From Dyadobacter fanqingshengii (GTDB taxonomy: Bacteria > Bacteroidota > Bacteroidia > Cytophagales > Spirosomataceae), in NCBI RefSeq assembly GCF_023822005.2, contig NZ_CP098806.1:3968001-4032000 (forward strand): a stretch of DNA of 64,000 nucleotides. Direction: 5' to 3'. The notes under the pieces are model-generated. The model had not been told where the DNA came from, ran no database searches, and saw nothing but the letters and a program-made list of their open reading frames with translations. Shown one piece after another: positions 1 to 64,000 of this stretch (positions within the stretch are counted from its first letter, which is position 1; each line of letters starts with the position of its first letter). A program made the translations under genes and the position numbers.

Positions 1-6
1 AACCCG

Positions 7-618
7 CTATAATCCTATTTTCGCGGAAATATTGAAAGACTTGCGGTTTGTGAACAAAAGCTTTTGATAACCTTTCACGGTATAGGCCGAAACTTCCAGC
101 ATATTATTTCGTCGGTTTGCCATCAATTCAATTGTTTTCTCAGAACTATATATCCTGTTTTCAGACCGTAGGATCGCTTTTACCAACACAGGTTGCTGGG
201 TTGCGCTGTCCACCTTGATCATTAAATAACGCACTGGCAGATTCTCTCCATCCTTGATTTTGTATTCATAAATAGCCGAATCATTTTTGATTACCGAGTA
301 GCTGTTACGATATGCAGGCTTATTAATGTCGGCTTGCGCAAATAACTCCAGTTCCTTTTTCCAATCTGTTTCGATTTCCGCGCGTACTTCCTTTTTTCCA
401 TCAAGCTGGACCGTTTTGGCCACCTTTGGCTTTTTTTCATTCAGGTAAACTATCTGATTTTCGACGAAACCTTTAAGATCATAGTAAGCCTTCTTTTCGT
501 TGGGATCGGTTTCAGCTTCCCTGCAAGCGCTCAATGTAAGTAAGCATATGAGGATAACAATAAGGTTACATTTAATAAATACGGTACGGTTGAAAGGCTG
601 TTTTGAAGTGAAACGCAT
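7..618 (-). CDS. putative lipoprotein of unknown function
   Basis: About 203 residues from the ATG at 618, chosen because it gives a signal peptide: basic start, hydrophobic stretch, then LTLSAC, a lipobox with the acylated Cys near residue 32. The frame stays open upstream to 696, but that extension crosses the gpmI terminator and would put some 26 residues before the signal. The mature part is soluble, charged (Lys/Glu rich) and has no motif I recognise; alternating short hydrophobic segments suggest beta structure, as in many small Bacteroidota lipoproteins. It lies downstream of gpmI on the same strand but after a terminator, so it is probably expressed separately or by read-through. No function assigned. 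Confidence 0.7.
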   Translation of the reverse strand: MRFTSKQPFNRTVFIKCNLIVILICLLTLSACREAETDPNEKKAYYDLKGFVENQIVYLNEKKPKVAKTVQLDGKKEVRAEIETDWKKELELFAQADINKPAYRNSYSVIKNDSAIYEYKIKDGENLPVRYLMIKVDSATQQPVLVKAILRSENRIYSSEKTIELMANRRNNMLEVSAYTVKGYQKLLFTNRKSFNISAKIGL

Positions 619-649
619 TGGTAATGTTGACTTTATCGGCAGAAGATCT

Positions 650-681
650 AAAATAAAAACAGAGAGCCCAATGGACTCTCC
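650..681 (-). terminator. intrinsic terminator after gpmI
   Basis: On the minus strand an 8 bp GC-rich stem (GAGAGTCC/GGGCTCTC with one G-T pair, loop ATT) is followed by TGTTTTTATTTT. It lies 30 bp past the gpmI stop and before the lipoprotein start. Confidence 0.75.
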
Positions 682-711
682 GGTAAAGAACATCATTGTA
701 CCAGGTTTAGT

Positions 712-2244
712 TTATAGGATACTAATTCCTGTCATTTCCTCTGGCTTAGAAATTCCCATCAATTCGAGAATTGTGGGAGCGATATCAGCCAGCTTTCCAT
801 CTTTTATTGGATTCTGATAATTATTATCGACCAGCACACACGGCACCAGGTTCAATGAATGGGCCGTATTGGGCGAGCCATCGTCATTCAGCATATAGTC
901 TGAATTTCCGTGATCGGCAATGATAATGGATGAATAACCATGATTCAAGCCGGTTGTAACGACTGCCTGCACACATTGATCAACGGTTTCACAGGCCTTA
1001 ACTGCCGCCTCAAACACGCCTGTATGGCCCACCATATCCGGGTTGGCAAAATTGAGACAAACGAAATCCACCTCTTCTTTTTCCAACTCAGGCACAATCG
1101 AATCCCTGATTCCGAATGCAGACATTTCAGGTTGCAAATCATACGTAGCGACCTTCGGCGATTGGCAAAGCAAGCGGCTTTCGCCTTCAAATGGCTTTTC
1201 ACGCCCGCCCGAGAAAAAGAATGTGACGTGCGGATATTTTTCAGTTTCAGCAATGCGGATCTGTTTTTTACCCGCCGCTTCAAGCACTTCTCCTAATGTA
1301 TTGTTGAGATTATCTTTATCAAAAATCACATCTACACCTTTGAATGTATCATCATAATTGGTCATTGTGATGTATCTCAGATTTAGCTTGTGCATGTTTT
1401 GCTCATGAAAATCCTGCTGCGTCAGCACTTCGGTGATTTCTCGGCCCCTGTCCGTCCGGAAGTTGAAACACAATACAACGTCGCCGTCTTCAATGACAGC
1501 GATTGGTGTTCCGTCCGGATTGGTAGCAACGATAGGCAGGATAAATTCGTCCGTCACACCGGTTTCGTACGAATCTTTAATGGCTTTAAGCACATCACCG
1601 GATGGAACATGAGCACCTTCGCCGTGCACCATTGCATCGTATGCAAGCTTCACACGCTCCCAACGCTTATCACGATCCATGGCATAATAGCGACCCGTCA
1701 CGCTCGCAATGCGTCCCGTTGTTTGATCTAATGTTTGTTGAAGCTCTGTCAAAAAGCCTAATCCACTTTTCGGGTCGCAGTCACGACCGTCTGTAAATGC
1801 ATGTACAAAGACGTTTGTCAAACCTCTATCCGCAGCGATTTTGACGAGTCCCTTTAAATGATCAATGTGTGAGTGAACACCTCCATCGGAAACCAGACCA
1901 ATAAAATGCACTTTTTTATTATTTGTTTTCGCAAAATCCAAAGCACTGGTCAGCACAGGTTCGTTACCCAATGTGCCTTCGGTAACGGCCAGATTGATCT
2001 TCACCAAATCCTGGTAAACCACACGTCCTGCTCCGAGATTGGTATGCCCTACTTCTGAATTTCCCATCTGTCCGTCAGGAAGTCCGACAGCCAGGCCGCT
2101 GGCAGCAAGTTTGCTGTGCGGGTATTTTTGCATAATGCTGTCGTAAAAAGGAGTGTTGGCAGCTAAAACAGCGGAACGGCTTTCCTCGCCTGATTTGGCA
2201 ATGCCCCAGCCGTCCATGATTATAAGAATTACTTTTTTGCTCAA
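712..2244 (-). CDS. gpmI: 2,3-bisphosphoglycerate-independent phosphoglycerate mutase
   Basis: 510 residues, the usual length of the family. It interconverts 3- and 2-phosphoglycerate in glycolysis using two Mn ions and a phosphoserine. The N-terminal metal site (IIMDGWG, Asp near residue 10) and the GNSEVGH motif with the catalytic Ser near residue 62 are present, as are a downstream DGRD motif and the late metal motifs around IADHGNSDYM (residues about 445-455). The family belongs to the alkaline phosphatase superfamily. It lies in the same orientation as eno, the next glycolytic enzyme, with a small division gene between them and an eno terminator upstream, so gpmI and the division gene probably share a transcript. 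Confidence 0.96.
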   Translation of the reverse strand: MSKKVILIIMDGWGIAKSGEESRSAVLAANTPFYDSIMQKYPHSKLAASGLAVGLPDGQMGNSEVGHTNLGAGRVVYQDLVKINLAVTEGTLGNEPVLTSALDFAKTNNKKVHFIGLVSDGGVHSHIDHLKGLVKIAADRGLTNVFVHAFTDGRDCDPKSGLGFLTELQQTLDQTTGRIASVTGRYYAMDRDKRWERVKLAYDAMVHGEGAHVPSGDVLKAIKDSYETGVTDEFILPIVATNPDGTPIAVIEDGDVVLCFNFRTDRGREITEVLTQQDFHEQNMHKLNLRYITMTNYDDTFKGVDVIFDKDNLNNTLGEVLEAAGKKQIRIAETEKYPHVTFFFSGGREKPFEGESRLLCQSPKVATYDLQPEMSAFGIRDSIVPELEKEEVDFVCLNFANPDMVGHTGVFEAAVKACETVDQCVQAVVTTGLNHGYSSIIIADHGNSDYMLNDDGSPNTAHSLNLVPCVLVDNNYQNPIKDGKLADIAPTILELMGISKPEEMTGISIL

Positions 2245-2288
2245 AGTCTTAAAAATTAAATATTAATACGCAATGATCGATGGCCAGC

Positions 2289-2621
2289 TCATTCGCTTTT
2301 CTTGCCTTCGACCGGTTGATTTTTCTCGTCAACGATTACATATACTTCCTCATTGGGCTTCCGCATCATGAAATTCTCGCGAGCCCATTTTTCGAGCATT
2401 TTTGGATTTCCAAAAACCTCATTCCGCTCTTTCTTAACTTCCTTGATCTTTCCCAACAAAATTCCCTTTTCATGTTCCAGCTCTTTCATTTTCATCCGGT
2501 TAGAGATGACGATTCGCATGTTGTTATTATCAAGAAACAGGATCCAGACAAACCAAGCCAGGAATGTGGCGATGTAGAAATTTTTAAGCGTCTGGAAAGA
2601 CCAGAATGATCCTTTTTTCAT
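2289..2621 (-). CDS. DivIC/FtsB-like septum formation initiator
   Basis: About 110 residues from the ATG at 2621. The longer frame from 2654 would start inside the eno terminator hairpin, so the inner start (MKKGSFW) is preferred. Layout: short cytoplasmic N-terminus, one membrane helix (about residues 15-32), then a coiled coil (NRMKMKELEHEKGILLGK...), a NPKMLEKWARENFMM segment typical of DivIC/FtsB, and an acidic tail. FtsB/DivIC proteins form the FtsQ-FtsL-FtsB bridge of the divisome. It lies 44 bp upstream of gpmI. The family is diverse and short, so the call rests on topology plus the conserved W-A-R-E-N-x-x-M-x-x-P-x-E-E pattern. Confidence 0.85.
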   Translation of the reverse strand: MKKGSFWSFQTLKNFYIATFLAWFVWILFLDNNNMRIVISNRMKMKELEHEKGILLGKIKEVKKERNEVFGNPKMLEKWARENFMMRKPNEEVYVIVDEKNQPVEGKKSE

Positions 2622-2640
2622 AAGGGAAGCGAGTGTATAC

Positions 2641-2666
2641 AAAAACCGGAGCATTAAGCTCCGGTT
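2641..2666 (-). terminator. intrinsic terminator after eno
   Basis: Perfect 9 bp stem AACCGGAGC/GCTCCGGTT with a 5-base loop, followed by T-rich sequence on the minus strand; it starts 14 bp past the eno stop. Confidence 0.8.
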
Positions 2667-2679
2667 TCGATTATCAATA

Positions 2680-5146
<2,467 letters not shown>

Positions 5147-5215
5147 TTTATTGCTAAATCTATTGTTGCCTACTATTATTTTGAGCGAAATGCTCGGTGT
5201 TTTTAAACTGCGGTG

Positions 5216-5223
5216 CAAAACTA
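5216..5223 (-). promoter_or_regulatory. Bacteroidota-type promoter (-7 element) for carA
   Basis: Minus-strand TAGTTTTG matches the Bacteroidota -7 consensus TAnnTTTG and is followed by CACCGCAG. A -33 TTG is not obvious; the expected position is occupied by the T-run of the rplQ terminator. It lies about 70 bp upstream of the carA start. Confidence 0.5.
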
Positions 5224-5236
5224 TAAAATTTTACCC

Positions 5237-5271
5237 ATAAAAAAGGGTTAAACGAAACGTTCAACCCTTTT
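5237..5271 (-). terminator. terminator of the ribosomal superoperon after rplQ
   Basis: Minus-strand hairpin AAAGGGTTGAACG / CGTTTAACCCTTT with a TTT loop and one G-T pair, ending in TTTTTT. It lies just past the rplQ stop (5299). Confidence 0.88.
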
Positions 5272-5298
5272 CCATATATTCTTAATGATTATCCAAAA

Positions 5299-5880
5299 TT
5301 ATTCCTTTTCAGTAGTCGATTCTGGTGACTCATTGTTTTCAGCAGCCTCATCATTGGTTGCAGGTGCTTCGTCAGCAACTGGTTCCGCCTCAGCAACTAC
5401 CGGATGATCTTCTTTCTTAACAGGTGCCGCGGCTGCAACTCCCGTTTCATCTTTTTTCGCTCCACCTCTTCTGCTACGTCTTGTTTTTGCAGGTTTGTCT
5501 GCATTAGCAAGAAGCAATGCGTCATTGAAATCTACAAGTTCAATCAGTGCAGTTTCAGCAGCATCACCAAGTCTGCTTCCAAGTTTAATGATCCTAGTGT
5601 AACCACCTGGACGAGAAGCGATTTTATCCGAAACAACTCCGAAAAGTTCTTTTGTCGATTCTTTATCATTCAGATAAGAAAAAACAACCCTTCTGTTGTG
5701 GGTAGAATCTTCTTTGGCGCGCGTTAGCAAAGGTTCAACATATTTACGCAGTTCCTTAGCCTTAGCAAGTGTTGTTTCAATTCTCTTGTGGATAATCAAA
5801 GAAGAAGCCATATTTGATAGCATCGCCTTGCGGTGAGATGCTGTTCTTCCTAAGTGATTACCTTTCTTACCGTGTCTCAT
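5299..5880 (-). CDS. rplQ: 50S ribosomal protein L17 with acidic C-terminal extension
   Basis: 193 residues against about 120 for the common L17. Residues 1 to about 120 are ordinary L17 ([20 protein letters not shown], then the [18 protein letters not shown] region). From about residue 128 there is a short basic stretch ([12 protein letters not shown]) and then a roughly 50-residue tail of Ala, Glu, Pro and Val, ending in ESTTEKE, which is probably disordered. L17 sits near the peptide exit tunnel. It is the last gene of the alpha operon, 72 bp after rpoA, and is followed by a strong terminator. Confidence 0.96.
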
Positions 5881-5952
5881 TGTTTTGTTGTTTAGTTGCT
5901 TCGAGCGGCGGCTAGCGCGCTACAGAATACAGACTTATTATGGAATTATTTA

Positions 5953-6942
5953 TCAATCTTCGTCCAAACGATATTTGGCAACGTCCATTCCAAATGTGAG
6001 TTGTTTATCAGCTACAAGCTGTTCCAACTCAGTAAGAGATTTTTTACCAAAATTACGGAATTTCATCATGTCTGAAATTTCCAGCCTAACCAAATCACCA
6101 AGTGATTTAACGTCAGCTGATTTCAAACAGTTGTATGCACGTACAGAAAGATCCAGCTCAGACAATGAAGTCTTAAGCAGTTTTCTCATACGTAACATTT
6201 CTTCATCCACTTGATTATCCTCTTCTGCTTTCTGCTTCTCAAACGTCATTGTTTGATCAGAGAATAGCATAAAGTGTTGAATCAAAATGTTTGCAGCCCC
6301 TTTTAACGCATCTTCCGGATGGATAGAACCATCTGTCTGAATGTCGATCAAAAGACGCTCATAATCTGTACGTTGTTCTACACGTGTATTTTCAACACTG
6401 TATTTAACGTTTTTAATTGGCGTATAAATAGAATCCACCGCGATGTATCCAAATGGCAATTCGTTTGCACGTGGCTCATCAGCAGGGACATATCCTCTTC
6501 CTTTGTCCAAAAGAAGTTCCATTTCGAACTCTTTCTGGTCATCAATATGGCATATAACCTGATCCGGGTTTAAAACTTCAAATGCATTGGTAAACTTGCC
6601 AATGTCTCCCGCTGTGATAACGGATACATTTTTAAGGTTGACAACGATTCTGCTTTCGTTCAGATCAGAAACTTTTTTAAAACGAACCATTTTAAGGTTC
6701 AGGATGATTTCTGTTACATCCTCAACTATACCTTCGATAGAAGAAAATTCATGAAGAACACCAGGGAACTTCACGCTCGTGATGGCATAACCTTCCAAAG
6801 ATGAAAGAAGTATTCTACGTAATGCATTACCAATGGTTACGCCGTATCCTTTCTCTAAAGGCTTAAACTCAAACAACCCGTGAAAGTCGTCTGCTTTTTC
6901 CATGACGACCTTATCAGGCATTTGGAAAGCTAATATTGACAT
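5953..6942 (-). CDS. rpoA: DNA-directed RNA polymerase alpha subunit
   Basis: 329 residues, the normal length. The N-terminal dimerisation domain (about 1-230; [30 protein letters not shown]) assembles beta and beta-prime; the C-terminal domain (about 250-320; [22 protein letters not shown] and [12 protein letters not shown]) binds UP elements and activators. The start has a clear AGGAG eight bases before the ATG, unusual in this window, where most genes lack a Shine-Dalgarno site. It lies between rpsD and rplQ as in the classical alpha operon, with a hairpin and a 14 bp palindrome in the 123 bp leader. Confidence 0.97.
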
Positions 6943-7025
6943 AGTCCTTGCTCCTTTTATAGTAGTAAATGATAGTTGATCACGCTACCGTTACCTTTGC
7001 GATCGCAAAATTGCCGTTAACGGCT

Positions 7026-7052
7026 AAAAGCACGCCTGGTAAACAGGCGTGC
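7026..7052 (-). terminator. hairpin between rpsD and rpoA, terminator or attenuator
   Basis: Perfect 9 bp stem GCACGCCTG/CAGGCGTGC with a 5-base loop followed by TTTTAG on the minus strand, 14 bp past the rpsD stop. The short T-run suggests partial termination or mRNA end protection rather than a full stop. Confidence 0.55.
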
Positions 7053-7065
7053 AGTAATATGAAGA

Positions 7066-7671
7066 TTATTTAGAATACAACTCAACGATAAGTTGTTCGT
7101 TGATGTTTTCAGGAATTTGTTCACGTTCCGGGAACGTTACGAATTTACCTGTCAATTGCTGACCATCCCACTCTAACCAGTTGAATCCTTTTGAGCTGTG
7201 ACCAGCAAGGCTTTCAGAAACTGATTCAAGAGACTTAGATTTCTCACGCACTGTAACGATCTGTCCAGGACGCAGAGAATAAGAAGGAATGTTTACAATT
7301 TCACCATCAACAAGTATATGTTTGTGGGAAACAAGCTGACGAGCAGCCCGTCTGGTTGGAGCGATGCCCAAGCGGTAAACTGTATTATCAAGACGAGCTT
7401 CGCAGTATTTCAATAGGTTTTCACCAGTAATACCTTCTTTAACCGAAGCCTTTTCAAATAGATTACGGAATTGCCTTTCAAGAATACCATAAATGAATTT
7501 CACCTTCTGCTTTTCCATCAATTGTAAAGCATACTCTGATTTCTTAGAGCGGCGACCCTTTCCATGAACTCCTGGAGGGTAATTTTTCTTTGCAAGCGCT
7601 TTGCTCGGGCCCATGATGGGTTCTCCGTAACGTCTTGCAATTTTCGATTTGGGACCTGTATAACGTGCCAT
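7066..7671 (-). CDS. rpsD: 30S ribosomal protein S4
   Basis: 201 residues, normal length. S4 is a primary 16S rRNA binder that nucleates small-subunit assembly and in many bacteria represses its own operon. The N-terminal part ([18 protein letters not shown]) and the S4 RNA-binding domain (about 91-155; [31 protein letters not shown]) are intact. It lies between rpsK and rpoA in the alpha operon, with 86 bp before it that hold no clear hairpin. Confidence 0.97.
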
Positions 7672-7757
7672 TAAAAACTTTTTATTTTACTTAAATTATT
7701 TGAAAACCATTCTGTAACCCCAGTGTCCAAATTACGAATGGGCATTATATTGAAATA

Positions 7758-8153
7758 CTATACTCTCCGACGTTTTGGAGGACGGCAACCATTGTGTGGC
7801 AGCGGAGTAATATCTCTGATTGTAGTTACTTCGATTCCCGCATTCTGAATAGTACGAATCGCCGATTCGCGTCCAGAACCAGGTCCTTTAACGAACACCT
7901 CGGCCTTGCGCATTCCCAGGTCAAAAGCAACCTGAGCACAGCTTTGAGCTGCTGTTTGTGCAGCATAAGGAGTGTTCTTTTTAGAACCACGGAATCCCAT
8001 TTTACCAGCAGATCCCCAGGAGATTACCTGGCCATTATTATTGGTAATAGAGATGATAATGTTATTGAAGGAAGCTTTGATGTGTACTTGACCCACCGAC
8101 TCCACTACGACAACTCTCTTTTTTGCTTTATCTTTTCTTTTATTTTGTGCCAT
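7758..8153 (-). CDS. rpsK: 30S ribosomal protein S11
   Basis: 131 residues. S11 lies on the 30S platform near the mRNA exit. After a basic N-terminus ([17 protein letters not shown]) it shows [20 protein letters not shown], the [15 protein letters not shown] segment and the C-terminal [16 protein letters not shown] signature. It lies 41 bp after rpsM, with the usual gene order. Confidence 0.97.
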
Positions 8154-8194
8154 TGCTTATGGATAGAAATGTGGTTTTACCCACCGCTCACTGA

Positions 8195-8572
8195 TTATTT
8201 AGTAGCCTTTTTCTTGTTCGCGATTGTTTTGCGTTTACCCTTACGAGTACGAGAGTTGTTCTTTGTCCTTTGTCCGCGCAATGGTAAACCCTTACGGTGA
8301 CGAAGACCTCTGTAACAAGCGATATCCATTAAGCGCTTAATGCTCAGTTGAACTTCTGATTTAAGTGCACCTTCTACTTTATATTCACCTGCTATAACCG
8401 CACGAACTGCACCAGACTCTTCATCGTTCCAGTCAATCACCTTTTTATTGATGTCAACTCCTGCTTTCTCCAGAATTTTTTTCGCTGAACTGCGTCCAAT
8501 TCCGAAGATATAAGTTAGTGAGATTTCGCCCCTTTTACGGTCGGGAATATCAACTCCTGAAATACGTGCCAT
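8195..8572 (-). CDS. rpsM: 30S ribosomal protein S13
   Basis: 125 residues. S13 sits at the head of the 30S subunit and contacts the P-site tRNA and the 50S subunit. Starts [17 protein letters not shown], has the helix-two-turn-helix segment ([18 protein letters not shown]) and the basic C-terminal [19 protein letters not shown] tail. It starts 5 bp after the rpmJ stop. Confidence 0.97.
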
Positions 8573-8577
8573 AATGA

Positions 8578-8694
8578 TTAACCTTGTCTTTGTTTATACC
8601 GTGGGTTCTTTTTGTTAATAACATACACTTTACCCTTTCGGCGTATAACCTTGCAGTCCTCACTGCGTTTCTTTACTGATGCTTTGACTTTCAT
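8578..8694 (-). CDS. rpmJ: 50S ribosomal protein L36 (zinc-independent type)
   Basis: 38 residues, read directly from the reverse complement: starts [15 protein letters not shown], ends [10 protein letters not shown], then TAA. L36 binds 23S rRNA near the peptidyl transferase region. The zinc-ribbon form has a C-C-C-H set; here only one Cys (residue 14) is left and the others are replaced ([21 protein letters not shown]), so this looks like the zinc-free version common in Bacteroidota. It sits between infA and rpsM, 5 bp before rpsM. Confidence 0.93.
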
Positions 8695-8735
8695 CTCGAA
8701 TGTTACTTGTTGTTAATAATGAGGTCGTCTTCTCC

Positions 8736-8954
8736 CTATTTATACCGGTAAGTAATTCTTGCCTTTGATAAGTCGTAAGGAGACATTTCCAACTTAACAC
8801 GGTCACCCGGCAAAATTTTTATATAGTGCATTCTCATCTTTCCTGAAATGTGTGCAATAACTTCATGCTTATTCTCTAAAATTACACGAAACATTGCATT
8901 GGAAAGCGCTTCTAAAATAACTCCGTCTTGTTCGATTGATGCTTGTTTTGCCAT
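8736..8954 (-). CDS. infA: translation initiation factor IF-1
   Basis: 72 residues, the family length, a single OB-fold (S1-like) domain: [11 protein letters not shown], then [20 protein letters not shown], ending in [14 protein letters not shown]-1 binds the 30S A site during initiation. It lies 12 bp after map and 41 bp before rpmJ, as in other bacterial spc-alpha junctions. Confidence 0.97.
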
Positions 8955-8966
8955 TCGTAGCGTTAA

Positions 8967-9764
8967 TTACATTACTTCAACCATAAGGCTGGTGTTGGCC
9001 GTCACTTTTTCTATATAATCGAATGTTGTCAGAATCTCGGCTTTGCCTTTACGAACAACAACCGTGTGCTCAAAATGAGCTGAATATTTTCTGTCTGTTG
9101 TCCTGATTGTCCAACCGTCGCGCTCTTGCATGACCGTTTTCACACCGAGATTAATCATTGGCTCAATTGCTAAAACCATTCCTTCTCGCAATCGGATACC
9201 TTTTCCTCTTTTTCCGTAGTTTGGCACCTCAGGGCTTTCATGGAGATCTTTCCCAACACCGTGTCCTACTAATTCCCGCACAACCGTATATCCTCTTTCT
9301 TCCACGTAATTCTGAACAGCAAATCCAACATCACCTATCCTAAGTCCATCTACCGCTTGCTCAATTCCTTTGTATAACGATCTTTTCGTCGCAGTCAACA
9401 GGTCCCTAACCTCCTGCGTCACCTCCCCAACGGGATAAGTATAAGCGCTATCACTATGAAAACCGTTTAACTTAACACCACAGTCGATCGAAACGATGTC
9501 TCCTTCTTTCAATGCGTAGTTTCCTGGAATACCATGAACCACAACTTCATTTACAGAAATACAGAGAGATGCAGGAAATTTATTAAATCCTTTAAAAGAC
9601 GGGATGCCTCCATAGTCTCTTATATACTCCTCAGCAACAGCATCGAGCTTGTTAGTTGTCACTCCTGGCTTAACCCATAGTGCAACCTCAGCATGCGCTT
9701 TGCCTAAAACTTGCGCACTTTTTCTTATCAGCTCAATCTCCTCCTCTGTCTTTAAATAAATCAT
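8967..9764 (-). CDS. map: type I methionine aminopeptidase
   Basis: 265 residues from the ATG at 9764; a GTG directly before it (9767) is a possible alternative. The enzyme removes the initiator Met from nascent chains. The five metal ligands of the pita-bread fold are visible: Asp in VSIDCGV, Asp in FHSDSAYTY, His in GHGVGKDLHE, Glu in LAIEPM and Glu in FEHTVVV. It lacks the zinc-finger N-terminus, so it is the short MetAP1 type. It begins 8 bp after the secY stop and precedes infA, a conserved arrangement. Confidence 0.96.
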   Translation of the reverse strand: MIYLKTEEEIELIRKSAQVLGKAHAEVALWVKPGVTTNKLDAVAEEYIRDYGGIPSFKGFNKFPASLCISVNEVVVHGIPGNYALKEGDIVSIDCGVKLNGFHSDSAYTYPVGEVTQEVRDLLTATKRSLYKGIEQAVDGLRIGDVGFAVQNYVEERGYTVVRELVGHGVGKDLHESPEVPNYGKRGKGIRLREGMVLAIEPMINLGVKTVMQERDGWTIRTTDRKYSAHFEHTVVVRKGKAEILTTFDYIEKVTANTSLMVEVM

Positions 9765-9772
9765 CACAAATG

Positions 9773-11086
9773 TCAGATAGCAACACTCTCAGTCCTACCT
9801 GTAACACGCCCAGACTTCATCAACCCTTCGTATCTACGCATTAACAGATAACTTTCAATTTGTTGAAGCGTATCCAAAACAACCCCTACCATAATTAGTA
9901 AAGAGGTTCCTCCGAAGAAATGTGCAAAATCTGTTGACACACCCAAAAGACTGGCAAATGCCGGCAATGTTGCAACAACTGCAAGCATCAGAGATCCGGG
10001 GAACGTAATGCGGTCAAGTATCGAGCTGATATATTCAGAAGTTTGCTGTCCCGGTTTTACACCAGGAATAAAGCCACCACCTCTTTTCATATCATCTGCA
10101 ATCTGTTGCGGATTGACCGATATTGCTGTATAAAAGAATGTAAATACAATGATCAAAACAGCAAATAACAAATTGTATTGCCAAGTGGTATAATTCGCGA
10201 AGATCGTCGCAACATTACTCGCAAAATCACTTTTTTCTGCAAAATAAGATGCGCCCAGCGATGGAATAAACATCAGCGCCTGAGCAAAAATGATCGGCAT
10301 TACACCAGCAGCATTAAGCTTTAACGGCAAATACTGACGCTGCCCACCCATCACACGATTACCAACAACCTGCTTTGCGTATTGGATTGGTATCCTACGT
10401 ACTGCTTGCGTCAACATTACTGCACCCATTATCACAAAATAAAGAGCGACGATTTCAAGTACTGTCAACAAAATCTGACCGCTACCGCGTGACACGAACT
10501 CCTTGTAAATTGCTCCTGGGAATCTGGAAACAATACCGATCATAATCAGCATTGATATCCCGTTGCCAATTCCTTTATCTGTAATTCTCTCTCCCAACCA
10601 CATACAGAACATTGTTCCAGCAGTTAAAACAAAAACAGAGGATATAGAGAAAAGGCTTCTTGATACCAATAAAGCCTCATCAGGAACTGTAGTATTTAAA
10701 TAAGCTGTACCCTGAACCAGAGTAACCACGATAGTAAGAACTCTGGTGATTTGATTCAGCTTCTTACGGCCAGACTCTCCTTCTTTTTGCATCTTCTGAA
10801 AATACGGCAAGGCCATAGTCAGAAGTTGAATTGCAATCGAAGCCGAGATATATGGCATGATACCCAACGCAAAAATCGATGCCTTACTGAATGCCCCTCC
10901 TAAAAAGGTATCCAGAAGACCCAACAATCCCTGAGTGGAAACATTCATTTGATCCGGTTCAACGCCGGGCAAAGCCACGTAAGACCCCAAACGGAAAATC
11001 GTTATAAACAAAAGAGTGTTGAGAATTCTTGTTCTCAACTCTTCAATTGCAAATATGTGTTTTATAGTCTCTAAAAATCGTTTCAT
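9773..11086 (-). CDS. secY: protein translocase channel subunit SecY
   Basis: 437 residues with ten predicted membrane helices. Forms the SecYEG channel for Sec-dependent export and membrane insertion. The N-terminal segment (FRLGSYVALPGV), the plug/TM2 region (GLLDTFLGGAFSKASIFALGIMPYISASI) and the cytosolic loop with QQIADDMKRGGGFIPGVKPG are all typical. It lies in the spc operon between rplO and map. Confidence 0.97.
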   Translation of the reverse strand: MKRFLETIKHIFAIEELRTRILNTLLFITIFRLGSYVALPGVEPDQMNVSTQGLLGLLDTFLGGAFSKASIFALGIMPYISASIAIQLLTMALPYFQKMQKEGESGRKKLNQITRVLTIVVTLVQGTAYLNTTVPDEALLVSRSLFSISSVFVLTAGTMFCMWLGERITDKGIGNGISMLIMIGIVSRFPGAIYKEFVSRGSGQILLTVLEIVALYFVIMGAVMLTQAVRRIPIQYAKQVVGNRVMGGQRQYLPLKLNAAGVMPIIFAQALMFIPSLGASYFAEKSDFASNVATIFANYTTWQYNLLFAVLIIVFTFFYTAISVNPQQIADDMKRGGGFIPGVKPGQQTSEYISSILDRITFPGSLMLAVVATLPAFASLLGVSTDFAHFFGGTSLLIMVGVVLDTLQQIESYLLMRRYEGLMKSGRVTGRTESVAI

Positions 11087-11145
11087 GTCGTGGGCTTACA
11101 TTAGCTATTCATTATAAACAACTTGCGCTTACAAGAACAACAAAA

Positions 11146-11592
11146 TTATAACTTAACCGCCTTACCTCCAGCTTTCTCAATAGCTTCAACAGCTGATGCG
11201 GAAAATCCGTTTGCCTGAACCTCAACTGCGATCGACACCTGGCCTCTATTCAGAATTTTAACTAAATCCTTTTTAGCGCACAAGCCATTCTCGCGAATCA
11301 AATCCAACGTAATTACGGCCGCACCGGTTTTTTCAGCCAATGCCTGAATTGCGTCGAGATTGAGGGCTTTATATTCTACCCGATTTATATTATTAAACCC
11401 AAATTTTGGTAAACGTCTTTGAAGCGGCATTTGACCACCCTCAAAACCCACCTTCCGGCTGTAACCAGAACGTGATTGAGCTCCTTTATGTCCACGTGCA
11501 GCTGTTCCTCCTTTTCCGGAGCCCTGACCACGTCCAACTCTCTTTCCTGTCTTAACAGAGCCAACAGCCGGTTTTAATGAACTAAGATTCAT
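11146..11592 (-). CDS. rplO: 50S ribosomal protein L15
   Basis: 148 residues. The Gly/Arg/Lys-rich N-terminal arm (KTGKRVGRGQGSGKGGTAARG) that threads through 23S rRNA is present, followed by FEGGQMPLQRRLPKFGF and a globular C-terminal half. A late assembly protein of the large subunit. It lies 15 bp after rpmD and 59 bp before secY. Confidence 0.97.
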   Translation of the reverse strand: MNLSSLKPAVGSVKTGKRVGRGQGSGKGGTAARGHKGAQSRSGYSRKVGFEGGQMPLQRRLPKFGFNNINRVEYKALNLDAIQALAEKTGAAVITLDLIRENGLCAKKDLVKILNRGQVSIAVEVQANGFSASAVEAIEKAGGKAVKL

Positions 11593-11607
11593 AACTTTAA
11601 TTATATG

Positions 11608-11787
11608 TTAAATTTCTTCTACTTTAACCAAGTGGCTTACCTTGCGGATCATACCAGCAATGGCATCGCTATTTTCCTTTTCAACCGTTCTGTTCAACTT
11701 ACCAAGACCCAAGGCCTTAATAGTAAGCTTTTGTCTTTCCGGACGATCGATTGTGCTTTTAATTTGTGTAATACGTACTTTTGACAT
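11608..11787 (-). CDS. rpmD: 50S ribosomal protein L30
   Basis: 59 residues from the ATG at 11787 (MSKVRITQIKSTID). A GTG two codons earlier (11793) is also in frame but family members begin at this Met. L30 is small and has a ferredoxin-like fold: RPERQKLTIKALGLGKLNRTV is the characteristic segment. It sits between rpsE and rplO. Confidence 0.95.
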   Translation of the reverse strand: MSKVRITQIKSTIDRPERQKLTIKALGLGKLNRTVEKENSDAIAGMIRKVSHLVKVEEI

Positions 11788-11819
11788 GATCACTCTCAGA
11801 TAAGGGAAAATCCTTCGGA

Positions 11820-12335
11820 CTATCCGTTGAATACTTTGTCCAATTTAACACCTCGCTGGAAAGCAACCTGATGAGGAGCTCTCATTTTCAACAAAGCATC
11901 AATTGTGGCTTTGATAACGTTGTGAGGATTCGAAGATCCTTTAGACTTTGCAAGTACATCCTTAATACCAGCACTTTCAAGAACAGCCCGCATAGGTCCA
12001 CCAGCAAGTACTCCTGTTCCAGGTGCAGCTGGTTTAATTAATACAAACCCTCCGCTGAACTTGCCTTCCATCTGATGAGGAACTGTATGCTTGAGCATTG
12101 GAACTTGTATCAGGTTCTTTTTAGCATCATCAATGCCCTTAGCGATTGCATCCGTTACTTCGTTTGCCTTGCCAAGTCCATATCCAACGACACCGTTTCC
12201 ATCTCCAACCACAACAATGGCCGAAAAGCTAAAACGACGACCACCCTTTACTACTTTTGCAACCCGATTGATCGCAACTACGCGTTCTTTCAGATCCGAT
12301 TCGTTAACCTTTGAAGGTTTTGTATTTGTAGACAT
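11820..12335 (-). CDS. rpsE: 30S ribosomal protein S5
   Basis: 171 residues. N-terminal double-stranded RNA-binding domain ([23 protein letters not shown] cut at about residue 40) and the C-terminal domain with [22 protein letters not shown] and [16 protein letters not shown]5 helps unwind mRNA and affects translational accuracy. In the spc operon between rplR and rpmD. Confidence 0.97.
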
Positions 12336-12349
12336 AGTCTTTGTTATAC

Positions 12350-12703
12350 TTAGAATTTCAGGCCACCCTCACGAGCTCCTTCGGCCAATGCTTTTACTTT
12401 ACCATGGTACAAATATCCATTTCTGTCGAAAACGACAGCCTGAATACCCGCCTCTTGCGCTTTTTCAGCTATTTTTTTACCAACCTGCTGGGCTGCCTCA
12501 ACATTAGAATTTTCTTTTCTTCCGCCAAGATCAACCGATGATGCACTTGCAAGTGTAACACCATTGATATCATCTATAATTTGCGCGTAAATGCTGGTGT
12601 TAGAACGAAAAACCGATAATCTCGGACGTTCAGAACTACCTTTCACCTTCTTACGAATGTGATATTTAAGTCGTTGTCTTCTATCTACTTTTGCGGTAGC
12701 CAT
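12350..12703 (-). CDS. rplR: 50S ribosomal protein L18
   Basis: 117 residues from the ATG at 12703 ([20 protein letters not shown]); a TTG two codons upstream is open but less likely as a start. L18 binds 5S rRNA. Motifs: [19 protein letters not shown], and the C-terminal [25 protein letters not shown] region, cut here into its two halves. It lies between rplF and rpsE. Confidence 0.96.
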
Positions 12704-12746
12704 TTTCAAACTTGTCTTACTTGTTATAAACTAATTCCGTGACTTA

Positions 12747-13304
12747 CTACTTTTTAGAAGCAGATTTTCCAGCCTTACGACGAACAACCTCACCGACAAA
12801 ACGAATCCCTTTTCCTTTGTAAGGTTCAACCTTACGCAATGACTTGATTTTCGCAGCAACTGATCCAATCAGCTCCTTATCAATGCCTTCTAAAATAACC
12901 TTAGGGTTTTGACCCTTTTCGGAAGTCGTTGTAAGCTTAATTTCCTGCGGAATAGCCATAAAAATATTGTGAGAATATCCCAATTGCAATTCGAGCACAT
13001 TATTTGCCGCGCTTGCTTTGTAACCCACACCAATAATTTCTAACTCCTTCTTGTATCCAGCATCCACTCCGATCACCATATTGTTGATCAAAGATCTATA
13101 CAATCCGTGAAGTGCTTTATGACGCTTCTGCTCAGTAGGGCGACTTACTTTTAGTTCACTGCCTTCAATTTCAACGCTGATATCGCTATCAACTGTCTGA
13201 TGCAATGTTCCTTTTGGTCCTTTTACCGAGACTACATTACCTTCTGCAACTGATACAGAAACACCTGCCGGCAAAACGATAATTTTATTTCCTATACGTG
13301 ACAT
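12747..13304 (-). CDS. rplF: 50S ribosomal protein L6
   Basis: 185 residues in two repeated alpha/beta domains. Starts MSRIGNKIIVLPAGVSV; the C-terminal domain carries KSLRKVEPYKGKGIRFVGE and ends in a basic tail (KAGKSASKK). It binds 23S rRNA near the factor-binding site. It lies 21 bp after rpsH. Confidence 0.97.
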   Translation of the reverse strand: MSRIGNKIIVLPAGVSVSVAEGNVVSVKGPKGTLHQTVDSDISVEIEGSELKVSRPTEQKRHKALHGLYRSLINNMVIGVDAGYKKELEIIGVGYKASAANNVLELQLGYSHNIFMAIPQEIKLTTTSEKGQNPKVILEGIDKELIGSVAAKIKSLRKVEPYKGKGIRFVGEVVRRKAGKSASKK

Positions 13305-13325
13305 TTCCTGAATAACTTTTAAATA

Positions 13326-13724
13326 TTAATACACGAAACATAACACTTCCCCGCCAACATTAAGCGTTTTGGCCTCCTTGTCAGTCATCACACCCTTAGA
13401 GGTTGAAATGATAACAGTTCCTAAACCACCTAACACGCGTGGTAATGTTGATGAACCTGAATATTTACGAAGTCCAGGCTTACTAACCCTCTCCAATTTC
13501 ACAATTGCAGATTGCTTTGTCACAGGATTGTATTTCAAAGCTATTTTGATTACACCCTGAGGACCTACTTCGTCAAATTTATAACTCTGAATATACCCTT
13601 TATCAAAAAGTACTTTAGTTATTTCTTTTTTTATGTTGGATGCAGGTATCTCAACAACCCTGTGCTTCGCTTTGATAGCGTTTCTGAGTCTCGTCAGATA
13701 ATCTGCTATGGGATCCGTTAACAT
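13326..13724 (-). CDS. rpsH: 30S ribosomal protein S8
   Basis: 132 residues from the ATG at 13724 (MLTDPIADYLTRLRNA), the usual S8 length. The open frame runs back to 13979 but that overlaps rpsN and the promoter, so the longer start is rejected. S8 is a primary 16S rRNA binder and in Escherichia coli represses the spc operon. Conserved late segment: STSKGVMTDKEAKTLNVGGE. A 76 bp gap to rpsN holds a promoter. Confidence 0.96.
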   Translation of the reverse strand: MLTDPIADYLTRLRNAIKAKHRVVEIPASNIKKEITKVLFDKGYIQSYKFDEVGPQGVIKIALKYNPVTKQSAIVKLERVSKPGLRKYSGSSTLPRVLGGLGTVIISTSKGVMTDKEAKTLNVGGEVLCFVY

Positions 13725-13763
13725 TTTTATGCCTAGTTTAAACACCCCTTTGAAACGGGAGTG

Positions 13764-13771
13764 CAAAGTTA
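13764..13771 (-). promoter_or_regulatory. internal promoter (-7 element) before rpsH
   Basis: Minus-strand TAACTTTG is a full match to TAnnTTTG, followed by CACTCCCG, and lies about 40 bp upstream of rpsH. A TTTC lies 19 bases upstream at the -33 position. The downstream bases resemble those after the rplC and rpsL promoters. Confidence 0.6.
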
Positions 13772-13800
13772 AGTAATTGAAATCAGAATTGAAAGTATTC

Positions 13801-14070
13801 TTACCAACTTGATTTTGTAACACCCGGAATCTTGCCGTCAGAGGCCATATCCCGGAACATAACTCTGGAAATTCCGAATTTCCGCATATAACCCCGAGGC
13901 CTTCCCGTGATTTTGCACCTGTTATGCAAACGAACGGGAGAAGAGTTACGTGGTAATTTATCCAAACCAACCCAATCACCCGCAGCTTTTAATCTAGTAC
14001 GCTTCTCAGCAAACTTAGCTACTAAGGCTTCTCTCTTTCTCTCCCGTGCTTTAACTGATTCTTTTGCCAT
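13801..14070 (-). CDS. rpsN: 30S ribosomal protein S14 (zinc-free type)
   Basis: 89 residues, the longer form without the CxxC...CxxC zinc site: [17 protein letters not shown] and the C-terminal [20 protein letters not shown] signature. It assembles into the 30S head. It lies between rplE and rpsH. Confidence 0.96.
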
Positions 14071-14096
14071 TGTCGGTAAATATCTTATATTAAGAA

Positions 14097-14657
14097 TTAT
14101 CCTTGTTTGTTCGCATTTGTAAATGGCATACCTAGTGCCTTCAACAATTCATAACTTTCTTCGTCAGAATTAGTAGAAGTAACAAATGTGATATCCATTC
14201 CGGTAATTTTATTTACCTTTTCTATACTAATCTCAGGGAAAATGATTTGCTCTTTAACACCGAAAGTATAATTTCCGCGTCCGTCAAATCCTTTGTCACT
14301 GATACCTTTGAAATCTCTAACTCGGGGCATTGCAATCGCAGTCAAACGATCAAGAAACTCATACATCCGATCACCACGAAGTGTAACCTTTGCTCCAATC
14401 GGCATGTTTTCACGCAATTTGAAGTTAGAAACCGCTTTCTTAGAAATCGTTGCGATTGCTTTTTGACCAGTGATCTGGCTCAATTCCTCAACACCAGTAT
14501 CAACCAATTTCTTGTCAGCTACCGCTGCACCAATGCCTTTATTGATAACAATCTTAGTCAAACGAGGAACTTGCATCACTGACTTGTACTGAAATTTTTC
14601 TTTCAGTTGCGAAACAACTTCGCTTACATACTTTTCTTTTAATCTCGGCTGTGCCAT
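14097..14657 (-). CDS. rplE: 50S ribosomal protein L5
   Basis: 186 residues. L5 binds 5S rRNA and contacts the P-site tRNA at the central protuberance. Motifs: [17 protein letters not shown], the [20 protein letters not shown] segment and the [15 protein letters not shown] segment. It follows rplX with a 72 bp gap that contains no clear hairpin. Confidence 0.97.
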
Positions 14658-14729
14658 CTTTTGAAGGTATTATTGTGGATTACCGACCCACCGTTTATAT
14701 TCTACCCTTAGTTCAATAGGAACCAAGAA

Positions 14730-15071
14730 TTACAAAATATTTCCTGTCTTTTTCGAAAAACGCTGAAGTTTACCTTTATCATCAGCCTTACGACCAGTTC
14801 TAGTTGCTTCACCAGTTTTAGGATCAACCACCATTAGATTACTAATGTGTATTGCACCTTCGCGCTTTTCAATGCTTCCTTGTGGAGTTTGTGCATTAGG
14901 TTTAACATGTTTTGTGATCATGTTAACTCCTTCAACGACAGCTCTAAGCTTCTCGATATCCACTTTTTTGATAACACCAGTTTCGCCTTTTGCATTGCCT
15001 GAAATTACCTTTACAGTATCTCCACTGCGAATGTGCAACTTAGCTGGTGCCTTTTTATTTTTACTTTCCAT
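14730..15071 (-). CDS. rplX: 50S ribosomal protein L24
   Basis: 113 residues with an N-terminal KOW motif (about 15-42: DTVKVISGNAKGETGVIKKV) and the VNMITKHVKPNAQTPQGSI segment. L24 is an assembly initiator of the large subunit. It is the next gene after rplN, 48 bp downstream. Confidence 0.96.
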   Translation of the reverse strand: MESKNKKAPAKLHIRSGDTVKVISGNAKGETGVIKKVDIEKLRAVVEGVNMITKHVKPNAQTPQGSIEKREGAIHISNLMVVDPKTGEATRTGRKADDKGKLQRFSKKTGNIL

Positions 15072-15119
15072 TTTAGATATTCTCTTATCAGTTCAAAGAA
15101 ATACTAGAGTTTCGATTTC

Positions 15120-15489
15120 TTACAACACCTCTGGTGCCAATGAAACGATCTTCATGAATTGCTTTTCGCGCAATTCTCTTGCAACCGGTCCAAAGATACG
15201 TGTACCACGTGGCTCGTCATTGTTGTTTAACAAAACAGCTGCGTTATCTTCAAATCTGATGTAGGTCCCATCTTTACGGCGCACTTCTTTTTTTTGTACG
15301 AACCACAACGGCTTTTGAGACCGTTCCCTTTTTCATGTTGCTCGAAGAAAGAGCTGATTTTACTGTTACGACGATTTTATCGCCTACTGAGGCATAGCGT
15401 TTGCCAGTTCCGCCAAGTACCCGAATTACGAGTACTTCCTTCGCTCCACTGTTGTCTGCTACCGACAGTCTTGATTCTTGCTGTACCAT
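15120..15489 (-). CDS. rplN: 50S ribosomal protein L14, reading frame split by one extra A
   Basis: L14 (expected about 122 residues) is essential; it lies at the subunit interface. Here the frame is broken. The first part (15489 down to 15274) encodes [19 protein letters not shown] through KAVVVRTKK and then runs out of frame into RSAP and a stop. The second part (down to 15120) continues the protein in another frame: [12 protein letters not shown] to VSLAPEVL. The break falls in a run of eight A on the coding strand (T8 at 15288-15295). With seven A the sequence reads R-T-K-K-E-V-R-R and gives exactly 122 residues. Both halves are otherwise fully conserved, so this is a sequencing error, transcriptional slippage, or a very recent mutation; a truly dead single-copy L14 is unlikely. 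Confidence 0.93.
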
Positions 15490-15492
15490 TTG

Positions 15493-15756
15493 TTACTTAG
15501 CTTTTTCAAGGATTTCTATTAATCTCCAACGCTTGTTCTTACTAAGCGGACGTGTTTCCATCACGCGGATCGTATCACCGATGCCAACCTGATTGGTTTC
15601 ATCATGCACCATAAGCTTGGTAGTTTTAGTCATAAACTTACCATACTTGGCATGCTTCACTTTACGCTCCACAGTGATCACGCAGGATTTCTCCATTTTG
15701 TTGCTCACTACTTTGCCAACTCTTTCTTTACGTAAATTTCTTTCTGTTGCCTCCAT
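15493..15756 (-). CDS. rpsQ: 30S ribosomal protein S17
   Basis: 87 residues with an OB fold: [19 protein letters not shown], then [16 protein letters not shown] segment ([14 protein letters not shown]) and [21 protein letters not shown] end ([16 protein letters not shown]). A primary 16S rRNA binder. It lies between rpmC and rplN, ending 3 bp before rplN. Confidence 0.96.
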
Positions 15757-15771
15757 AATTTCTAAACTGAT

Positions 15772-15966
15772 TTACTGTTGGTTACTTTTAGCCGACAGCT
15801 CGGTTAAGAGTTTTGCAATTTCCTTACGCGAGGTGCGAATACGCAAAGGGTTTTCAATGGGTGAAATCGCATGAGCGAATTTCAATCGCAACAAGCGTTC
15901 CCGCTCCTGAGCGATCTGCTCTTTTAGTTGATCCTGCGACAGATCCTTAATTTCTTGACTAGTCAT
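15772..15966 (-). CDS. rpmC: 50S ribosomal protein L29
   Basis: 64 residues, two antiparallel helices: TSQEIKDLSQDQLKEQ and the conserved NPLRIRTSRKEIAKLLTEL. It lies near the exit tunnel, where trigger factor and SRP dock with its neighbour L23. Between rplP and rpsQ. Confidence 0.95.
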   Translation of the reverse strand: MTSQEIKDLSQDQLKEQIAQERERLLRLKFAHAISPIENPLRIRTSRKEIAKLLTELSAKSNQQ

Positions 15967-16002
15967 TGCTTTAAATAATTAGCGTTCTTAATAACATTCG
16001 GG

Positions 16003-16434
16003 TTAATTCGCTTCTTGATAATCCCGACGTACAACGAACTTCGTTTTGATTGGCAACTTTTGTGCAGCCAAACGCAATGCTTCGTTAGCGGTATCCAAAG
16101 TAACACCAGTTGCTTCGAAGATGATTGTTCCTGGCTTAACCGGTGCAACCCAATATTCAGGAGCTCCCTTACCTTTACCCATACGAACTTCCGCTGGCTT
16201 CTTGGTAATTGGCTTGTCAGGGAAAACACGAATCCATACTTGACCTTCACGTTTCATAGCACGAGTTACTGAGATACGTGCAGCTTCGATCTGACGAGCA
16301 GTCAACCAACCTGGTTCAAGCGCCTTGATGGCAAAAGAACCAAATGCGATTTCATGTCCGCGAGTAGCCAAACCATTGTATGAGCCCTTGCTTTTTTGTT
16401 GCTTGCGAAATTTTGTCCTTTTCGGCTGTAACAT
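16003..16434 (-). CDS. rplP: 50S ribosomal protein L16
   Basis: 143 residues. L16 lies near the A site and peptidyl transferase centre. Starts [19 protein letters not shown]; the [21 protein letters not shown] segment near the C-terminus is typical. It lies 44 bp after rpsC. Confidence 0.97.
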
Positions 16435-16478
16435 GATTTTAATCTATTTGACCCGATACGAAATCGGAAAATGTCTGA

Positions 16479-17336
16479 TTACTTCTTCTTATTCCTATTG
16501 TTATTATTGCCTCCGCCGCTGGCGTTGCGTTTACGACGATCGGCTTCGCTTCCGCCGCCTCCGCCTTCACCACGAGGTGCTCCGCCATCACGGCCACCAC
16601 CTCTGCGATCTCTTCCGCCACGGTCATTACCGCCACGATCGTTTCCGCCTGACGCGCTTCTTTCTGCTCTGTCAGATGCAGCTGTTGCAGCACTTGGTGT
16701 CAAATCTCTTTTACCGTAAAGCTCTCCTTTGAAGATCCAAACTTTAATACCTATTTTGCCATAGATCGTTTGTGCTTCTGAGATTGCGTAGTCGATATCA
16801 GCTCTCAAAGTATGTAGTGGAATTCTTCCTTCTTTGTATTCCTCAGTACGCGCCATTTCAGCACCGCCAAGACGTCCAGCAAGACGAATTTTAATTCCTT
16901 GTGTTCCAACCCGCATTGCAGAAGCGATTGATTGCTTCATTGCTCTACGATATGAAATACGAGCTTGAAGTTGTTGAGCGATTGCCTCGCCTACCAATTT
17001 CGCATCGATCTCAGGACGTTTGATCTCATAAATGTTGATCTGAACGTCTTTTCCTGTTATCTTTTTAAGCTCTTCTTTGATTTTATCAACCTCGCTACCA
17101 CCTTTACCAATCACAATACCCGGACGAGCAGTGTGAATTGTCAATGTGATACGTTTTAATGTTCTTTCAATAACTACTTTCGAGATCGATCCTTTTGGGA
17201 TACGTGCTTTGATGTAGTTACGGATTTTCTCGTCTTCAACTAATTTATCAGAGAAGTCTTTTCCTCCATACCAACTTGACTCCCATCCTCTAACAATTCC
17301 TAGTCTCAGACCTATAGGATTTACCTTTTGTCCCAT
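16479..17336 (-). CDS. rpsC: 30S ribosomal protein S3 with a long RG/Gly/Asn-rich tail
   Basis: 285 residues. Residues 1 to about 220 are normal S3: [18 protein letters not shown], a KH domain with the [14 protein letters not shown] motif near 75-95, and the C-terminal domain ending in [15 protein letters not shown]3 lines the mRNA entry tunnel and contributes to helicase activity. From about residue 228 a low-complexity tail of about 58 residues follows: repeated GGNDR and RGG units, a Gly-rich block and a final NNNNRNKKK. Tails of this kind occur in Bacteroidota S3, but this one is long and resembles RGG RNA-binding regions. Between rplV and rplP. Confidence 0.96.
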
Positions 17337-17355
17337 TCGATATAGATCGTTTTAC

Positions 17356-17745
17356 TTATGATTCGGTGATTACTGATTCTTTGTCTGCGCTTGCGATAGA
17401 AACAGAAGCATCGTCAATCACAATTGTAATGTGGTTAGAACGCTTGCGGATTCTATGTGCTCTTCCTTGCGGTGCAGGGCGCAAACGCTTTAACATACGT
17501 CCACCGTCAATAAATACGGTTTTGACAATAAGATCAGCGTCTTCCAGCTTCGCATCTTCATTCAATTGTTGCCAGTTAGCAACTGCAGAAAGTAAAACTT
17601 TGTGCAAAACCGGTGAAGAAGCTCTCGGTTGAAACTTTAATAGTGCCAACGCCTTGCTGACCTTTTGTCCGCGAATCATGTCGGCTACTAACCTCATCTT
17701 GCGAGGAGAAGTAGGCACATCTTTTAATATAGCTCTTGCTTCCAT
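17356..17745 (-). CDS. rplV: 50S ribosomal protein L22
   Basis: 129 residues. L22 extends a beta-hairpin into the exit tunnel, where mutations give macrolide resistance; the hairpin here (about 78-100, VFIDGGRMLKRLRPAPQGRA) looks ordinary. Starts MEARAILKDVPTSPRKMRLV. It follows rpsS by 53 bp. Confidence 0.97.
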   Translation of the reverse strand: MEARAILKDVPTSPRKMRLVADMIRGQKVSKALALLKFQPRASSPVLHKVLLSAVANWQQLNEDAKLEDADLIVKTVFIDGGRMLKRLRPAPQGRAHRIRKRSNHITIVIDDASVSIASADKESVITES

Positions 17746-17798
17746 GTTCTTTCAGATATAGGCTCGTTCCTGTTACAGAACCAGCTATCGTCGACTAA

Positions 17799-18077
17799 TT
17801 ATTTTCTACCTTTATCTTTTTTTGCAGTGTGGCCACGGAAGTTACGTGTAGGAGAAAACTCTCCCAGTTTGTGACCAACCATATTTTCAGTTACATAAAC
17901 AGGAATAAACTTGTTTCCGTTATGCACCGCGAATGTATGCCCGATAAAATCCGGCGATATCATAGAGCGTCGTGACCAGGTTTTGATTACTGATTTCCGA
18001 GAAGCACTGTTCATCACAGTAACTTTATTCTCCAAACGAAAATCGATATATGGTCCTTTTTTTAATGAGCGTGCCAT
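17799..18077 (-). CDS. rpsS: 30S ribosomal protein S19
   Basis: 92 residues: [19 protein letters not shown], the [20 protein letters not shown] signature and a C-terminal [21 protein letters not shown] region. It binds 16S rRNA in the 30S head with S13. Nine bp after rplB. Confidence 0.97.
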
Positions 18078-18086
18078 GTTATACTA

Positions 18087-18911
18087 TTATTTTTTACGAC
18101 GGCTGATAATCAATTTCTCAGAATGCTTGTTGCGATCACGAGTTTTAAGTCCTTTTGAGAACTGTCCGTTTCTTGATCTAGGCTGGCCCCCTGATGAGCG
18201 ACCTTCACCACCACCCATTGGGTGATCGACTGGGTTCATTGCAACACCACGGACGCGTGGACGACGACCTAACCAGCGTCTACGACCTGCTTTTCCTAAT
18301 GCCACATTCATGTGACTTGCATTAGAAACTGTTCCTACTGTTGCAATACAAGTAGAAAGTATCATACGCATTTCGCCAGAAGGCATTTTCAAAACTGCGT
18401 ATTTTCCTTCTCTCGCTACAAGCTGAGCGTAAGCCCCTGCGCTACGTGCAAACTGACCACCTTTGCCAGGAGTCAACTCGATATTGTGAACAATTGTACC
18501 AATTGGCATAGAACCTAATGGAAGGGCATTACCAACTTCCGGTGCTACTGAACTGCCTGAAACAATTACTTGTCCCACTTTCAGTCCGTTTGGTGCAATT
18601 ACATATCTTTTTTCTTCATCCTCAAACTGCACCAATGCGATACGCGCTGAACGGTTTGGATCGTATTCAATTGAAAGAACTGTGGCCGGTGCATCGAAAC
18701 GATTTCTTTTGAAATCAATTACACGATACTTTCTTTTATGCCCGCCACCTATATGTCGCATGGTTCTGTGTCCCTGGCTGTTACGACCACCTGTTCTTTT
18801 GATGGTTTCCAGTAGACTCTTTTCAGGTTTCGCGGTAGTAATCTCCTCAAATGTAGGAGCCGAACGGAAACGCTGACCAGCACTTGTCGGTTTTAATTTT
18901 TTAACTGCCAT
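18087..18911 (-). CDS. rplB: 50S ribosomal protein L2
   Basis: 274 residues. L2 is needed for subunit association and peptidyl transfer. Typical segments: [18 protein letters not shown] near residue 43, the SH3-like core, and [20 protein letters not shown] near residue 224, which includes the His near the peptidyl transferase centre. It lies between rplW and rpsS. Confidence 0.97.
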
Positions 18912-18952
18912 TTGCTATTAACTCGTCAAAGATTTGAATCGCTCAACTATTC

Positions 18953-19240
18953 TTATGCTTCACCGTAAATATCGATGATTTCACCTTCAGCTACCGTTAT
19001 GATCGCCTTTTTGATAGTTGAAGTCTTTCCACTTACAAACTTACCACCCGATGTACGGGATTTGCTTTTTCCAATGCTGCGCATTGTATGAACGCTTTCT
19101 ACGGTCACCCCGAACAGTTTCTCAATAGCCTTTTTGATCTCTACTTTATTAGAAGTAAGGGATACTTCGAAGGCATATTTTCCTTGACCACCCTGAGCCG
19201 TTACCTTTTCGGTTATAATCGGACGTTTCAGTACACTCAT
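18953..19240 (-). CDS. rplW: 50S ribosomal protein L23
   Basis: 95 residues: MSVLKRPIITEKVT, EVSLTSNKVEIKKAIEKLFGV, and a late basic loop (SKSRTSGGKFV). L23 is the docking site for trigger factor and SRP at the exit tunnel. It begins 2 bp after the rplD stop. Confidence 0.96.
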   Translation of the reverse strand: MSVLKRPIITEKVTAQGGQGKYAFEVSLTSNKVEIKKAIEKLFGVTVESVHTMRSIGKSKSRTSGGKFVSGKTSTIKKAIITVAEGEIIDIYGEA

Positions 19241-19242
19241 GA

Positions 19243-19872
19243 TTATTTGTTCAATTGGGTTTCCAAAATAGACAGAGCAGATTCACTTATCAAAAGACGG
19301 TCTGCATACATCAGGTCATACGTGTTGACCGAATCCACTGTCGTAACTTTTGCTTTTGGAATGTTACGGCTTGACAGATATACATTGCTGTCAACAGATG
19401 GAAGAATAAGTAATGTTTTTGTGTTCACTAATGCTAGCGAGTTCAAAACATTCAAATACGATTTAGTTTTTGGCGCATCAAATGTGAATGCTTCTAGAAC
19501 AGAAATCGAATCAGACTGAGCTTTAACAGAGAAAGCTGACTTACGAGCCAATGACTTAACTTTCTTATTGATTTTAAAACCATAGTCACGAGGTCTTGGT
19601 CCAAAAATACGACCACCACCTATGAACACCGGAGATTTAATGCTACCAGCACGAGCTCCACCTGTTCCCTTTTGACGTTTGATTTTACGCGTAGAGTGAT
19701 TAATCTCTGCACGTTCTTTTGATTTGTGCGTTCCCTGGCGTTGGTTAGCCAAGTACAACTTCACATCAAGATAGATCGCGTGCGTGTTAGGTTCGATGCC
19801 AAAAATTTCTTCTGACACACTTACCTTCTTGCCGGTATCTTCTCCTTTTATATTTAATACGGACAGTTCCAT
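19243..19872 (-). CDS. rplD: 50S ribosomal protein L4
   Basis: 209 residues from the ATG at 19872 (MELSVLNIKGEDTGKK), 4 bp past the rplC stop; the frame is open further back but overlaps rplC. L4 lines the exit tunnel and in enterobacteria represses the S10 operon. The extended loop with KIKRQKGTGGARAGSIKSPV (about 62-82) is typical. Confidence 0.96.
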   Translation of the reverse strand: MELSVLNIKGEDTGKKVSVSEEIFGIEPNTHAIYLDVKLYLANQRQGTHKSKERAEINHSTRKIKRQKGTGGARAGSIKSPVFIGGGRIFGPRPRDYGFKINKKVKSLARKSAFSVKAQSDSISVLEAFTFDAPKTKSYLNVLNSLALVNTKTLLILPSVDSNVYLSSRNIPKAKVTTVDSVNTYDLMYADRLLISESALSILETQLNK

Positions 19873-19876
19873 CGTG

Positions 19877-20497
19877 CTACTTCTCAATGATTAGAAATGA
19901 ATTCTTTGAACCAGGTACTGAGCCACTAACAACCAGAAGGTTTTGCTCAGGGATCACTTTCAGAATACGTAAATTCTGAATTTTTACACGATTGTTACCC
20001 ATACGCCCACCCATACGAATGCCTTTAAATACACGTGATGGGAATGAACAAGCACCAATCGAACCTGGGTGACGCGCTCTGTTGTGCTGACCGTGTGTCT
20101 GACCACCTACCCCTGCGAAACCATGGCGTTTTACAACACCTTGAAAACCGCGGCCTTTGGCAGAACCAACAACGTCAACAAACTCGCCTTCTTCAAAGAT
20201 ATCCGTAACAGATAATGAAGTTCCAAGTTCATGCTCCACTTCAAATTCCTTAAACTCAACAACCTTTTGTTTAGGAGTTGTGTTGGCTTTTTTGAAGTGA
20301 CCAATCATAGGCTGGGAAGAGCTCTTTTCCTTCTTTTCACCAAAACCTAATTGGATAGCCTTATAGCCATCCTTTTCTTCGGACCTAACTTGTGTAACAA
20401 CACAAGGACCAGCTTGAATCACAGTACATGCCAGAGCCTGCCCGTCAGCATTGTACAAACTAGTCATTCCGATTTTCTTACCAATTAAACCAGACAT
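19877..20497 (-). CDS. rplC: 50S ribosomal protein L3
   Basis: 206 residues. L3 is one of the first assembly proteins and reaches to the peptidyl transferase centre. [20 protein letters not shown] at the start; the central extension with [20 protein letters not shown] and [17 protein letters not shown] is intact. It is the first gene of a unit with its own strong promoter, after a terminator that separates it from rpsJ. Confidence 0.97.
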
Positions 20498-20548
20498 GTT
20501 TTGAAATTAAAATTAGCAGGTAATACCCTTATTCTTTAAAACGGACTG

Positions 20549-20580
20549 CAAAGGTAGGAAATCAAATTCCGGTATCCAAA
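20549..20580 (-). promoter_or_regulatory. promoter of the rplC-led ribosomal operon
   Basis: Minus strand: TTTG (20577-20580), a 20-base spacer, then TACCTTTG (20549-20556), a complete match to the Bacteroidota consensus TTTG-N19/20-TAnnTTTG. The downstream bases CAGTCCG are identical to those after the rpsL promoter. It lies about 50 bp upstream of rplC. Confidence 0.85.
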
Positions 20581-20611
20581 CAGTTATTCAATATTTCTCA
20601 CTGATAATCAG

Positions 20612-20644
20612 CAAAAAAGGTCAGATGATTTAAACCATCTGACC
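20612..20644 (-). terminator. intrinsic terminator between rpsJ and rplC
   Basis: Perfect 9 bp stem GGTCAGATG/CATCTGACC with an 8-base loop, followed by TTTTTTGC on the minus strand. It lies in the 280 bp gap after rpsJ, directly upstream of the rplC promoter. The rest of that gap (20645-20777) shows no feature I recognise. Confidence 0.85.
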
Positions 20645-20777
20645 TCTAATTCTGATTATAATTAAACTGCACCGAAATGTGCATACGTTCAATCACTTTC
20701 ATGAGCTCAGATGTGGTTTCCTAAAAGGACCTTCATCCAATATTATGTAGTTGGCCTAAGTTAATAAGCCGCTTCTA

Positions 20778-21083
20778 CTATACTTTAATCTCAACGTCTA
20801 CACCGCTTGGCAATTCAAGCTTCATTAGCGCATCAACAGTTTTTGCACTTGTAGAGAAAATATCAACCAAACGTTTGTAAGTACAAAGCTGGAATTGTTC
20901 ACGTGATTTCTTGTTAACGTGTGGAGAACGAAGAACAGTGAATTTCTCAGTTTTAGTTGGCAAAGGAATTGGACCGCTTACGATAGCACCGGTTGCCTTT
21001 ACAGCTTTAACAATTTTCTCAGCTGACTTATCAACCAAATTGTGGTCGAAAGAGCGAAGTTTGATACGGATTTTCTGATTCAT
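20778..21083 (-). CDS. rpsJ: 30S ribosomal protein S10 (transcription factor NusE)
   Basis: 101 residues: [19 protein letters not shown], the [28 protein letters not shown] region (cut here in two), and [12 protein letters not shown] at the end. It acts in the 30S head and, as NusE, in antitermination with NusB. It is co-transcribed with fusA (140 bp upstream) and is followed by a terminator, so it belongs to the str unit rather than to the S10 unit. Confidence 0.97.
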
Positions 21084-21223
21084 TTTGTTTTATTATTTCC
21101 GGTTCTGAGAACATTTGAACGAAACAAGTTTCGACAATCCACCAGCGAAAGAACCATTTACTTCGCAAGCTTCTATATAAAAATGATCCGTTATCTATTC
21201 TCACAGATAGCGGATCATCTCAT

Positions 21224-23344
21224 TTATGCTTTAACTAAACCTTTTGCTTTTTCAATTACAGTCTCTGCGATGTTGTTAGGAACAATCTCGTAGTAAGCGA
21301 ATGTCAGAGAAGCAGTAGCGCGACCAGATGACATTGTACGAAGATCCGTTACATAGCCGAACAATTCAGAAAGAGGCACATCACATTTGATAACCTGAGC
21401 ACCATTACGTGAATCCATTCCTCTCATTACACCACGACGACGATTAAGGTCACCCGTAATTGGTCCTGTGTATTCATCAGGTGTAAGCACTTCAACATGC
21501 ATAATTGGCTCCATTAATTTTGAACCTGCGTGACGTGCAGCTTCTTTGAAACCAATTTTAGCTGCAAGTTCAAATGATAGTGCATCTGAATCGACATCGT
21601 GGAAAGATCCGTGGAAAATACGCACTTTCATGGAATCTAGTGGATATCCTGCAAGCGCACCATTTGACATAGACGCTTCAAAACCTTTTTGGATCGGAGC
21701 GATAAATTCACGAGGAATAGTACCACCAACAATTTGGTTTACAAACTGCAAACCTGTTTTTGGCTCTTTTCCTTCTTCGTTATCATCACGTGGTCCGATT
21801 TCAAATACGATATCGGCAAATTTACCACGACCACCTGTTTGTTTCTTGTAAACTTCACGGTGCTCAAAATTCTTCGTAAGAATCTCTTTATAAGCAACCT
21901 GAGGAGCTCCTTGATTTACTTCCACTTTGAACTCACGACGCATACGGTCGATGATGATTTCAAGGTGAAGTTCACCCATTCCTTTAATAATCGTCTGACC
22001 AGTTTCTTCGTTACTTTCAACTTGTAACGTAGGATCTTCTTCGATCAATTTTGTGATCGCCTTCGAGAAGTTATCGCTATCCGCAGCTTTCTTAGGCTCG
22101 ATTGCATAACCAATTACTGGCTCAGGGAATACCATTGATTCAAGAACGATTGGGTTCTTTTCGTCAGATAATGTATCACCTGTTTTAATATCTTTAAATC
22201 CTACAACAGCTCCAATGTCACCTGCTTCAAGACGATCAATTTGATTTTGCTTGTTAGCATGCATTTGGAAAATACGAGAAATACGTTCTTTATTTCCTGA
22301 ACGGTTGTTCAAAACGTAAGAACCTGAATCAAGATATCCTGAGTAAGAACGGATAAAGCAAAGACGTCCTACATAAGGGTCTGTTGCGATTTTGAATGCT
22401 AATGCGCAGAAAGGATCTGAATCCGTTGGTTGACGAGAAATTTCGTTTCCTGTACGTGGATCAGTTCCGATGATGCTTTCCCGATCCTGAGGTGAAGGCA
22501 AAATAGCCATCACGTAATCAAGCATCGTTTGAACACCTTTATTTTTGAATGAAGAACCGCAAACCATAGGAACGATTTTCATGCTGATCGTTGCTGCACG
22601 CAAAGCTGCAAGAATTTCGTCTTCTGAAATAGAAGCTGGATCTTCAAAATATTTTTCCATTAAAGTGTCGTCGAATTCGGCAACAGCTTCAAGCAATTTT
22701 TCTCTCCATTCAGTTGCTTCTTCAAGCATATCATCAGGAATAGGAACTTCTCTGAAAGTCATTCCTTTATCTTCTTCATTCCATTCAATACCACGGAAGT
22801 TAACCAAGTCAACTACACCTCTAAATGTATCTTCAGCACCGATTGGCAATTGAAGAGGAACAGCGTAGCTTCCAAGCATTTCTTTAACCTGCGTACAGAC
22901 TTTCAAGAAGTCTGCACCAGAACGGTCCATTTTATTAACGAAACCGATACGGGCTACATTATAATTGTTAGCCAGACGCCAGTTTGTTTCAGACTGAGGC
23001 TCAACACCGTCAACTGCACTAAAAAGGAATACAAGACCATCCAATACACGAAGAGAACGATTTACTTCAACTGTAAAGTCAACGTGTCCAGGTGTATCGA
23101 TAATGTTAATGTGATACTTTTCACCACGGTAATTCCAATCAACTGTTGTTGCAGCAGATGTAATGGTAATCCCACGCTCCTGCTCCTGCTCCATCCAGTC
23201 CATTGTAGCAGCACCATCATGCACTTCTCCAATTTTGTGGCTTACACCTGCGTAGTAAAGGATACGCTCCGTTGTGGTTGTCTTACCTGCATCAATGTGC
23301 GCGGCAATACCAATGTTTCTTGTTAATCTAAGATCACGTGCCAT
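21224..23344 (-). CDS. fusA: translation elongation factor G
   Basis: 706 residues. The GTPase that drives translocation and, with RRF, ribosome recycling. G1 motif [17 protein letters not shown] near residue 17, switch [10 protein letters not shown] near 83-90, G4 NKMD near 138; then domains II-V, including the domain IV segment [12 protein letters not shown] and the domain V region [17 protein letters not shown]. Preceded by its own promoter and by the LRR lipoprotein gene instead of directly by rpsG. Confidence 0.97.
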
Positions 23345-23449
23345 GACAAATGGTAATGTGTTATATTATATTCGATGTGCAATTCAATCAGAAGCAATTT
23401 GAACTTGAAGACCGTGGTAAAAACGCACAACTTCCAAAAATTCAGAGCG

Positions 23450-23480
23450 CAAAAGTATCAATTGCTGATGATAAAAACAA
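23450..23480 (-). promoter_or_regulatory. promoter of fusA-rpsJ
   Basis: Minus strand: TTG (23478-23480), a 20-base spacer, then TACTTTTG (23450-23457), fully matching TAnnTTTG. It lies about 105 bp upstream of fusA, in the 217 bp gap between the LRR gene and fusA, which contains no other feature I can see. Confidence 0.75.
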
Positions 23481-23561
23481 TTGTGAGGAGGTTAATTTTT
23501 AAAGAAATATCTGGTAAACAGGAAATTTGCTCCCATGACGTATGGAGTTCCTAGTAATAAA

Positions 23562-24692
23562 TCATTTACAGACCTCAAATTTCGTATGTTCAGGTTTCTG
23601 CCAACTTGAATCCGAAGGCTCCGGGAGCCGTGCCAAACAAATACTTGCTAGCTTTGGAGAATCAAACACAGTTAGCTTTTTAAGATCTTTACAAGAACTG
23701 AGGTCAAGCTTCGTTAGCTGTTTCAGCCCATTACCGAAAAACTCTGTTAGTAAAATATTGCTGCTCAGATTTAACTCGGAAAATCCCGAATTAAAACAGG
23801 ATAGTTTTTTTAAACCTTTCAATGCACTTAGGTCAACAGATTCTAAGCCTTCGCCTAATTCAAGTGACACAAGATTAGGTGTTTTTGTAAAATCAAGAGA
23901 ATTTAATTTTGTGTAAGTTAAAATGAGCGTGTCCAACTTCGGCTTATCCCCCAAGTTGAAGCTCGCATCCCCCACCCCGAGGTATAAGTAAGTCAGATCA
24001 TCAAGGTTGCTAATGTCCAACTTTCCCACGCCTCTTGACTGCCACAAAAGCTTTCGGAGCTTCAAATTATTTTTAAGATCCATCTCCTTGAATTCATCTC
24101 CCATCAAAGTAGAAAGTACCAGCAATTCCGTATTTTTCGATAGATCAAGCGCTTTAAGGTTAAAATTCTCGTGACAATGCAATTCCCTTAACTGCGTGTT
24201 CTGGCTTAGGTCAAGGGTAGCAATGAGATTGTTCGAGCACCTTAAGTATTTCAGTTCTTTACAGTTCAGGACATTTAAGTATCTCATAGCATTACGCTCT
24301 CCTCCGACCTCCATTCCTGTTTGAATATGTAAATATTCTAGTTTAGTATTTTTGCTCAAATCCAGAGAATCTGGTTTTGAAAACAAAGTCGTCAAGGACC
24401 TTAGATTAGTAAAGTATTCGATCCCGCCAAGTCCCTGTATTTCATCCCTAACCTGCCCTCTGATGTATAGGCTATCAATATCTTTTACGTCCTGGTAAAG
24501 AATAAGGCCATCTTGCTTCCCTGATTTGTCAATACCAAGCCTGATTAAGGCCTTTTCGAAGCCGGCTTCAACTTTAACCAGTGATGTATTAGTCAGAACT
24601 TCTTCTGGCTTAGGCTCCTCTTCCTTCCCATCCTTTTTACAGGCCAAAAATAGGGTGGGCAGAAATAATAGAAAAAGATAGATCTTTCGCAT
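23562..24692 (-). CDS. leucine-rich-repeat lipoprotein inserted in the str operon
   Basis: 376 residues from the ATG at 24692, chosen because it starts a signal peptide (MRKIYLFLLFLPTLFLACKK) with a lipobox Cys near residue 18; the frame is open to 24758. After a Lys/Glu-rich linker there are about ten leucine-rich repeats of roughly 21-23 residues, of the pattern LDLSKNTxLxxLxCxxN (for example LATLDLSQNTQLRELHCHEN-like and LKALDLSKNTELLVL). Such repeats form solenoids for protein binding. It is probably an outer-membrane or periplasmic binding protein. It lies between rpsG, from which it is separated by a terminator, and fusA, on the same strand. A possible promoter (TTTG, 20 bases, TAATTTTC) lies about 50 bp before its start. 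Function unknown. Confidence 0.85.
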   Translation of the reverse strand: MRKIYLFLLFLPTLFLACKKDGKEEEPKPEEVLTNTSLVKVEAGFEKALIRLGIDKSGKQDGLILYQDVKDIDSLYIRGQVRDEIQGLGGIEYFTNLRSLTTLFSKPDSLDLSKNTKLEYLHIQTGMEVGGERNAMRYLNVLNCKELKYLRCSNNLIATLDLSQNTQLRELHCHENFNLKALDLSKNTELLVLSTLMGDEFKEMDLKNNLKLRKLLWQSRGVGKLDISNLDDLTYLYLGVGDASFNLGDKPKLDTLILTYTKLNSLDFTKTPNLVSLELGEGLESVDLSALKGLKKLSCFNSGFSELNLSSNILLTEFFGNGLKQLTKLDLSSCKDLKKLTVFDSPKLASICLARLPEPSDSSWQKPEHTKFEVCK

Positions 24693-24793
24693 GATAGCAG
24701 ATGACAGGTTTGTTGGAGAGTAGCTACATAAATGATTGAAAATTATCCAATTTACCAATCATTAGCAAACAGAAATCTACGTTCAGTTACAAA

Positions 24794-24829
24794 CGAAAAG
24801 CCGGACACTGCTAACGCAGCATCCGGCTT
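24794..24829 (-). terminator. intrinsic terminator after rpsG
   Basis: Minus-strand hairpin with a 7-8 bp outer stem (AAGCCGGA/TCCGGCTT), an inner TGCT/AGCA stem and a following TTTTCGTTTG. It lies 23 bp past the rpsG stop and before the LRR gene. Confidence 0.78.
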
Positions 24830-24851
24830 GACACTTAGTAACTTTAAACTC

Positions 24852-25319
24852 CTAGAATCTAAAATGCGAGAACGCTTTGTTAGCATCTGCCATACGGTGC
24901 GTATCATCTTTCTTCTTAACAGCAGCTCCTTCACCTTTTGCAGCAGCAATGATCTCGCCAGCAAGACGGTCAACCATTGTTTTTTCTCCGCGCTTACGTG
25001 AATAGTTGATCAACCATTTCATGCCAAGAGACTGCTTACGCTCAGGACGAACTTCCGTTGGAACCTGGAATGTAGCACCACCCACACGACGGCTTTTTAC
25101 TTCCACAGATGGAGTTACATTGTTCAATGCCTTTCTCCAAGTTTCAAGACCACTTTCGCTGGTTTTTTTCTCAACAAGCTCCAATGCGTCATAAAAAATA
25201 GTAAATGCAATGCTTTTCTTTCCTTCGTACATCAGGTTGTTAACAAACTTTGTAACCTGAACGTCCCTGAACTTTGGATCAGGAAGGATATATCTTTTCT
25301 TTGGTTTTGACTTTCTCAT
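24852..25319 (-). CDS. rpsG: 30S ribosomal protein S7
   Basis: 155 residues. S7 is the primary binder of the 16S 3' domain. [19 protein letters not shown], then [29 protein letters not shown] segment and the C-terminal [14 protein letters not shown]. It follows rpsL by 118 bp. Confidence 0.97.
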
Positions 25320-25437
25320 TTTAACTTAAAATTTTACACGAGGTTTCGTTTTGCAACTTATTCACCCAGGCCAGTAGCTTGGATTACTTCCCTTTTATCA
25401 GATTAATTACTTAATAAAAGCAGAGAGAGTTACTTTT

Positions 25438-25851
25438 TTATTTTTTCTTACCTTTTGCTGGCGCTGCTGCAACCTGTCCTGGTTTTGGACGCTTAGCACC
25501 ATATTTCGAACGACGTTGTTTACGTCCGTTCACACCAGCTGTATCCAATGCACCACGGATAATGTGGTAACGCACACCTGGTAAATCTTTAACACGACCA
25601 CCGCGGATCAAAACGATCGAGTGCTCCTGCAAGTTGTGGCCTTCACCTGGGATGTAGGCATTCACTTCTTTGTTGTTTGAAAGACGAACACGGGCCACTT
25701 TACGAAGCGCTGAGTTCGGTTTTTTAGGCGTTGTCGTGTACACCCTGGTGCACACACCCCTACGCTGAGGGCAAGAATCCAAAGCCGGTGACTTTGATTT
25801 CCATGTAATGGTCTCTCTACCTTTACGGACTAATTGTGAAATAGTTGGCAT
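25438..25851 (-). CDS. rpsL: 30S ribosomal protein S12
   Basis: 137 residues. S12 controls decoding accuracy. [20 protein letters not shown]; the [14 protein letters not shown] loop holds the Lys (near residue 44) whose mutation gives streptomycin resistance in other bacteria, here wild type, and [28 protein letters not shown] is intact (shown here as one known region, residues about 85-112). The C-terminal tail is basic with an Ala/Pro stretch. First gene of the superoperon. Confidence 0.96.
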
Positions 25852-25926
25852 TTAACAAATTGATTTTGATCTGGTTAATGCACCAGTCTATTGTTTTATA
25901 AACAGTTTTCCCGAAAAATCGGACTG

Positions 25927-25957
25927 CAAAAGTAACAGTCTGACATTGATTTACAAA
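25927..25957 (-). promoter_or_regulatory. promoter of rpsL (str operon)
   Basis: Minus strand: TTTG (25954-25957), 19 bases, TACTTTTG (25927-25934), a full consensus match, followed by CAGTCCG, the same seven bases as after the rplC promoter. It lies about 75 bp upstream of rpsL. The whole divergent gap to the next gene is 357 bp (25852-26208); its other half is AT-rich and I see no convincing promoter for the plus-strand gene there. Confidence 0.85.
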
Positions 25958-26208
25958 ACGTTACTATCTTTTTTTATAAAAACCCGTTAAACAAAAAACT
26001 GCATTAGTTCTCAAACGCATTATTAAGATGCTTATATTGCTCAACGCATCCGCACAAACGACTAACAGGCCTCATTTTAGCCCAAAACATTCTAAATAAA
26101 AATCTTGCCCTCTCGTATCCGTAATTTTATTTCCAAACGTTGTTTATTAGTATTGTCTTTCAAAAACCCAGTGTGCGCGTCAAATCATTTGATTTTATAC
26201 TTTACATT

Positions 26209-28230
26209 ATGAAACTTTTCCGGAGTTATTTTACCCTCATATTTAGTCTTGTTACTATATGTGCATATCTATCCGGCTGTAACTCAGCAATGCAGGCCTA
26301 CAAAGACGGGCAAAAGAAATTTGAAAACGGGGAATACGATCTGGCTATAAAAGCGTTTGAGAAAGCTGCGGCTGCGAATATTGAGCCCGTTCAAACTGAT
26401 TATCTGATTGCTGAATCCTATCGCCTTTCCAACCGTTTTAAAGAAGCTATTCCTTTTTACAAAAAGGCCATTGACGCAGGAATCAATAAGCCCGATGCTA
26501 AGTTTCAGTATGCTTATGCGTTGAAAACGGCTGGCCAATATGACGAAGCGTCCGCACAGTTTGCTTCCTATGCCAAGGATACGGCCGGTGTACAAGGTTT
26601 ACAAGACAGAGCCTTGCGCGAGGTTGAGATTCTCAAAATTGCGGATCGCTTGCGTACAACGAAAATGGAGGTTGAGGCCAAAGTGATTCCGCTTAACACA
26701 GCCGGTTCTGAATTTTCGCCAACGATTCTGGGTAATGAGCTTGTTTTTTCTTCTTCCAAAAAAGAAAAGATTTATAAAAACAATGGCCAGGCAATGCTGG
26801 GCCTTTATAAAGTAAATATTGCTGAGGATGCTGGTGCGACTCAGGGAACGCCGGTTTTGTTAAGTAACGAGATTCTGGAGCCGGATGCCAATGAAGCAAC
26901 GCCCGCATTTTCGCCAGATGGCAAAACATTGGTTTTTGCACGTGGTAATACGGGTAAGAAAAATGGAACATTGGACGTGGACCTCTATTTGAGCCGCAAT
27001 GTGAACGGCCAATGGACTGTGCCGGCTCCTTTACCGATTAATGATTCAATTGCCTGGGACGGCTCTCCTGCTTTTTCCCGGGATGGCAAAACCTTATACT
27101 TCGCTTCCAACCGTGCGGGCGGCGCGGGCGGCATTGATCTTTACAGAACCAATATGGACGCCTCGGGCCGGTTTAGCAAGCCTGTAAATATGGGCAAAGA
27201 CATTAACACAGCCGGAGATGATATGTTCCCGTACGTCGCCGAAGGCGGAAAACTATACTTTGCATCAGACGGCCATCCTGGTCTTGGAAAGCTGGATTTG
27301 TTCTCAGCCACGCGTACGCAAGGCGTGATTAGCATTGAAAACCTTGGTTTGCCCTTTAATAGCCCGCAGGATGATTTTGGACTTGTTTTTTATCAGGATC
27401 TGAACAAAGGTTTCTTTTCTTCAAACAGAGAAGGCGGCAAAGGAGACGATGACATCTATTATTTCGCAGGCCCGGAAGAACCGGACAGCACCACAATTGC
27501 GAAAAACAATGATCCGAATGATCCATTGAATCCTAATAACCCTAAATACATTAATGGGAAGCCGAAAGTGGTAAGATACTTCCTCGCAGGAAATGTTATA
27601 GCCAACGGAACAACAACACCCATCGATTCAGCAGTTGTGCGCATTTTGCCTGATACATCGGACGTTGAAATTGCACAGTTGCCTTCCAATTCCGAAGGGA
27701 AATTCGGAAAGCAACCTGTTGAGGAAGGAAAATCTTATAGTCTTTTGGTTCAACGAAAAGGCTATATCAGCAGACGCGAGCCGTTTTCGATGGATGGACG
27801 CTCAATTCCTCCAATTTTCCTGACCAAGGAACTAACCGATACAACATTCAATGTGACGATCAAGCTGGATAAGCTGGAATTGAACAAAACATTTGTTCTC
27901 GAAAACATTTACTACGATTTGAATAAATACAACATTCGACCTGATGCGGCCATTGAACTGGATAAACTTGTTCAGATCCTGAAAGACAACCCAAGCATGA
28001 AGATCGAGTTGAGCTCGCATACAGATGCGCGTGCAACGGATGCGTATAACATGACATTATCTCAAAACAGGGCAGAGTCGGCCGTTACTTATCTCAATAC
28101 AAAAGGAATCGACGCCGACAGAATGGTTGCCAAAGGATATGGTGAGCGCGAGCTGATTATTCCAAATGCAAAAACCGAAGAAGAGCACCAGCGCAACCGG
28201 AGAACCGAATTTACTATTTTGAGTTACTAA
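26209..28230 (+). CDS. PorE-like OmpA-family lipoprotein (TPR, beta-propeller, OmpA)
   Basis: 673 residues from the ATG at 26209, which starts a signal peptide with lipobox LSGC (acylated Cys 24); the frame is open to 26140. Domain order: TPR repeats (about 30-140; KFENGEYDLAIKAFEKAA), a PD40/WD40-like propeller (about 165-430; repeated FSPDGKTLVFARG, FSRDGKTLYFASNRAGG, LYFASDGHPGLG), a carboxypeptidase-regulatory-like domain (about 460-550) and a C-terminal OmpA peptidoglycan-binding domain (about 560-673; SSHTDARATDAYNMTLSQNR and NRRTEF). This order matches PorE, which anchors the T9SS to peptidoglycan. The subtilase in this window has a T9SS signal. Related proteins of the same layout exist, so PorE itself is not certain. 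Single-gene unit ending at a strong terminator. Confidence 0.85.
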   Translation: MKLFRSYFTLIFSLVTICAYLSGCNSAMQAYKDGQKKFENGEYDLAIKAFEKAAAANIEPVQTDYLIAESYRLSNRFKEAIPFYKKAIDAGINKPDAKFQYAYALKTAGQYDEASAQFASYAKDTAGVQGLQDRALREVEILKIADRLRTTKMEVEAKVIPLNTAGSEFSPTILGNELVFSSSKKEKIYKNNGQAMLGLYKVNIAEDAGATQGTPVLLSNEILEPDANEATPAFSPDGKTLVFARGNTGKKNGTLDVDLYLSRNVNGQWTVPAPLPINDSIAWDGSPAFSRDGKTLYFASNRAGGAGGIDLYRTNMDASGRFSKPVNMGKDINTAGDDMFPYVAEGGKLYFASDGHPGLGKLDLFSATRTQGVISIENLGLPFNSPQDDFGLVFYQDLNKGFFSSNREGGKGDDDIYYFAGPEEPDSTTIAKNNDPNDPLNPNNPKYINGKPKVVRYFLAGNVIANGTTTPIDSAVVRILPDTSDVEIAQLPSNSEGKFGKQPVEEGKSYSLLVQRKGYISRREPFSMDGRSIPPIFLTKELTDTTFNVTIKLDKLELNKTFVLENIYYDLNKYNIRPDAAIELDKLVQILKDNPSMKIELSSHTDARATDAYNMTLSQNRAESAVTYLNTKGIDADRMVAKGYGERELIIPNAKTEEEHQRNRRTEFTILSY

Positions 28231-28248
28231 TATTTCAAGAATTAAGAA

Positions 28249-28288
28249 GCAGCCCGATCCTTGCAACGTCTTGGATCGGGCTGCTTTT
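28249..28288 (+). terminator. intrinsic terminator after the PorE-like gene
   Basis: 12 bp perfect stem GCAGCCCGATCC/GGATCGGGCTGC with a 12-base loop, followed by TTTTGTT on the plus strand. Confidence 0.88.
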
Positions 28289-28311
28289 GTTATGCCCGGG
28301 CCCAATTTTCG

Positions 28312-28319
28312 TATGTTTG
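28312..28319 (+). promoter_or_regulatory. promoter (-7 element) for the photolyase homologue
   Basis: TATGTTTG matches TAnnTTTG and lies about 40 bp before the start; the -33 element is weak (TTTG 22 bases upstream, overlapping the terminator T-run). Confidence 0.45.
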
Positions 28320-28360
28320 TGTTTTTTATAATTAATTTTCAGATTATCTAGTTTGTAGTA

Positions 28361-29554
28361 ATGGCTCAGCGAATCATTTATTGGTTTAGAAATGATCTGC
28401 GGTTACGTGATAACGAAGCACTTTTTTCAGCTGTGGCGTCAGCAAGTGAAATTATACCCGTTTACGTTTTCGATCCCAGACAATTTGACAAAACAAAGCT
28501 TGGCTTCCGTCGCACAGGTGCAATGAGGGGACAATTCCTCATTCAGTCGGTGGTGGATCTGCGAAACCGGCTCAGGGAAAAGGGAGGAGATCTTTTGATA
28601 CGCATTGGTGACCCTGAAAAGATCATTGCCAAGCTTGCAGAGGAATATAATGCTGGGTTTGTTTACACGAGCAAAGAAATTGCACCCGAAGAAACGCGCA
28701 TTGAATCGTCTCTGAGCAAAAACTTGAAGCTCGTTAACATTGATATGAAGCTTTTCTGGATGGACACGCTCATGCATGCAACGGCGCTCCCGTTTTCTAT
28801 TGCAAAGCTTCCCGCCAATTTCCCCGCCTTTCACAACCTGATCAAAACGGCATTAAAAATAAAGGAACCGCTTCCCGAGCCGCAACAGATTACATTGCCC
28901 ATTGAGTACAAAGCTGGCCCTATTCCCATTTTAGCCCAACTCGGAATTGATCCGAACGAATTAGTAGACGCAGATGCTTCGCAAGTTAGCATTGGAGGTG
29001 AAGCCGTGGCTTTACAAATTTTGGAAAAATACCTGACTGACTACATTAAGGAGAACAAAAGCTATGAAACGGCGGATCCGCTGACAGATACACGTTTATC
29101 CGATTGGCTTTCGCTTGGCTGCATTTCCGCAAAGTATATTTATGATCAAGTCAAAAAGGAGCAAGCCAGCGCGGATGATACCGCGATAATTGACAATTTG
29201 CTTTCCCGCGACTATTTCCACTGGACATTGCTCCGATACGGGCCAAGATTATTTAAACCAAGCGGCGTAAAGCATAATTTCCTTCAACGCTGGCAAAATG
29301 ACAATGCCATTTATGAAAAATGGACAAATGGCGAAACGGAGGATAATGTAGTCAACCAGTTGATGAACAAATTGAAGACGACCGGCTTCCTGACATCAGC
29401 CGAAAGAACAACCTGTGCCACTTTTCTAGTTAATAAGCTGGGTATCAACTGGACCTGGGGTGCCATGTATTTCGAAAGCCACTTAATGGACTATGAAGTA
29501 TCTGTAAACTGGGGTAGATGGAACAACATTGCGGGCGTTGGGGAAGTGGAATAG
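28361..29554 (+). CDS. cryptochrome/photolyase family protein, CRY-DASH-like, divergent C-terminus
   Basis: 397 residues. The N-terminal photolyase alpha/beta domain (about 1-130) is of CRY-DASH type: IIYWFRNDLRLRDNEAL, PVYVFDPRQF, RRTGAMRGQFLIQSVVDLR and TSKEIAPEE. The C-terminal FAD-binding domain keeps RLSDWLSLGCISAKYIYDQV, LLSRDYFHW, TGFLTSAERTTCATFLVNKLG and YEVSVNWGRWNNIAGVG. However, the segment that normally reads GxTGxPxVDAxMRxL is here NGETEDNVVNQLMNKL, so the usual FAD-contacting TG-P-DA-R pattern is missing. The protein is also shorter than the roughly 430-residue or longer family members. It may bind FAD differently, have lost photochemistry, or use another cofactor. A photoreceptor or DNA-repair role is only suggested by family. 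Confidence 0.85.
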   Translation: MAQRIIYWFRNDLRLRDNEALFSAVASASEIIPVYVFDPRQFDKTKLGFRRTGAMRGQFLIQSVVDLRNRLREKGGDLLIRIGDPEKIIAKLAEEYNAGFVYTSKEIAPEETRIESSLSKNLKLVNIDMKLFWMDTLMHATALPFSIAKLPANFPAFHNLIKTALKIKEPLPEPQQITLPIEYKAGPIPILAQLGIDPNELVDADASQVSIGGEAVALQILEKYLTDYIKENKSYETADPLTDTRLSDWLSLGCISAKYIYDQVKKEQASADDTAIIDNLLSRDYFHWTLLRYGPRLFKPSGVKHNFLQRWQNDNAIYEKWTNGETEDNVVNQLMNKLKTTGFLTSAERTTCATFLVNKLGINWTWGAMYFESHLMDYEVSVNWGRWNNIAGVGEVE

Positions 29555-29644
29555 CCTTTGTTTTAGTAAAAAACCTATTATCCGGTAATAACCGTGCATA
29601 TATGCGCTCCCAGCCGGTCATGTAGTTTTTGTTCAGGATTTTGC

Positions 29645-29652
29645 TAGCTTTG
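29645..29652 (+). promoter_or_regulatory. promoter (-7 element) of lemA operon
   Basis: TAGCTTTG matches TAnnTTTG, about 45 bp upstream of lemA; a TTG lies upstream but at shorter than normal spacing (13 bases), so the -33 element is uncertain. Confidence 0.45.
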
Positions 29653-29696
29653 GGCAACTTTGAAACAGATTCATTAACTCTAAACTGAATATTAAA

Positions 29697-30278
29697 ATGT
29701 CAAAAGGACTCATTGCAGTTATCGTCGTAATTCTTATTCTTGGATTCGTAGGCTGCGGTAAATATAATGGCCTGGTTAGCAAAGACGAGGTCGTAAAAGA
29801 ATCTTGGGCTAAGGTCGAAAGTCAGTATCAACGCCGCGCAGACCTTATTCCTAATCTTGTAAGCACAGTTAAAGGCGCTGCGGATTTTGAAAAAGGAACA
29901 TTAACAGCGGTGATCGAAGCACGTGCAAAAGCAACGCAAACCACTATTAATGCAGGCGATCTTACACCAGAGAACATTGCAAAGTTTCAGGGAGCACAGG
30001 ACCAATTGAGCGGCGCCCTTTCCCGATTACTCGTTACAGTGGAGCAATATCCGCAGTTAAAGGCCAACCAAAACTTCCTTGAACTACAAGCGCAGCTGGA
30101 AGGCACTGAAAACCGCATTACGGTTGCCAGAAACGATTTTAATACAGTCGTGAAAGACTACAACCAAGAAGTGCGTACATTCCCAAACAATCTTTTTGCA
30201 GGTGTCTTTGGCTTCTCTCAAAAAGGTTATTTCACAGCGGCAGCTGGTTCGGACAAGGCCCCAACGGTGCAGTTCTAA
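29697..30278 (+). CDS. lemA: LemA family protein
   Basis: 193 residues. One N-terminal membrane helix (about 4-20) that ends GFVGC, a possible lipobox, followed by the all-helical LemA domain: KDEVVKESWAKVESQYQRRADLIPNLVSTVKG, then LENxxxVARNDFN-type segment (GTENRITVARNDFNTVVKDYN) and TFPNNLFAGVFGF. LemA proteins are exposed on the periplasmic side; their role is not fixed, but they are often coupled to TPM proteins, as here. First gene of a three-gene operon, 39 bp before the next. Confidence 0.93.
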   Translation: MSKGLIAVIVVILILGFVGCGKYNGLVSKDEVVKESWAKVESQYQRRADLIPNLVSTVKGAADFEKGTLTAVIEARAKATQTTINAGDLTPENIAKFQGAQDQLSGALSRLLVTVEQYPQLKANQNFLELQAQLEGTENRITVARNDFNTVVKDYNQEVRTFPNNLFAGVFGFSQKGYFTAAAGSDKAPTVQF

Positions 30279-30317
30279 AAACGCACATTGGTTCTCAGGT
30301 ACTAAAACCAGATCATT

Positions 30318-30761
30318 ATGGCCACAGATCCTCTCTTTTTTTCTGAAAAGGAGCAGCAGCTAATCATTGAAGCAATTCAGCATGCTGAGAAACAAACTTC
30401 CGGCGAAGTAAAAGTGCATATCGAAAAGAAATGTCCTAATCCGGATGTGATGGATCGGGCCAAGGAAGTCTTTCTTTTTCTGAATCTCGATAAAACGGCT
30501 GAGCAAAACGGTGTGCTTTTTTATCTGGCATATGAAGACCGTAAGTTCGCTGTTTTGGGTGATAAGGGAATTGATGCGAAGGTTACCGCCGATTTTTGGA
30601 ACAGTACAAAAGATCTTCTCCGGCAATATTTTTCAAATGGGCAGTTTTCGGAAGGGCTTGCAAAAGGAATCGCAGAAGCCGGTTTTCAATTGAAAAAGCA
30701 TTTCCCCTTCCGGTCTGGCGACATCAACGAACTACCGGACGATATTTCGTTCGGGCACTGA
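30318..30761 (+). CDS. TPM-domain protein, soluble
   Basis: 147 residues, a single TPM (TLP18.3/Psb32/MOLO-1) domain without signal peptide or membrane helix: FSEKEQQLIIEAIQHAEKQTSGEVKVHIEKK, then AEQNGVLFYLAYEDRKFAVLGDKGID and FSEGLAKGIAEAG. In plants TPM proteins take part in photosystem II repair and have been described as acid phosphatases; the role in bacteria is unclear. It ends 3 bp before the next TPM gene and follows lemA, a common trio in Bacteroidota. Confidence 0.88.
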   Translation: MATDPLFFSEKEQQLIIEAIQHAEKQTSGEVKVHIEKKCPNPDVMDRAKEVFLFLNLDKTAEQNGVLFYLAYEDRKFAVLGDKGIDAKVTADFWNSTKDLLRQYFSNGQFSEGLAKGIAEAGFQLKKHFPFRSGDINELPDDISFGH

Positions 30762-30764
30762 TTT

Positions 30765-31532
30765 ATGAAAAAAGCCCTCATTCTCTTTTGCCTGATTTGT
30801 CTCACATTCCTGAATGTGACTGCTCAGGACATTCCAAAAAAACCAGATCCTCCCAAGCTGGTCAATGACTTTGCTAATCAGCTCAATGCTAGTGAAATAG
30901 CGCAATTGGAACAGAAACTGGTTGCCTATAACGACTCCACTTCTTCGCAGATTGTCGTTGTAATTGTGCCCACAACCGGCGATTACCCGATTGCCGACTA
31001 TGCACTAAAAATTGGCCGGGAGTGGGGTGTCGGGCAAAAGGACAAAGACAATGGAATCGTTTTGCTTTGGGCTCCAACGGATCGGAAAGTGTATATCAGC
31101 ACGGGCTATGGCCTTGAAGGAGCTATACCGGATGCTATTGCCAAGAGGATTATCTCGCAAGTGATCACTCCCCAGTTCAAAAACGGCCAGTTTTATCAAG
31201 GCCTGGATCAGGGTGTGGACATGATTTTTAAGTACGCCACAGGTGAATACAAAGCCGATCCCAACGAAGGCAATGACGACGGATCGTTTCCGCCCCTTCT
31301 GATTGTCATTATTATATTCATTGTGATTATGATTTTTGTATTCCGAAATCGCAATAATGGTGGCGGGCGCGGCGGATTCGGCGGTTTTGGCGGACCAGTC
31401 ATTTGGCCATATACTACCCATTCCGGGGGAGGAAGCTTTTCGGGAAACTGGGGCGGTGGCGGTGGTGGCGGCGGTTTTGGAGGCTTCGGCGGTGGAAGTT
31501 TCGGAGGCGGAGGAGCTGGCGGGGATTACTAA
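30765..31532 (+). CDS. membrane TPM-domain protein with Gly-rich C-terminus
   Basis: 255 residues: a signal peptide (about 1-20, ending NVTAQ), a TPM domain (about 28-155; VNDFANQLNASEIAQLEQKL, SQIVVVIVPTTGDYPIADYALKIG, GIVLLWAPTDRKVYISTGYGLEG), one membrane helix (about 172-188) and a C-terminal tail of about 60 residues made almost only of Gly, Phe and Ser (GGGGGGGFGGFGGGSFGGGG pattern). This is the YgcG type. The tail probably faces the cytoplasm. Last gene of the lemA operon, closed by a terminator. Confidence 0.9.
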   Translation: MKKALILFCLICLTFLNVTAQDIPKKPDPPKLVNDFANQLNASEIAQLEQKLVAYNDSTSSQIVVVIVPTTGDYPIADYALKIGREWGVGQKDKDNGIVLLWAPTDRKVYISTGYGLEGAIPDAIAKRIISQVITPQFKNGQFYQGLDQGVDMIFKYATGEYKADPNEGNDDGSFPPLLIVIIIFIVIMIFVFRNRNNGGGRGGFGGFGGPVIWPYTTHSGGGSFSGNWGGGGGGGGFGGFGGGSFGGGGAGGDY

Positions 31533-31573
31533 TCTTCTTGACAGTCAATTATTTAACAAGAATATACATTAAC

Positions 31574-31617
31574 AAAAGGCCTGATGCACATAACCGTCGC
31601 ATCAGGCCTTTTGTTTT
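31574..31617 (+). terminator. intrinsic terminator after the TPM operon
   Basis: 14 bp perfect stem AAAAGGCCTGATGC/GCATCAGGCCTTTT with an 11-base loop, followed by GTTTT. The A-run on the other side would let it act on both strands. Confidence 0.9.
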
Positions 31618-31706
31618 ACATTGTGTACTAAGCAGTTAACGTATAGTATTGGCATAGTTTTTTGTTTGTATCCAGTAATATTATTATTTAACCTAAACAA
31701 ATTTCT

Positions 31707-32615
31707 ATGGAAAGGAAAAATAACACCGGTCTATTGGTCGGCTTGGTCCTTATGACAATCCTCGCTGCGGTATTCGGTTATCTTTATTACAATGAACGCA
31801 TTGTTACCAGTAAGCAGGAAACCAATTTGCAAGCCCGTGTCAATGAACTGGCTTCGGCAGAAATTAAGCTGGATTCAATCGCCAAACAACTTGATGCAAG
31901 AATTCAGGAAGTGCAGGGGCTAGGTGGCGACATTGAGGAACTTCAAAAGGTGAAGGCTGCATTGGAAAACGACCGTATCGCATTGCGTAAAGGCAATATG
32001 ACCATGGGTAAAAAAGTGAAGGAATACGAAGCCTTCCTTACCAAAAAAGACGAAGAGATTGCCCAGCTTAGAGAAGAAAACCAGCAGCTGATCAGTCAGA
32101 ATGAAACACTAGTCCAGGAAAAAACAACACTGGAAACCACGAAACAGGCAATTAGTGACTCGCTAACCGGCGTTATCACGAAAAACACGGAACTGGAATC
32201 CAAAGTGACAATGGCAGCAGCCTTGCGGGCACGCAGCGTTAAGGTGTACGCCGTTTCTTCCAAAGGCAAAGTGAGAGAAGGCGAAAATGTAAAAGCGAAA
32301 CGCGTAGATAAGGTTCGGGTTGATTTTATTCTCGAAAAAAATCCATTAACATTAGCCGATAACAAAACCGTTTACCTGCGCATCATTGACCCCACCGGAG
32401 CAACCATTTCCGATACAAAAACCGGGTCAGGCGTGTTCGACTATAATGGTCAGGAACAAGGATATACGATTAGCAAAGACATTGCTTACACCAACAATAA
32501 TCAGGATGTGAGCATCCTTTATGACAAGGATGCCTCGTTCGCCCCAGGCAAATACACTATTGAACTTTACTCGGAAGGCTTCTCGATTGGAGAGGGCTCA
32601 TTTTCAGTAAAGTAA
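31707..32615 (+). CDS. coiled-coil membrane-anchored protein of unknown function
   Basis: 302 residues. A basic N-terminus and one membrane helix (about 9-26), then a long heptad coiled coil (about 35-165, rich in Glu, Gln, Leu and Lys), and a C-terminal beta-rich domain (about 170-302; SVKVYAVSSKGKVREGENV, KTVYLRIIDPTGATISDTKTGSG, KYTIELYSEGFSIGEGSF) that looks like an immunoglobulin-like fold. The same layout is frequent in Bacteroidota proteins without assigned function. It is probably a single-gene unit between two terminators. Envelope location is inferred from the topology. Confidence 0.78.
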   Translation: MERKNNTGLLVGLVLMTILAAVFGYLYYNERIVTSKQETNLQARVNELASAEIKLDSIAKQLDARIQEVQGLGGDIEELQKVKAALENDRIALRKGNMTMGKKVKEYEAFLTKKDEEIAQLREENQQLISQNETLVQEKTTLETTKQAISDSLTGVITKNTELESKVTMAAALRARSVKVYAVSSKGKVREGENVKAKRVDKVRVDFILEKNPLTLADNKTVYLRIIDPTGATISDTKTGSGVFDYNGQEQGYTISKDIAYTNNNQDVSILYDKDASFAPGKYTIELYSEGFSIGEGSFSVK

Positions 32616-32648
32616 GGCTTACAATGATCAGAAACGTTGTGATGATAG

Positions 32649-32687
32649 CGGTAACCGGCTGAATGTAGCTGGTTGCCGTTTTCTTTT
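32649..32687 (+). terminator. intrinsic terminator after the coiled-coil gene
   Basis: 11 bp stem CGGTAACCGGC/GCTGGTTGCCG (two G-T pairs) with an 8-base loop and TTTTCTTTT after it. Confidence 0.8.
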
Positions 32688-32780
32688 ACAGGCTTATTTT
32701 ATATTTATCGTTATTTCCTATCTTGTGCAATAAAATTTTCAATAAATAGCCCACTAAACCAAATAAAACACTTCTATTCT

Positions 32781-34271
32781 ATGTCTGCACAGATATCCCA
32801 AAAGCATCCCAAGGGCCTATATGTTCTATTTTTTGCTGAAATGTGGGAGCGGTTCAGTTACTATGGGATGCGTGCAATCCTCTTGCTTTTCCTCCTCGAT
32901 TCCGTAAGAGGCGGAATGGCAATGAATGCGGCAGAGGCCGCGGCCATTTATGGACTTTACACTGCCTCTGTATATTTGCTGACATTGCCTGGCGGCTGGC
33001 TCGCCGATAACATTCTCGGACAAAAAAAGGCGATTTGGTATGGCGGAATTGTCATTATGCTAGGCCACATTATCCTTGCCGTGCCAGGCGGCAGCGGATT
33101 GTTTTTTTTAGGCCTCACAACAGTTGCGGTGGGAACCGGCTTGTTGAAGCCTAATATCAGTTCAATTGTCGGTGAATTATATCCCGAAGGAGGTGCGCGG
33201 CGCGATGCAGCATTCTCCATCTTTTACATGGGCATTAACCTGGGTTCTTTTCTAGGGATTGCCATTGTAGGTTATCTTGGAGAGCGCGTTAGCTGGCACA
33301 TGGGTTTTGGTGCAGCCGCGGTTGGCATGCTACTCGGGTTATTTGTGTTCCGTTATGGGAGCGCTCGTTATTTAAAAGGAATGGGTGATGTGCCGCCTGC
33401 CAAGATCGCAACAGCCGAATCCGATGCCAAAAATGGTGCAAACAAAAAGCTTGGTTATATTTTTATCGCAGCGCTCGTAATCCTTCTGATTGTCCTGCAA
33501 TCTTCCGGCATGCTGGATATGACCACCGCCCAGGGCTTGGCAAAAGGCGCCGGAGTCATTATTGTCATTATCTCCGCTTCTTATTTCCTGTTCATATTGT
33601 TCGCTGGCGGCCTCACACGCGTAGAACAATATCGCGTGGTTGTATTGATCATCCTGTTTCTGGCCATTGCGCTTTTCTGGGCTGGTTATGAGCAGGCGGG
33701 AACATCATTGCAAATCTTTGCCGAAAGGCATACCCAACGCGTTATTGGCGGATGGGAAGTGCCATCCAGCTGGTTCCAGAATTTCCAGCCCACTTTCGTG
33801 CTGCTTTTCGCACCCGTTCTGGCCAGTTTATGGATCTATTTATCATCAAAAAACCTCAATCCTTCGATTCCTGTCAAATTCGCAGCTGGTTTGATTTTGC
33901 TTGGTCTGAGCTTTTTTGTGATGGTTGCGGCGTCCAACATTGCGGTAACGGGTCAGCTGGCTTCCCCACTATTCCTTACTTTCACTTATTTTCTGCACAC
34001 GATCGGAGAATTGTGTGTAAGCCCGGTTGGATTAAGCTCTTATACAAAACTTGCCCCAAAACGCTATGTAAGTCAATTGATGGGCATCTGGTTCGTAGGC
34101 GCATCACTGGGTAACCTCATTGCCGGGATATTTGCGGGAGGATTTGACGAAGAAAATATTATGCAAATGCCTGCCCTGTTCAATCAGGTGGCGATTATAA
34201 CGACGATTTTTGGCCTTATCCTCCTTGTTTTCTGGAAGCCTATCAAAGGATGGATGGGCGGAATTTCGTAA
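32781..34271 (+). CDS. POT/PTR-family proton-coupled oligopeptide transporter
   Basis: 496 residues from the ATG at 32781 (MSAQISQKHPKGLYVLFF); the frame runs open to 32673, but the family starts near this Met. It is a major-facilitator protein with 12-14 membrane helices that imports di- and tripeptides with protons. The family signature EMWERFSYYGMRAILLLFL (ExxERFxYY, helix 1) is present with both acidic and aromatic residues, as is the PTR2 region AFSIFYMGINLGSFLG. The M13 peptidase gene follows by 31 bp, which suggests peptide use as a joint function. Confidence 0.93.
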   Translation: MSAQISQKHPKGLYVLFFAEMWERFSYYGMRAILLLFLLDSVRGGMAMNAAEAAAIYGLYTASVYLLTLPGGWLADNILGQKKAIWYGGIVIMLGHIILAVPGGSGLFFLGLTTVAVGTGLLKPNISSIVGELYPEGGARRDAAFSIFYMGINLGSFLGIAIVGYLGERVSWHMGFGAAAVGMLLGLFVFRYGSARYLKGMGDVPPAKIATAESDAKNGANKKLGYIFIAALVILLIVLQSSGMLDMTTAQGLAKGAGVIIVIISASYFLFILFAGGLTRVEQYRVVVLIILFLAIALFWAGYEQAGTSLQIFAERHTQRVIGGWEVPSSWFQNFQPTFVLLFAPVLASLWIYLSSKNLNPSIPVKFAAGLILLGLSFFVMVAASNIAVTGQLASPLFLTFTYFLHTIGELCVSPVGLSSYTKLAPKRYVSQLMGIWFVGASLGNLIAGIFAGGFDEENIMQMPALFNQVAIITTIFGLILLVFWKPIKGWMGGIS

Positions 34272-34302
34272 TTAACTTATTAACATTCAATACATTAACA
34301 AA

Positions 34303-36348
34303 ATGAAATTAGCCAATCTATGTTATTCTGCACTGGCTTTGTCGCTTGCCATGTCAGCTTGCAAGAAAGAAGCCGACCAGGAATCTGCACGGGAAAAAGT
34401 CCCCGGATTTGACACGAGTTCGCTCGATTCAACCATTAAGGTTTGTGACGATTTTGACAGTTATGCCAATGGCGGCTGGAAAAAAAACAACCCGATTCCC
34501 GGTACAGAGAGTCGTTGGGGCGCTTTTAATGTGCTTGATAAAGAAAATAAAGAGGTTCGGCTCAAAGGGATTATCCAGGAAATTGTCAAAGTCGAAGACC
34601 GGAAAAAGGGAAGCGAAGAGCAGCAAATTGCAGATTATTATCAATCCTATCTGGATACAGTTACGATCGAAAAGCGCTCCATTGCGCCGTTAAAGGAATA
34701 TCTTGACAAAATCAATGGTATACAATCGCTCAAAGACCTGGCTTCGGTTTCGGGGGAGCTGCAAAAAATAGGCGTTCCTTCGGTTTTGGGCATGAGTGTG
34801 GATGCTGATTTGAGAAACAGTAAAGTGAATGTGCTTTACGGCGGTCAGGGTGGGTTAAGTCTCGGAGAAAGAAGTTATTACGACCGCACGGATTCCAGCA
34901 CAGTAAAAGTGCGTGAAGAATTTGTCAAACATGTTGATAAAATGTTCTCGCTGGCAACATTCCCGGATCAAAAGGCTGGGCAGACAATCCTGGATTTTGA
35001 GACTAAGCTGGCAAAACTGCAATTGACCAATGTGGAACTCCGCGACCCGGTTAAAACTTATAACAAGATGTCTTTCAAGGGTTTCCAATCACTCGCTCCC
35101 GATTTTGACCTGGAAGCATTTGCTGACAAACAAGACATTAAAACGGACAGCATTGTCATTGAAAACAAGGCTTACCTGCAAAATGTAAACAAATTGCTGA
35201 AAGCAACGCCTATTGCAACATTGAAGCTCTATGCGAAATGGCAATTACTTTCAAGGTTTGCCGGCTTTCTGCCGAAAAGCTTTGATCAGGAAAACTTCCG
35301 CTTTTTCAGCACAGTCATGCGTGGCACCAAGCAGCAAAAAGCACGGATGGAACGTGCTATCCGCTCAACGGACGGACTTTTAGGAATGCCTTTGGGAAAA
35401 TTATTCTCTAAAAAATATTTCCCTGAAGAAGATAAAAAGAAAGTTTCCGATATGATCGAAAACGTGCGTACGGTGTACGGCGAGCGTATTGACAAACTTA
35501 CCTGGATGAGTGATTCAACGAAAGCAAAAGCGCACAAAAAGCTTAAAGCATTTACATACAAAATCGGTTATCCCGACAAGTGGAAAGACTATTCATCCAT
35601 TGATGTCGTGAAGGATAAATTGTTTGAAAATGTCGTTGCTGCGTCACTTTACTTGCATAAGGAAGAAGTTGACAAAATTGGCAAGCCAGTGGATAAAGCG
35701 GAATGGTTCATGACCCCGCAGACTGTAAACGCTTATTACAATCCGCTAAACAATGAGATCGTATTCCCAGCCGGTATTTTGCAACCGCCATTCTACAACC
35801 GCGACGCAGACGATGCGATCAATTACGGAGGCATTATAGCAGTGATAGGGCACGAATTTACACACGGTTTCGACGATCAGGGATCACAGTTTGATGACGA
35901 GGGTAACCTCAAAAACTGGTGGACCGCTTCGGATCGGGCGAACTTTGATAAGCTAACTAAGAAATACATCGATTATTTCAGCGAAATAGAAGCATTGCCG
36001 GGCTTCAAAATCAATGGTGCACTAACCATTGGCGAAAATGTGGCTGACTTGGGAGGGCTAACGCTTGCTTACTACGCGTTGGAAAAATCCCTGAAAGGCA
36101 AAGCAGAGCCTGCTCATATCGACGGGTTTAACTGGAAGCAACGCTTCTTCCTGGGCTGGGCGCAGGTTTGGCATATGAACACAACCAATGAAGCATTAAG
36201 AAATCAGGTGCAAACGGATCCACATTCACCCGCAAAAGACCGGATCAATGGCCCTATGCCGCATTTGAAGGAGTTTGAAGCTGCTTGGAAATGTACGCCG
36301 GGAAGTAAAATGATCTTGCCCGATTCGGCCAGGATCGTGATCTGGTAA
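34303..36348 (+). CDS. M13-family (neprilysin-like) metallopeptidase lipoprotein
   Basis: 681 residues. The signal peptide ends AMSAC, a lipobox (Cys 20). It has the M13 N-terminal domain (about 45-420, starting VCDDFDSYANGGWKKNNPIPG) and the C-terminal catalytic domain: VIGHEFTHGFDDQG at about 514-527 (HExxH zinc site at 517-521), ENVADLGG near 578 for the third ligand, and NPLNNEIVFPAGILQPPFY before it. It cleaves oligopeptides in the periplasm or at the surface. It lies 31 bp after the POT transporter, probably co-transcribed. Its stop codon touches the stop codon of the opposite-strand regulator. Confidence 0.95.
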   Translation: MKLANLCYSALALSLAMSACKKEADQESAREKVPGFDTSSLDSTIKVCDDFDSYANGGWKKNNPIPGTESRWGAFNVLDKENKEVRLKGIIQEIVKVEDRKKGSEEQQIADYYQSYLDTVTIEKRSIAPLKEYLDKINGIQSLKDLASVSGELQKIGVPSVLGMSVDADLRNSKVNVLYGGQGGLSLGERSYYDRTDSSTVKVREEFVKHVDKMFSLATFPDQKAGQTILDFETKLAKLQLTNVELRDPVKTYNKMSFKGFQSLAPDFDLEAFADKQDIKTDSIVIENKAYLQNVNKLLKATPIATLKLYAKWQLLSRFAGFLPKSFDQENFRFFSTVMRGTKQQKARMERAIRSTDGLLGMPLGKLFSKKYFPEEDKKKVSDMIENVRTVYGERIDKLTWMSDSTKAKAHKKLKAFTYKIGYPDKWKDYSSIDVVKDKLFENVVAASLYLHKEEVDKIGKPVDKAEWFMTPQTVNAYYNPLNNEIVFPAGILQPPFYNRDADDAINYGGIIAVIGHEFTHGFDDQGSQFDDEGNLKNWWTASDRANFDKLTKKYIDYFSEIEALPGFKINGALTIGENVADLGGLTLAYYALEKSLKGKAEPAHIDGFNWKQRFFLGWAQVWHMNTTNEALRNQVQTDPHSPAKDRINGPMPHLKEFEAAWKCTPGSKMILPDSARIVIW

Positions 36349-37509
36349 TTATTTTCCGGCAACGTATCTGTTTCTGTAAACGCTTGGACTACACCCCTTA
36401 GCCTGCCTGAATTGGCGGGCTATATTTTTGCTATCGGTAAGCCCCATATCCAGCGCTATTTCAAAAACCGACATGTCCGTATCGAGCAGTTTTTGGGTAA
36501 ACTTTTCAATGCGGAGGTTGAAAATGTATTTGTAAATCGGGTAGCCTGTTATTTCAAGAAAACGTTTTTCCAGGGCACGGCGCGACAAGGGCACTTGCTT
36601 AACAACCTCGTCCACATGCAAGTTTTTATCAATGTTCTGGTGTATGTATTTCAATGAAGACGCGATATGATCATCATTAGTCGCATAAATGTCCGTGGAA
36701 TGTCTTGTAATGACCTGGACAGGCTTTACTATAATATCATAGTAATTCGAAGTGCCGTGCTTGACCATGTGATCAAGCAGTTTGGCAGCGTCATAACCTC
36801 CCTTTTCAGCGTCCAACGCAATGCTTGAAAGCGGCGGATCGGATAAGTCGCAGATCATTTCATCGTTATCAACCCCCAAAACGGCCACTTCTTCGGGAAT
36901 ACGGATGCCTAGTTGCCGGCACACTTCGGTAATGTGTTGCCCCTGATTATCATCACAAGTCATAAGGCCGATAGGCTTCGGAAGCGATTTCAGCCAGCGG
37001 CTGAGCGAACTGGGCTTGTAATACCAAAGTTCAGTAGACCGCGCTTTCTTGTGTTCAAAATAATGAACCTTGTGCCCACGCTTTATTAGTCTTTCCTCAT
37101 ATCCCTCGGCCCTTTCTCTGGACCAGACAATGTCATTGAAACCATAAAAAGCGAAATTGGTAAAGCCTTTTTTGAGAAAGTAATCCGCTCCCAGTTGCCC
37201 TGCTTCCTGATATCCGCCGGTGATGTTGGGAATTTCAGTAAACCGCTCTTTAAAATCCTGTGCAATCACGGGTATACCCGCCTGGACGATTTTTTCAATG
37301 TCCTTATTATAAAGCTGACCAACAATGCCATCGGCTTTCCATTCCAGCGCCCATTTCAGGATCCCATCAATCCCGACCGTTTCTCTGTGAAAAAGCGGCA
37401 TCCGGCAGAAAATCCAGGGCCCGAATTCTTTGGAATAGGCATTAATCCCCTTCATCAGGCTCTTGCTGTATTCCTCGGCGAAGTCGAGTAGGAGGATGAT
37501 TTTATACAT
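36349..37509 (-). CDS. XylR-type transcriptional regulator (sugar-binding domain plus AraC HTH)
   Basis: 386 residues. Residues about 1-270 form a LacI/periplasmic-binding-like ligand domain (MYKIILLLDFAEEYSKSLMKGI, VIAQDFKERFTEIPNITGGY, GLMTCDDNQGQHITEVCRQLG, VAVLGVDNDEMICDLSDPPLSS) and residues about 285-386 an AraC-type two-helix-turn-helix domain (NLHVDEVVKQVPLSRRALEKRF, DMGLTDSKNIARQFRQAKGCSP). This is the arrangement of XylR of Escherichia coli, which senses xylose. Here it is the last gene of a GH20-permease operon, 8 bp after the permease, so an amino sugar or its oligomer is a more likely ligand. Convergent with the M13 gene with no gap. Confidence 0.92.
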   Translation of the reverse strand: MYKIILLLDFAEEYSKSLMKGINAYSKEFGPWIFCRMPLFHRETVGIDGILKWALEWKADGIVGQLYNKDIEKIVQAGIPVIAQDFKERFTEIPNITGGYQEAGQLGADYFLKKGFTNFAFYGFNDIVWSRERAEGYEERLIKRGHKVHYFEHKKARSTELWYYKPSSLSRWLKSLPKPIGLMTCDDNQGQHITEVCRQLGIRIPEEVAVLGVDNDEMICDLSDPPLSSIALDAEKGGYDAAKLLDHMVKHGTSNYYDIIVKPVQVITRHSTDIYATNDDHIASSLKYIHQNIDKNLHVDEVVKQVPLSRRALEKRFLEITGYPIYKYIFNLRIEKFTQKLLDTDMSVFEIALDMGLTDSKNIARQFRQAKGCSPSVYRNRYVAGK

Positions 37510-37517
37510 TCAGCAGG

Positions 37518-38765
37518 TCAAAAAATGTCCTTAATGCTCGTAATTGTATCATTATTGACCAGCGGCCTGGCCCAAATGCCAATGCTGAAAATGTAAGCCA
37601 GCGGCACGAAAAGGAATAACATCGCCATTTGTAAACCAAACAATTCCCCCAGCCCGCCGACGATCAAAGGTACAACTGCCCCACCCGCAATCCCGGCGCA
37701 CAAAATGCCGGAAAATGTCCCGTGATGCCTGGGAACAGAATTCAATGCAAGGGAAAAAATCACTGAATACATGACCGAAGCAAAAAAGCCGGTGATCGGA
37801 AATGCGCTCATAGCAACCGTTTTTGAGCCAAATAATGCAAAGGCCAATGCCAAAATCGCTCCGCAAGTAAAGAAAATTAACACCTTACGGCTATCAAATA
37901 TTTTTAATAATATCAATCCAAGAAAGCACCCGATCGTAAGCAAGCCCCAGAAATAGGAGATAACGCTAGCGCCGTCCGTGGCGGGATCAACATTGTGATA
38001 AGTTTGCAAGAATTGCGAGATCCAATTGGCTATGCCCTGCTCCGCGCCCACGTAAGCGAAAATGCCAAGAAAGAACAACCAGACTGATTTATTAGCAACA
38101 AGTTCTTTAAACGAATGCCCCACATCCATGCGCTCATCTTCCAGTAATTCCACTTTTGGAAATTTCACCAACGCAATTACCACGACCATCAGTAATGCTA
38201 TTACTGCAAAGACCCAGTAAAGTGAAACCCATTTCAGGTTTTCAGGAACGAGGTTATTTAATGTGTTAATCAAAAAACCCGAGCTGCCGGAATGGACATT
38301 GAGCACCAGATAACTGTAAAGCATCGGGCTCAGAAATGAAGCGCCACCGAAGAAAAGCTGCGCCAGCACAGAGAAAAAGGCGAATTTCTCCTCGCCACCC
38401 GCAACCCGGAGCAGTGGATTAATAACAACTTGCAGCATCGCCATACCAATCCCGATTAGGAAAAGGGACGATAATGCAATGGCAAAACTTGGAATAATGG
38501 CAAAAAGCAGCGCCCCTATAAATGCAAGAAAAAAAGCCAGCAGTAACACCGGCTTTTCTCCATATTTCTCAACCATAAGGCCTGCGGGAATAGACATTAC
38601 GCCATAAGCCACGAAAAATGCAAAGGGAAGAAACCCTGCCAGCCCAATGCTCAGGCTGAAACTCTTTACAATATCCGGAATAATCGGCCCCAGGATATTG
38701 GTCAAAAATGAAATGACAAAGAATATCAGCAGGATCAGAACAACAATAAAAATATTCCTTTGCAT
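37518..38765 (-). CDS. FucP/GluP-type MFS sugar permease
   Basis: 415 residues, about 12 membrane helices, major facilitator superfamily, of the fucose/glucose-galactose permease branch: helix 1 FFVISFLTNILGPIIPDIV, the FVAYGVMSIPAGLMVEKYGEK loop 2-3 motif, and MAMLQVVINPLLRVAG where GluP/NagP proteins have xQVVxNP. In Bacteroidota and Shewanella such permeases import glucose, galactose or N-acetylglucosamine with protons. It lies between the GH20 gene (36 bp) and the XylR-type regulator (8 bp), which supports an amino-sugar substrate; that is inferred from context. Confidence 0.9.
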   Translation of the reverse strand: MQRNIFIVVLILLIFFVISFLTNILGPIIPDIVKSFSLSIGLAGFLPFAFFVAYGVMSIPAGLMVEKYGEKPVLLLAFFLAFIGALLFAIIPSFAIALSSLFLIGIGMAMLQVVINPLLRVAGGEEKFAFFSVLAQLFFGGASFLSPMLYSYLVLNVHSGSSGFLINTLNNLVPENLKWVSLYWVFAVIALLMVVVIALVKFPKVELLEDERMDVGHSFKELVANKSVWLFFLGIFAYVGAEQGIANWISQFLQTYHNVDPATDGASVISYFWGLLTIGCFLGLILLKIFDSRKVLIFFTCGAILALAFALFGSKTVAMSAFPITGFFASVMYSVIFSLALNSVPRHHGTFSGILCAGIAGGAVVPLIVGGLGELFGLQMAMLFLFVPLAYIFSIGIWARPLVNNDTITSIKDIF

Positions 38766-38801
38766 GAGGGTCAGGGCTTACATTAAACTACTCTTTACAG
38801 C

Positions 38802-41408
38802 TTACTGTGCTGTAACAACGCTCGTGCGGCTTGCTTTGCCAGCCATATCAAAGCTTTTTAGCTTGATTGTTCCGGCCGCTTTCACGGGCGCTTCGTACAC
38901 AGGCGATTTGGCCGTAGGCTCTGAACCATCCGTTGTGTAATGTATAGCAAGTCCGGGAAGCTCAACATTGGCCTTCAGCATGCCGCCTTCCACCACAGCG
39001 CCGGGCATAGGAAGCCTGTAATTATAACCGCCATTTGCGAAGCTCATTCGGGGCATATGTCGCTGTGCAATGCTGTTTGCAAACACATTCCAGCCCTCAT
39101 TGATCATTTTCTTCCTGGCAGCATCGTCCGCCACATTCTCCCACTTACGCTCGGCAGCCCACGCGCTTTCCGCAAAACCCATTAATTTGGGCAAAATAGA
39201 ATATTCCATCATATCGCGGCCCTTCACCGTCTCACACCAAAGCTGCGCTTCTATTCCGATCACATTTTTTCTCGCCTCTGGCTTCAACTGTTGCTTGCCG
39301 ACAAACTCTTCTTTCATTGGTTTGCCAAATGCAGTTTCCTCCGTTGTGCGGAACATATTGAATGGTGCAAATGCCCAGTTATCACGTGTGTCCACAAATC
39401 CGCCCCAATACAAGCCCGGCTCTTTTGGGTCATTGTTATAGGACATGTCAAAATAGAAGTTAGTCACATTACAAAGCACAACCTGATAACCTGCATTAGC
39501 GAGGCGATTGCCTAAATCTACATCATACACATTGTTCCAAACATAAGGAACCACCGGATGGCCCACAAATTCCGGGTTGGCATTATAGATTCCTGCATTT
39601 GTCTTGGTTAATGCAACTTCCTCCCAGCCATGCACTTTCAGAGTACGTTTTTCCAGCCTTGGCAACAATTTCCTGAAAAAGTAAGTCTGCAAGTCACGGA
39701 ATTCTTTGATATCCGGATTCTCGTTTTTCAATTTTATAGCCATTGGCGATTTGGTCCACGCACCTTCCGCAACCTCATCACCGCCCGTGTGAAATGTATC
39801 CATCGTCAGACCCGCCTCTTTGTACATTTTGGCAAATTCATCCACGACTTTTTCAAAAAAGTGATAAGTGGATTCCCGCGCAACGCTCACCGTATTGTTC
39901 TTATAAGCCTGAGCCGAAAGGTAAACCGACTTGTCATCCGGGTCGATCAGGCGATATTCATTGGCTTCTTTTTCCTTGCCTTCTTTCATCAAACGATCGT
40001 AACGCGCTTCCATGGATTTAATGGCCGCTAGTGCGTGACCAGGGAAATTCACTTCCGGGATCACCTTAATGTGCCTGTCATTGGCATATTTCAGTATTTC
40101 AATAAAATCGGCGCGGGTGTAATAACCGCTTCCAAACTTCCCTTCATCATTTGCCACCGGCCCTGATCCGTAAGCAGGATGCAGCGCCGAAACATTGATC
40201 CCCGACGTGTGCGCACGGTGCGCGCCAATTTCCGTCAGCTCGGGTAACCCGTCAATTTCTACACGCCAGCCTTCATCCTCAGTGGTATAAAACAAAAAGT
40301 GATTGACCTTATAAGATGCAAGCAGATCCAAAACACGCTTGATCGTTTCTTTCGTCTGGAAGTTCCGGCCAACGTCCAAATGCATGCTTCTGAAATGAAA
40401 ACGGGGTGCATCTTCAACCTGCACATGCCCTAGCATAATGGATGCGGCTAGTTTTTGATAAGATTCTGTGGGCACAAGCTGCAAAAAGCTTTGAATTCCG
40501 TAGAAAACACCCGCCGGATCGCTGCCCGTAATGTTCACGCCGCTTGCATTAACGCCCAGCTTATACGCTTCCTTGGCAATGCCATTTACGGAAAGGTTTC
40601 CCGTATTTAAAACAATAGATGGCGCCTCCGGCGTGGTGGTGGTTGGCAGCCCTTCACGGATCGGAAAATCTGTTCCGGTAACGGCTTTTAGTTTTTCAAT
40701 TAGATATTTTGCTTCTTTTTCAAGGCCTTTCTGATAAAAAACATTAGCCTTATTATCCAATGTAAATGTCTCAGTGCCAGCGCTCATTTTCACCGGGCTT
40801 GGAATAATTTTCAATAATTGCGCTGCGCCCAGCTTGGTAAATTTCAAATTGTCTTTATAACGCTGCTCAGCGGTTGGAAGCGGCACGAGGTCATCTTTTC
40901 CCCTCATAATCTGCTCCTTAGCAACAAACGGCTCCACTGTGAAATCCTTAACCTGCACGATCTCTTTCTCTTTGCCCTCTTTGTCATAAAAAACAAAATA
41001 CAAGCCCATAGGCGCATCAGTCTCCTTGATAACGCCTTCCGTTCCCGTGTAATTAATGGTTATAGAGTCTCCCGGCGCGAGTTTAAAATCCTTGGCAGCC
41101 ACCATTTTGTACCAGTCCCCATTCAAATGTTCGATGATAGCCGGTTGAGGCGTTTTATTGCGTTGGATCGGGCGTGGCGACATGTTGAAAAACAGCGCCC
41201 AATTGCTGCCGTCCAGCGTAAAATCGCTGCCATTTTTCAGGGTGAACTTTGCGTCAAAACTGTGCGCTGGTTCTATGAAATTGGAAATGAGTTTCCATGA
41301 AATGCCGATTTTCTGTGCCTGATCTTTGGTGACATCGCCACTGCGCGAACAGCCGGCCAAAACAAAAAAACAAACGATTACAAGCTGATAAAGGAATATT
41401 CTCTTCAT
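38802..41408 (-). CDS. GH20 beta-N-acetylhexosaminidase lipoprotein
   Basis: 868 residues. Signal peptide with lipobox VLAGC (Cys 19). Domains in order: N-terminal carbohydrate-binding domain of the chitobiase type (about 30-170), GH20b domain (about 205-335), catalytic TIM barrel (about 340-720) and a C-terminal chitobiase-like domain (about 800-868; AIHYTTDGSEPTAKSPVYE). The catalytic pair is in FHTGGDEVAEGAW, Asp 544-Glu 545; the barrel start FHFRSMHLDVGRNF and KVIPEVNFPGHALAAI are typical. It releases terminal GlcNAc or GalNAc from chitooligosaccharides or glycans, at the outer membrane or in the periplasm. First gene of the operon GH20-permease-regulator. Confidence 0.95.
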   Translation of the reverse strand: MKRIFLYQLVIVCFFVLAGCSRSGDVTKDQAQKIGISWKLISNFIEPAHSFDAKFTLKNGSDFTLDGSNWALFFNMSPRPIQRNKTPQPAIIEHLNGDWYKMVAAKDFKLAPGDSITINYTGTEGVIKETDAPMGLYFVFYDKEGKEKEIVQVKDFTVEPFVAKEQIMRGKDDLVPLPTAEQRYKDNLKFTKLGAAQLLKIIPSPVKMSAGTETFTLDNKANVFYQKGLEKEAKYLIEKLKAVTGTDFPIREGLPTTTTPEAPSIVLNTGNLSVNGIAKEAYKLGVNASGVNITGSDPAGVFYGIQSFLQLVPTESYQKLAASIMLGHVQVEDAPRFHFRSMHLDVGRNFQTKETIKRVLDLLASYKVNHFLFYTTEDEGWRVEIDGLPELTEIGAHRAHTSGINVSALHPAYGSGPVANDEGKFGSGYYTRADFIEILKYANDRHIKVIPEVNFPGHALAAIKSMEARYDRLMKEGKEKEANEYRLIDPDDKSVYLSAQAYKNNTVSVARESTYHFFEKVVDEFAKMYKEAGLTMDTFHTGGDEVAEGAWTKSPMAIKLKNENPDIKEFRDLQTYFFRKLLPRLEKRTLKVHGWEEVALTKTNAGIYNANPEFVGHPVVPYVWNNVYDVDLGNRLANAGYQVVLCNVTNFYFDMSYNNDPKEPGLYWGGFVDTRDNWAFAPFNMFRTTEETAFGKPMKEEFVGKQQLKPEARKNVIGIEAQLWCETVKGRDMMEYSILPKLMGFAESAWAAERKWENVADDAARKKMINEGWNVFANSIAQRHMPRMSFANGGYNYRLPMPGAVVEGGMLKANVELPGLAIHYTTDGSEPTAKSPVYEAPVKAAGTIKLKSFDMAGKASRTSVVTAQ

Positions 41409-41569
41409 AGGGTCAGAAATGCAAAAATTTTAGAATTCAAAGGTGATTATGCGGGTCGCAAAACTTACAGCAATAATATTACTGATAAGTTGGGGAAATA
41501 TACTAGTATTTCTTTCATCAATAGCCTTTCCGGCGCACCAGCGCGTACTTATCCCCTAAACGGGCAAGG

Positions 41570-42676
41570 ATGAAAAACGAAACAGGAACATTTACAAGGC
41601 TGCTTTCCCTGGACGCAATGCGTGGCTTTACCATTGCCGCCATGATCATGGTCAACTTTCCCGGCAGCGAAGAATACGTGTTTCCTACATTGCGACATTC
41701 CAAATGGAACGGGCTGACATTCACCGACCTCATCGCACCCGTTTTCCTGTTCATTGTTGGCGTCTCTATTGCATTTGCCTACTCCAAAAGACTCGAACGC
41801 GGCGATCCTAAAATGCCGCTGTATCAGAAAATCATCTTCCGTTCATTGAAGATATTTGCGGTAGGAATGTTTTTGAACATGCTTCCCCATTTCGACTTTT
41901 CCGACCTGCGGTACACCGGCACATTGCCCCGGATCGCCATCGTTTTCCTCTTTTGCGCGATTTTGTTCCTCAACACAACCTGGAAACAGCAAGCCTGGAT
42001 CGGCTTTGGAATATTGGTTTTTTACTGGCTGGCCATGACATTGATCCCGACGCCGGGAACGGAAAAAGTCATGCTGGAACCAGGCAACAATCTGGCGGCA
42101 TGGGTGGATCAGCAATATTTGCCAGGCAAAATGTGGCAGGGAAATTGGGACCCGGAGGGGATATTAAGCACATTTCCATCCTTCGTGACAGGCATTACGG
42201 GCATGCTGGCAGGCAGATTACTGCTGGGCAACATGACGCCCAATGAAAAGGCCAATTATCTGATGGCAACCGGCTTTTTCGGGTGCGCGGCAGGCTATTT
42301 CTGGAACCTGACCTTTCCTACCAACGAAAATTTGTGGACAAGTTCGTTTGTATTGGTAACATCCGGCTTTGCCGCCATGCTCCTCGGCGTTCTTTACTTT
42401 TTGATTGACATTTCAGGAAGAACCAGGGGAACGTCGCCGGGAATCATTTTTGGTGCGAACGCGATTACGATTTATGTGCTCGCGGATATTTTCGCCCTGT
42501 TTTTTTATTTGTATAAAATCAATGGGCAAACGCTCAATAGCCATGCTGTCCATGCATTTATCAACATGGGTTTTAATCCGCAGCTGGCTAGTTTGTTATA
42601 CGCATTGCTCTTTGTTTGCATCAATTTCATTCCCGCTTACATTTTGTACAGGAAGAAGATCTTTATCAAACTGTAA
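41570..42676 (+). CDS. NagX/HGSNAT-like integral membrane protein (DUF5009 type)
   Basis: 368 residues with about ten membrane helices. The N-terminal RLLSLDAMRGFTIAAMIMVNF matches the acyltransferase/NagX start (LDxxRGxxxxxMIxVN), followed by the conserved LTFTDLIAPVFLFIVGVSIAF. The human relative HGSNAT transfers acetyl groups to terminal glucosamine in lysosomes; the bacterial version, NagX, is linked by genomic context to GlcNAc use in Shewanella and Bacteroidota. Here it is divergent from the GH20 operon across 160 bp, which agrees with that role. Start: MKNETGTFTRLLSLDAMRG at 41570. Confidence 0.88.
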   Translation: MKNETGTFTRLLSLDAMRGFTIAAMIMVNFPGSEEYVFPTLRHSKWNGLTFTDLIAPVFLFIVGVSIAFAYSKRLERGDPKMPLYQKIIFRSLKIFAVGMFLNMLPHFDFSDLRYTGTLPRIAIVFLFCAILFLNTTWKQQAWIGFGILVFYWLAMTLIPTPGTEKVMLEPGNNLAAWVDQQYLPGKMWQGNWDPEGILSTFPSFVTGITGMLAGRLLLGNMTPNEKANYLMATGFFGCAAGYFWNLTFPTNENLWTSSFVLVTSGFAAMLLGVLYFLIDISGRTRGTSPGIIFGANAITIYVLADIFALFFYLYKINGQTLNSHAVHAFINMGFNPQLASLLYALLFVCINFIPAYILYRKKIFIKL

Positions 42677-42686
42677 ATAACCAGAC

Positions 42687-43670
42687 CTATTTTTTGCCCT
42701 CCCACATCATTAAGCCTTCGATCAAGGCAGTAAGCTGCGGCGTTGGCATGTTTGGTGTGAGATAAGCGTGCGGGCCCATGGCGTCGTCCTGCCAGGTGTT
42801 GTTCCCGTCCTTGATAATGATCTTTCCGCGTTTCAATCCAAAATAAGGCTGCACACCACGAACGCCTACAAGCACCGCAGTCTGATCCCAGCTTTGGCGA
42901 CCATTGGCGTCCCCCTGACTTTTGGACATGGCCAATTGATAAGCATCCTTCACCGGGCTTTTCAATCGCTCGTTTCCAATCACATTCACACCCGTGCGAA
43001 TCTCCTGCCCGATCTCAAAACCACTGAAAATAATCTCCGTAGGCCATTCCGTAAACACTTTTTGCGAGGCCAGGGAATCAACGTAAACATTATATTCACG
43101 TCCGGCCGGAAATCTGCCTGCCATGCTCACCAGTCCGCTCACCTTTTTTCTCACCAGGTTCAAGCCCGATAACTGGGAATGTTCATCCGGCTTGGAATCC
43201 AGCAAATTGGCCAGGTTTGTCAAAAAACCGACGGTTACAATTGTGACGCTTTGGTCGGGTTGTTTAGCTAAAATTTTACGATAAACCGTTACCGCATCCT
43301 CTGCCTCAGCCGATTTTTTGATCTTATGCGGATATTTCTCAATCAGCATTTCAGGCCATTTCTGCGTGGCGCCGTAGGTTGGGGCCGCCAAGCCCTTGGG
43401 CGCTCCCGTTGGGAGTTCGGGGCGTCCGAAGTAAGTATTCAGGATGTCAATGGTTGGGACAACCAATTCATTTTTATTGGAAGCAATCACAGCCAGCGGC
43501 CTTACTTCGCCCTTGTCAGCCAATGCGTGCATGACGGCCATTGCGCCCACGTCATCATAATCCGGGCCAATGTCTGTATCAAGAATTAATGTTTTGGGAA
43601 GCCGGCTTCCTGTCTGGGAATAAACGTGGGAACAAGTTAAGAGACAAACTATCAGTAATATTTTACGCAT
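42687..43670 (-). CDS. secreted nucleoside hydrolase (inosine-uridine type)
   Basis: 327 residues from the ATG at 43670, which begins a signal peptide (MRKILLIVCLLTCSHVYSQ); the frame is open to 43727. The calcium-site signature of nucleoside hydrolases, LILDTDIGPDYDDVGAMAV, is present (about residues 27-45, with the DxDxGxDxDD pattern), plus VTIVTVGFLTNLANLL and SWDQTAVLVGVRG. It splits the N-glycosidic bond of ribonucleosides; the signal peptide puts it in the periplasm, where it would salvage bases and ribose. It is convergent with the NagX-like gene, with 10 bp between the stops. Confidence 0.92.
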   Translation of the reverse strand: MRKILLIVCLLTCSHVYSQTGSRLPKTLILDTDIGPDYDDVGAMAVMHALADKGEVRPLAVIASNKNELVVPTIDILNTYFGRPELPTGAPKGLAAPTYGATQKWPEMLIEKYPHKIKKSAEAEDAVTVYRKILAKQPDQSVTIVTVGFLTNLANLLDSKPDEHSQLSGLNLVRKKVSGLVSMAGRFPAGREYNVYVDSLASQKVFTEWPTEIIFSGFEIGQEIRTGVNVIGNERLKSPVKDAYQLAMSKSQGDANGRQSWDQTAVLVGVRGVQPYFGLKRGKIIIKDGNNTWQDDAMGPHAYLTPNMPTPQLTALIEGLMMWEGKK

Positions 43671-43757
43671 GGCAATCATTGAGAAAACACTTTTGGCACT
43701 ATTGCTGTATTCGCGGCATTGGGTCATTATGCTGCAAATTGCGCAAATTTTATGGCT

Positions 43758-46700
43758 TTAATTCTTTAAAACGTGAAACACCTGCTTTTCCTTTCCGCTC
43801 ACCACTTCCAGCAGGTAAGTCCCGGAGGCATACTCCCAACCCGTTAAGTCCAGCTTGTGCTTTTGGACAAAACCTGTTGCAGCCGATTTTGAGCTGTGAT
43901 ACATCCGGCCACCATTGTCATATACATTAACGGTCACTTCGTCACCCGTATTAGCCTGATAAGTCACATAAAACATGCCCGTGGAAGGATTCGGGTAAAC
44001 CTGCCAGGAAGGTTTTTCATCAAAAAACACCGGTTTTACGCTCGAATACTGGTAACTGTTATCCGTATCGATCATTTTCAGGCGATAATAAAGCACACCC
44101 GTTTGGCTTGAACTCTGGTCTGTAAATGTATAATCCCGCGTAACATTCAGTCCGCCTCGGGAGGCCATTTCACCCAATTTCACAAACTGATTCTGACGAA
44201 AGGCATCATTTCCAGCTGCTACTTCAATGTCGAAATGATTAAAGTCCTCCTCCGAAGTGGTTTGCCATTCCAGTAAAACGGATCTGTCATTATCTGCATT
44301 CTTCTTTTTAGCCGAAAAACGGATCAGCGAAACCGGCAATGCATCGCCGGAACCGACGAAGTTTTTCGCCAGCCAGAATTCCGAGAAGTGTTTAACTTTT
44401 AATTCAGCATAATAACCTTTATCATAAGGCACTTTTTTCACCAGCTCGGTTGGATAAAAGGCCCAGGCGCCATTCGAGCTGTTTTCAATGTTGCCGTCTT
44501 CTTTCGACAGATCCGCATTTTTATATTTGGAAACGCCCAGTTCATAAGCACTCGAAGGTTTATCACAATTATTACATCCGGTCGCATTGACCAATGCCAG
44601 CGTCTCACTTTCCAGGAAATAAAGCCGCACAATGGCCGAATCCGGGAGATTCGCATTTTGTGGCTTAATGGTGAAATTCCGGTCGAGATAGTAGTTTTTG
44701 TTCGTGTTTCTGACGCCGGTTGTGTTCACATATGCCTGCACTTCCGTGTTACCCAGGTTTTGTCCCCTTGTATTTACAGAAGCAACCAGTTTATTATTTT
44801 TCAAAAAATGCACCCAATTGTTTGATGCCGGAACGCTTTGAGAAACGGCCGGACCTGTGCCGGTTTCATCATAAATGCCGTTGGCCTGATCGTAAATATG
44901 AATGTCGTCCAAAGCAATTCCCTCCCGGTTATTGAAATTATCGGCGCTGAAAACGAAACGTATTTTCAAACTTGCGAAACCGGTTGGCAATGGAATCGTA
45001 GCCACGTGCCATCGCACAAAATTCTGAATGCTCCACGACCCTTTGCCCGAGTAAGTTTTGTTGTACCAATTTGTGCCCTGCCCTTGTGCCCCTAACCTTG
45101 TCCAGGCGCCTCCATTGCCAGAATATTCCAGGTAAGCAATGTCGCAGGGCAACGGATCGCAAACCTCCATGTCCAGGGCCACGCTGAAACTCAATGTAGG
45201 CGCGGCAAGCCCCGTAACATTGAAGCAAGGGGAAAGCAAATAGGATTCTTCGCGGTCATTATTGGTGCCTGCAAGATTGGTTTTCCAGATGTTTGTTCCA
45301 CTCGGCGCCGTTTTTATTTGTGTAGAAACGGGCTTTCCGTGCTGCCAGGAGCTGTTTGTTCCTTTTGTATACCAATGTCCGTCATTGCTTTCAAAATTTT
45401 CGAGATACGGATACGAACTGATTACCGGCGCATTATGAATCTGAACATTCACCGTGTCATTCAACCGGTAACTATCCGTGTCCAAACCTACCCAAATCTT
45501 GATCTTGTGCCAGCCATAGGCAGACAGATCCGCCTTGTCTTTGAATGTATAATTCACCGTCGTCCGCTTCGCCAGCGACGCTATGGTGTCCGTAATCATC
45601 GAACCATCATTCAGTTGCAGATAAACCGGAATGTTGGTAATGGTCCGTGCCGAGCTGTTGCGGACCTGCGCAATGACCGTTTCTGCACTGCCTAACCCGC
45701 AATTTTCGGCAGCCGGCTGCACAACACTTAGCAATTGAATATCGTCCGTAACAACATAAAGCATGATATCATCGAAAGAATAGCCTGCGCCATTCTTGTC
45801 ATCGGCTGCTATGATCTTTCCCCATTGTCCCCAGCGCACCTGGAAGCTGGACGAAAAATTTTGGTTATTCGTTGCCAGCAAATTGCTCACCTCAATGCCC
45901 TGAGGCATTTTGTAGCCTTCCTGAGGGGAATTTTGATTGGCAAAAAGGTCATAAGCTTCAATCCACGGATCGCTGTCCTTGCCACGGATCCATACGCGGT
46001 TGTTCGCATTGGTCTTTTGCCCGTGGTTTTTATATTTAAAATTAAGCCGGACGTCCACATCCTGCACGTCGTAACTGGCCAAATTGAATGTTCCTTCGAG
46101 ATAGCTAATGTTGCCTGCTGTGAAAAAGCGGTTGGCATCCAGCGTCAGCGCCCTTTGCCCGGACGCAGCCATGCCTGTATTCAAAAATGTCCGCAATCGT
46201 CCGGCGGTGGTTGAAGCGCTGAAATCATACCGACCGTCGCCGGTGAGTCCGGTTTGATTCTTTACCCAGGTTTGCGCAGGCAGGCTTTCCATGTCGTCCA
46301 AAAACGGCAGCGCGATCTGATCATTGGGCAACTGCCTGAAAACTCTGGTGAGCGTGTCATTGGCAGAAACCAGATCCGATTGTCCATGAATAAACACCTG
46401 CAAATGATAATCCCGCACCTGGCTCATATTGGCTCCTATGTTGAATGTATGGTCATATGTTTTGCCCTTTTCAATGAATGGTGTGATTGTTTGCGGCGCA
46501 ATCGACTGCCCGTCCAGGATGTAACCCACCTCCACAGAACCATTAAAATCCACATCGTCCAGGTTTTTAATCCTTATTTTAACAAAAACAGCATTACCCA
46601 GCTCGGAAGATGTGTTTTTCCTGCCCGAACCAACCGGCGTCACAATGGATTCTATTTTCAGATCATTATCTGAGATCGTTCCTGCACACGTGCCGTTGTC

Positions 46701-49154
46701 CGGTCGCCTCGAAATCGCCAGCGCCCTCCTTCCCGGACGACCATTGATGCGTGCCCGAACGGACATGGAATAAGTGGAATCCTTCAACATTCCGCTAAAA
46801 ACGTATTTATTCTGCGTAGTAGAATCCACCGCGACCATTTCGTCGCCTTTGAGCAACATTACTTCGTAATCCGTTGCTCCGGTAACCGCAGTCCAGTCGA
46901 GGGAAATATATCCTTCACATTGCAGGCTCGATAATGTTACAGTCGGGACGCCCACAACTGTAAATGCTTCACTGACACGCTCCCCGATCACATTATTATT
47001 CTTCGTTTGAATGATCTTCACTTTTGCCTTATTCGAAGTCGTTCCGACCGGGATCGTCCAGGTTGTTTGCCTTACAGCAGCAGCAAGATTCACTGCGATG
47101 TTTGTCCAGGAACCTCCATCATTTAGCGAATACTGAACGGTATAAGTTCTCTGCGCGTCCGTTGCGGCATTCCAGCTAACGATAATGCCGTCTCCATCTT
47201 TCAATCGCTCGTTACCGATCGGGTAAGTGATGGCGGTCTCGGCCGGGACAAAATCGTAAACAACAAAATATTCCTGTGTAGGATTCTGTGGAACTGCATG
47301 GCCTTTTACAGAAATCATGTAGGCTCCCGCCGACGGATTATTGATCGTAACCTGCTCTACATTATTAATATGATCTTCGCCTGTAACCGCCACAGCATTC
47401 ACTTTGGAAGGTGTAGGATCCAGCAGTCTTGGCAGGATAGCGTTATTAGATGGATTGATCACTTTCAGATCCAGGTCATTCACCAGATTTTGTGTGGAAA
47501 GTACGGCTGCTGCCGGATCATTATAATATAGCATTACTTTTAATTGCGCCGTTCCCGCCGGAACCTGAATGCCGTGTGTCAATGTCTGCTGATGCCCTAC
47601 CGCGCCGCTGACGTAATTTTTATCATCCAGCATTTTAAGCGATCGCGAAAGGTCCATCCACCCGAAGCCGTATTTGTAATCCGGCCCTTCATTTCCTTTG
47701 TCCGTTGCACCATTGATGATCAGCGCTTTCATCAATGCGTTCTTTGGATTGGCACCTCCGTTAACCTGACGAAAACGCTCATAAAGCAAAGCCAGCCCAC
47801 CCGCAACTGCCGGGCTCGACATGCTGGTTCCGCTGCCGTTTGTATAAAGGTTGGTAGGGATTGTAGATCGTACCGAGGAGCCTAATGCCACTATTTCCGG
47901 CTTAATGCGGCCGTCGCGCACCGGTCCTACGCTGGAATTGGCAGCAAGCAATCCCGTATCAAAAGTATTTCCGACACTGATCACATTCTTGGCAGTCTGA
48001 TAACCGCTGATCACATTCCCAAAGCCCGGCGGATACGGAGAACAAGTGCCGCCGCCGCTGTTACCAGCCGAAAAAACGTGTTCGAGGTTTGGTAATTGAA
48101 AAGCCTGTTCGTCCAGAATGCGTGAATAGAGATCGTAAATCCCGTAAGTTTCACAATTATTGATCTCGCTGCCGTACGAATTATTGGTCACGACCATTGC
48201 AAAATCATTCACATATTCGGGAGAGTATGCGATGATGTTCGAAAAGCTTTGTGACACAATGGTCGCTTTTGGCGCATAACCTGCGTAAAGCTCATTCATA
48301 ATGCCCCCTCCGGCCAATGTCCCCATCGTATGCACGCCATGCTGGCCGGCTTCAATGGCAGCGCGGTTGATGATCCGGTTGTTGAAATCAATGTGTAATA
48401 ATGGATTGGAATCATCACCATGGCCTACCACAACGCCTTTTCCAGTCAGTTTCCGACCATTCGGTAATGTTGAATGCAGCAGATTGGCGCGCCCGTTAAC
48501 CAGGCTCCGGTTGTTGAAAGGCTTGTCGCCAGGAGGCGCGGCTTGTACATATTGGATAAATGGCTGCCCCGCCAGTTCCCTGACCCTGTTATCCCGAATG
48601 CGCAATGCAATGACCTGATAATCTTTATATTGATCCGAAACAATTTCAAAGTCTTTGGCCTTCAATTGGTTGCTAACCTCCTGAAAACTGATGGATCGTG
48701 GATAATTAATCCATACGTCCACCGTCCCCGGCATTTTCACCGCATGAACAGGAAGTTGCCCTTTGGCAAGCGCCGGCTGCATTTTCTGCTCCGGCGTCAG
48801 TTCGAAAATGGCCCGGCCGTGCATTCTTGCGAGCGTGCTTTTGTCTGTGTTGCTGGTGAGTGTCGCCGTGTAAGCATTATTGGGAATATAATCCAGCAAC
48901 TCGATGCCCTCCTGCTTCAGCTGTTCCCGCTCCGCAGCATTAGGAATTGATTCGAATTGAATGACAACAAATGTCCTGGAACCATCGGCTGCGGTCCTTA
49001 GATTTGCGCCTTGTTTGCTCGCGGTAATGTTCTTTTCAGGCGTAAACGAGCCGCTTTGTAAAAGGACTTTATAATCCTTTCCGTTTTGTGCGGTAACTGA
49101 TAAAGAGGTTAGGGCTAAAAACGAAAGTGTGTGGTAAAGTTTCTTCCATTCCAT
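43758..49154 (-). CDS. large secreted S8 subtilisin-like protease with T9SS sorting domain
   Basis: 1798 residues. Signal peptide (1-23); a pro-region (about 24-215); the S8 catalytic domain (about 220-530) with Asp near 247 (VVVGHGDDSN), His near 275 (GQHGVHTMGTLAGG), oxyanion Asn in VVTNNSYGS and Ser near 444 (GTSMSSPAVAGG). After it come a P-domain-like beta region, two fibronectin III-like domains (about 665-860), a region of jelly-roll and CARDB-like domains (about 860-1600), a 'VSLIRFSAKKKNADNDRS' module common before T9SS signals, and a type A sorting domain (about 1715-1798; WQVYPNPSTGMFYV, then TYLLEVVSGKEKQVFHVLKN). The protein is exported through the outer membrane and likely held at the surface or released. 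It probably degrades extracellular protein. Confidence 0.93.
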   Translation of the reverse strand: MEWKKLYHTLSFLALTSLSVTAQNGKDYKVLLQSGSFTPEKNITASKQGANLRTAADGSRTFVVIQFESIPNAAEREQLKQEGIELLDYIPNNAYTATLTSNTDKSTLARMHGRAIFELTPEQKMQPALAKGQLPVHAVKMPGTVDVWINYPRSISFQEVSNQLKAKDFEIVSDQYKDYQVIALRIRDNRVRELAGQPFIQYVQAAPPGDKPFNNRSLVNGRANLLHSTLPNGRKLTGKGVVVGHGDDSNPLLHIDFNNRIINRAAIEAGQHGVHTMGTLAGGGIMNELYAGYAPKATIVSQSFSNIIAYSPEYVNDFAMVVTNNSYGSEINNCETYGIYDLYSRILDEQAFQLPNLEHVFSAGNSGGGTCSPYPPGFGNVISGYQTAKNVISVGNTFDTGLLAANSSVGPVRDGRIKPEIVALGSSVRSTIPTNLYTNGSGTSMSSPAVAGGLALLYERFRQVNGGANPKNALMKALIINGATDKGNEGPDYKYGFGWMDLSRSLKMLDDKNYVSGAVGHQQTLTHGIQVPAGTAQLKVMLYYNDPAAAVLSTQNLVNDLDLKVINPSNNAILPRLLDPTPSKVNAVAVTGEDHINNVEQVTINNPSAGAYMISVKGHAVPQNPTQEYFVVYDFVPAETAITYPIGNERLKDGDGIIVSWNAATDAQRTYTVQYSLNDGGSWTNIAVNLAAAVRQTTWTIPVGTTSNKAKVKIIQTKNNNVIGERVSEAFTVVGVPTVTLSSLQCEGYISLDWTAVTGATDYEVMLLKGDEMVAVDSTTQNKYVFSGMLKDSTYSMSVRARINGRPGRRALAISRRPDNGTCAGTISDNDLKIESIVTPVGSGRKNTSSELGNAVFVKIRIKNLDDVDFNGSVEVGYILDGQSIAPQTITPFIEKGKTYDHTFNIGANMSQVRDYHLQVFIHGQSDLVSANDTLTRVFRQLPNDQIALPFLDDMESLPAQTWVKNQTGLTGDGRYDFSASTTAGRLRTFLNTGMAASGQRALTLDANRFFTAGNISYLEGTFNLASYDVQDVDVRLNFKYKNHGQKTNANNRVWIRGKDSDPWIEAYDLFANQNSPQEGYKMPQGIEVSNLLATNNQNFSSSFQVRWGQWGKIIAADDKNGAGYSFDDIMLYVVTDDIQLLSVVQPAAENCGLGSAETVIAQVRNSSARTITNIPVYLQLNDGSMITDTIASLAKRTTVNYTFKDKADLSAYGWHKIKIWVGLDTDSYRLNDTVNVQIHNAPVISSYPYLENFESNDGHWYTKGTNSSWQHGKPVSTQIKTAPSGTNIWKTNLAGTNNDREESYLLSPCFNVTGLAAPTLSFSVALDMEVCDPLPCDIAYLEYSGNGGAWTRLGAQGQGTNWYNKTYSGKGSWSIQNFVRWHVATIPLPTGFASLKIRFVFSADNFNNREGIALDDIHIYDQANGIYDETGTGPAVSQSVPASNNWVHFLKNNKLVASVNTRGQNLGNTEVQAYVNTTGVRNTNKNYYLDRNFTIKPQNANLPDSAIVRLYFLESETLALVNATGCNNCDKPSSAYELGVSKYKNADLSKEDGNIENSSNGAWAFYPTELVKKVPYDKGYYAELKVKHFSEFWLAKNFVGSGDALPVSLIRFSAKKKNADNDRSVLLEWQTTSEEDFNHFDIEVAAGNDAFRQNQFVKLGEMASRGGLNVTRDYTFTDQSSSQTGVLYYRLKMIDTDNSYQYSSVKPVFFDEKPSWQVYPNPSTGMFYVTYQANTGDEVTVNVYDNGGRMYHSSKSAATGFVQKHKLDLTGWEYASGTYLLEVVSGKEKQVFHVLKN

Positions 49155-49327
49155 ACAATTAGATTCAAAGATAAAACAGGTAATTCTACTTCAATTATAA
49201 ATGATTTACAAATTAATACGTAACTGTCATTTTATCAGCAATATTAATTTTTGTAAATGCCTGTGCACAGGGTTAACTTCGCGGCTTGTCTCACATTTTT
49301 TCGCGTTGCACCAGCGCGCACAGGATT

Positions 49328-50101
49328 ATGAACTTATACGGCCTGATCGGATTTCCGCTGACACATTCTTTTTCCAAACGATATTTTACGGATAAATTTA
49401 TTCGCGAAAAGATCCGCGAAAGCAGCTACGAACTCTTTGAAATGAGCTCATTGGAAGGCCTTCCCGCTTTGCTAAAAAAGAAAACCGACCTGAAAGGCCT
49501 GAATGTCACCATCCCTTACAAAACAGAAGTAATATCCTATCTGGACGACCTGGACGACGCTTCTGCGGAGCGGATCGGAGCGGTTAACACCATTAAAATA
49601 TACGCCGACGGCAGCACAAAGGGCTTCAATACAGACTATTACGGGTTTCGCCAGTCATTAGAGGAGTGGATGGACAAGCGCGGCGAGAAATGCAGCAATT
49701 TCAGTGCATTGGTTTTGGGAAACGGCGGAGCGGCCAAAGCGGTTCAGGTGGCTTTGCAAGACATGCATATGGATTACAAGCTGGTTTCGCGGCAGCAAAG
49801 TGACGATTCCATGATGTATGAAGAATTGACGGAAGAAGTCATGAATTCGTATCTGCTGATCATTAACACAACTCCACTTGGCATGTTCCCGAAAGTTGAA
49901 GAGTGCCCCAACCTTCCTTACCAGTTTGTAACCAAAAAGCATTATCTGTACGACCTTGTTTACAATCCTGCCGAAACATTGTTTTTGAAACATGGAATTG
50001 AAAAAGGCGCTGCTGTTCAGAATGGTTTAAAAATGCTGGAATTACAGGCAGAAAAAGCCTGGGAGATCTGGACGCAGGAAGAAAATTTGTGGAGCGTTTA
50101 A
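49328..50101 (+). CDS. aroE: shikimate dehydrogenase (NADP+)
   Basis: 257 residues from the ATG at 49328 (MNLYGLIGFPLTHSFSKRYF); the frame is open to 49286 without homology. Reduces 3-dehydroshikimate to shikimate in aromatic amino acid synthesis. Substrate-site motifs GFPLTHSFSK, GLNVTIPYKTEVI (catalytic Lys near 68) and GFNTDYYGF (Asp near 105), and the NADP loop LVLGNGGAAKAV are present. A weak promoter (TTG at 49251, 20 bases, TAACTTCG at 49274-49281) lies upstream. The stop codon overlaps that of ribD on the other strand. Confidence 0.95.
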   Translation: MNLYGLIGFPLTHSFSKRYFTDKFIREKIRESSYELFEMSSLEGLPALLKKKTDLKGLNVTIPYKTEVISYLDDLDDASAERIGAVNTIKIYADGSTKGFNTDYYGFRQSLEEWMDKRGEKCSNFSALVLGNGGAAKAVQVALQDMHMDYKLVSRQQSDDSMMYEELTEEVMNSYLLIINTTPLGMFPKVEECPNLPYQFVTKKHYLYDLVYNPAETLFLKHGIEKGAAVQNGLKMLELQAEKAWEIWTQEENLWSV

Positions 50102-51165
50102 ACGCGGGAATAATAAGTCCAGAGATCCTTTTCGACTTTTTCAGAAGACCGCAAAATGCCGGTCGTTGTGGGCGCTTTTACGCCATTTCCAATCACTACC
50201 GGGCCCTGGCAGCGGCGGATTTCGTCCCATAATCCGGTTTGTAAAAACGCATGGATCACCGCAGCACCGCCTTCTACGAAAACAGACTGTATTTTTCTTG
50301 CTAACAATCCTATCAACATCTGCTCTATTTCGTCAGCGCCGGGGTTTACTTGCAGATACGCCATGTCCGATGTTCCGGAATAGCGCTCCGGAAAGTCAGG
50401 CAAACTGCTTTCTTGCAGATAATTAACAACAATGGTCGGCTGTATTTTGTTAAATAAATTCAATGTTGCCGGGAGCTGTAAATGCCTGTCCAAAACCACC
50501 CGAACGGGGTCACGGCCTTCCCAGTTTCGAACATTGAGACGGGGATTATCCATCAATGCTGTTTTATAACCCACTAAAATTGCGTCTTCCTCAGTCCGCC
50601 ATTGATGTACGCGCATATTGGAAAGCATTCCGCTGATGCGCAATGCTTCGCCTCTTTCATGGGCCAAAAACCCATCGGCAGTTTCAGCCCATTTGAGGAT
50701 CACATAAGGCCTTTTTTGCTCCATGGCAGTAAAAAAACGCTTGTTAAGCGCCAATCCTTCCGAAGGCAGCAAACCAATTTTAACTTCAATGCCTGCATCG
50801 ATCATGCGCGCAATGCCTCTTCCGGACACCAACGGGTTGGGATCACTGTTACAGATAATGACTTTTTTCAGCTTTTTACTGACGATCAGATCGGCGCAGG
50901 GAGGCGTTTTACCCGTATGTGAGCAGGGTTCCAGTGTGACATAGGCGGTAGCTTCGGGCAGTAAATGCGCATTTCCCTTCGATTCCGCATCGTGAATCGC
51001 CCAGACTTCTGCGTGCGGACCTCCATACTGCCGGTGCCATCCTTCTCCGATAATGCTGCCTTCATGAACGATCACACAACCCACCATCGGGTTAGGGCTC
51101 ACATTTCCCAGGCCGTTGGCGGCAAGTTGCAAAGCCCGTCTCATCCATTGAATATCTGCCTCCAT
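50098..51165 (-). CDS. ribD: bifunctional riboflavin biosynthesis deaminase/reductase RibD
   Basis: 355 residues from the ATG at 51165 (MEADIQWMRRALQLAANG); the frame is open to 51198. The N-terminal deaminase domain (about 1-145) has the zinc motifs HAEVWAI and LEPCSHTGKTPPCADLI (PCxxxxxxPxC); the C-terminal reductase domain (about 150-355) starts RPYVILKWAETADGFLA and ends with VFVEGGAAVIHAFL. It makes two steps of the riboflavin pathway, after GTP cyclohydrolase II. Convergent with aroE, with 4 bp of overlap at the stops. Confidence 0.95.
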   Translation of the reverse strand: MEADIQWMRRALQLAANGLGNVSPNPMVGCVIVHEGSIIGEGWHRQYGGPHAEVWAIHDAESKGNAHLLPEATAYVTLEPCSHTGKTPPCADLIVSKKLKKVIICNSDPNPLVSGRGIARMIDAGIEVKIGLLPSEGLALNKRFFTAMEQKRPYVILKWAETADGFLAHERGEALRISGMLSNMRVHQWRTEEDAILVGYKTALMDNPRLNVRNWEGRDPVRVVLDRHLQLPATLNLFNKIQPTIVVNYLQESSLPDFPERYSGTSDMAYLQVNPGADEIEQMLIGLLARKIQSVFVEGGAAVIHAFLQTGLWDEIRRCQGPVVIGNGVKAPTTTGILRSSEKVEKDLWTYYSRV

Positions 51166-51256
51166 CGGGCAAAAATACGAACCTCCTTTTAAAGTCAACT
51201 TTCGTGAGTTCCTATTATTTGCTAACTTTCCGACATTGGAATAAAAAACACATCAA

Positions 51257-52117
51257 ATGACTTCGGCACGTCAGTTATATCAATATATCTTAAAAGGCAT
51301 TACCGTATATCCCGAAAAAGAAGCCCAGGCAATCGCTTTTATGTTGCTTGAGCATTATATGAGACTTCGCAATATTGACGTACTCGTAGACAGACCGGTT
51401 CCGGAAAACACTGCCCAGCCAGACTGGAACACCATTATCCGTCGGTTGAATGACAACGAACCCGTTCAGCATATCATCGGATCGACAGAATTTTGCGGAC
51501 TTGAATTCCGTGTTTCATCGTCGGTTTTGATCCCGCGTCCTGAAACGGAAGAACTGGTAAGAATGGTCACCCGAGATTACGCCGAACCTGACAAAAATAT
51601 CAGCATTCTGGACATCGGAACGGGTAGCGGCTGCATTGCCATTGTGCTCGCACGCTTTCTGCCCCACGTGTCCGTACATGCATGGGACGTGTCCGATGAG
51701 GCACTTGAAGTTGCGCGGGAAAATGCGCGCCAGCTCATTGCAGACGTGACCTTTGCCAAACAGGACATGCTGAATGTGACCTTCCCTTTGCCCGGAAACA
51801 TAATCCAGTTTGATTGCCTTGTGAGCAACCCGCCCTATGTAACTTATTCAGAACAAGAGCATATGCGGCCGAATGTCCTGCGTTTTGAACCACACGAAGC
51901 ATTATTTGTAGAAGACAGCGACCCGCTGCTGTTTTACAAGGCCATTGCCGATTTTGGCATACATCATTTAAAACCCGATGGAAAGTGCTACGTAGAAATC
52001 AACGAGCATTTCGGAGCAGGAACCAAGCAGGTTTTCGAGGAAAGAAATTACAAAAACGTGGAGATCCTAAGAGACATTCACGGAAAAGATCGCTTCGTAA
52101 GGGCGATCTGGAAGTAA
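51257..52117 (+). CDS. prmC: peptide chain release factor N5-glutamine methyltransferase
   Basis: 286 residues. It methylates the Gln of the GGQ motif of RF1 and RF2, needed for efficient termination. N-terminal helical substrate domain (about 1-80), then the class I methyltransferase core with the SAM loop ILDIGTGSGCIAIVLARF near 114-131 and the catalytic CLVSNPPYVTYSE (NPPY near residue 190). PrmC is usually adjacent to prfA; here moxR follows by 17 bp instead. Confidence 0.95.
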   Translation: MTSARQLYQYILKGITVYPEKEAQAIAFMLLEHYMRLRNIDVLVDRPVPENTAQPDWNTIIRRLNDNEPVQHIIGSTEFCGLEFRVSSSVLIPRPETEELVRMVTRDYAEPDKNISILDIGTGSGCIAIVLARFLPHVSVHAWDVSDEALEVARENARQLIADVTFAKQDMLNVTFPLPGNIIQFDCLVSNPPYVTYSEQEHMRPNVLRFEPHEALFVEDSDPLLFYKAIADFGIHHLKPDGKCYVEINEHFGAGTKQVFEERNYKNVEILRDIHGKDRFVRAIWK

Positions 52118-52134
52118 CATTAGACTAATCTTCA

Positions 52135-53088
52135 ATGTATATAGAGAAAATAAAGGATGTGCTGAATGAGATGGGCAAGGTGGTTGTAGGGCAGGATAAA
52201 CTGCTGAACAGACTGCTTATCGGCCTTTTCACAGGAGGCCACATTCTGCTCGAGGGAGTTCCCGGTCTGGCCAAAACGCTGACGATCAATGTCATGGCGA
52301 AAGTGCTGCACCTTGATTTCAAGAGAATCCAGTTTACACCCGACCTTCTGCCTGCCGATTTGATCGGAACCATGATCTATAAGCCCAAAATCGGGGATTA
52401 TGAGGTTAAAAAAGGACCAATTTTCTCGAACATTATCCTCGCCGACGAGGTAAACCGCTCCCCTGCCAAGGTGCAGTCGGCTTTGCTGGAAGCGATGCAG
52501 GAAAAACAAGTGACGATCGGGGACGAAACTTATTTGCTCGACCGGCCATTTGTCGTGCTGGCGACCCAGAACCCGGTGGAGCAAGAAGGAACTTATCCGC
52601 TTCCCGAAGCGCAGATCGACCGTTTTATGATGAAAGTCTACGTCGATTATCTGGAAAAAGACAAGGAATTGGAGGTTATGCGCCGCATGTCGGACATCAA
52701 TTATGACTATCAGATCAAACCGATCCTGAATAAGGAAGACATTTTTGCGATCCGCGACAATGTAAACAAAGTGAACATTTCGGAAACGCTGGAAAAGTAC
52801 ATTATCGAGCTGGTCTTCGCCACGCGCCGGCCCTTGGAATACGGGCTTCGCGATGAAGCGCGCTACATTCAGTTTGGTGTTTCTCCCCGTGCAACCATTT
52901 ACCTGAACAGGGCCGCAAAAGCACTCGCTTATCTGGAAGGTAGGGATTATGTGTTGCCCGAAGACATTAAAGAACTCGCCCCGGACATTATGAACCACCG
53001 GATTTTACTCAACTACGAAGCAGAAGCAGACGGCGTTCGGACTACGGCTATCATTGATTCGATCCTTCGGAAAGTGGCGATCGGTTAA
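52135..53088 (+). CDS. MoxR-family AAA+ ATPase
   Basis: 317 residues, complete AAA+ core: Walker A near residue 39 ([11 protein letters not shown], a GxxGxAKT form), Walker [10 protein letters not shown] near residue 104, sensor 1 [27 protein letters not shown]. MoxR ATPases are chaperones that act with a DUF58 or von Willebrand factor A partner on exported proteins or cofactor enzymes. Such partners usually follow in the same operon but none is present here: the next gene is yidD on the other strand. It is 17 bp after prmC and overlaps the end of yidD by 4 bp. Confidence 0.93.
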
Positions 53089-53294
53089 GGAACAGGATCG
53101 TGCCCGTGACCACCCCAGGGATGACATCGGGAAAACCGTTTTAAGCCCAGCCAGGTGCCTTTTACAACCCCGTGCTTCTGGATCGCCTCAATCATATACT
53201 GCGAACAAGTGGGCGTATAACGACAAGAATTTGGCAGGTAAGGAGACAGCACGCCCTGGTAAATCCGAACCAGCCCGATGAGTAAAAATTTCAT
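53085..53294 (-). CDS. yidD: membrane protein insertion efficiency factor YidD
   Basis: 69 residues, the family length. [19 protein letters not shown] and the core [15 protein letters not shown] with the conserved Cys pair, then [17 protein letters not shown]. It is a small peripheral inner-membrane protein that aids membrane insertion together with YidC. Its stop codon overlaps moxR on the plus strand. In many bacteria it lies in the rpmH-rnpA-yidC cluster; here it is alone. Confidence 0.93.
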
Positions 53295-53324
53295 TTCGCT
53301 TCTTGTGTCAAAGTAGTATATTTG
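53294..53324 (+). promoter_or_regulatory. promoter of lgt
   Basis: TTTC (53294-53297), 19 bases, TATATTTG (53317-53324), matching TAnnTTTG; about 20 bp upstream of the lgt start at 53345. It overlaps the first bases of yidD on the other strand. Confidence 0.55.
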
Positions 53325-53344
53325 GCAATTAACATCATAAAAGC

Positions 53345-54175
53345 ATGATTTCGTATATAATATGGAATGTCAGTCCTGAAATTTTCACTATTCCGCAAAT
53401 CGGTGACTTTGGCCCGTTCCCTGTCCGCTGGTATGGCCTCCTTTTCGCCGCCGGTTTTTTAGTAGGACAACAAATAATGATCCATATCTTCAAGAAAGAA
53501 GGCAAATCCCTGGAAGATATCGATTCGCTTACATTATATATGGTGCTGTCCACCGTCATTGGAGCACGCGTTGGCCACTTCCTTTTTTATGAACCCGAAG
53601 TTCTTTTCAAAAATCCCCTGGAAGTAATTCTTCCTCCTTATGCAGGTCTGGCGAGTCATGGAGCGATTATCGGGATCATTACAGGTCTCTTACTTTATTC
53701 GCGATCCAGAAGGTCTTCCGGACAAACATTCTTATGGGTTGCCGACAGAATGGTTATTGTCATTGCCCTGGCAGGCGCGTTCATCCGGTTTGGTAATCTG
53801 ATGAATTCCGAGATCGTCGGTAAGCCAACCGATGTGCCGTGGAGTTTTATTTTTGTGCAAAACACCGAATTCCGCCAGATTCCGCGCCACGCTGCGCAGC
53901 TTTACGAATCCATTTCCTGTTTTATACTTTTCTTTATTCTCTTGTGGATATGGAATAAATACAAGGCAGCCACGCCGCGTGGTTTAATGGTTGGTGTTTT
54001 CTTCGTTTGGGTCTTCACTTTGCGTTTCATGTATGAGTTCCTGAAAGAAAATCAGGAAGCATTCGAAGCAAACTATGCCCTGAATATGGGCCAGATCCTG
54101 AGCATTCCAGCGGTGTTGCTGGGCATTTATTTTATTTACCAATCAAGAAAGCCATCACATCAGCTGGCCGGATAA
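53345..54175 (+). CDS. lgt: prolipoprotein diacylglyceryl transferase
   Basis: 276 residues with about seven membrane helices. It transfers diacylglycerol from phosphatidylglycerol to the lipobox Cys, the first step of lipoprotein maturation; the window contains about eight lipoproteins that would be its substrates. Motifs: [19 protein letters not shown] (with the conserved RWYG), [22 protein letters not shown] near residue 100 and the Lgt signature [17 protein letters not shown] near residue 145, plus HAAQLYESI near residue 185. Confidence 0.95.
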
Positions 54176-54268
54176 TATTATCTTTCCCGCTTGCGTATTG
54201 CCAGCGTTTCATGGGTTTATTTTTTGATTAAATTGAGTTCTGATTGAAAGAAATATAAACCCAGGAAT

Positions 54269-54886
54269 ATGAAAACATCGTTTATTCTCTCATTTGTTCT
54301 TGCATCTGCAATGCTTCTGAGCAGTTGCGGTAAGAAGCAGGAAGAGCAGGAAGTGGATGAAAAAGAGGTAGAAAAATCCGCCGTAGATGCATTGCAGGCT
54401 TTTGCCGATAAAGCCAAAGAAATGGGCAGCCGCGAAGCTGTTGACCCGATTGACTTTCGGAAGCTAAAAGATTTAATGCCGGAGAAAATTGGTGGCATGT
54501 CCCGCACGGAAGCCACAGGTGAAAAATCCGGCGCAATGGGATTCACCGTTTCTACCGCTCATGCGAAATATAAAGGCGACGGCGACGAAAATCTGGACAT
54601 TGAGATCGTTGACACCGGAGGCATTGCAGGCGTTTCAACCATGGCGCTGGCAGGCTGGTCGATGGCAGAAATTGATAAGGAGACAACAACTGGCTACGAA
54701 AAAACGACCAAAATTGACGGTTATAAAGCTTTTGAAAAATACGATAACGAAGGCAAATCCGGCGAGTTGAATGTGCTGGTAGGAGATCGCTTCGTGGTCA
54801 ATGTGCAGGGCGATCACATTACGGTTGATCAACTCAAAGACGCATTAAAAGATCTGGATCTCACCAAACTGGGCGATCTGAAATAG
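54269..54886 (+). CDS. putative lipoprotein of unknown function
   Basis: 205 residues. Signal peptide with lipobox LLSSC (Cys 20), an acidic linker rich in Glu and Lys (about 22-55), and a soluble domain with the segment LKDLMPEKIGGMSRTEATGEKSGAMGFTVSTAHAKY (first part near residue 68), then IEIVDTGGIAG and a C-terminal part ending DLTKLGDLK. I do not recognise the family. It lies 93 bp after lgt and ends at a bidirectional terminator. Confidence 0.78.
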   Translation: MKTSFILSFVLASAMLLSSCGKKQEEQEVDEKEVEKSAVDALQAFADKAKEMGSREAVDPIDFRKLKDLMPEKIGGMSRTEATGEKSGAMGFTVSTAHAKYKGDGDENLDIEIVDTGGIAGVSTMALAGWSMAEIDKETTTGYEKTTKIDGYKAFEKYDNEGKSGELNVLVGDRFVVNVQGDHITVDQLKDALKDLDLTKLGDLK

Positions 54887-54920
54887 AAAAAAGCAGGAGC
54901 TCGACGCTTCTGCTTTTTTA
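54887..54920. terminator. bidirectional intrinsic terminator
   Basis: 10 bp stem AAGCAGGAGC/GCTTCTGCTT with flanking A6 and T7 runs, placed between the convergent lipoprotein and sigma factor genes. It can serve both strands. Confidence 0.85.
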
Positions 54921-54940
54921 ACGTCCTTATTAAGCAAAAT

Positions 54941-55483
54941 TCAAAAAGCCGTAGCAAAATCAACTTTCTCTCTCAGGATTTGCTTGGCCTTAACCAGTTG
55001 GTTCTTCACAGTATTTTTAGAGATCCTCAGAAACTCGGCGATCTCCTGGTAAGATTTCCCTTCTTCAATATTCAGTTTTAAAATCTGTTTCCGCTTCACA
55101 GAAAGTGAGTCAACCGCCGCTATAACCAGGCCGATCCTTCTTTCACTTTCCTCTCTTTCGTCATCCTCCGCCGATCGGATGGCTTCCATATAATTTTTCC
55201 GAAGCAGCTCGCTTTTTTCAATTTTTTTGAAATGGTCAAATGCCATGTTCCGCAGGCAGGTGAACAGGTAGGAATTAAAATTATAATCGGGCTTGATATG
55301 ATCTCTTTTGACCCAAATCTTAATAAAAACATCCTGAACCATATTTTCCGCCTCTTCTTCATCTTTCAATAGAGATGTGGTGAACCGCAAAGCAGGAGCT
55401 TTATAATAATTGTAGAGTTCAGCAAAAGCCTGTTCGTCGCCTTGCGTTACTTTTCTAAGGGTGTTTTCGTCGGGATAGGCCAC
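54941..55483 (-). CDS. ECF-family RNA polymerase sigma factor
   Basis: 180 residues. Region 2 (about 10-75; EQAFAELYNYYKAPALRFTTSLL, DVFIKIWVKRD, YLFTCLRNMAFDHF) and region 4 (about 115-175; DSLSVKRKQILKLNIEEGKSYQEIA, ISKNTVKNQLVKAKQILREK) are both complete. It is of the Bacteroidota FecI/RpoE-like type, which usually has a FecR-family anti-sigma and SusC/SusD genes directly downstream. Here the downstream gene is a convergent, unrelated lipoprotein, so the partner, if any, is elsewhere. Alternative: it controls the operon at 56-64 kb across the gap, which cannot be shown here. Confidence 0.9.
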   Translation of the reverse strand: MAYPDENTLRKVTQGDEQAFAELYNYYKAPALRFTTSLLKDEEEAENMVQDVFIKIWVKRDHIKPDYNFNSYLFTCLRNMAFDHFKKIEKSELLRKNYMEAIRSAEDDEREESERRIGLVIAAVDSLSVKRKQILKLNIEEGKSYQEIAEFLRISKNTVKNQLVKAKQILREKVDFATAF

Positions 55484-55778
55484 GGTTGTAAATGTTTATC
55501 AAATATGAAAAAGGGTTAACACGTGCATTCGCTCAGAAGAAATATTGTTTTCGCAACTTTATTTCTTGGTATCGTAATATTAATTACGTAATGTTAAAAT
55601 TATATCGTCCAGAAATGGATATAAAATTGACAGTCAGGTTATTATTTAAAATGTCATTGGTTAAAACATTACCAAAGCAATTGCAAATTTTGCTTTTCTT
55701 CGGGTCGGTAAAGTTTTATGTTGAGTGGCTTATTCGTAATTCTTTGATAAATCTACGCTTAGATTTTCTAATTTAAAT

Positions 55779-55810
55779 CGCAAAATGCGTAAACTTATCT
55801 TCATTTTGCG
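55779..55810. repeat. inverted repeat in the 588 bp intergenic gap
   Basis: CGCAAAATG (55779-55787) and its exact reverse complement CATTTTGCG (55802-55810) with a 14-base spacer. It could be an operator or an mRNA hairpin in the leader of the 56 kb operon. The gap 55484-56071 is otherwise AT-rich, with a small second inverted repeat CGGCA-AAA-TGCCG at 55960-55972; I see no gene in it. Confidence 0.5.
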
Positions 55811-56071
55811 CAATCATGTTTTATTAATATTTAGATAACCAAGCGGATCAGATTTGTTATATACACTCATTATCAGTGTTTTCTTAGCAGAATTTACTAT
55901 CAAAACCAGAATTTTTGAAATAGTAGTCAGCGACCGTAGTTAACAATTTTATAACATTTCGGCAAAATGCCGGGAACGCAGATAGCCTGCGATTTGGGAT
56001 AAGTAGTATATATTCCACAAAGCAACCCGCAACCCATTTCCAAATCCTGAATCCAATTAGCATCAATTTCC

Positions 56072-57997
56072 ATGGAACAAAGCCGTATTCAACATATCAT
56101 TGAAAAAATATCCACAGCCAAAATCGCTGTCTACGGCGACTTCTGCCTTGATTCTTACTGGATTATGGATGAGCGCGGATCGGAAGTTTCCATTGAAACC
56201 GGCCTGCAAGCCCAGGCAGTTGCCAGACATTACTATACGCCGGGCGGTGCGGCCAATGTTGTGGCCAATTTATCTGCATTGAATCCAGCCCAAATCCAGG
56301 TCATTGGCACCATCGGCGATGACATGCAGGGAAGGGAATTGCGGTCACAGCTGGAAAATCTGGGCGCAGATACGAAGGCGCTTTTTGTTCAAAAAGAAGA
56401 TTTCAATACATATAGTTATCTCAAAAGACTGGTAGACGGGCAGGAAGAGCCGCGCATCGATTTTGGTGTATATAATGAACGCAGTAATGAAACGGATCAA
56501 AAGCTGCTGGCTGCAATTGAGCAGGCTTTACAGGATTCGGATGCACTGATTTTTAACCAGCAAGTTACCGGCAGCATTAATAATGAATCCTTTATAGCGC
56601 AAACCAATGCGCTTTTTGAAAAGTATAACAACAAAATCGTCATGCTGGATTCCAGGCATTTTAATGACCGTTTTGAAAATACTTTTCTCAAATGCAACGA
56701 CCGCGAAATAGCTTCTCTCAATGGTCAAGTTATACATCCGGGCGAAGATGTACCCGTCACCGAAGTCAAAAAATATGGCCGCGCGGTTTACGAAAAATAC
56801 AAAAAGCCTGTGTTTGTAACTTGCGGCGAACGCGGAATAATCGCATTTGATAAAACGGGCGCCCAGGAAGTCCACGGTTTGCAACTCAAAAGCAAGCTGG
56901 ACACCGTTGGTGCAGGCGATACGGCCATTAGCGCCATTACTCTTTGCCTTGCAGCCGGTTTTGCTCCCATTGAAGCAGCCACTTTCGGCAATTTTGCAGC
57001 GGCCGTAACAGTTCAAAAGTTATACACGACGGGCACTGCCAATGCGCAGGAAATTCTTGCCGTTAGCCAGGACCCGGACTTCATATATAATGCCGATCTG
57101 GCTGAAAACGAGCGTAGCGCCGTTTTTTTACAGGATAGCGAGTTTGAGCTGTGCGAACCGGGCGTTTTAGGAAAGCTCGGACAAATCCGATACGCCGTTT
57201 TTGATCACGACGGAACAATCAGCTCGCTCCGCCAGGGTTGGGAAGAAATTATGGAGCCGGTGATGATGAAGGCCATTCTGGGCAAACATTACGATACGGT
57301 CGATTCCCAGGCATTTCATAGGGTTCTGGGCCAGGTTAAAGAATTTATCCACAAAACGACCGGCATTCAGACTATTTTCCAAATGGAAGGTTTAGTCAAT
57401 CTCGTTCGTGAGTTTGGTTATGTGCCTGAGCAGGAAATGCTGGACAAATTTCAGTACAAAGCCTTATATAATGAAGGCCTGATGGAAATGGTGAATAAGC
57501 GGATGGAAAAATTGGCGGCCGGCGAGCTGGGGCAGGAAGATTACACCCTGAAAGGCGCTATCGCATTCCTGCATGAATTAAAGGAACGGGGTGTAACCAT
57601 GTATCTGGCCAGCGGAACGGATGCGGAAGACGTCAAACACGAAGCGGAAATGCTCGGTTACGCGCATCTTTTTGACGGTGGGATTTACGGCGCATTGAAG
57701 GATTACACCAAGTTTTCCAAAAAAATGATCATTGAAAAGATCATTAACGACAACAATCTGCAAGGAAATGAACTGGCTGTTTTTGGCGACGGGCCGGACG
57801 AGATCCGTGAAGGCAGGCGCGCTGGCGGCATTTCGGTGGGCATTACGAGCAATGAAGTGCAGCGTTTTGGGCACAATCCGGCCAAACGTCCACGTCTTGT
57901 AAAAGCAGGCGCACATTTGCTCATTCCCGATTTTTCGCAATATAAAAAACTCATCAACCTCCTCTTTCAGGAAAATGTAAAATACGCGGACGCATGA
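56072..57997 (+). CDS. PfkB-family sugar kinase fused to a HAD-type phosphatase
   Basis: 641 residues, two domains. Residues about 1-335 are a PfkB/ribokinase-type kinase: GDFCLDSYWIMD, YTPGGAANVVANLSALN near 48-65, and the ATP motif DTVGAGDTAISAI with the catalytic Asp near 283. It is most like the N-terminal kinase domain of HldE, the heptose 7-phosphate kinase. Residues about 370-600 are a HAD hydrolase: YAVFDHDGTISSL (nucleophile Asp near 378), YLASGTD (motif II), DYTKFSKKMI and VFGDGPDEIREG (motif III). The linker includes YNADLAENERSAVFLQD. It would phosphorylate a sugar and dephosphorylate a related one, or do both in sequence; the substrate is unknown. Its stop overlaps the next start (ATGA). 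First gene of the operon. Confidence 0.88.
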   Translation: MEQSRIQHIIEKISTAKIAVYGDFCLDSYWIMDERGSEVSIETGLQAQAVARHYYTPGGAANVVANLSALNPAQIQVIGTIGDDMQGRELRSQLENLGADTKALFVQKEDFNTYSYLKRLVDGQEEPRIDFGVYNERSNETDQKLLAAIEQALQDSDALIFNQQVTGSINNESFIAQTNALFEKYNNKIVMLDSRHFNDRFENTFLKCNDREIASLNGQVIHPGEDVPVTEVKKYGRAVYEKYKKPVFVTCGERGIIAFDKTGAQEVHGLQLKSKLDTVGAGDTAISAITLCLAAGFAPIEAATFGNFAAAVTVQKLYTTGTANAQEILAVSQDPDFIYNADLAENERSAVFLQDSEFELCEPGVLGKLGQIRYAVFDHDGTISSLRQGWEEIMEPVMMKAILGKHYDTVDSQAFHRVLGQVKEFIHKTTGIQTIFQMEGLVNLVREFGYVPEQEMLDKFQYKALYNEGLMEMVNKRMEKLAAGELGQEDYTLKGAIAFLHELKERGVTMYLASGTDAEDVKHEAEMLGYAHLFDGGIYGALKDYTKFSKKMIIEKIINDNNLQGNELAVFGDGPDEIREGRRAGGISVGITSNEVQRFGHNPAKRPRLVKAGAHLLIPDFSQYKKLINLLFQENVKYADA

Positions 57998-60249
57998 ACG
58001 GCCACGCTGAAAGATTCTTTAAAACCGGTTTTTTGCTGCTCTCCTTCTTGCTGGCTGTCTCTTGTAAAAAAGAGCAGCCCGGGCAAACCGCAAATGCCAA
58101 TTATCAAGACAAACCTTTTATTCAAGAATTTCACGAAGCGTTTCCAGTCGGAAATGGGACTGCCGAAAATGAGGTACGGAGCATTGTAGCCGACCAGGAT
58201 CTCAATATCTGGATAGCAACCGCTGCCGGTATTTTCCAGAAAAAGAAGGACAGCCCGGAATGGACAAGCATGATTACTGGCGCCGACTATGGCCCTGCCT
58301 ATGCCGTAGAATCCGATAACAATGGCACTATGTGGCTCGGAACATGGAACGGATTGTATTCCTTTAAAGCCGGTGCCATGAAAAAAGCAAGCGGCCCGCT
58401 GGGACCTATTTCCGCCATTTGTGCTGCAAGCGAAGGCTTATATGCGCTTGGCCCAAAAGGCTTTTGGTTCGACGAAGGAAAAGGCTTTCAAAAGCAAAAT
58501 GACACCATTTCAAAGTCCGTTCGTGATGTTATTTCGGATAAAAACAAGGGCTTGTGGATTGCTACGGACGTTGGATTGTATCATTGGACGAAAACGGGTT
58601 TACGTCATTATTACAAAACGGACGCACTGATCAGCGGCTATGTCAAGGGGCTGGCCCTGGATGCGAGCGCTAAACTTTGGATTGGCGGGCTCGGCGGCGT
58701 TACCATTCGTAGTTTGGATAAAAAAGAAAAAGAGCTCAAACCTGAAAATGGCATTCCGTCTGTTTACGTAACGGCCGTACGATATGCACCCGACAGTTCC
58801 ATGTGGGTAGGCACGCAGGCAGGAATTGTTCGTTTCAAGCCAGATAGCAGCCATTCATTGCGATTTTCAAGGCGCTGGCTAGTGGACGATCAGGTGAATC
58901 ACATTGCATTCGACAAGGAAGGAACGGCCTGGATTGCTACGCCAAAAGGTGTGAGCGCAATCCGAAAGAGAACGATGACGCTAGCTCAGAAAAACGACTT
59001 TTTCTATAATGTATTAATGAAAAGGCACATTCGTGCGCCGTGGATCGCGGGACAGGCGCATTTATGGATTCCGGGCGATACAACTTCCTGGCAGCCCGAG
59101 GACGATGATAATGATGGCGAATACACGGGAAATTATCTGGCGATGGAAAGTTTTAGATACGCTGCGACAAAAGATCCGGAAGCAAAAGTTAAAGCCGCGA
59201 AAGCATTCGGTTTTCTCAAATTATTGCAGGAAGTAACGGATACAGACGGTTTTTTCGCCAGAACCATCGTACCGTCCGACTGGAAAAATATGCATGACGG
59301 CAACCGGACATTTACCGAAAGGGAAAAAGCGGATGAACTCGTTAAAGAGCCGCGTTTCAAGCCGGTGGAAGTACGCTGGCACCTTTCCAAAGATGGAAAG
59401 TGGCTTTGGAAAGGTGATACGAGCAGCGATGAAATGTGCGGGCATATGTTTGGCTACTATTTTTACTACACGTTAGTAGCCGACGCGAACGAAAAAAAGG
59501 TCATTGCAGCGCACATTGCTAGGATTGTGGACCACTTGATGAAGAATAACCTGAATCTGGTGGACGTTGACGGCACGCATACACGCTGGTCGGTGTGGTC
59601 GCCGGACAAGCTGAACCGCGACCCCGAATGGCTTCCCGACCGGAACCAGAATTCGATGGAAATGCTGGCATTCTTGAAGCTGGCCCATCATGTTACCGGC
59701 AATAAAAAGTACGAAAATGAATATCTGAGGCTTATTAAAGAGGAGAAATATCTTGAAAACATGGCGGAAGTTACTAACCAGAACCCCGCCTGGTTTATTT
59801 ACTTCGATGTGGTTTTGCAAGCCTATCTTTACCCTATTTTCTTGAAGTGCGAGCAGGATCCTGAGCGTTTGAAATTTTATAAGGAGCATTTAAACAAATG
59901 GTTTGAAAAACGAAAAGCAGACCATAACCCGCTCATTAACTTCATATATTGTTATTCGTCAGGGGAAAAAGCGGAACTGGACAACTCAGTAGATTTCCTG
60001 GTTGACACGCCGCTCGATCTGATCGACTGGCCGATTGACCATAGCAAAAGGGAAGATCTCAAAATCGTAAGAACGCCCGTTTTGGAAGATCAGCAGGTGA
60101 ATGCATTGCAGCCTGCAAGTTTGCGCATGACGGTGCGATGGGATAAAAATCCCTGGACGCTGGCCGGCGGAAATCCGCAAGTGGAACGTGAGCCCGTTTT
60201 TTGGCTGCTGCCCTATTGGATGGGCCGCTATATGAACATGATCAAATAA
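57994..60249 (+). CDS. exported beta-propeller plus alpha-helical-domain lipoprotein, paralogue 1
   Basis: 751 residues. Signal peptide with lipobox LAVSC (about residue 24). Residues about 50-330 contain six Reg_prop-type propeller repeats (for example LNIWIATAAGIFQKK, MWLGTWNGLYSF, LWIATDVGLYHW, LWIGGLGGVTIRSL, MWVGTQAGIVRF, AWIATPKGVSAIRK). Residues about 345-751 form a helical domain, probably an alpha/alpha toroid as in many glycoside hydrolases and lyases: DDDNDGEYTGNYLAMESFRYA near 367, GDTSSDEMCGHMFGYYFY near 475, and WLLPYWMGRYMNMIK at the end. The C-terminal family has no activity that I know of. It overlaps the kinase gene by 4 bp and ends 6 bp before the sialidase-like gene. Confidence 0.85.
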   Translation: MNGHAERFFKTGFLLLSFLLAVSCKKEQPGQTANANYQDKPFIQEFHEAFPVGNGTAENEVRSIVADQDLNIWIATAAGIFQKKKDSPEWTSMITGADYGPAYAVESDNNGTMWLGTWNGLYSFKAGAMKKASGPLGPISAICAASEGLYALGPKGFWFDEGKGFQKQNDTISKSVRDVISDKNKGLWIATDVGLYHWTKTGLRHYYKTDALISGYVKGLALDASAKLWIGGLGGVTIRSLDKKEKELKPENGIPSVYVTAVRYAPDSSMWVGTQAGIVRFKPDSSHSLRFSRRWLVDDQVNHIAFDKEGTAWIATPKGVSAIRKRTMTLAQKNDFFYNVLMKRHIRAPWIAGQAHLWIPGDTTSWQPEDDDNDGEYTGNYLAMESFRYAATKDPEAKVKAAKAFGFLKLLQEVTDTDGFFARTIVPSDWKNMHDGNRTFTEREKADELVKEPRFKPVEVRWHLSKDGKWLWKGDTSSDEMCGHMFGYYFYYTLVADANEKKVIAAHIARIVDHLMKNNLNLVDVDGTHTRWSVWSPDKLNRDPEWLPDRNQNSMEMLAFLKLAHHVTGNKKYENEYLRLIKEEKYLENMAEVTNQNPAWFIYFDVVLQAYLYPIFLKCEQDPERLKFYKEHLNKWFEKRKADHNPLINFIYCYSSGEKAELDNSVDFLVDTPLDLIDWPIDHSKREDLKIVRTPVLEDQQVNALQPASLRMTVRWDKNPWTLAGGNPQVEREPVFWLLPYWMGRYMNMIK

Positions 60250-60255
60250 TTCAGC

Positions 60256-61425
60256 ATGAAAATATTCTTATCGGCTTTGTTCTGGTGTGCTTCCATAACA
60301 GCCGTTTTTGCCCAAAACAGCGCTATCAAGCAACATATGCTCATTTTCCCGCAACAGGAAAAGCATGTTCACGGAAGCAGCATTGTGAGTTTGCCAAACG
60401 GCGACTTTCTCGTTGCATGGTTTCAGGGAAGCGGTGAACGCACGGCGGATGACGTACAGGTTATGGGTTCAAGACTAAAAAAAGGCGCAAAAAATTGGAG
60501 TGAGCCATTCCTCATGGCCGACACACCGCACATCCCCGATTGTAACCCGGTTTTATTCCTTAATGCGCAGGGAAAGCTGTTTTTAGTCTGGATTGCGGTG
60601 CAGGCGAATCTTTGGGAACAATCCATTTTAAGAACCAGAACGACAACGGATTACAACGGTGACGGCGCGCCGAACTGGACCTGGCAGGATAATATTCTGC
60701 TAAAACCGGATGATAAATTTGCCTCGGAAATTGAGAAAAAATTCAAGAATTTACCTGAAAATCATGCGGGCTGGGCAGGATACGCACCCCGTTACGACGG
60801 CATGATCATGGAGGCTGCAAAAGACCCCGTTAAACGCAGCATTGGCTGGATGACCAGGATAAAACCATTGATTATGGAAAACGGAAGGATCATACTGCCT
60901 CTTTATTCCGACGGTTACAATCTCTCCATGACCGCCATTTCAGAAGATCACGGCGCAACCTGGCGTCCCGGCCTGCCCATTGTAGGACGCGGCCCGATCC
61001 AGCCTGCGCTTGGACAGAAAAAGAATGGTAACCTGGTTGCTTTCATGCGCGACAGCGGCGACCCGCCTGCACGCGTGCATTACAGCGAATCTGCGGACAA
61101 CGGTGAAAGCTGGACAGCAACGCGCAAAACCGATATCCCAAACACGGCGAGCGTGGAATTCCTGGTTTTAAATGATGGCAAATGGGCTTTTCTGGGCAAT
61201 GACATTGATGACGGGCGTTATGAACTGAGCCTCAGAATCTCGCCAGATGAAGGCAAAACCTGGAAAAGGACCTTGATTGAAAATGATAACTCAAAAAAAG
61301 GTGGTTACTCTTACCCGTCCCTCATCCAGACCGCCGACGGGCTTTTGCATATGACCTATTCATATCATCCTGAAAAGGGCAAAAAGTCAATTAGATATGT
61401 AATTGTAGATCCTAAACTGTTATAG
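60256..61425 (+). CDS. sialidase-like exported glycosidase (BNR/Asp-box repeats)
   Basis: 389 residues with a signal peptide (about 1-20, ending AVFAQ). Three Asp-box repeats of the sialidase propeller: SEDHGATW (about 229), SADNGESW (279) and SPDEGKTW (329). The N-terminal HGSSIVSLPNGDFLVAWFQGSGE is typical of the BNR_2 sialidase-like group. The FRIP motif of true GH33 sialidases is not seen and the full Arg triad could not be assigned, so sialic acid is not a safe substrate; relatives act on other glycans. It lies between two paralogous propeller proteins in one operon. Confidence 0.82.
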   Translation: MKIFLSALFWCASITAVFAQNSAIKQHMLIFPQQEKHVHGSSIVSLPNGDFLVAWFQGSGERTADDVQVMGSRLKKGAKNWSEPFLMADTPHIPDCNPVLFLNAQGKLFLVWIAVQANLWEQSILRTRTTTDYNGDGAPNWTWQDNILLKPDDKFASEIEKKFKNLPENHAGWAGYAPRYDGMIMEAAKDPVKRSIGWMTRIKPLIMENGRIILPLYSDGYNLSMTAISEDHGATWRPGLPIVGRGPIQPALGQKKNGNLVAFMRDSGDPPARVHYSESADNGESWTATRKTDIPNTASVEFLVLNDGKWAFLGNDIDDGRYELSLRISPDEGKTWKRTLIENDNSKKGGYSYPSLIQTADGLLHMTYSYHPEKGKKSIRYVIVDPKLL

Positions 61426-61442
61426 AAACCAACCGCCATCTA

Positions 61443-63671
61443 ATGTTTAAACCTGCTTCTATCCCACTCTTTTCACTCCTTTTGATCGCCGGAATTTTAT
61501 CCGTCACCCAAAATGTTGCCCAAACCGTCCATCAGGATAAGCCGTTCAAACAGGATTATAGCATTAAGTTCTACGCAAATGCAGGAACGGACATGCAACA
61601 AGTTGCTGCGGACCGGAATGAAAATGTGCAAATTCTGGGGAAAGAGGGCTTATTACATCCCGAAAACGGCCGTTTTTTATATCCGGGTAACATCCGCGCA
61701 GATAATGCTTACCGGTTTATGAAGGACAAAAAGATCGCCGCGATAGCGACTCATCAAAACCAGCTCGTATATCTGACCGACTCATTTGTCCTGAGCAACG
61801 CCTGGGCCGGAACACTCCTTTCAAAACATACATTACCCAAAGCCAGCATTTTTGCTGGTGGCAATGACCTCTCTTTCCTCATTTCCGATGGAAAATCGCT
61901 GCAACTGATTAATGATTCAAAAAGCATTTGGAGCGGCAGTTTGCCGGATGATGAAGTGCTGGACATTGTTTTTCAAAGTACAGCAAACCAGTTCTGGATT
62001 CTGGGGAGCAAATCTTTGTACAATCTCGCAGCTGGCGGTAATGCGTTGACAAAAGCATTTTCGGGAAGCAGTTTCACAGCTTTTGATTTGGCCAATAAAG
62101 GCAAGAACATTGTAATCGGAACCGCTGAGGGTTATTTGCTTTTTGATATAAACTCAAAAAAACAAACCGGAGACATTTATAAAAAACTGCCTGTTAATAA
62201 AATAGCTGTTATAAAGGAGGTTAATAACCGCATCTGGTTTGGTTCTGACGAAGGTGCGTTCGCGCTTAGAGCTGATGGTAAATTTGATTATTACTATGGT
62301 GAACGCTGGCTGCCGGGCAACAAAATTACCGACATTGCGGAAGGACCGAACAATTCTGTTTTACTGCTGACAAACAAAGGTTTAGGACAAATTATTTTCC
62401 AAACCATGTCGCTGGAAGAAAAGGCAATGATCTTTGAAAAACAGGTGAGACAGCGGCATATCAGAAATGGATTTAATGCCTCGCGCGTGAACATGGATCA
62501 TGGAAACGTTGCAACTGGATATATGGATGACTCTGATAATGACGGTCTTTGGACTTCCATGTATCTGGGCGGCGAGATATTCCGCTACGCAGTAACCAGA
62601 GATCCCGAAGCATTGCAAAATTGCCGCGAGTCGCTGGATGCGATGGAAAGATTGTATTCCGTAACGGGCATTCCCGGCTTTCCAGCACGTTCATTTGAGA
62701 GATCCGGACACATAAAAGAACTGAGCGACAGCGATCGCTGGCAGCATTCGACCGAAAAAGAATGGGACTGGAAATCCACCACCAGCAGCGATGAAATCAT
62801 AGGACATATTTTCGCATTTGGCGCCATGGCCGAGCTGGTGGATGACCCGCCGATGAAAAGGCGCGCCGTTGCGCTGATCGACACAGTGATGTCCCACATT
62901 GTTAAAAACGACTTTTATCTGATCGATTTCGACGGAAAGCCAACCATGTGGGGCAAATGGAACCCTGAGTATGTGAATGCTTTCCCGATCAATGTGGGCG
63001 ACCGCAAGTTAAATTCTTCCAACATTGTTGCGATGCTTCAAACAGCTTATCATTTTACGAAAAAAGAAAAATACAAGGCCAAAGCGTTTGAATTAATGAA
63101 CAAACACGGCTATTTCGAAAATATGATGCGCCCCATGAAAGTGATCGGTAAAGCGCCGGAAAATGCGGACGAGCATAGCAAGCAAATGTCCGACGGCTGG
63201 AACCACTCCGACGACGAAATGTATTTTGTGGGCTACTGGGGCCTTTATCGCTATGCATTCAATGATACGCTCAAAGCAAAATATAAGCAGCAGATCCTGG
63301 ACCACTGGGAAATTGAACGCCCCGAAAAAGAAGGCGCCTGGAACATTTTCACCGCATTAACCGGCGTTAAAGATTTCGACCTGAAAGAAGCTGTCTGGTA
63401 TTTGCAGGAACACCCGCTCGATCTGATCGATTGGAGCATTAAAAACAGCCACCGAAAGGACATTGAATTGCTTGAACCCAACTTCCGCAGGCAAACGACC
63501 AAAGAAGTGCTGCCGCCGGACGAACGTCAGGTTCAGCGTCACAATGCCAACATGTTCAGCCTGGACAGAGAGGGGAGAAATGGCGATGCGGAGTATAGTG
63601 CGGGCGATATCTGGCTTTTGCCCTATTGGATGGGACGTTATCTCGGCGTAATCAGCGCACCTCAAAAGTAG
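61443..63671 (+). CDS. exported beta-propeller plus alpha-helical-domain protein, paralogue 2
   Basis: 742 residues, with a signal peptide (about 1-26, ending NVAQ) and no lipobox. An N-terminal propeller-like region (about 45-325) has weaker repeats than paralogue 1 (RIWFGSDEGAFAL, NQFWILGSKSLYNL). The C-terminal domain (about 335-742) is clearly related to that of the gene at 57994: DDSDNDGLWTSMYLGGEIFRY, WKSTTSSDEIIGHIFAFGAM, HPLDLIDWSIKNSHRKDIELL and AGDIWLLPYWMGRYLGVI. Paralogue 1 has the same blocks in the same order. Conserved acidic residues in DNDG and SSDE are candidates for the active site. Probably another component of the same saccharide-processing system. 17 bp after the sialidase-like gene. 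Confidence 0.85.
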   Translation: MFKPASIPLFSLLLIAGILSVTQNVAQTVHQDKPFKQDYSIKFYANAGTDMQQVAADRNENVQILGKEGLLHPENGRFLYPGNIRADNAYRFMKDKKIAAIATHQNQLVYLTDSFVLSNAWAGTLLSKHTLPKASIFAGGNDLSFLISDGKSLQLINDSKSIWSGSLPDDEVLDIVFQSTANQFWILGSKSLYNLAAGGNALTKAFSGSSFTAFDLANKGKNIVIGTAEGYLLFDINSKKQTGDIYKKLPVNKIAVIKEVNNRIWFGSDEGAFALRADGKFDYYYGERWLPGNKITDIAEGPNNSVLLLTNKGLGQIIFQTMSLEEKAMIFEKQVRQRHIRNGFNASRVNMDHGNVATGYMDDSDNDGLWTSMYLGGEIFRYAVTRDPEALQNCRESLDAMERLYSVTGIPGFPARSFERSGHIKELSDSDRWQHSTEKEWDWKSTTSSDEIIGHIFAFGAMAELVDDPPMKRRAVALIDTVMSHIVKNDFYLIDFDGKPTMWGKWNPEYVNAFPINVGDRKLNSSNIVAMLQTAYHFTKKEKYKAKAFELMNKHGYFENMMRPMKVIGKAPENADEHSKQMSDGWNHSDDEMYFVGYWGLYRYAFNDTLKAKYKQQILDHWEIERPEKEGAWNIFTALTGVKDFDLKEAVWYLQEHPLDLIDWSIKNSHRKDIELLEPNFRRQTTKEVLPPDERQVQRHNANMFSLDREGRNGDAEYSAGDIWLLPYWMGRYLGVISAPQK

Positions 63672-63675
63672 CCTC

Positions 63676-64000
63676 ATGCAATTGCAACGTTATTTTCTTT
63701 CTACATTAATTCTGATTCCAATGCTGTCTTGCCAAACTGACTCCTATCTGCAAGAAAAACAGGTTACCCACGATTACGATTATCATCACGATCTGGATAA
63801 CAACGATAATTTCTCACCGGACGGAAAATGGCTGGTTTACGACACCCGGACAGACAGCGGCGGCATTGCGGAATCGGGGAAAATTGAGAAAGTAAACATT
63901 GAAACAGGCGAGAAAAAGGTCTTATTTGAAATACAAAACAACGAAATATGGGGTCCGGGGGCTGGTGCTGTGAGTTACAGTCCAATGCAGGAAGCGGTGG
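63676..64000 (+). CDS. YidR/DUF3748-like propeller lipoprotein, cut by the window end
   Basis: Only the first 108 residues are in the window. Signal peptide with lipobox MLSC (about residue 19). Then TolB/PD40-like repeats: DNNDNFSPDGKWLVYDTRTD and IEKVNIETGEKKVLFEIQN. The pattern 'N-x-x-FSPDxxWLVYDxR', followed by I-x-x-V-N-x-x-T-G-E, resembles Escherichia coli YidR (DUF3748). It starts 5 bp past the previous gene, so it is part of the operon. Confidence 0.7.
   Translation, partial: MQLQRYFLSTLILIPMLSCQTDSYLQEKQVTHDYDYHHDLDNNDNFSPDGKWLVYDTRTDSGGIAESGKIEKVNIETGEKKVLFEIQNNEIWGPGAGAVSYSPMQEAV

Follow-up and report, generated by a model that had tools for sequence, protein, structure and literature searches.

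A probable ECF-sigma-linked glycan-foraging operon in Dyadobacter fanqingshengii, with putative partner genes scattered over the genome

A conserved gene group of some Bacteroidota probably dismantles a sugar chain outside the cell. In Dyadobacter fanqingshengii it centers on two paralogous proteins, P751 and P742, which join a propeller to an (alpha/alpha)6 toroid, and our preferred reading, held with somewhat more confidence than doubt, is an operon for glycan foraging that is linked to an ECF sigma factor and has its partner genes dispersed in the genome. The window, meaning the whole stretch of 64,000 nucleotides that was analyzed, is C1:3968001-4032000 in a genome of 6.27 Mb.

The core operon consists of 5 ORFs on the + strand from 56072, with spacings of −4, +6, +17, and +4 bp. 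A preliminary description of this DNA had proposed a compact 5-gene operon, and these spacings, a single 4-bp overlap followed by three short gaps, agree with it. Its starting point of 56072 was too narrow, as a divergent ECF sigma factor gene and a 27-bp element belong on the 5' side. The features are as follows.

54941..55483, − strand: ECF sigma factor gene, divergent from the operon; Sigma70_r2 and r4_2 above cut-off
55786..55812, no strand: 27-bp imperfect palindrome TGCGTAAACTTATCTTCATTTTGCGCA between the divergent ECF and KIN genes
56072..57997, + strand: KIN, 641 aa, PfkB/HldA-like sugar kinase plus HAD phosphatase; PF00294, PF00702, and PF13419 above cut-off
57994..60249, + strand: P751, 751 aa, apparent lipoprotein, Reg_prop propeller plus (alpha/alpha)6 toroid; PF07494 E 1e-15
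60256..61425, + strand: BNR, 389 aa, apparently exported Asp-box propeller of the BNR_2 family, sialidase-like; PF13088
61443..62402, + strand: N-terminal part of P742 (742 aa; ORF 61443-63671), apparent signal peptide plus propeller; model m2247c71c97a3
62403..63671, + strand: C-terminal part of P742, (alpha/alpha)6 toroid with invariant acids; model m7c46123ee006, fold matches, and conservation
63676..64000, + strand: DUF3748/YidR-like apparent lipoprotein, 458 aa in full, the ORF being cut by the window end (on to C1:4033052); PF12566

The complete DUF3748 sequence was read from locus L002, which extends past the window end. The operon is more than a chance arrangement because the group recurs in other genera and the 4-bp overlap of KIN and P751 is conserved, being present in 10/10 Dyadobacter loci listing that pair (window counted).

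Starting 56 bp 3' of DUF3748 are genes for UxuA, an SDR, a ThuA protein, and a Gfo/Idh/MocA protein, followed by an AraC-type gene on the opposite strand. The UxuA (mannonate dehydratase) scores 516.8 bits with TIGR00695 against a cut-off of 199.55, while the SDR is near the KduD model but under its cut-off. As the preliminary description had noted for the window, no SusC/SusD pair was seen by eye or from BLAST labels in 50000-64000, nor in the next 15 kb, where it had suggested looking for a transporter; that sequence does contain an 824-aa TonB-type receptor. By eye, this receptor resembles a siderophore receptor. A GH125 alpha-mannosidase gene with a weak TAT-signal match lies ~11 kb downstream of the core operon (L002:13031-14476).

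Architecture of the propeller-toroid paralogues

P751 and P742 share 27% identity across nearly their entire length. P751 contains Reg_prop repeats (PF07494, E 1e-15); in P742, no Pfam family scores above its cut-off. The propeller model of P742 (m2247c71c97a3) has a pLDDT of 87.9, with fold matches spanning residues 35-322, and it probably has 7 blades. The toroid was modeled separately (m7c46123ee006, pLDDT 93.3) because the fold search with whole P742 returned propellers throughout; those lists are full of propellers, and families absent from them may still match. In the toroid search, GH76, cellobiose 2-epimerase, and GH9 folds were among the top rows, with 5-12% identity to the GH76 and cellobiose 2-epimerase structures in the rows shown. 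This is the structural comparison with glycoside hydrolase and lyase folds that had been proposed earlier for the C-terminal domains. Seven residues (D47, D130, D175, D177, D270, R351, and D353 in toroid numbering) are invariant in 45 sequences of both paralogue types, where the toroids of P751-type relatives were aligned with P742; the architecture of P751 itself is assigned from sequence.

In the libraries searched, the toroid has no sequence link to any CAZy-type family, and scanning 45 toroid members at E up to 1, which listed 12 families, gave no Pfam match to GH76 or to the cellobiose 2-epimerases. The preliminary description had found no assignable activity for the paralogues, but an architecture can be assigned, and the combination of propeller and toroid with invariant carboxylates therefore makes an enzymatic role arguable. 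In our reading, P742 and P751 are the probable first members of a new family that resembles glycosidases or lyases. An alternative is that they are nonenzymatic ligand sensors or scaffolds, with an HTCS-type propeller and a toroid that only binds. When whole P742 was searched with Foldseek, the HTCS sensor domains BT4663 and BT4673 made up 14 of the top 17 rows, including rank 1, and an ECF sigma factor with no anti-sigma neighbor would need a sensor. We regard this alternative as quite improbable. HTCS sensors join their propeller to a membrane helix and a histidine kinase; no kinase Pfam match was found in P742 or P751, which do not qualify as HTCS sensors.

We know of no activity for any propeller-toroid family member. 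With the toroid profile, E ≤ 1e-3 was reached by at least 6,639 database proteins among the 7,998 candidates scored. The best 120 have no Pfam domain, and those named at source are mostly called hypothetical protein. A first activity for the toroid would give a lead for many of these proteins and probably define a new CAZyme family.

A third, remote propeller-toroid paralogue occurs in the same genome (L033:8594-10726, C1 ~2.096 Mb) with 32% identity to P751. It is adjoined by a sulfatase-like ORF (by eye) and by no ECF, BNR, YdjC, or SusD gene, and similar copies are found in L039 and L040. Three proteins of 1054-1361 aa (P0001-P0003) are made up of a pair of tandem P742-type units. In all three the start of the first unit is late, and they may therefore be gene-calling products.

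The kinase-phosphatase fusion and the other operon proteins

The first gene had been described as a sugar kinase joined to a phosphatase, and both halves are recognized by Pfam. The kinase half is a PfkB member with a GAGD motif (PF00294, 103.3 bits against a cut-off of 25.8), and the phosphatase half is a HAD member with DxDGT and GDGPxE motifs (PF00702, 50.1 against 26.4 bits). GAGD, FDHDGT, and GDGPxE, whose roles we presume from general knowledge, are invariant in 24 aligned KIN sequences, the window's own among them. In the heptose pathway, the kinase HldA makes a heptose bisphosphate that the phosphatase GmhB trims, and KIN mirrors this order of kinase followed by HAD phosphatase. It differs in that TIGR02198 (HldA/HldE), the nearest NCBIfam model to its kinase half, gives 143.3 bits, under the cut-off of 345. 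By analogy, KIN could convert a sugar n-phosphate to a 1-phosphate via the bisphosphate. A role in LPS heptose salvage was considered and found unsupported, as KIN fails TIGR02198 and the same genome encodes a closer HldA-like kinase at C1:4456835 (329.8 bits, also below 345).

The fusion was found in 32/150 genomes of the family Spirosomaceae, representing 4/36 genera sampled, and in 4/395 phylum-wide genomes including our own, one of the 4 being a match to the kinase half only. A comparison of the 2 genome lists indicates that all 32 KIN-bearing family genomes also have P742, a co-occurrence that is statistically weak because few genera carry KIN. P751 is absent from 5/16 Dyadobacter loci with KIN. 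Given this and the restriction of KIN to 4/36 genera, neither protein is essential to the group. Five Runella-type loci have KIN, GH92, YdjC, and BNR in this order, preceded by an ORF similar to aldehyde dehydrogenases (identified by Pfam for L072 and by eye for the others). P742 occurs further on in 3 of these (L069-L071), while L072 is cut off at its contig end and L076 has no P742 in the 4.8 kb past BNR. In L073, a KIN-DUF3748 arrangement has a divergent ECF gene. Outside the family, a KIN fusion with 42% identity follows an ORF resembling a GH78 rhamnosidase by eye (L074:6874-11557).

BNR is a member of BNR_2 (PF13088, 167.2 bits against 31.4). GH33 sialidases contain a FRIP arginine motif near the N-terminus; no RIP occurs anywhere in the 389 residues of BNR, and H39 and S41 occupy the FRIP position in at least 97% of 47 aligned sequences. 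The protein had been called a sialidase-like enzyme, a label that retains the Asp-boxes but is weak with the GH33 motif absent. The 3 Asp-boxes, SEDHGATW, SADNGESW (S for T), and SPDEGKTW, can be compared with the consensus S-x-D-x-G-x-T-W given in PMC2716378. The fifth protein is indeed YidR-like, as proposed earlier, scoring 135.6 bits with PF12566 (DUF3748) against a cut-off of 27. In Escherichia coli, the putative transporter gene yidK, which we take to be of the SSS type, lies ~8 kb from yidR. According to PMC5293155, a yidR mutant has a growth defect on gluconate and galacturonate and a yidK mutant has one on galactose. The earlier claim of exported glycan-type proteins agrees with the signal peptides of BNR and P742 and the lipoboxes of P751 and DUF3748, all of which were assigned by eye only.

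Conservation of the gene group and of a 27-bp element

Searching genome contigs with P742 gave 30 loci, the nearest relatives being from Dyadobacter at 86-89% identity. P742-type proteins scoring >1000 bits occur in 37/37 genomes listed as own or same genus. At E ≤ 1e-3, that search has matches in 55/59 genomes, with many of the weaker rows covering the propeller alone. More broadly, P742 is present in 93/150 family genomes at E ≤ 1e-50 and in 7/395 phylum-wide genomes, own genome counted.

The preliminary description had suggested a survey of neighborhoods, holding that a lack of co-occurrence elsewhere would count against its operon. The genes do recur together in a survey of 62 nonduplicate loci (L057 and L058 duplicating L021 and L020) from 27 genus-level groups, drawn from these searches and all with P742 or P751 by selection. 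Labels are best BLAST hits of ≥30% identity within ~10 kb, with family names from Pfam. The numbers of groups, Dyadobacter included, with each neighbor are P742 26, BNR 18, SusC 16, ECF 15, SusD 14, P751 10, YdjC 9, PAP 7, ceramidase-like 7, HGSNAT/NagX-like 6, DUF3748 5, GH20 5, DapA-like 5, GDPD 4, PhoPQ_related 4, GH92 4, ROK 3, SSS 3, type I phosphodiesterase 3, and KIN 2. In Ilyomonas (L028), an AraC gene, DapA-like, BNR, SusC, SusD, and P742 are found in one row.

The survey contains a built-in control in genes for Lgt, a 205-aa lipoprotein, UxuA, SDR, ThuA, and AP_endonuc_2, which are found in 11-16 Dyadobacter loci and in 0/26 other groups. Their confinement to Dyadobacter therefore reflects genus synteny rather than function. 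A hexuronate pathway built on the downstream UxuA, KduD-like SDR, and ThuA was rejected as linkage on these grounds, since they behave like the unrelated Lgt, which flanks the operon on its other side. A Gfo/Idh/MocA label was assigned in 3 further groups, but there the identity is 34-36% and the orientation is reversed. As a second control, none of ECF, BNR, YdjC, or SusD adjoins the remote paralogues in Dyadobacter (L033, L035-L040), where weak matches comprise SusC-type genes in L033 (34%) and L036 (30%) and a 26% match to GH92 in L037.

No regulator had been recognized for the operon, whereas a likely one, the ECF sigma factor, directly adjoins it; an ECF label stands beside P742 genes in 15 of the 27 groups, and we infer that this factor controls the operon. 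Alignment of the ECF-KIN gap from 14 loci reveals one block kept far better than the remainder. In the window this element (55786-55812) is separated from the start of the ECF gene by 302 bp and from that of KIN by 259 bp, and it is the sole copy in the genome at ≤3 mismatches, with 0 control matches and 0.00 expected in the window. Thirteen site forms from 4 groups were used to build a weight matrix, which gave 42 matches >20 bits in the loci, corresponding to 40 distinct places in 15 genus-level groups, 11 of them outside the matrix set. All 42 fall in the intergenic gap next to the ECF gene; in L008 and L054 no ECF was labeled, but the gap corresponds. Random sequence of the same dinucleotide make-up (3.3 million positions) reached a maximum of 19.0 bits and gave 22 matches >10 bits, and one Dyadobacter locus (L030) has a weak copy of 16.4 bits.

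A relaxed pattern, designed after inspection of the data, was found at 68 places in 65/150 family genomes with no control match; at least 58 of the 68 are within 15 kb of a listed P742 or KIN start, and 3 genomes (G551, G485, and G566) have 2 sites each. P742 is present in 63 of the 65 site-bearing genomes (all except G533 and G556), while 30/93 P742 genomes, 2 Dyadobacter among them, lack the element at 2 mismatches. The association of element and P742 has a Fisher p of 1.7e-16, uncorrected for kinship. The orientation of the element relative to the ECF gene is constant wherever an ECF gene was labeled, and the element could act either as an operator or as the ECF promoter. We know of few regulons described in this family, whose members are common bacteria of soil and plants, and a single-copy conserved element offers a direct handle on regulation there.

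Scattered partners, proposed substrate, and known systems

The preliminary description had supposed that import depends on transporters outside the window. This is consistent with SusC/SusD genes adjoining the group in other genera and with the best matches elsewhere in the D. fanqingshengii genome, which are a SusC/SusD pair (L085:6546-11657, C1:5.38 Mb; 50 and 49% identity) and a side-by-side cluster (L084:888-4858, C1:4.47 Mb) of AraC (34%), a short ECF-like ORF (41%), DapA-like (42%), and SSS (43%) genes. The best YdjC match is L083:9969-10976 (~51-54% identity). Each partner gene is the best of several matches (SusD 18 rows, SSS 10, YdjC 2). The L084 cluster has the appearance of the cytoplasmic part that the core operon lacks, and homology ties the SusC/SusD pair, symporter, and DapA gene to the system. 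Co-regulation of the scattered parts is hypothetical, because the element is single and located at the core operon and the partners are linked by homology. By eye, a DegT/aminotransferase-like ORF follows the SusC/SusD pair (L085:6546-13005), unlike in the relatives examined.

Some of these partners could instead belong to a nan-like route for ulosonic or sialic acids, in which BNR would be an exo-sialidase, the SSS protein a SiaT, the DapA relative a lyase, and P742/P751 accessory. The nearest PDB entry to the symporter of one relative (L034) is 5nv9 (E 2.5e-73), presumably the sialic acid transporter SiaT, and DapA adjoins BNR in L028 and L047 and SSS in L034, L063, and L064. The DapA relatives keep what we take to be the Schiff-base lysine motif region of the family, yet score below every curated cut-off, with 35.8 and 49.7 against 281 for N-acetylneuraminate lyase. 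In 7/8 distinct aligned relatives, CLSSE replaces GxTGE (GTTGE in L047); these CLSSE-type genes (L020, L028, L034, L063, L064, L066, and L084) are possibly a distinct subfamily. Together with the missing FRIP motif of BNR, these differences make a nan-like route very unlikely in our judgment.

Glycan foraging, our preferred reading, would begin at the cell surface, where the propellers of P751 (a lipoprotein) and P742 (exported) would bind the glycan and their toroids would cut or rearrange it. The BNR_2 propeller would remove a further residue, and DUF3748 would act in the envelope on a sugar acid that is set free. Fragments would be imported via the SusC/SusD pair and Na+ symporter encoded elsewhere. 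In the cytoplasm, the DapA-family lyase would split a keto acid and KIN would phosphorylate the sugar, with the HAD domain perhaps trimming a bisphosphate. The scheme of extracellular cutting, import, and cytoplasmic phosphorylation had been proposed before; the fusion, the exported proteins, and the transporters elsewhere accord with it. What the sequences show is the architecture, the linkage, and the conserved element; secretion, catalysis, ECF control, the substrate, and the chemistry of KIN we infer.

To judge from gene content, the substrate is most likely a glycan that contains N-acetylhexosamine and carries a sugar acid or phosphate. YdjC, GH20, NagX-like, and ROK neighbors point to N-acetylhexosamine, GH92 points to alpha-mannose, and PAP, GDPD, and phosphodiesterases point to phosphate. 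DUF3748 and the DapA type point to a sugar acid, and DUF3748 still suggests a sugar-acid step. A plant GIPC sphingolipid, which ceramidase-like, GDPD, PAP, GlcA, and GlcN would fit, found no support, as the ceramidase match scores 28.5 against a Pfam cut-off of 32.1 and the literature match concerned inositol lipids of gut Bacteroidetes.

The phosphate-related neighbors could also reflect PUS-like phosphorus scavenging. An ECF factor, PusCD (a pair resembling SusC/SusD), and phosphatases would then serve to acquire organic phosphate in the form of lipid head groups and phosphosugars, and the toroids would free a phosphorylated sugar. Near P742 in relatives, PAP is found in 7/27 groups, GDPD in 4, type I phosphodiesterase in 3, and PhoPQ_related in 4, and PMC8115612 describes PUSI of Flavobacterium johnsoniae as joining PusCD, 2 PDEs, and an ECF sigma factor. 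However, the sole phosphatase in the window's core operon is the HAD half of KIN, and GH92, GH20, YdjC, and BNR are carbohydrate-type enzymes. We consider phosphorus scavenging unlikely.

We return to glycan foraging with a further, more tentative proposal, to which we give rather less than even credence, that P742 and P751 are a new family of propeller-toroid surface glycan enzymes, set by the ECF factor via a family-wide 27-bp operator and accompanied by a phosphate-moving KIN, with parts scattered in Dyadobacter and together in relatives. No account of this system was found in the titles and abstract openings of open-licence PMC literature.

As a locus, the system resembles a PUL or a PUS whose layout is split in Dyadobacter, and its paralogue architecture matches no searched family. 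Like Bacteroidota PULs, relatives combine SusC/SusD, exported propellers and toroids, an ECF gene, and glycosidases. The Dyadobacter locus falls outside the PUL definition in that no SusC/SusD pair stands beside its enzymes; SusC/SusD, symporter, lyase, and deacetylase are elsewhere in this genome. Its central toroid family is outside every searched enzyme family. The clustering of an ECF sigma factor, a SusC/SusD-like pair, and phosphatases, seen in the gene content of relatives, resembles the Flavobacterium PUS described in PMC8115612, but carbohydrate-type enzymes are the commoner neighbors here. With GH76 alpha-1,6-mannanases and cellobiose 2-epimerases, the P742 toroid shows a resemblance in fold, and it has no match in the sequence families searched. 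With HTCS sensors such as BT4663, P742 and P751 have the Reg_prop-type propeller in common, but they have a single propeller and no kinase part, with a toroid instead.
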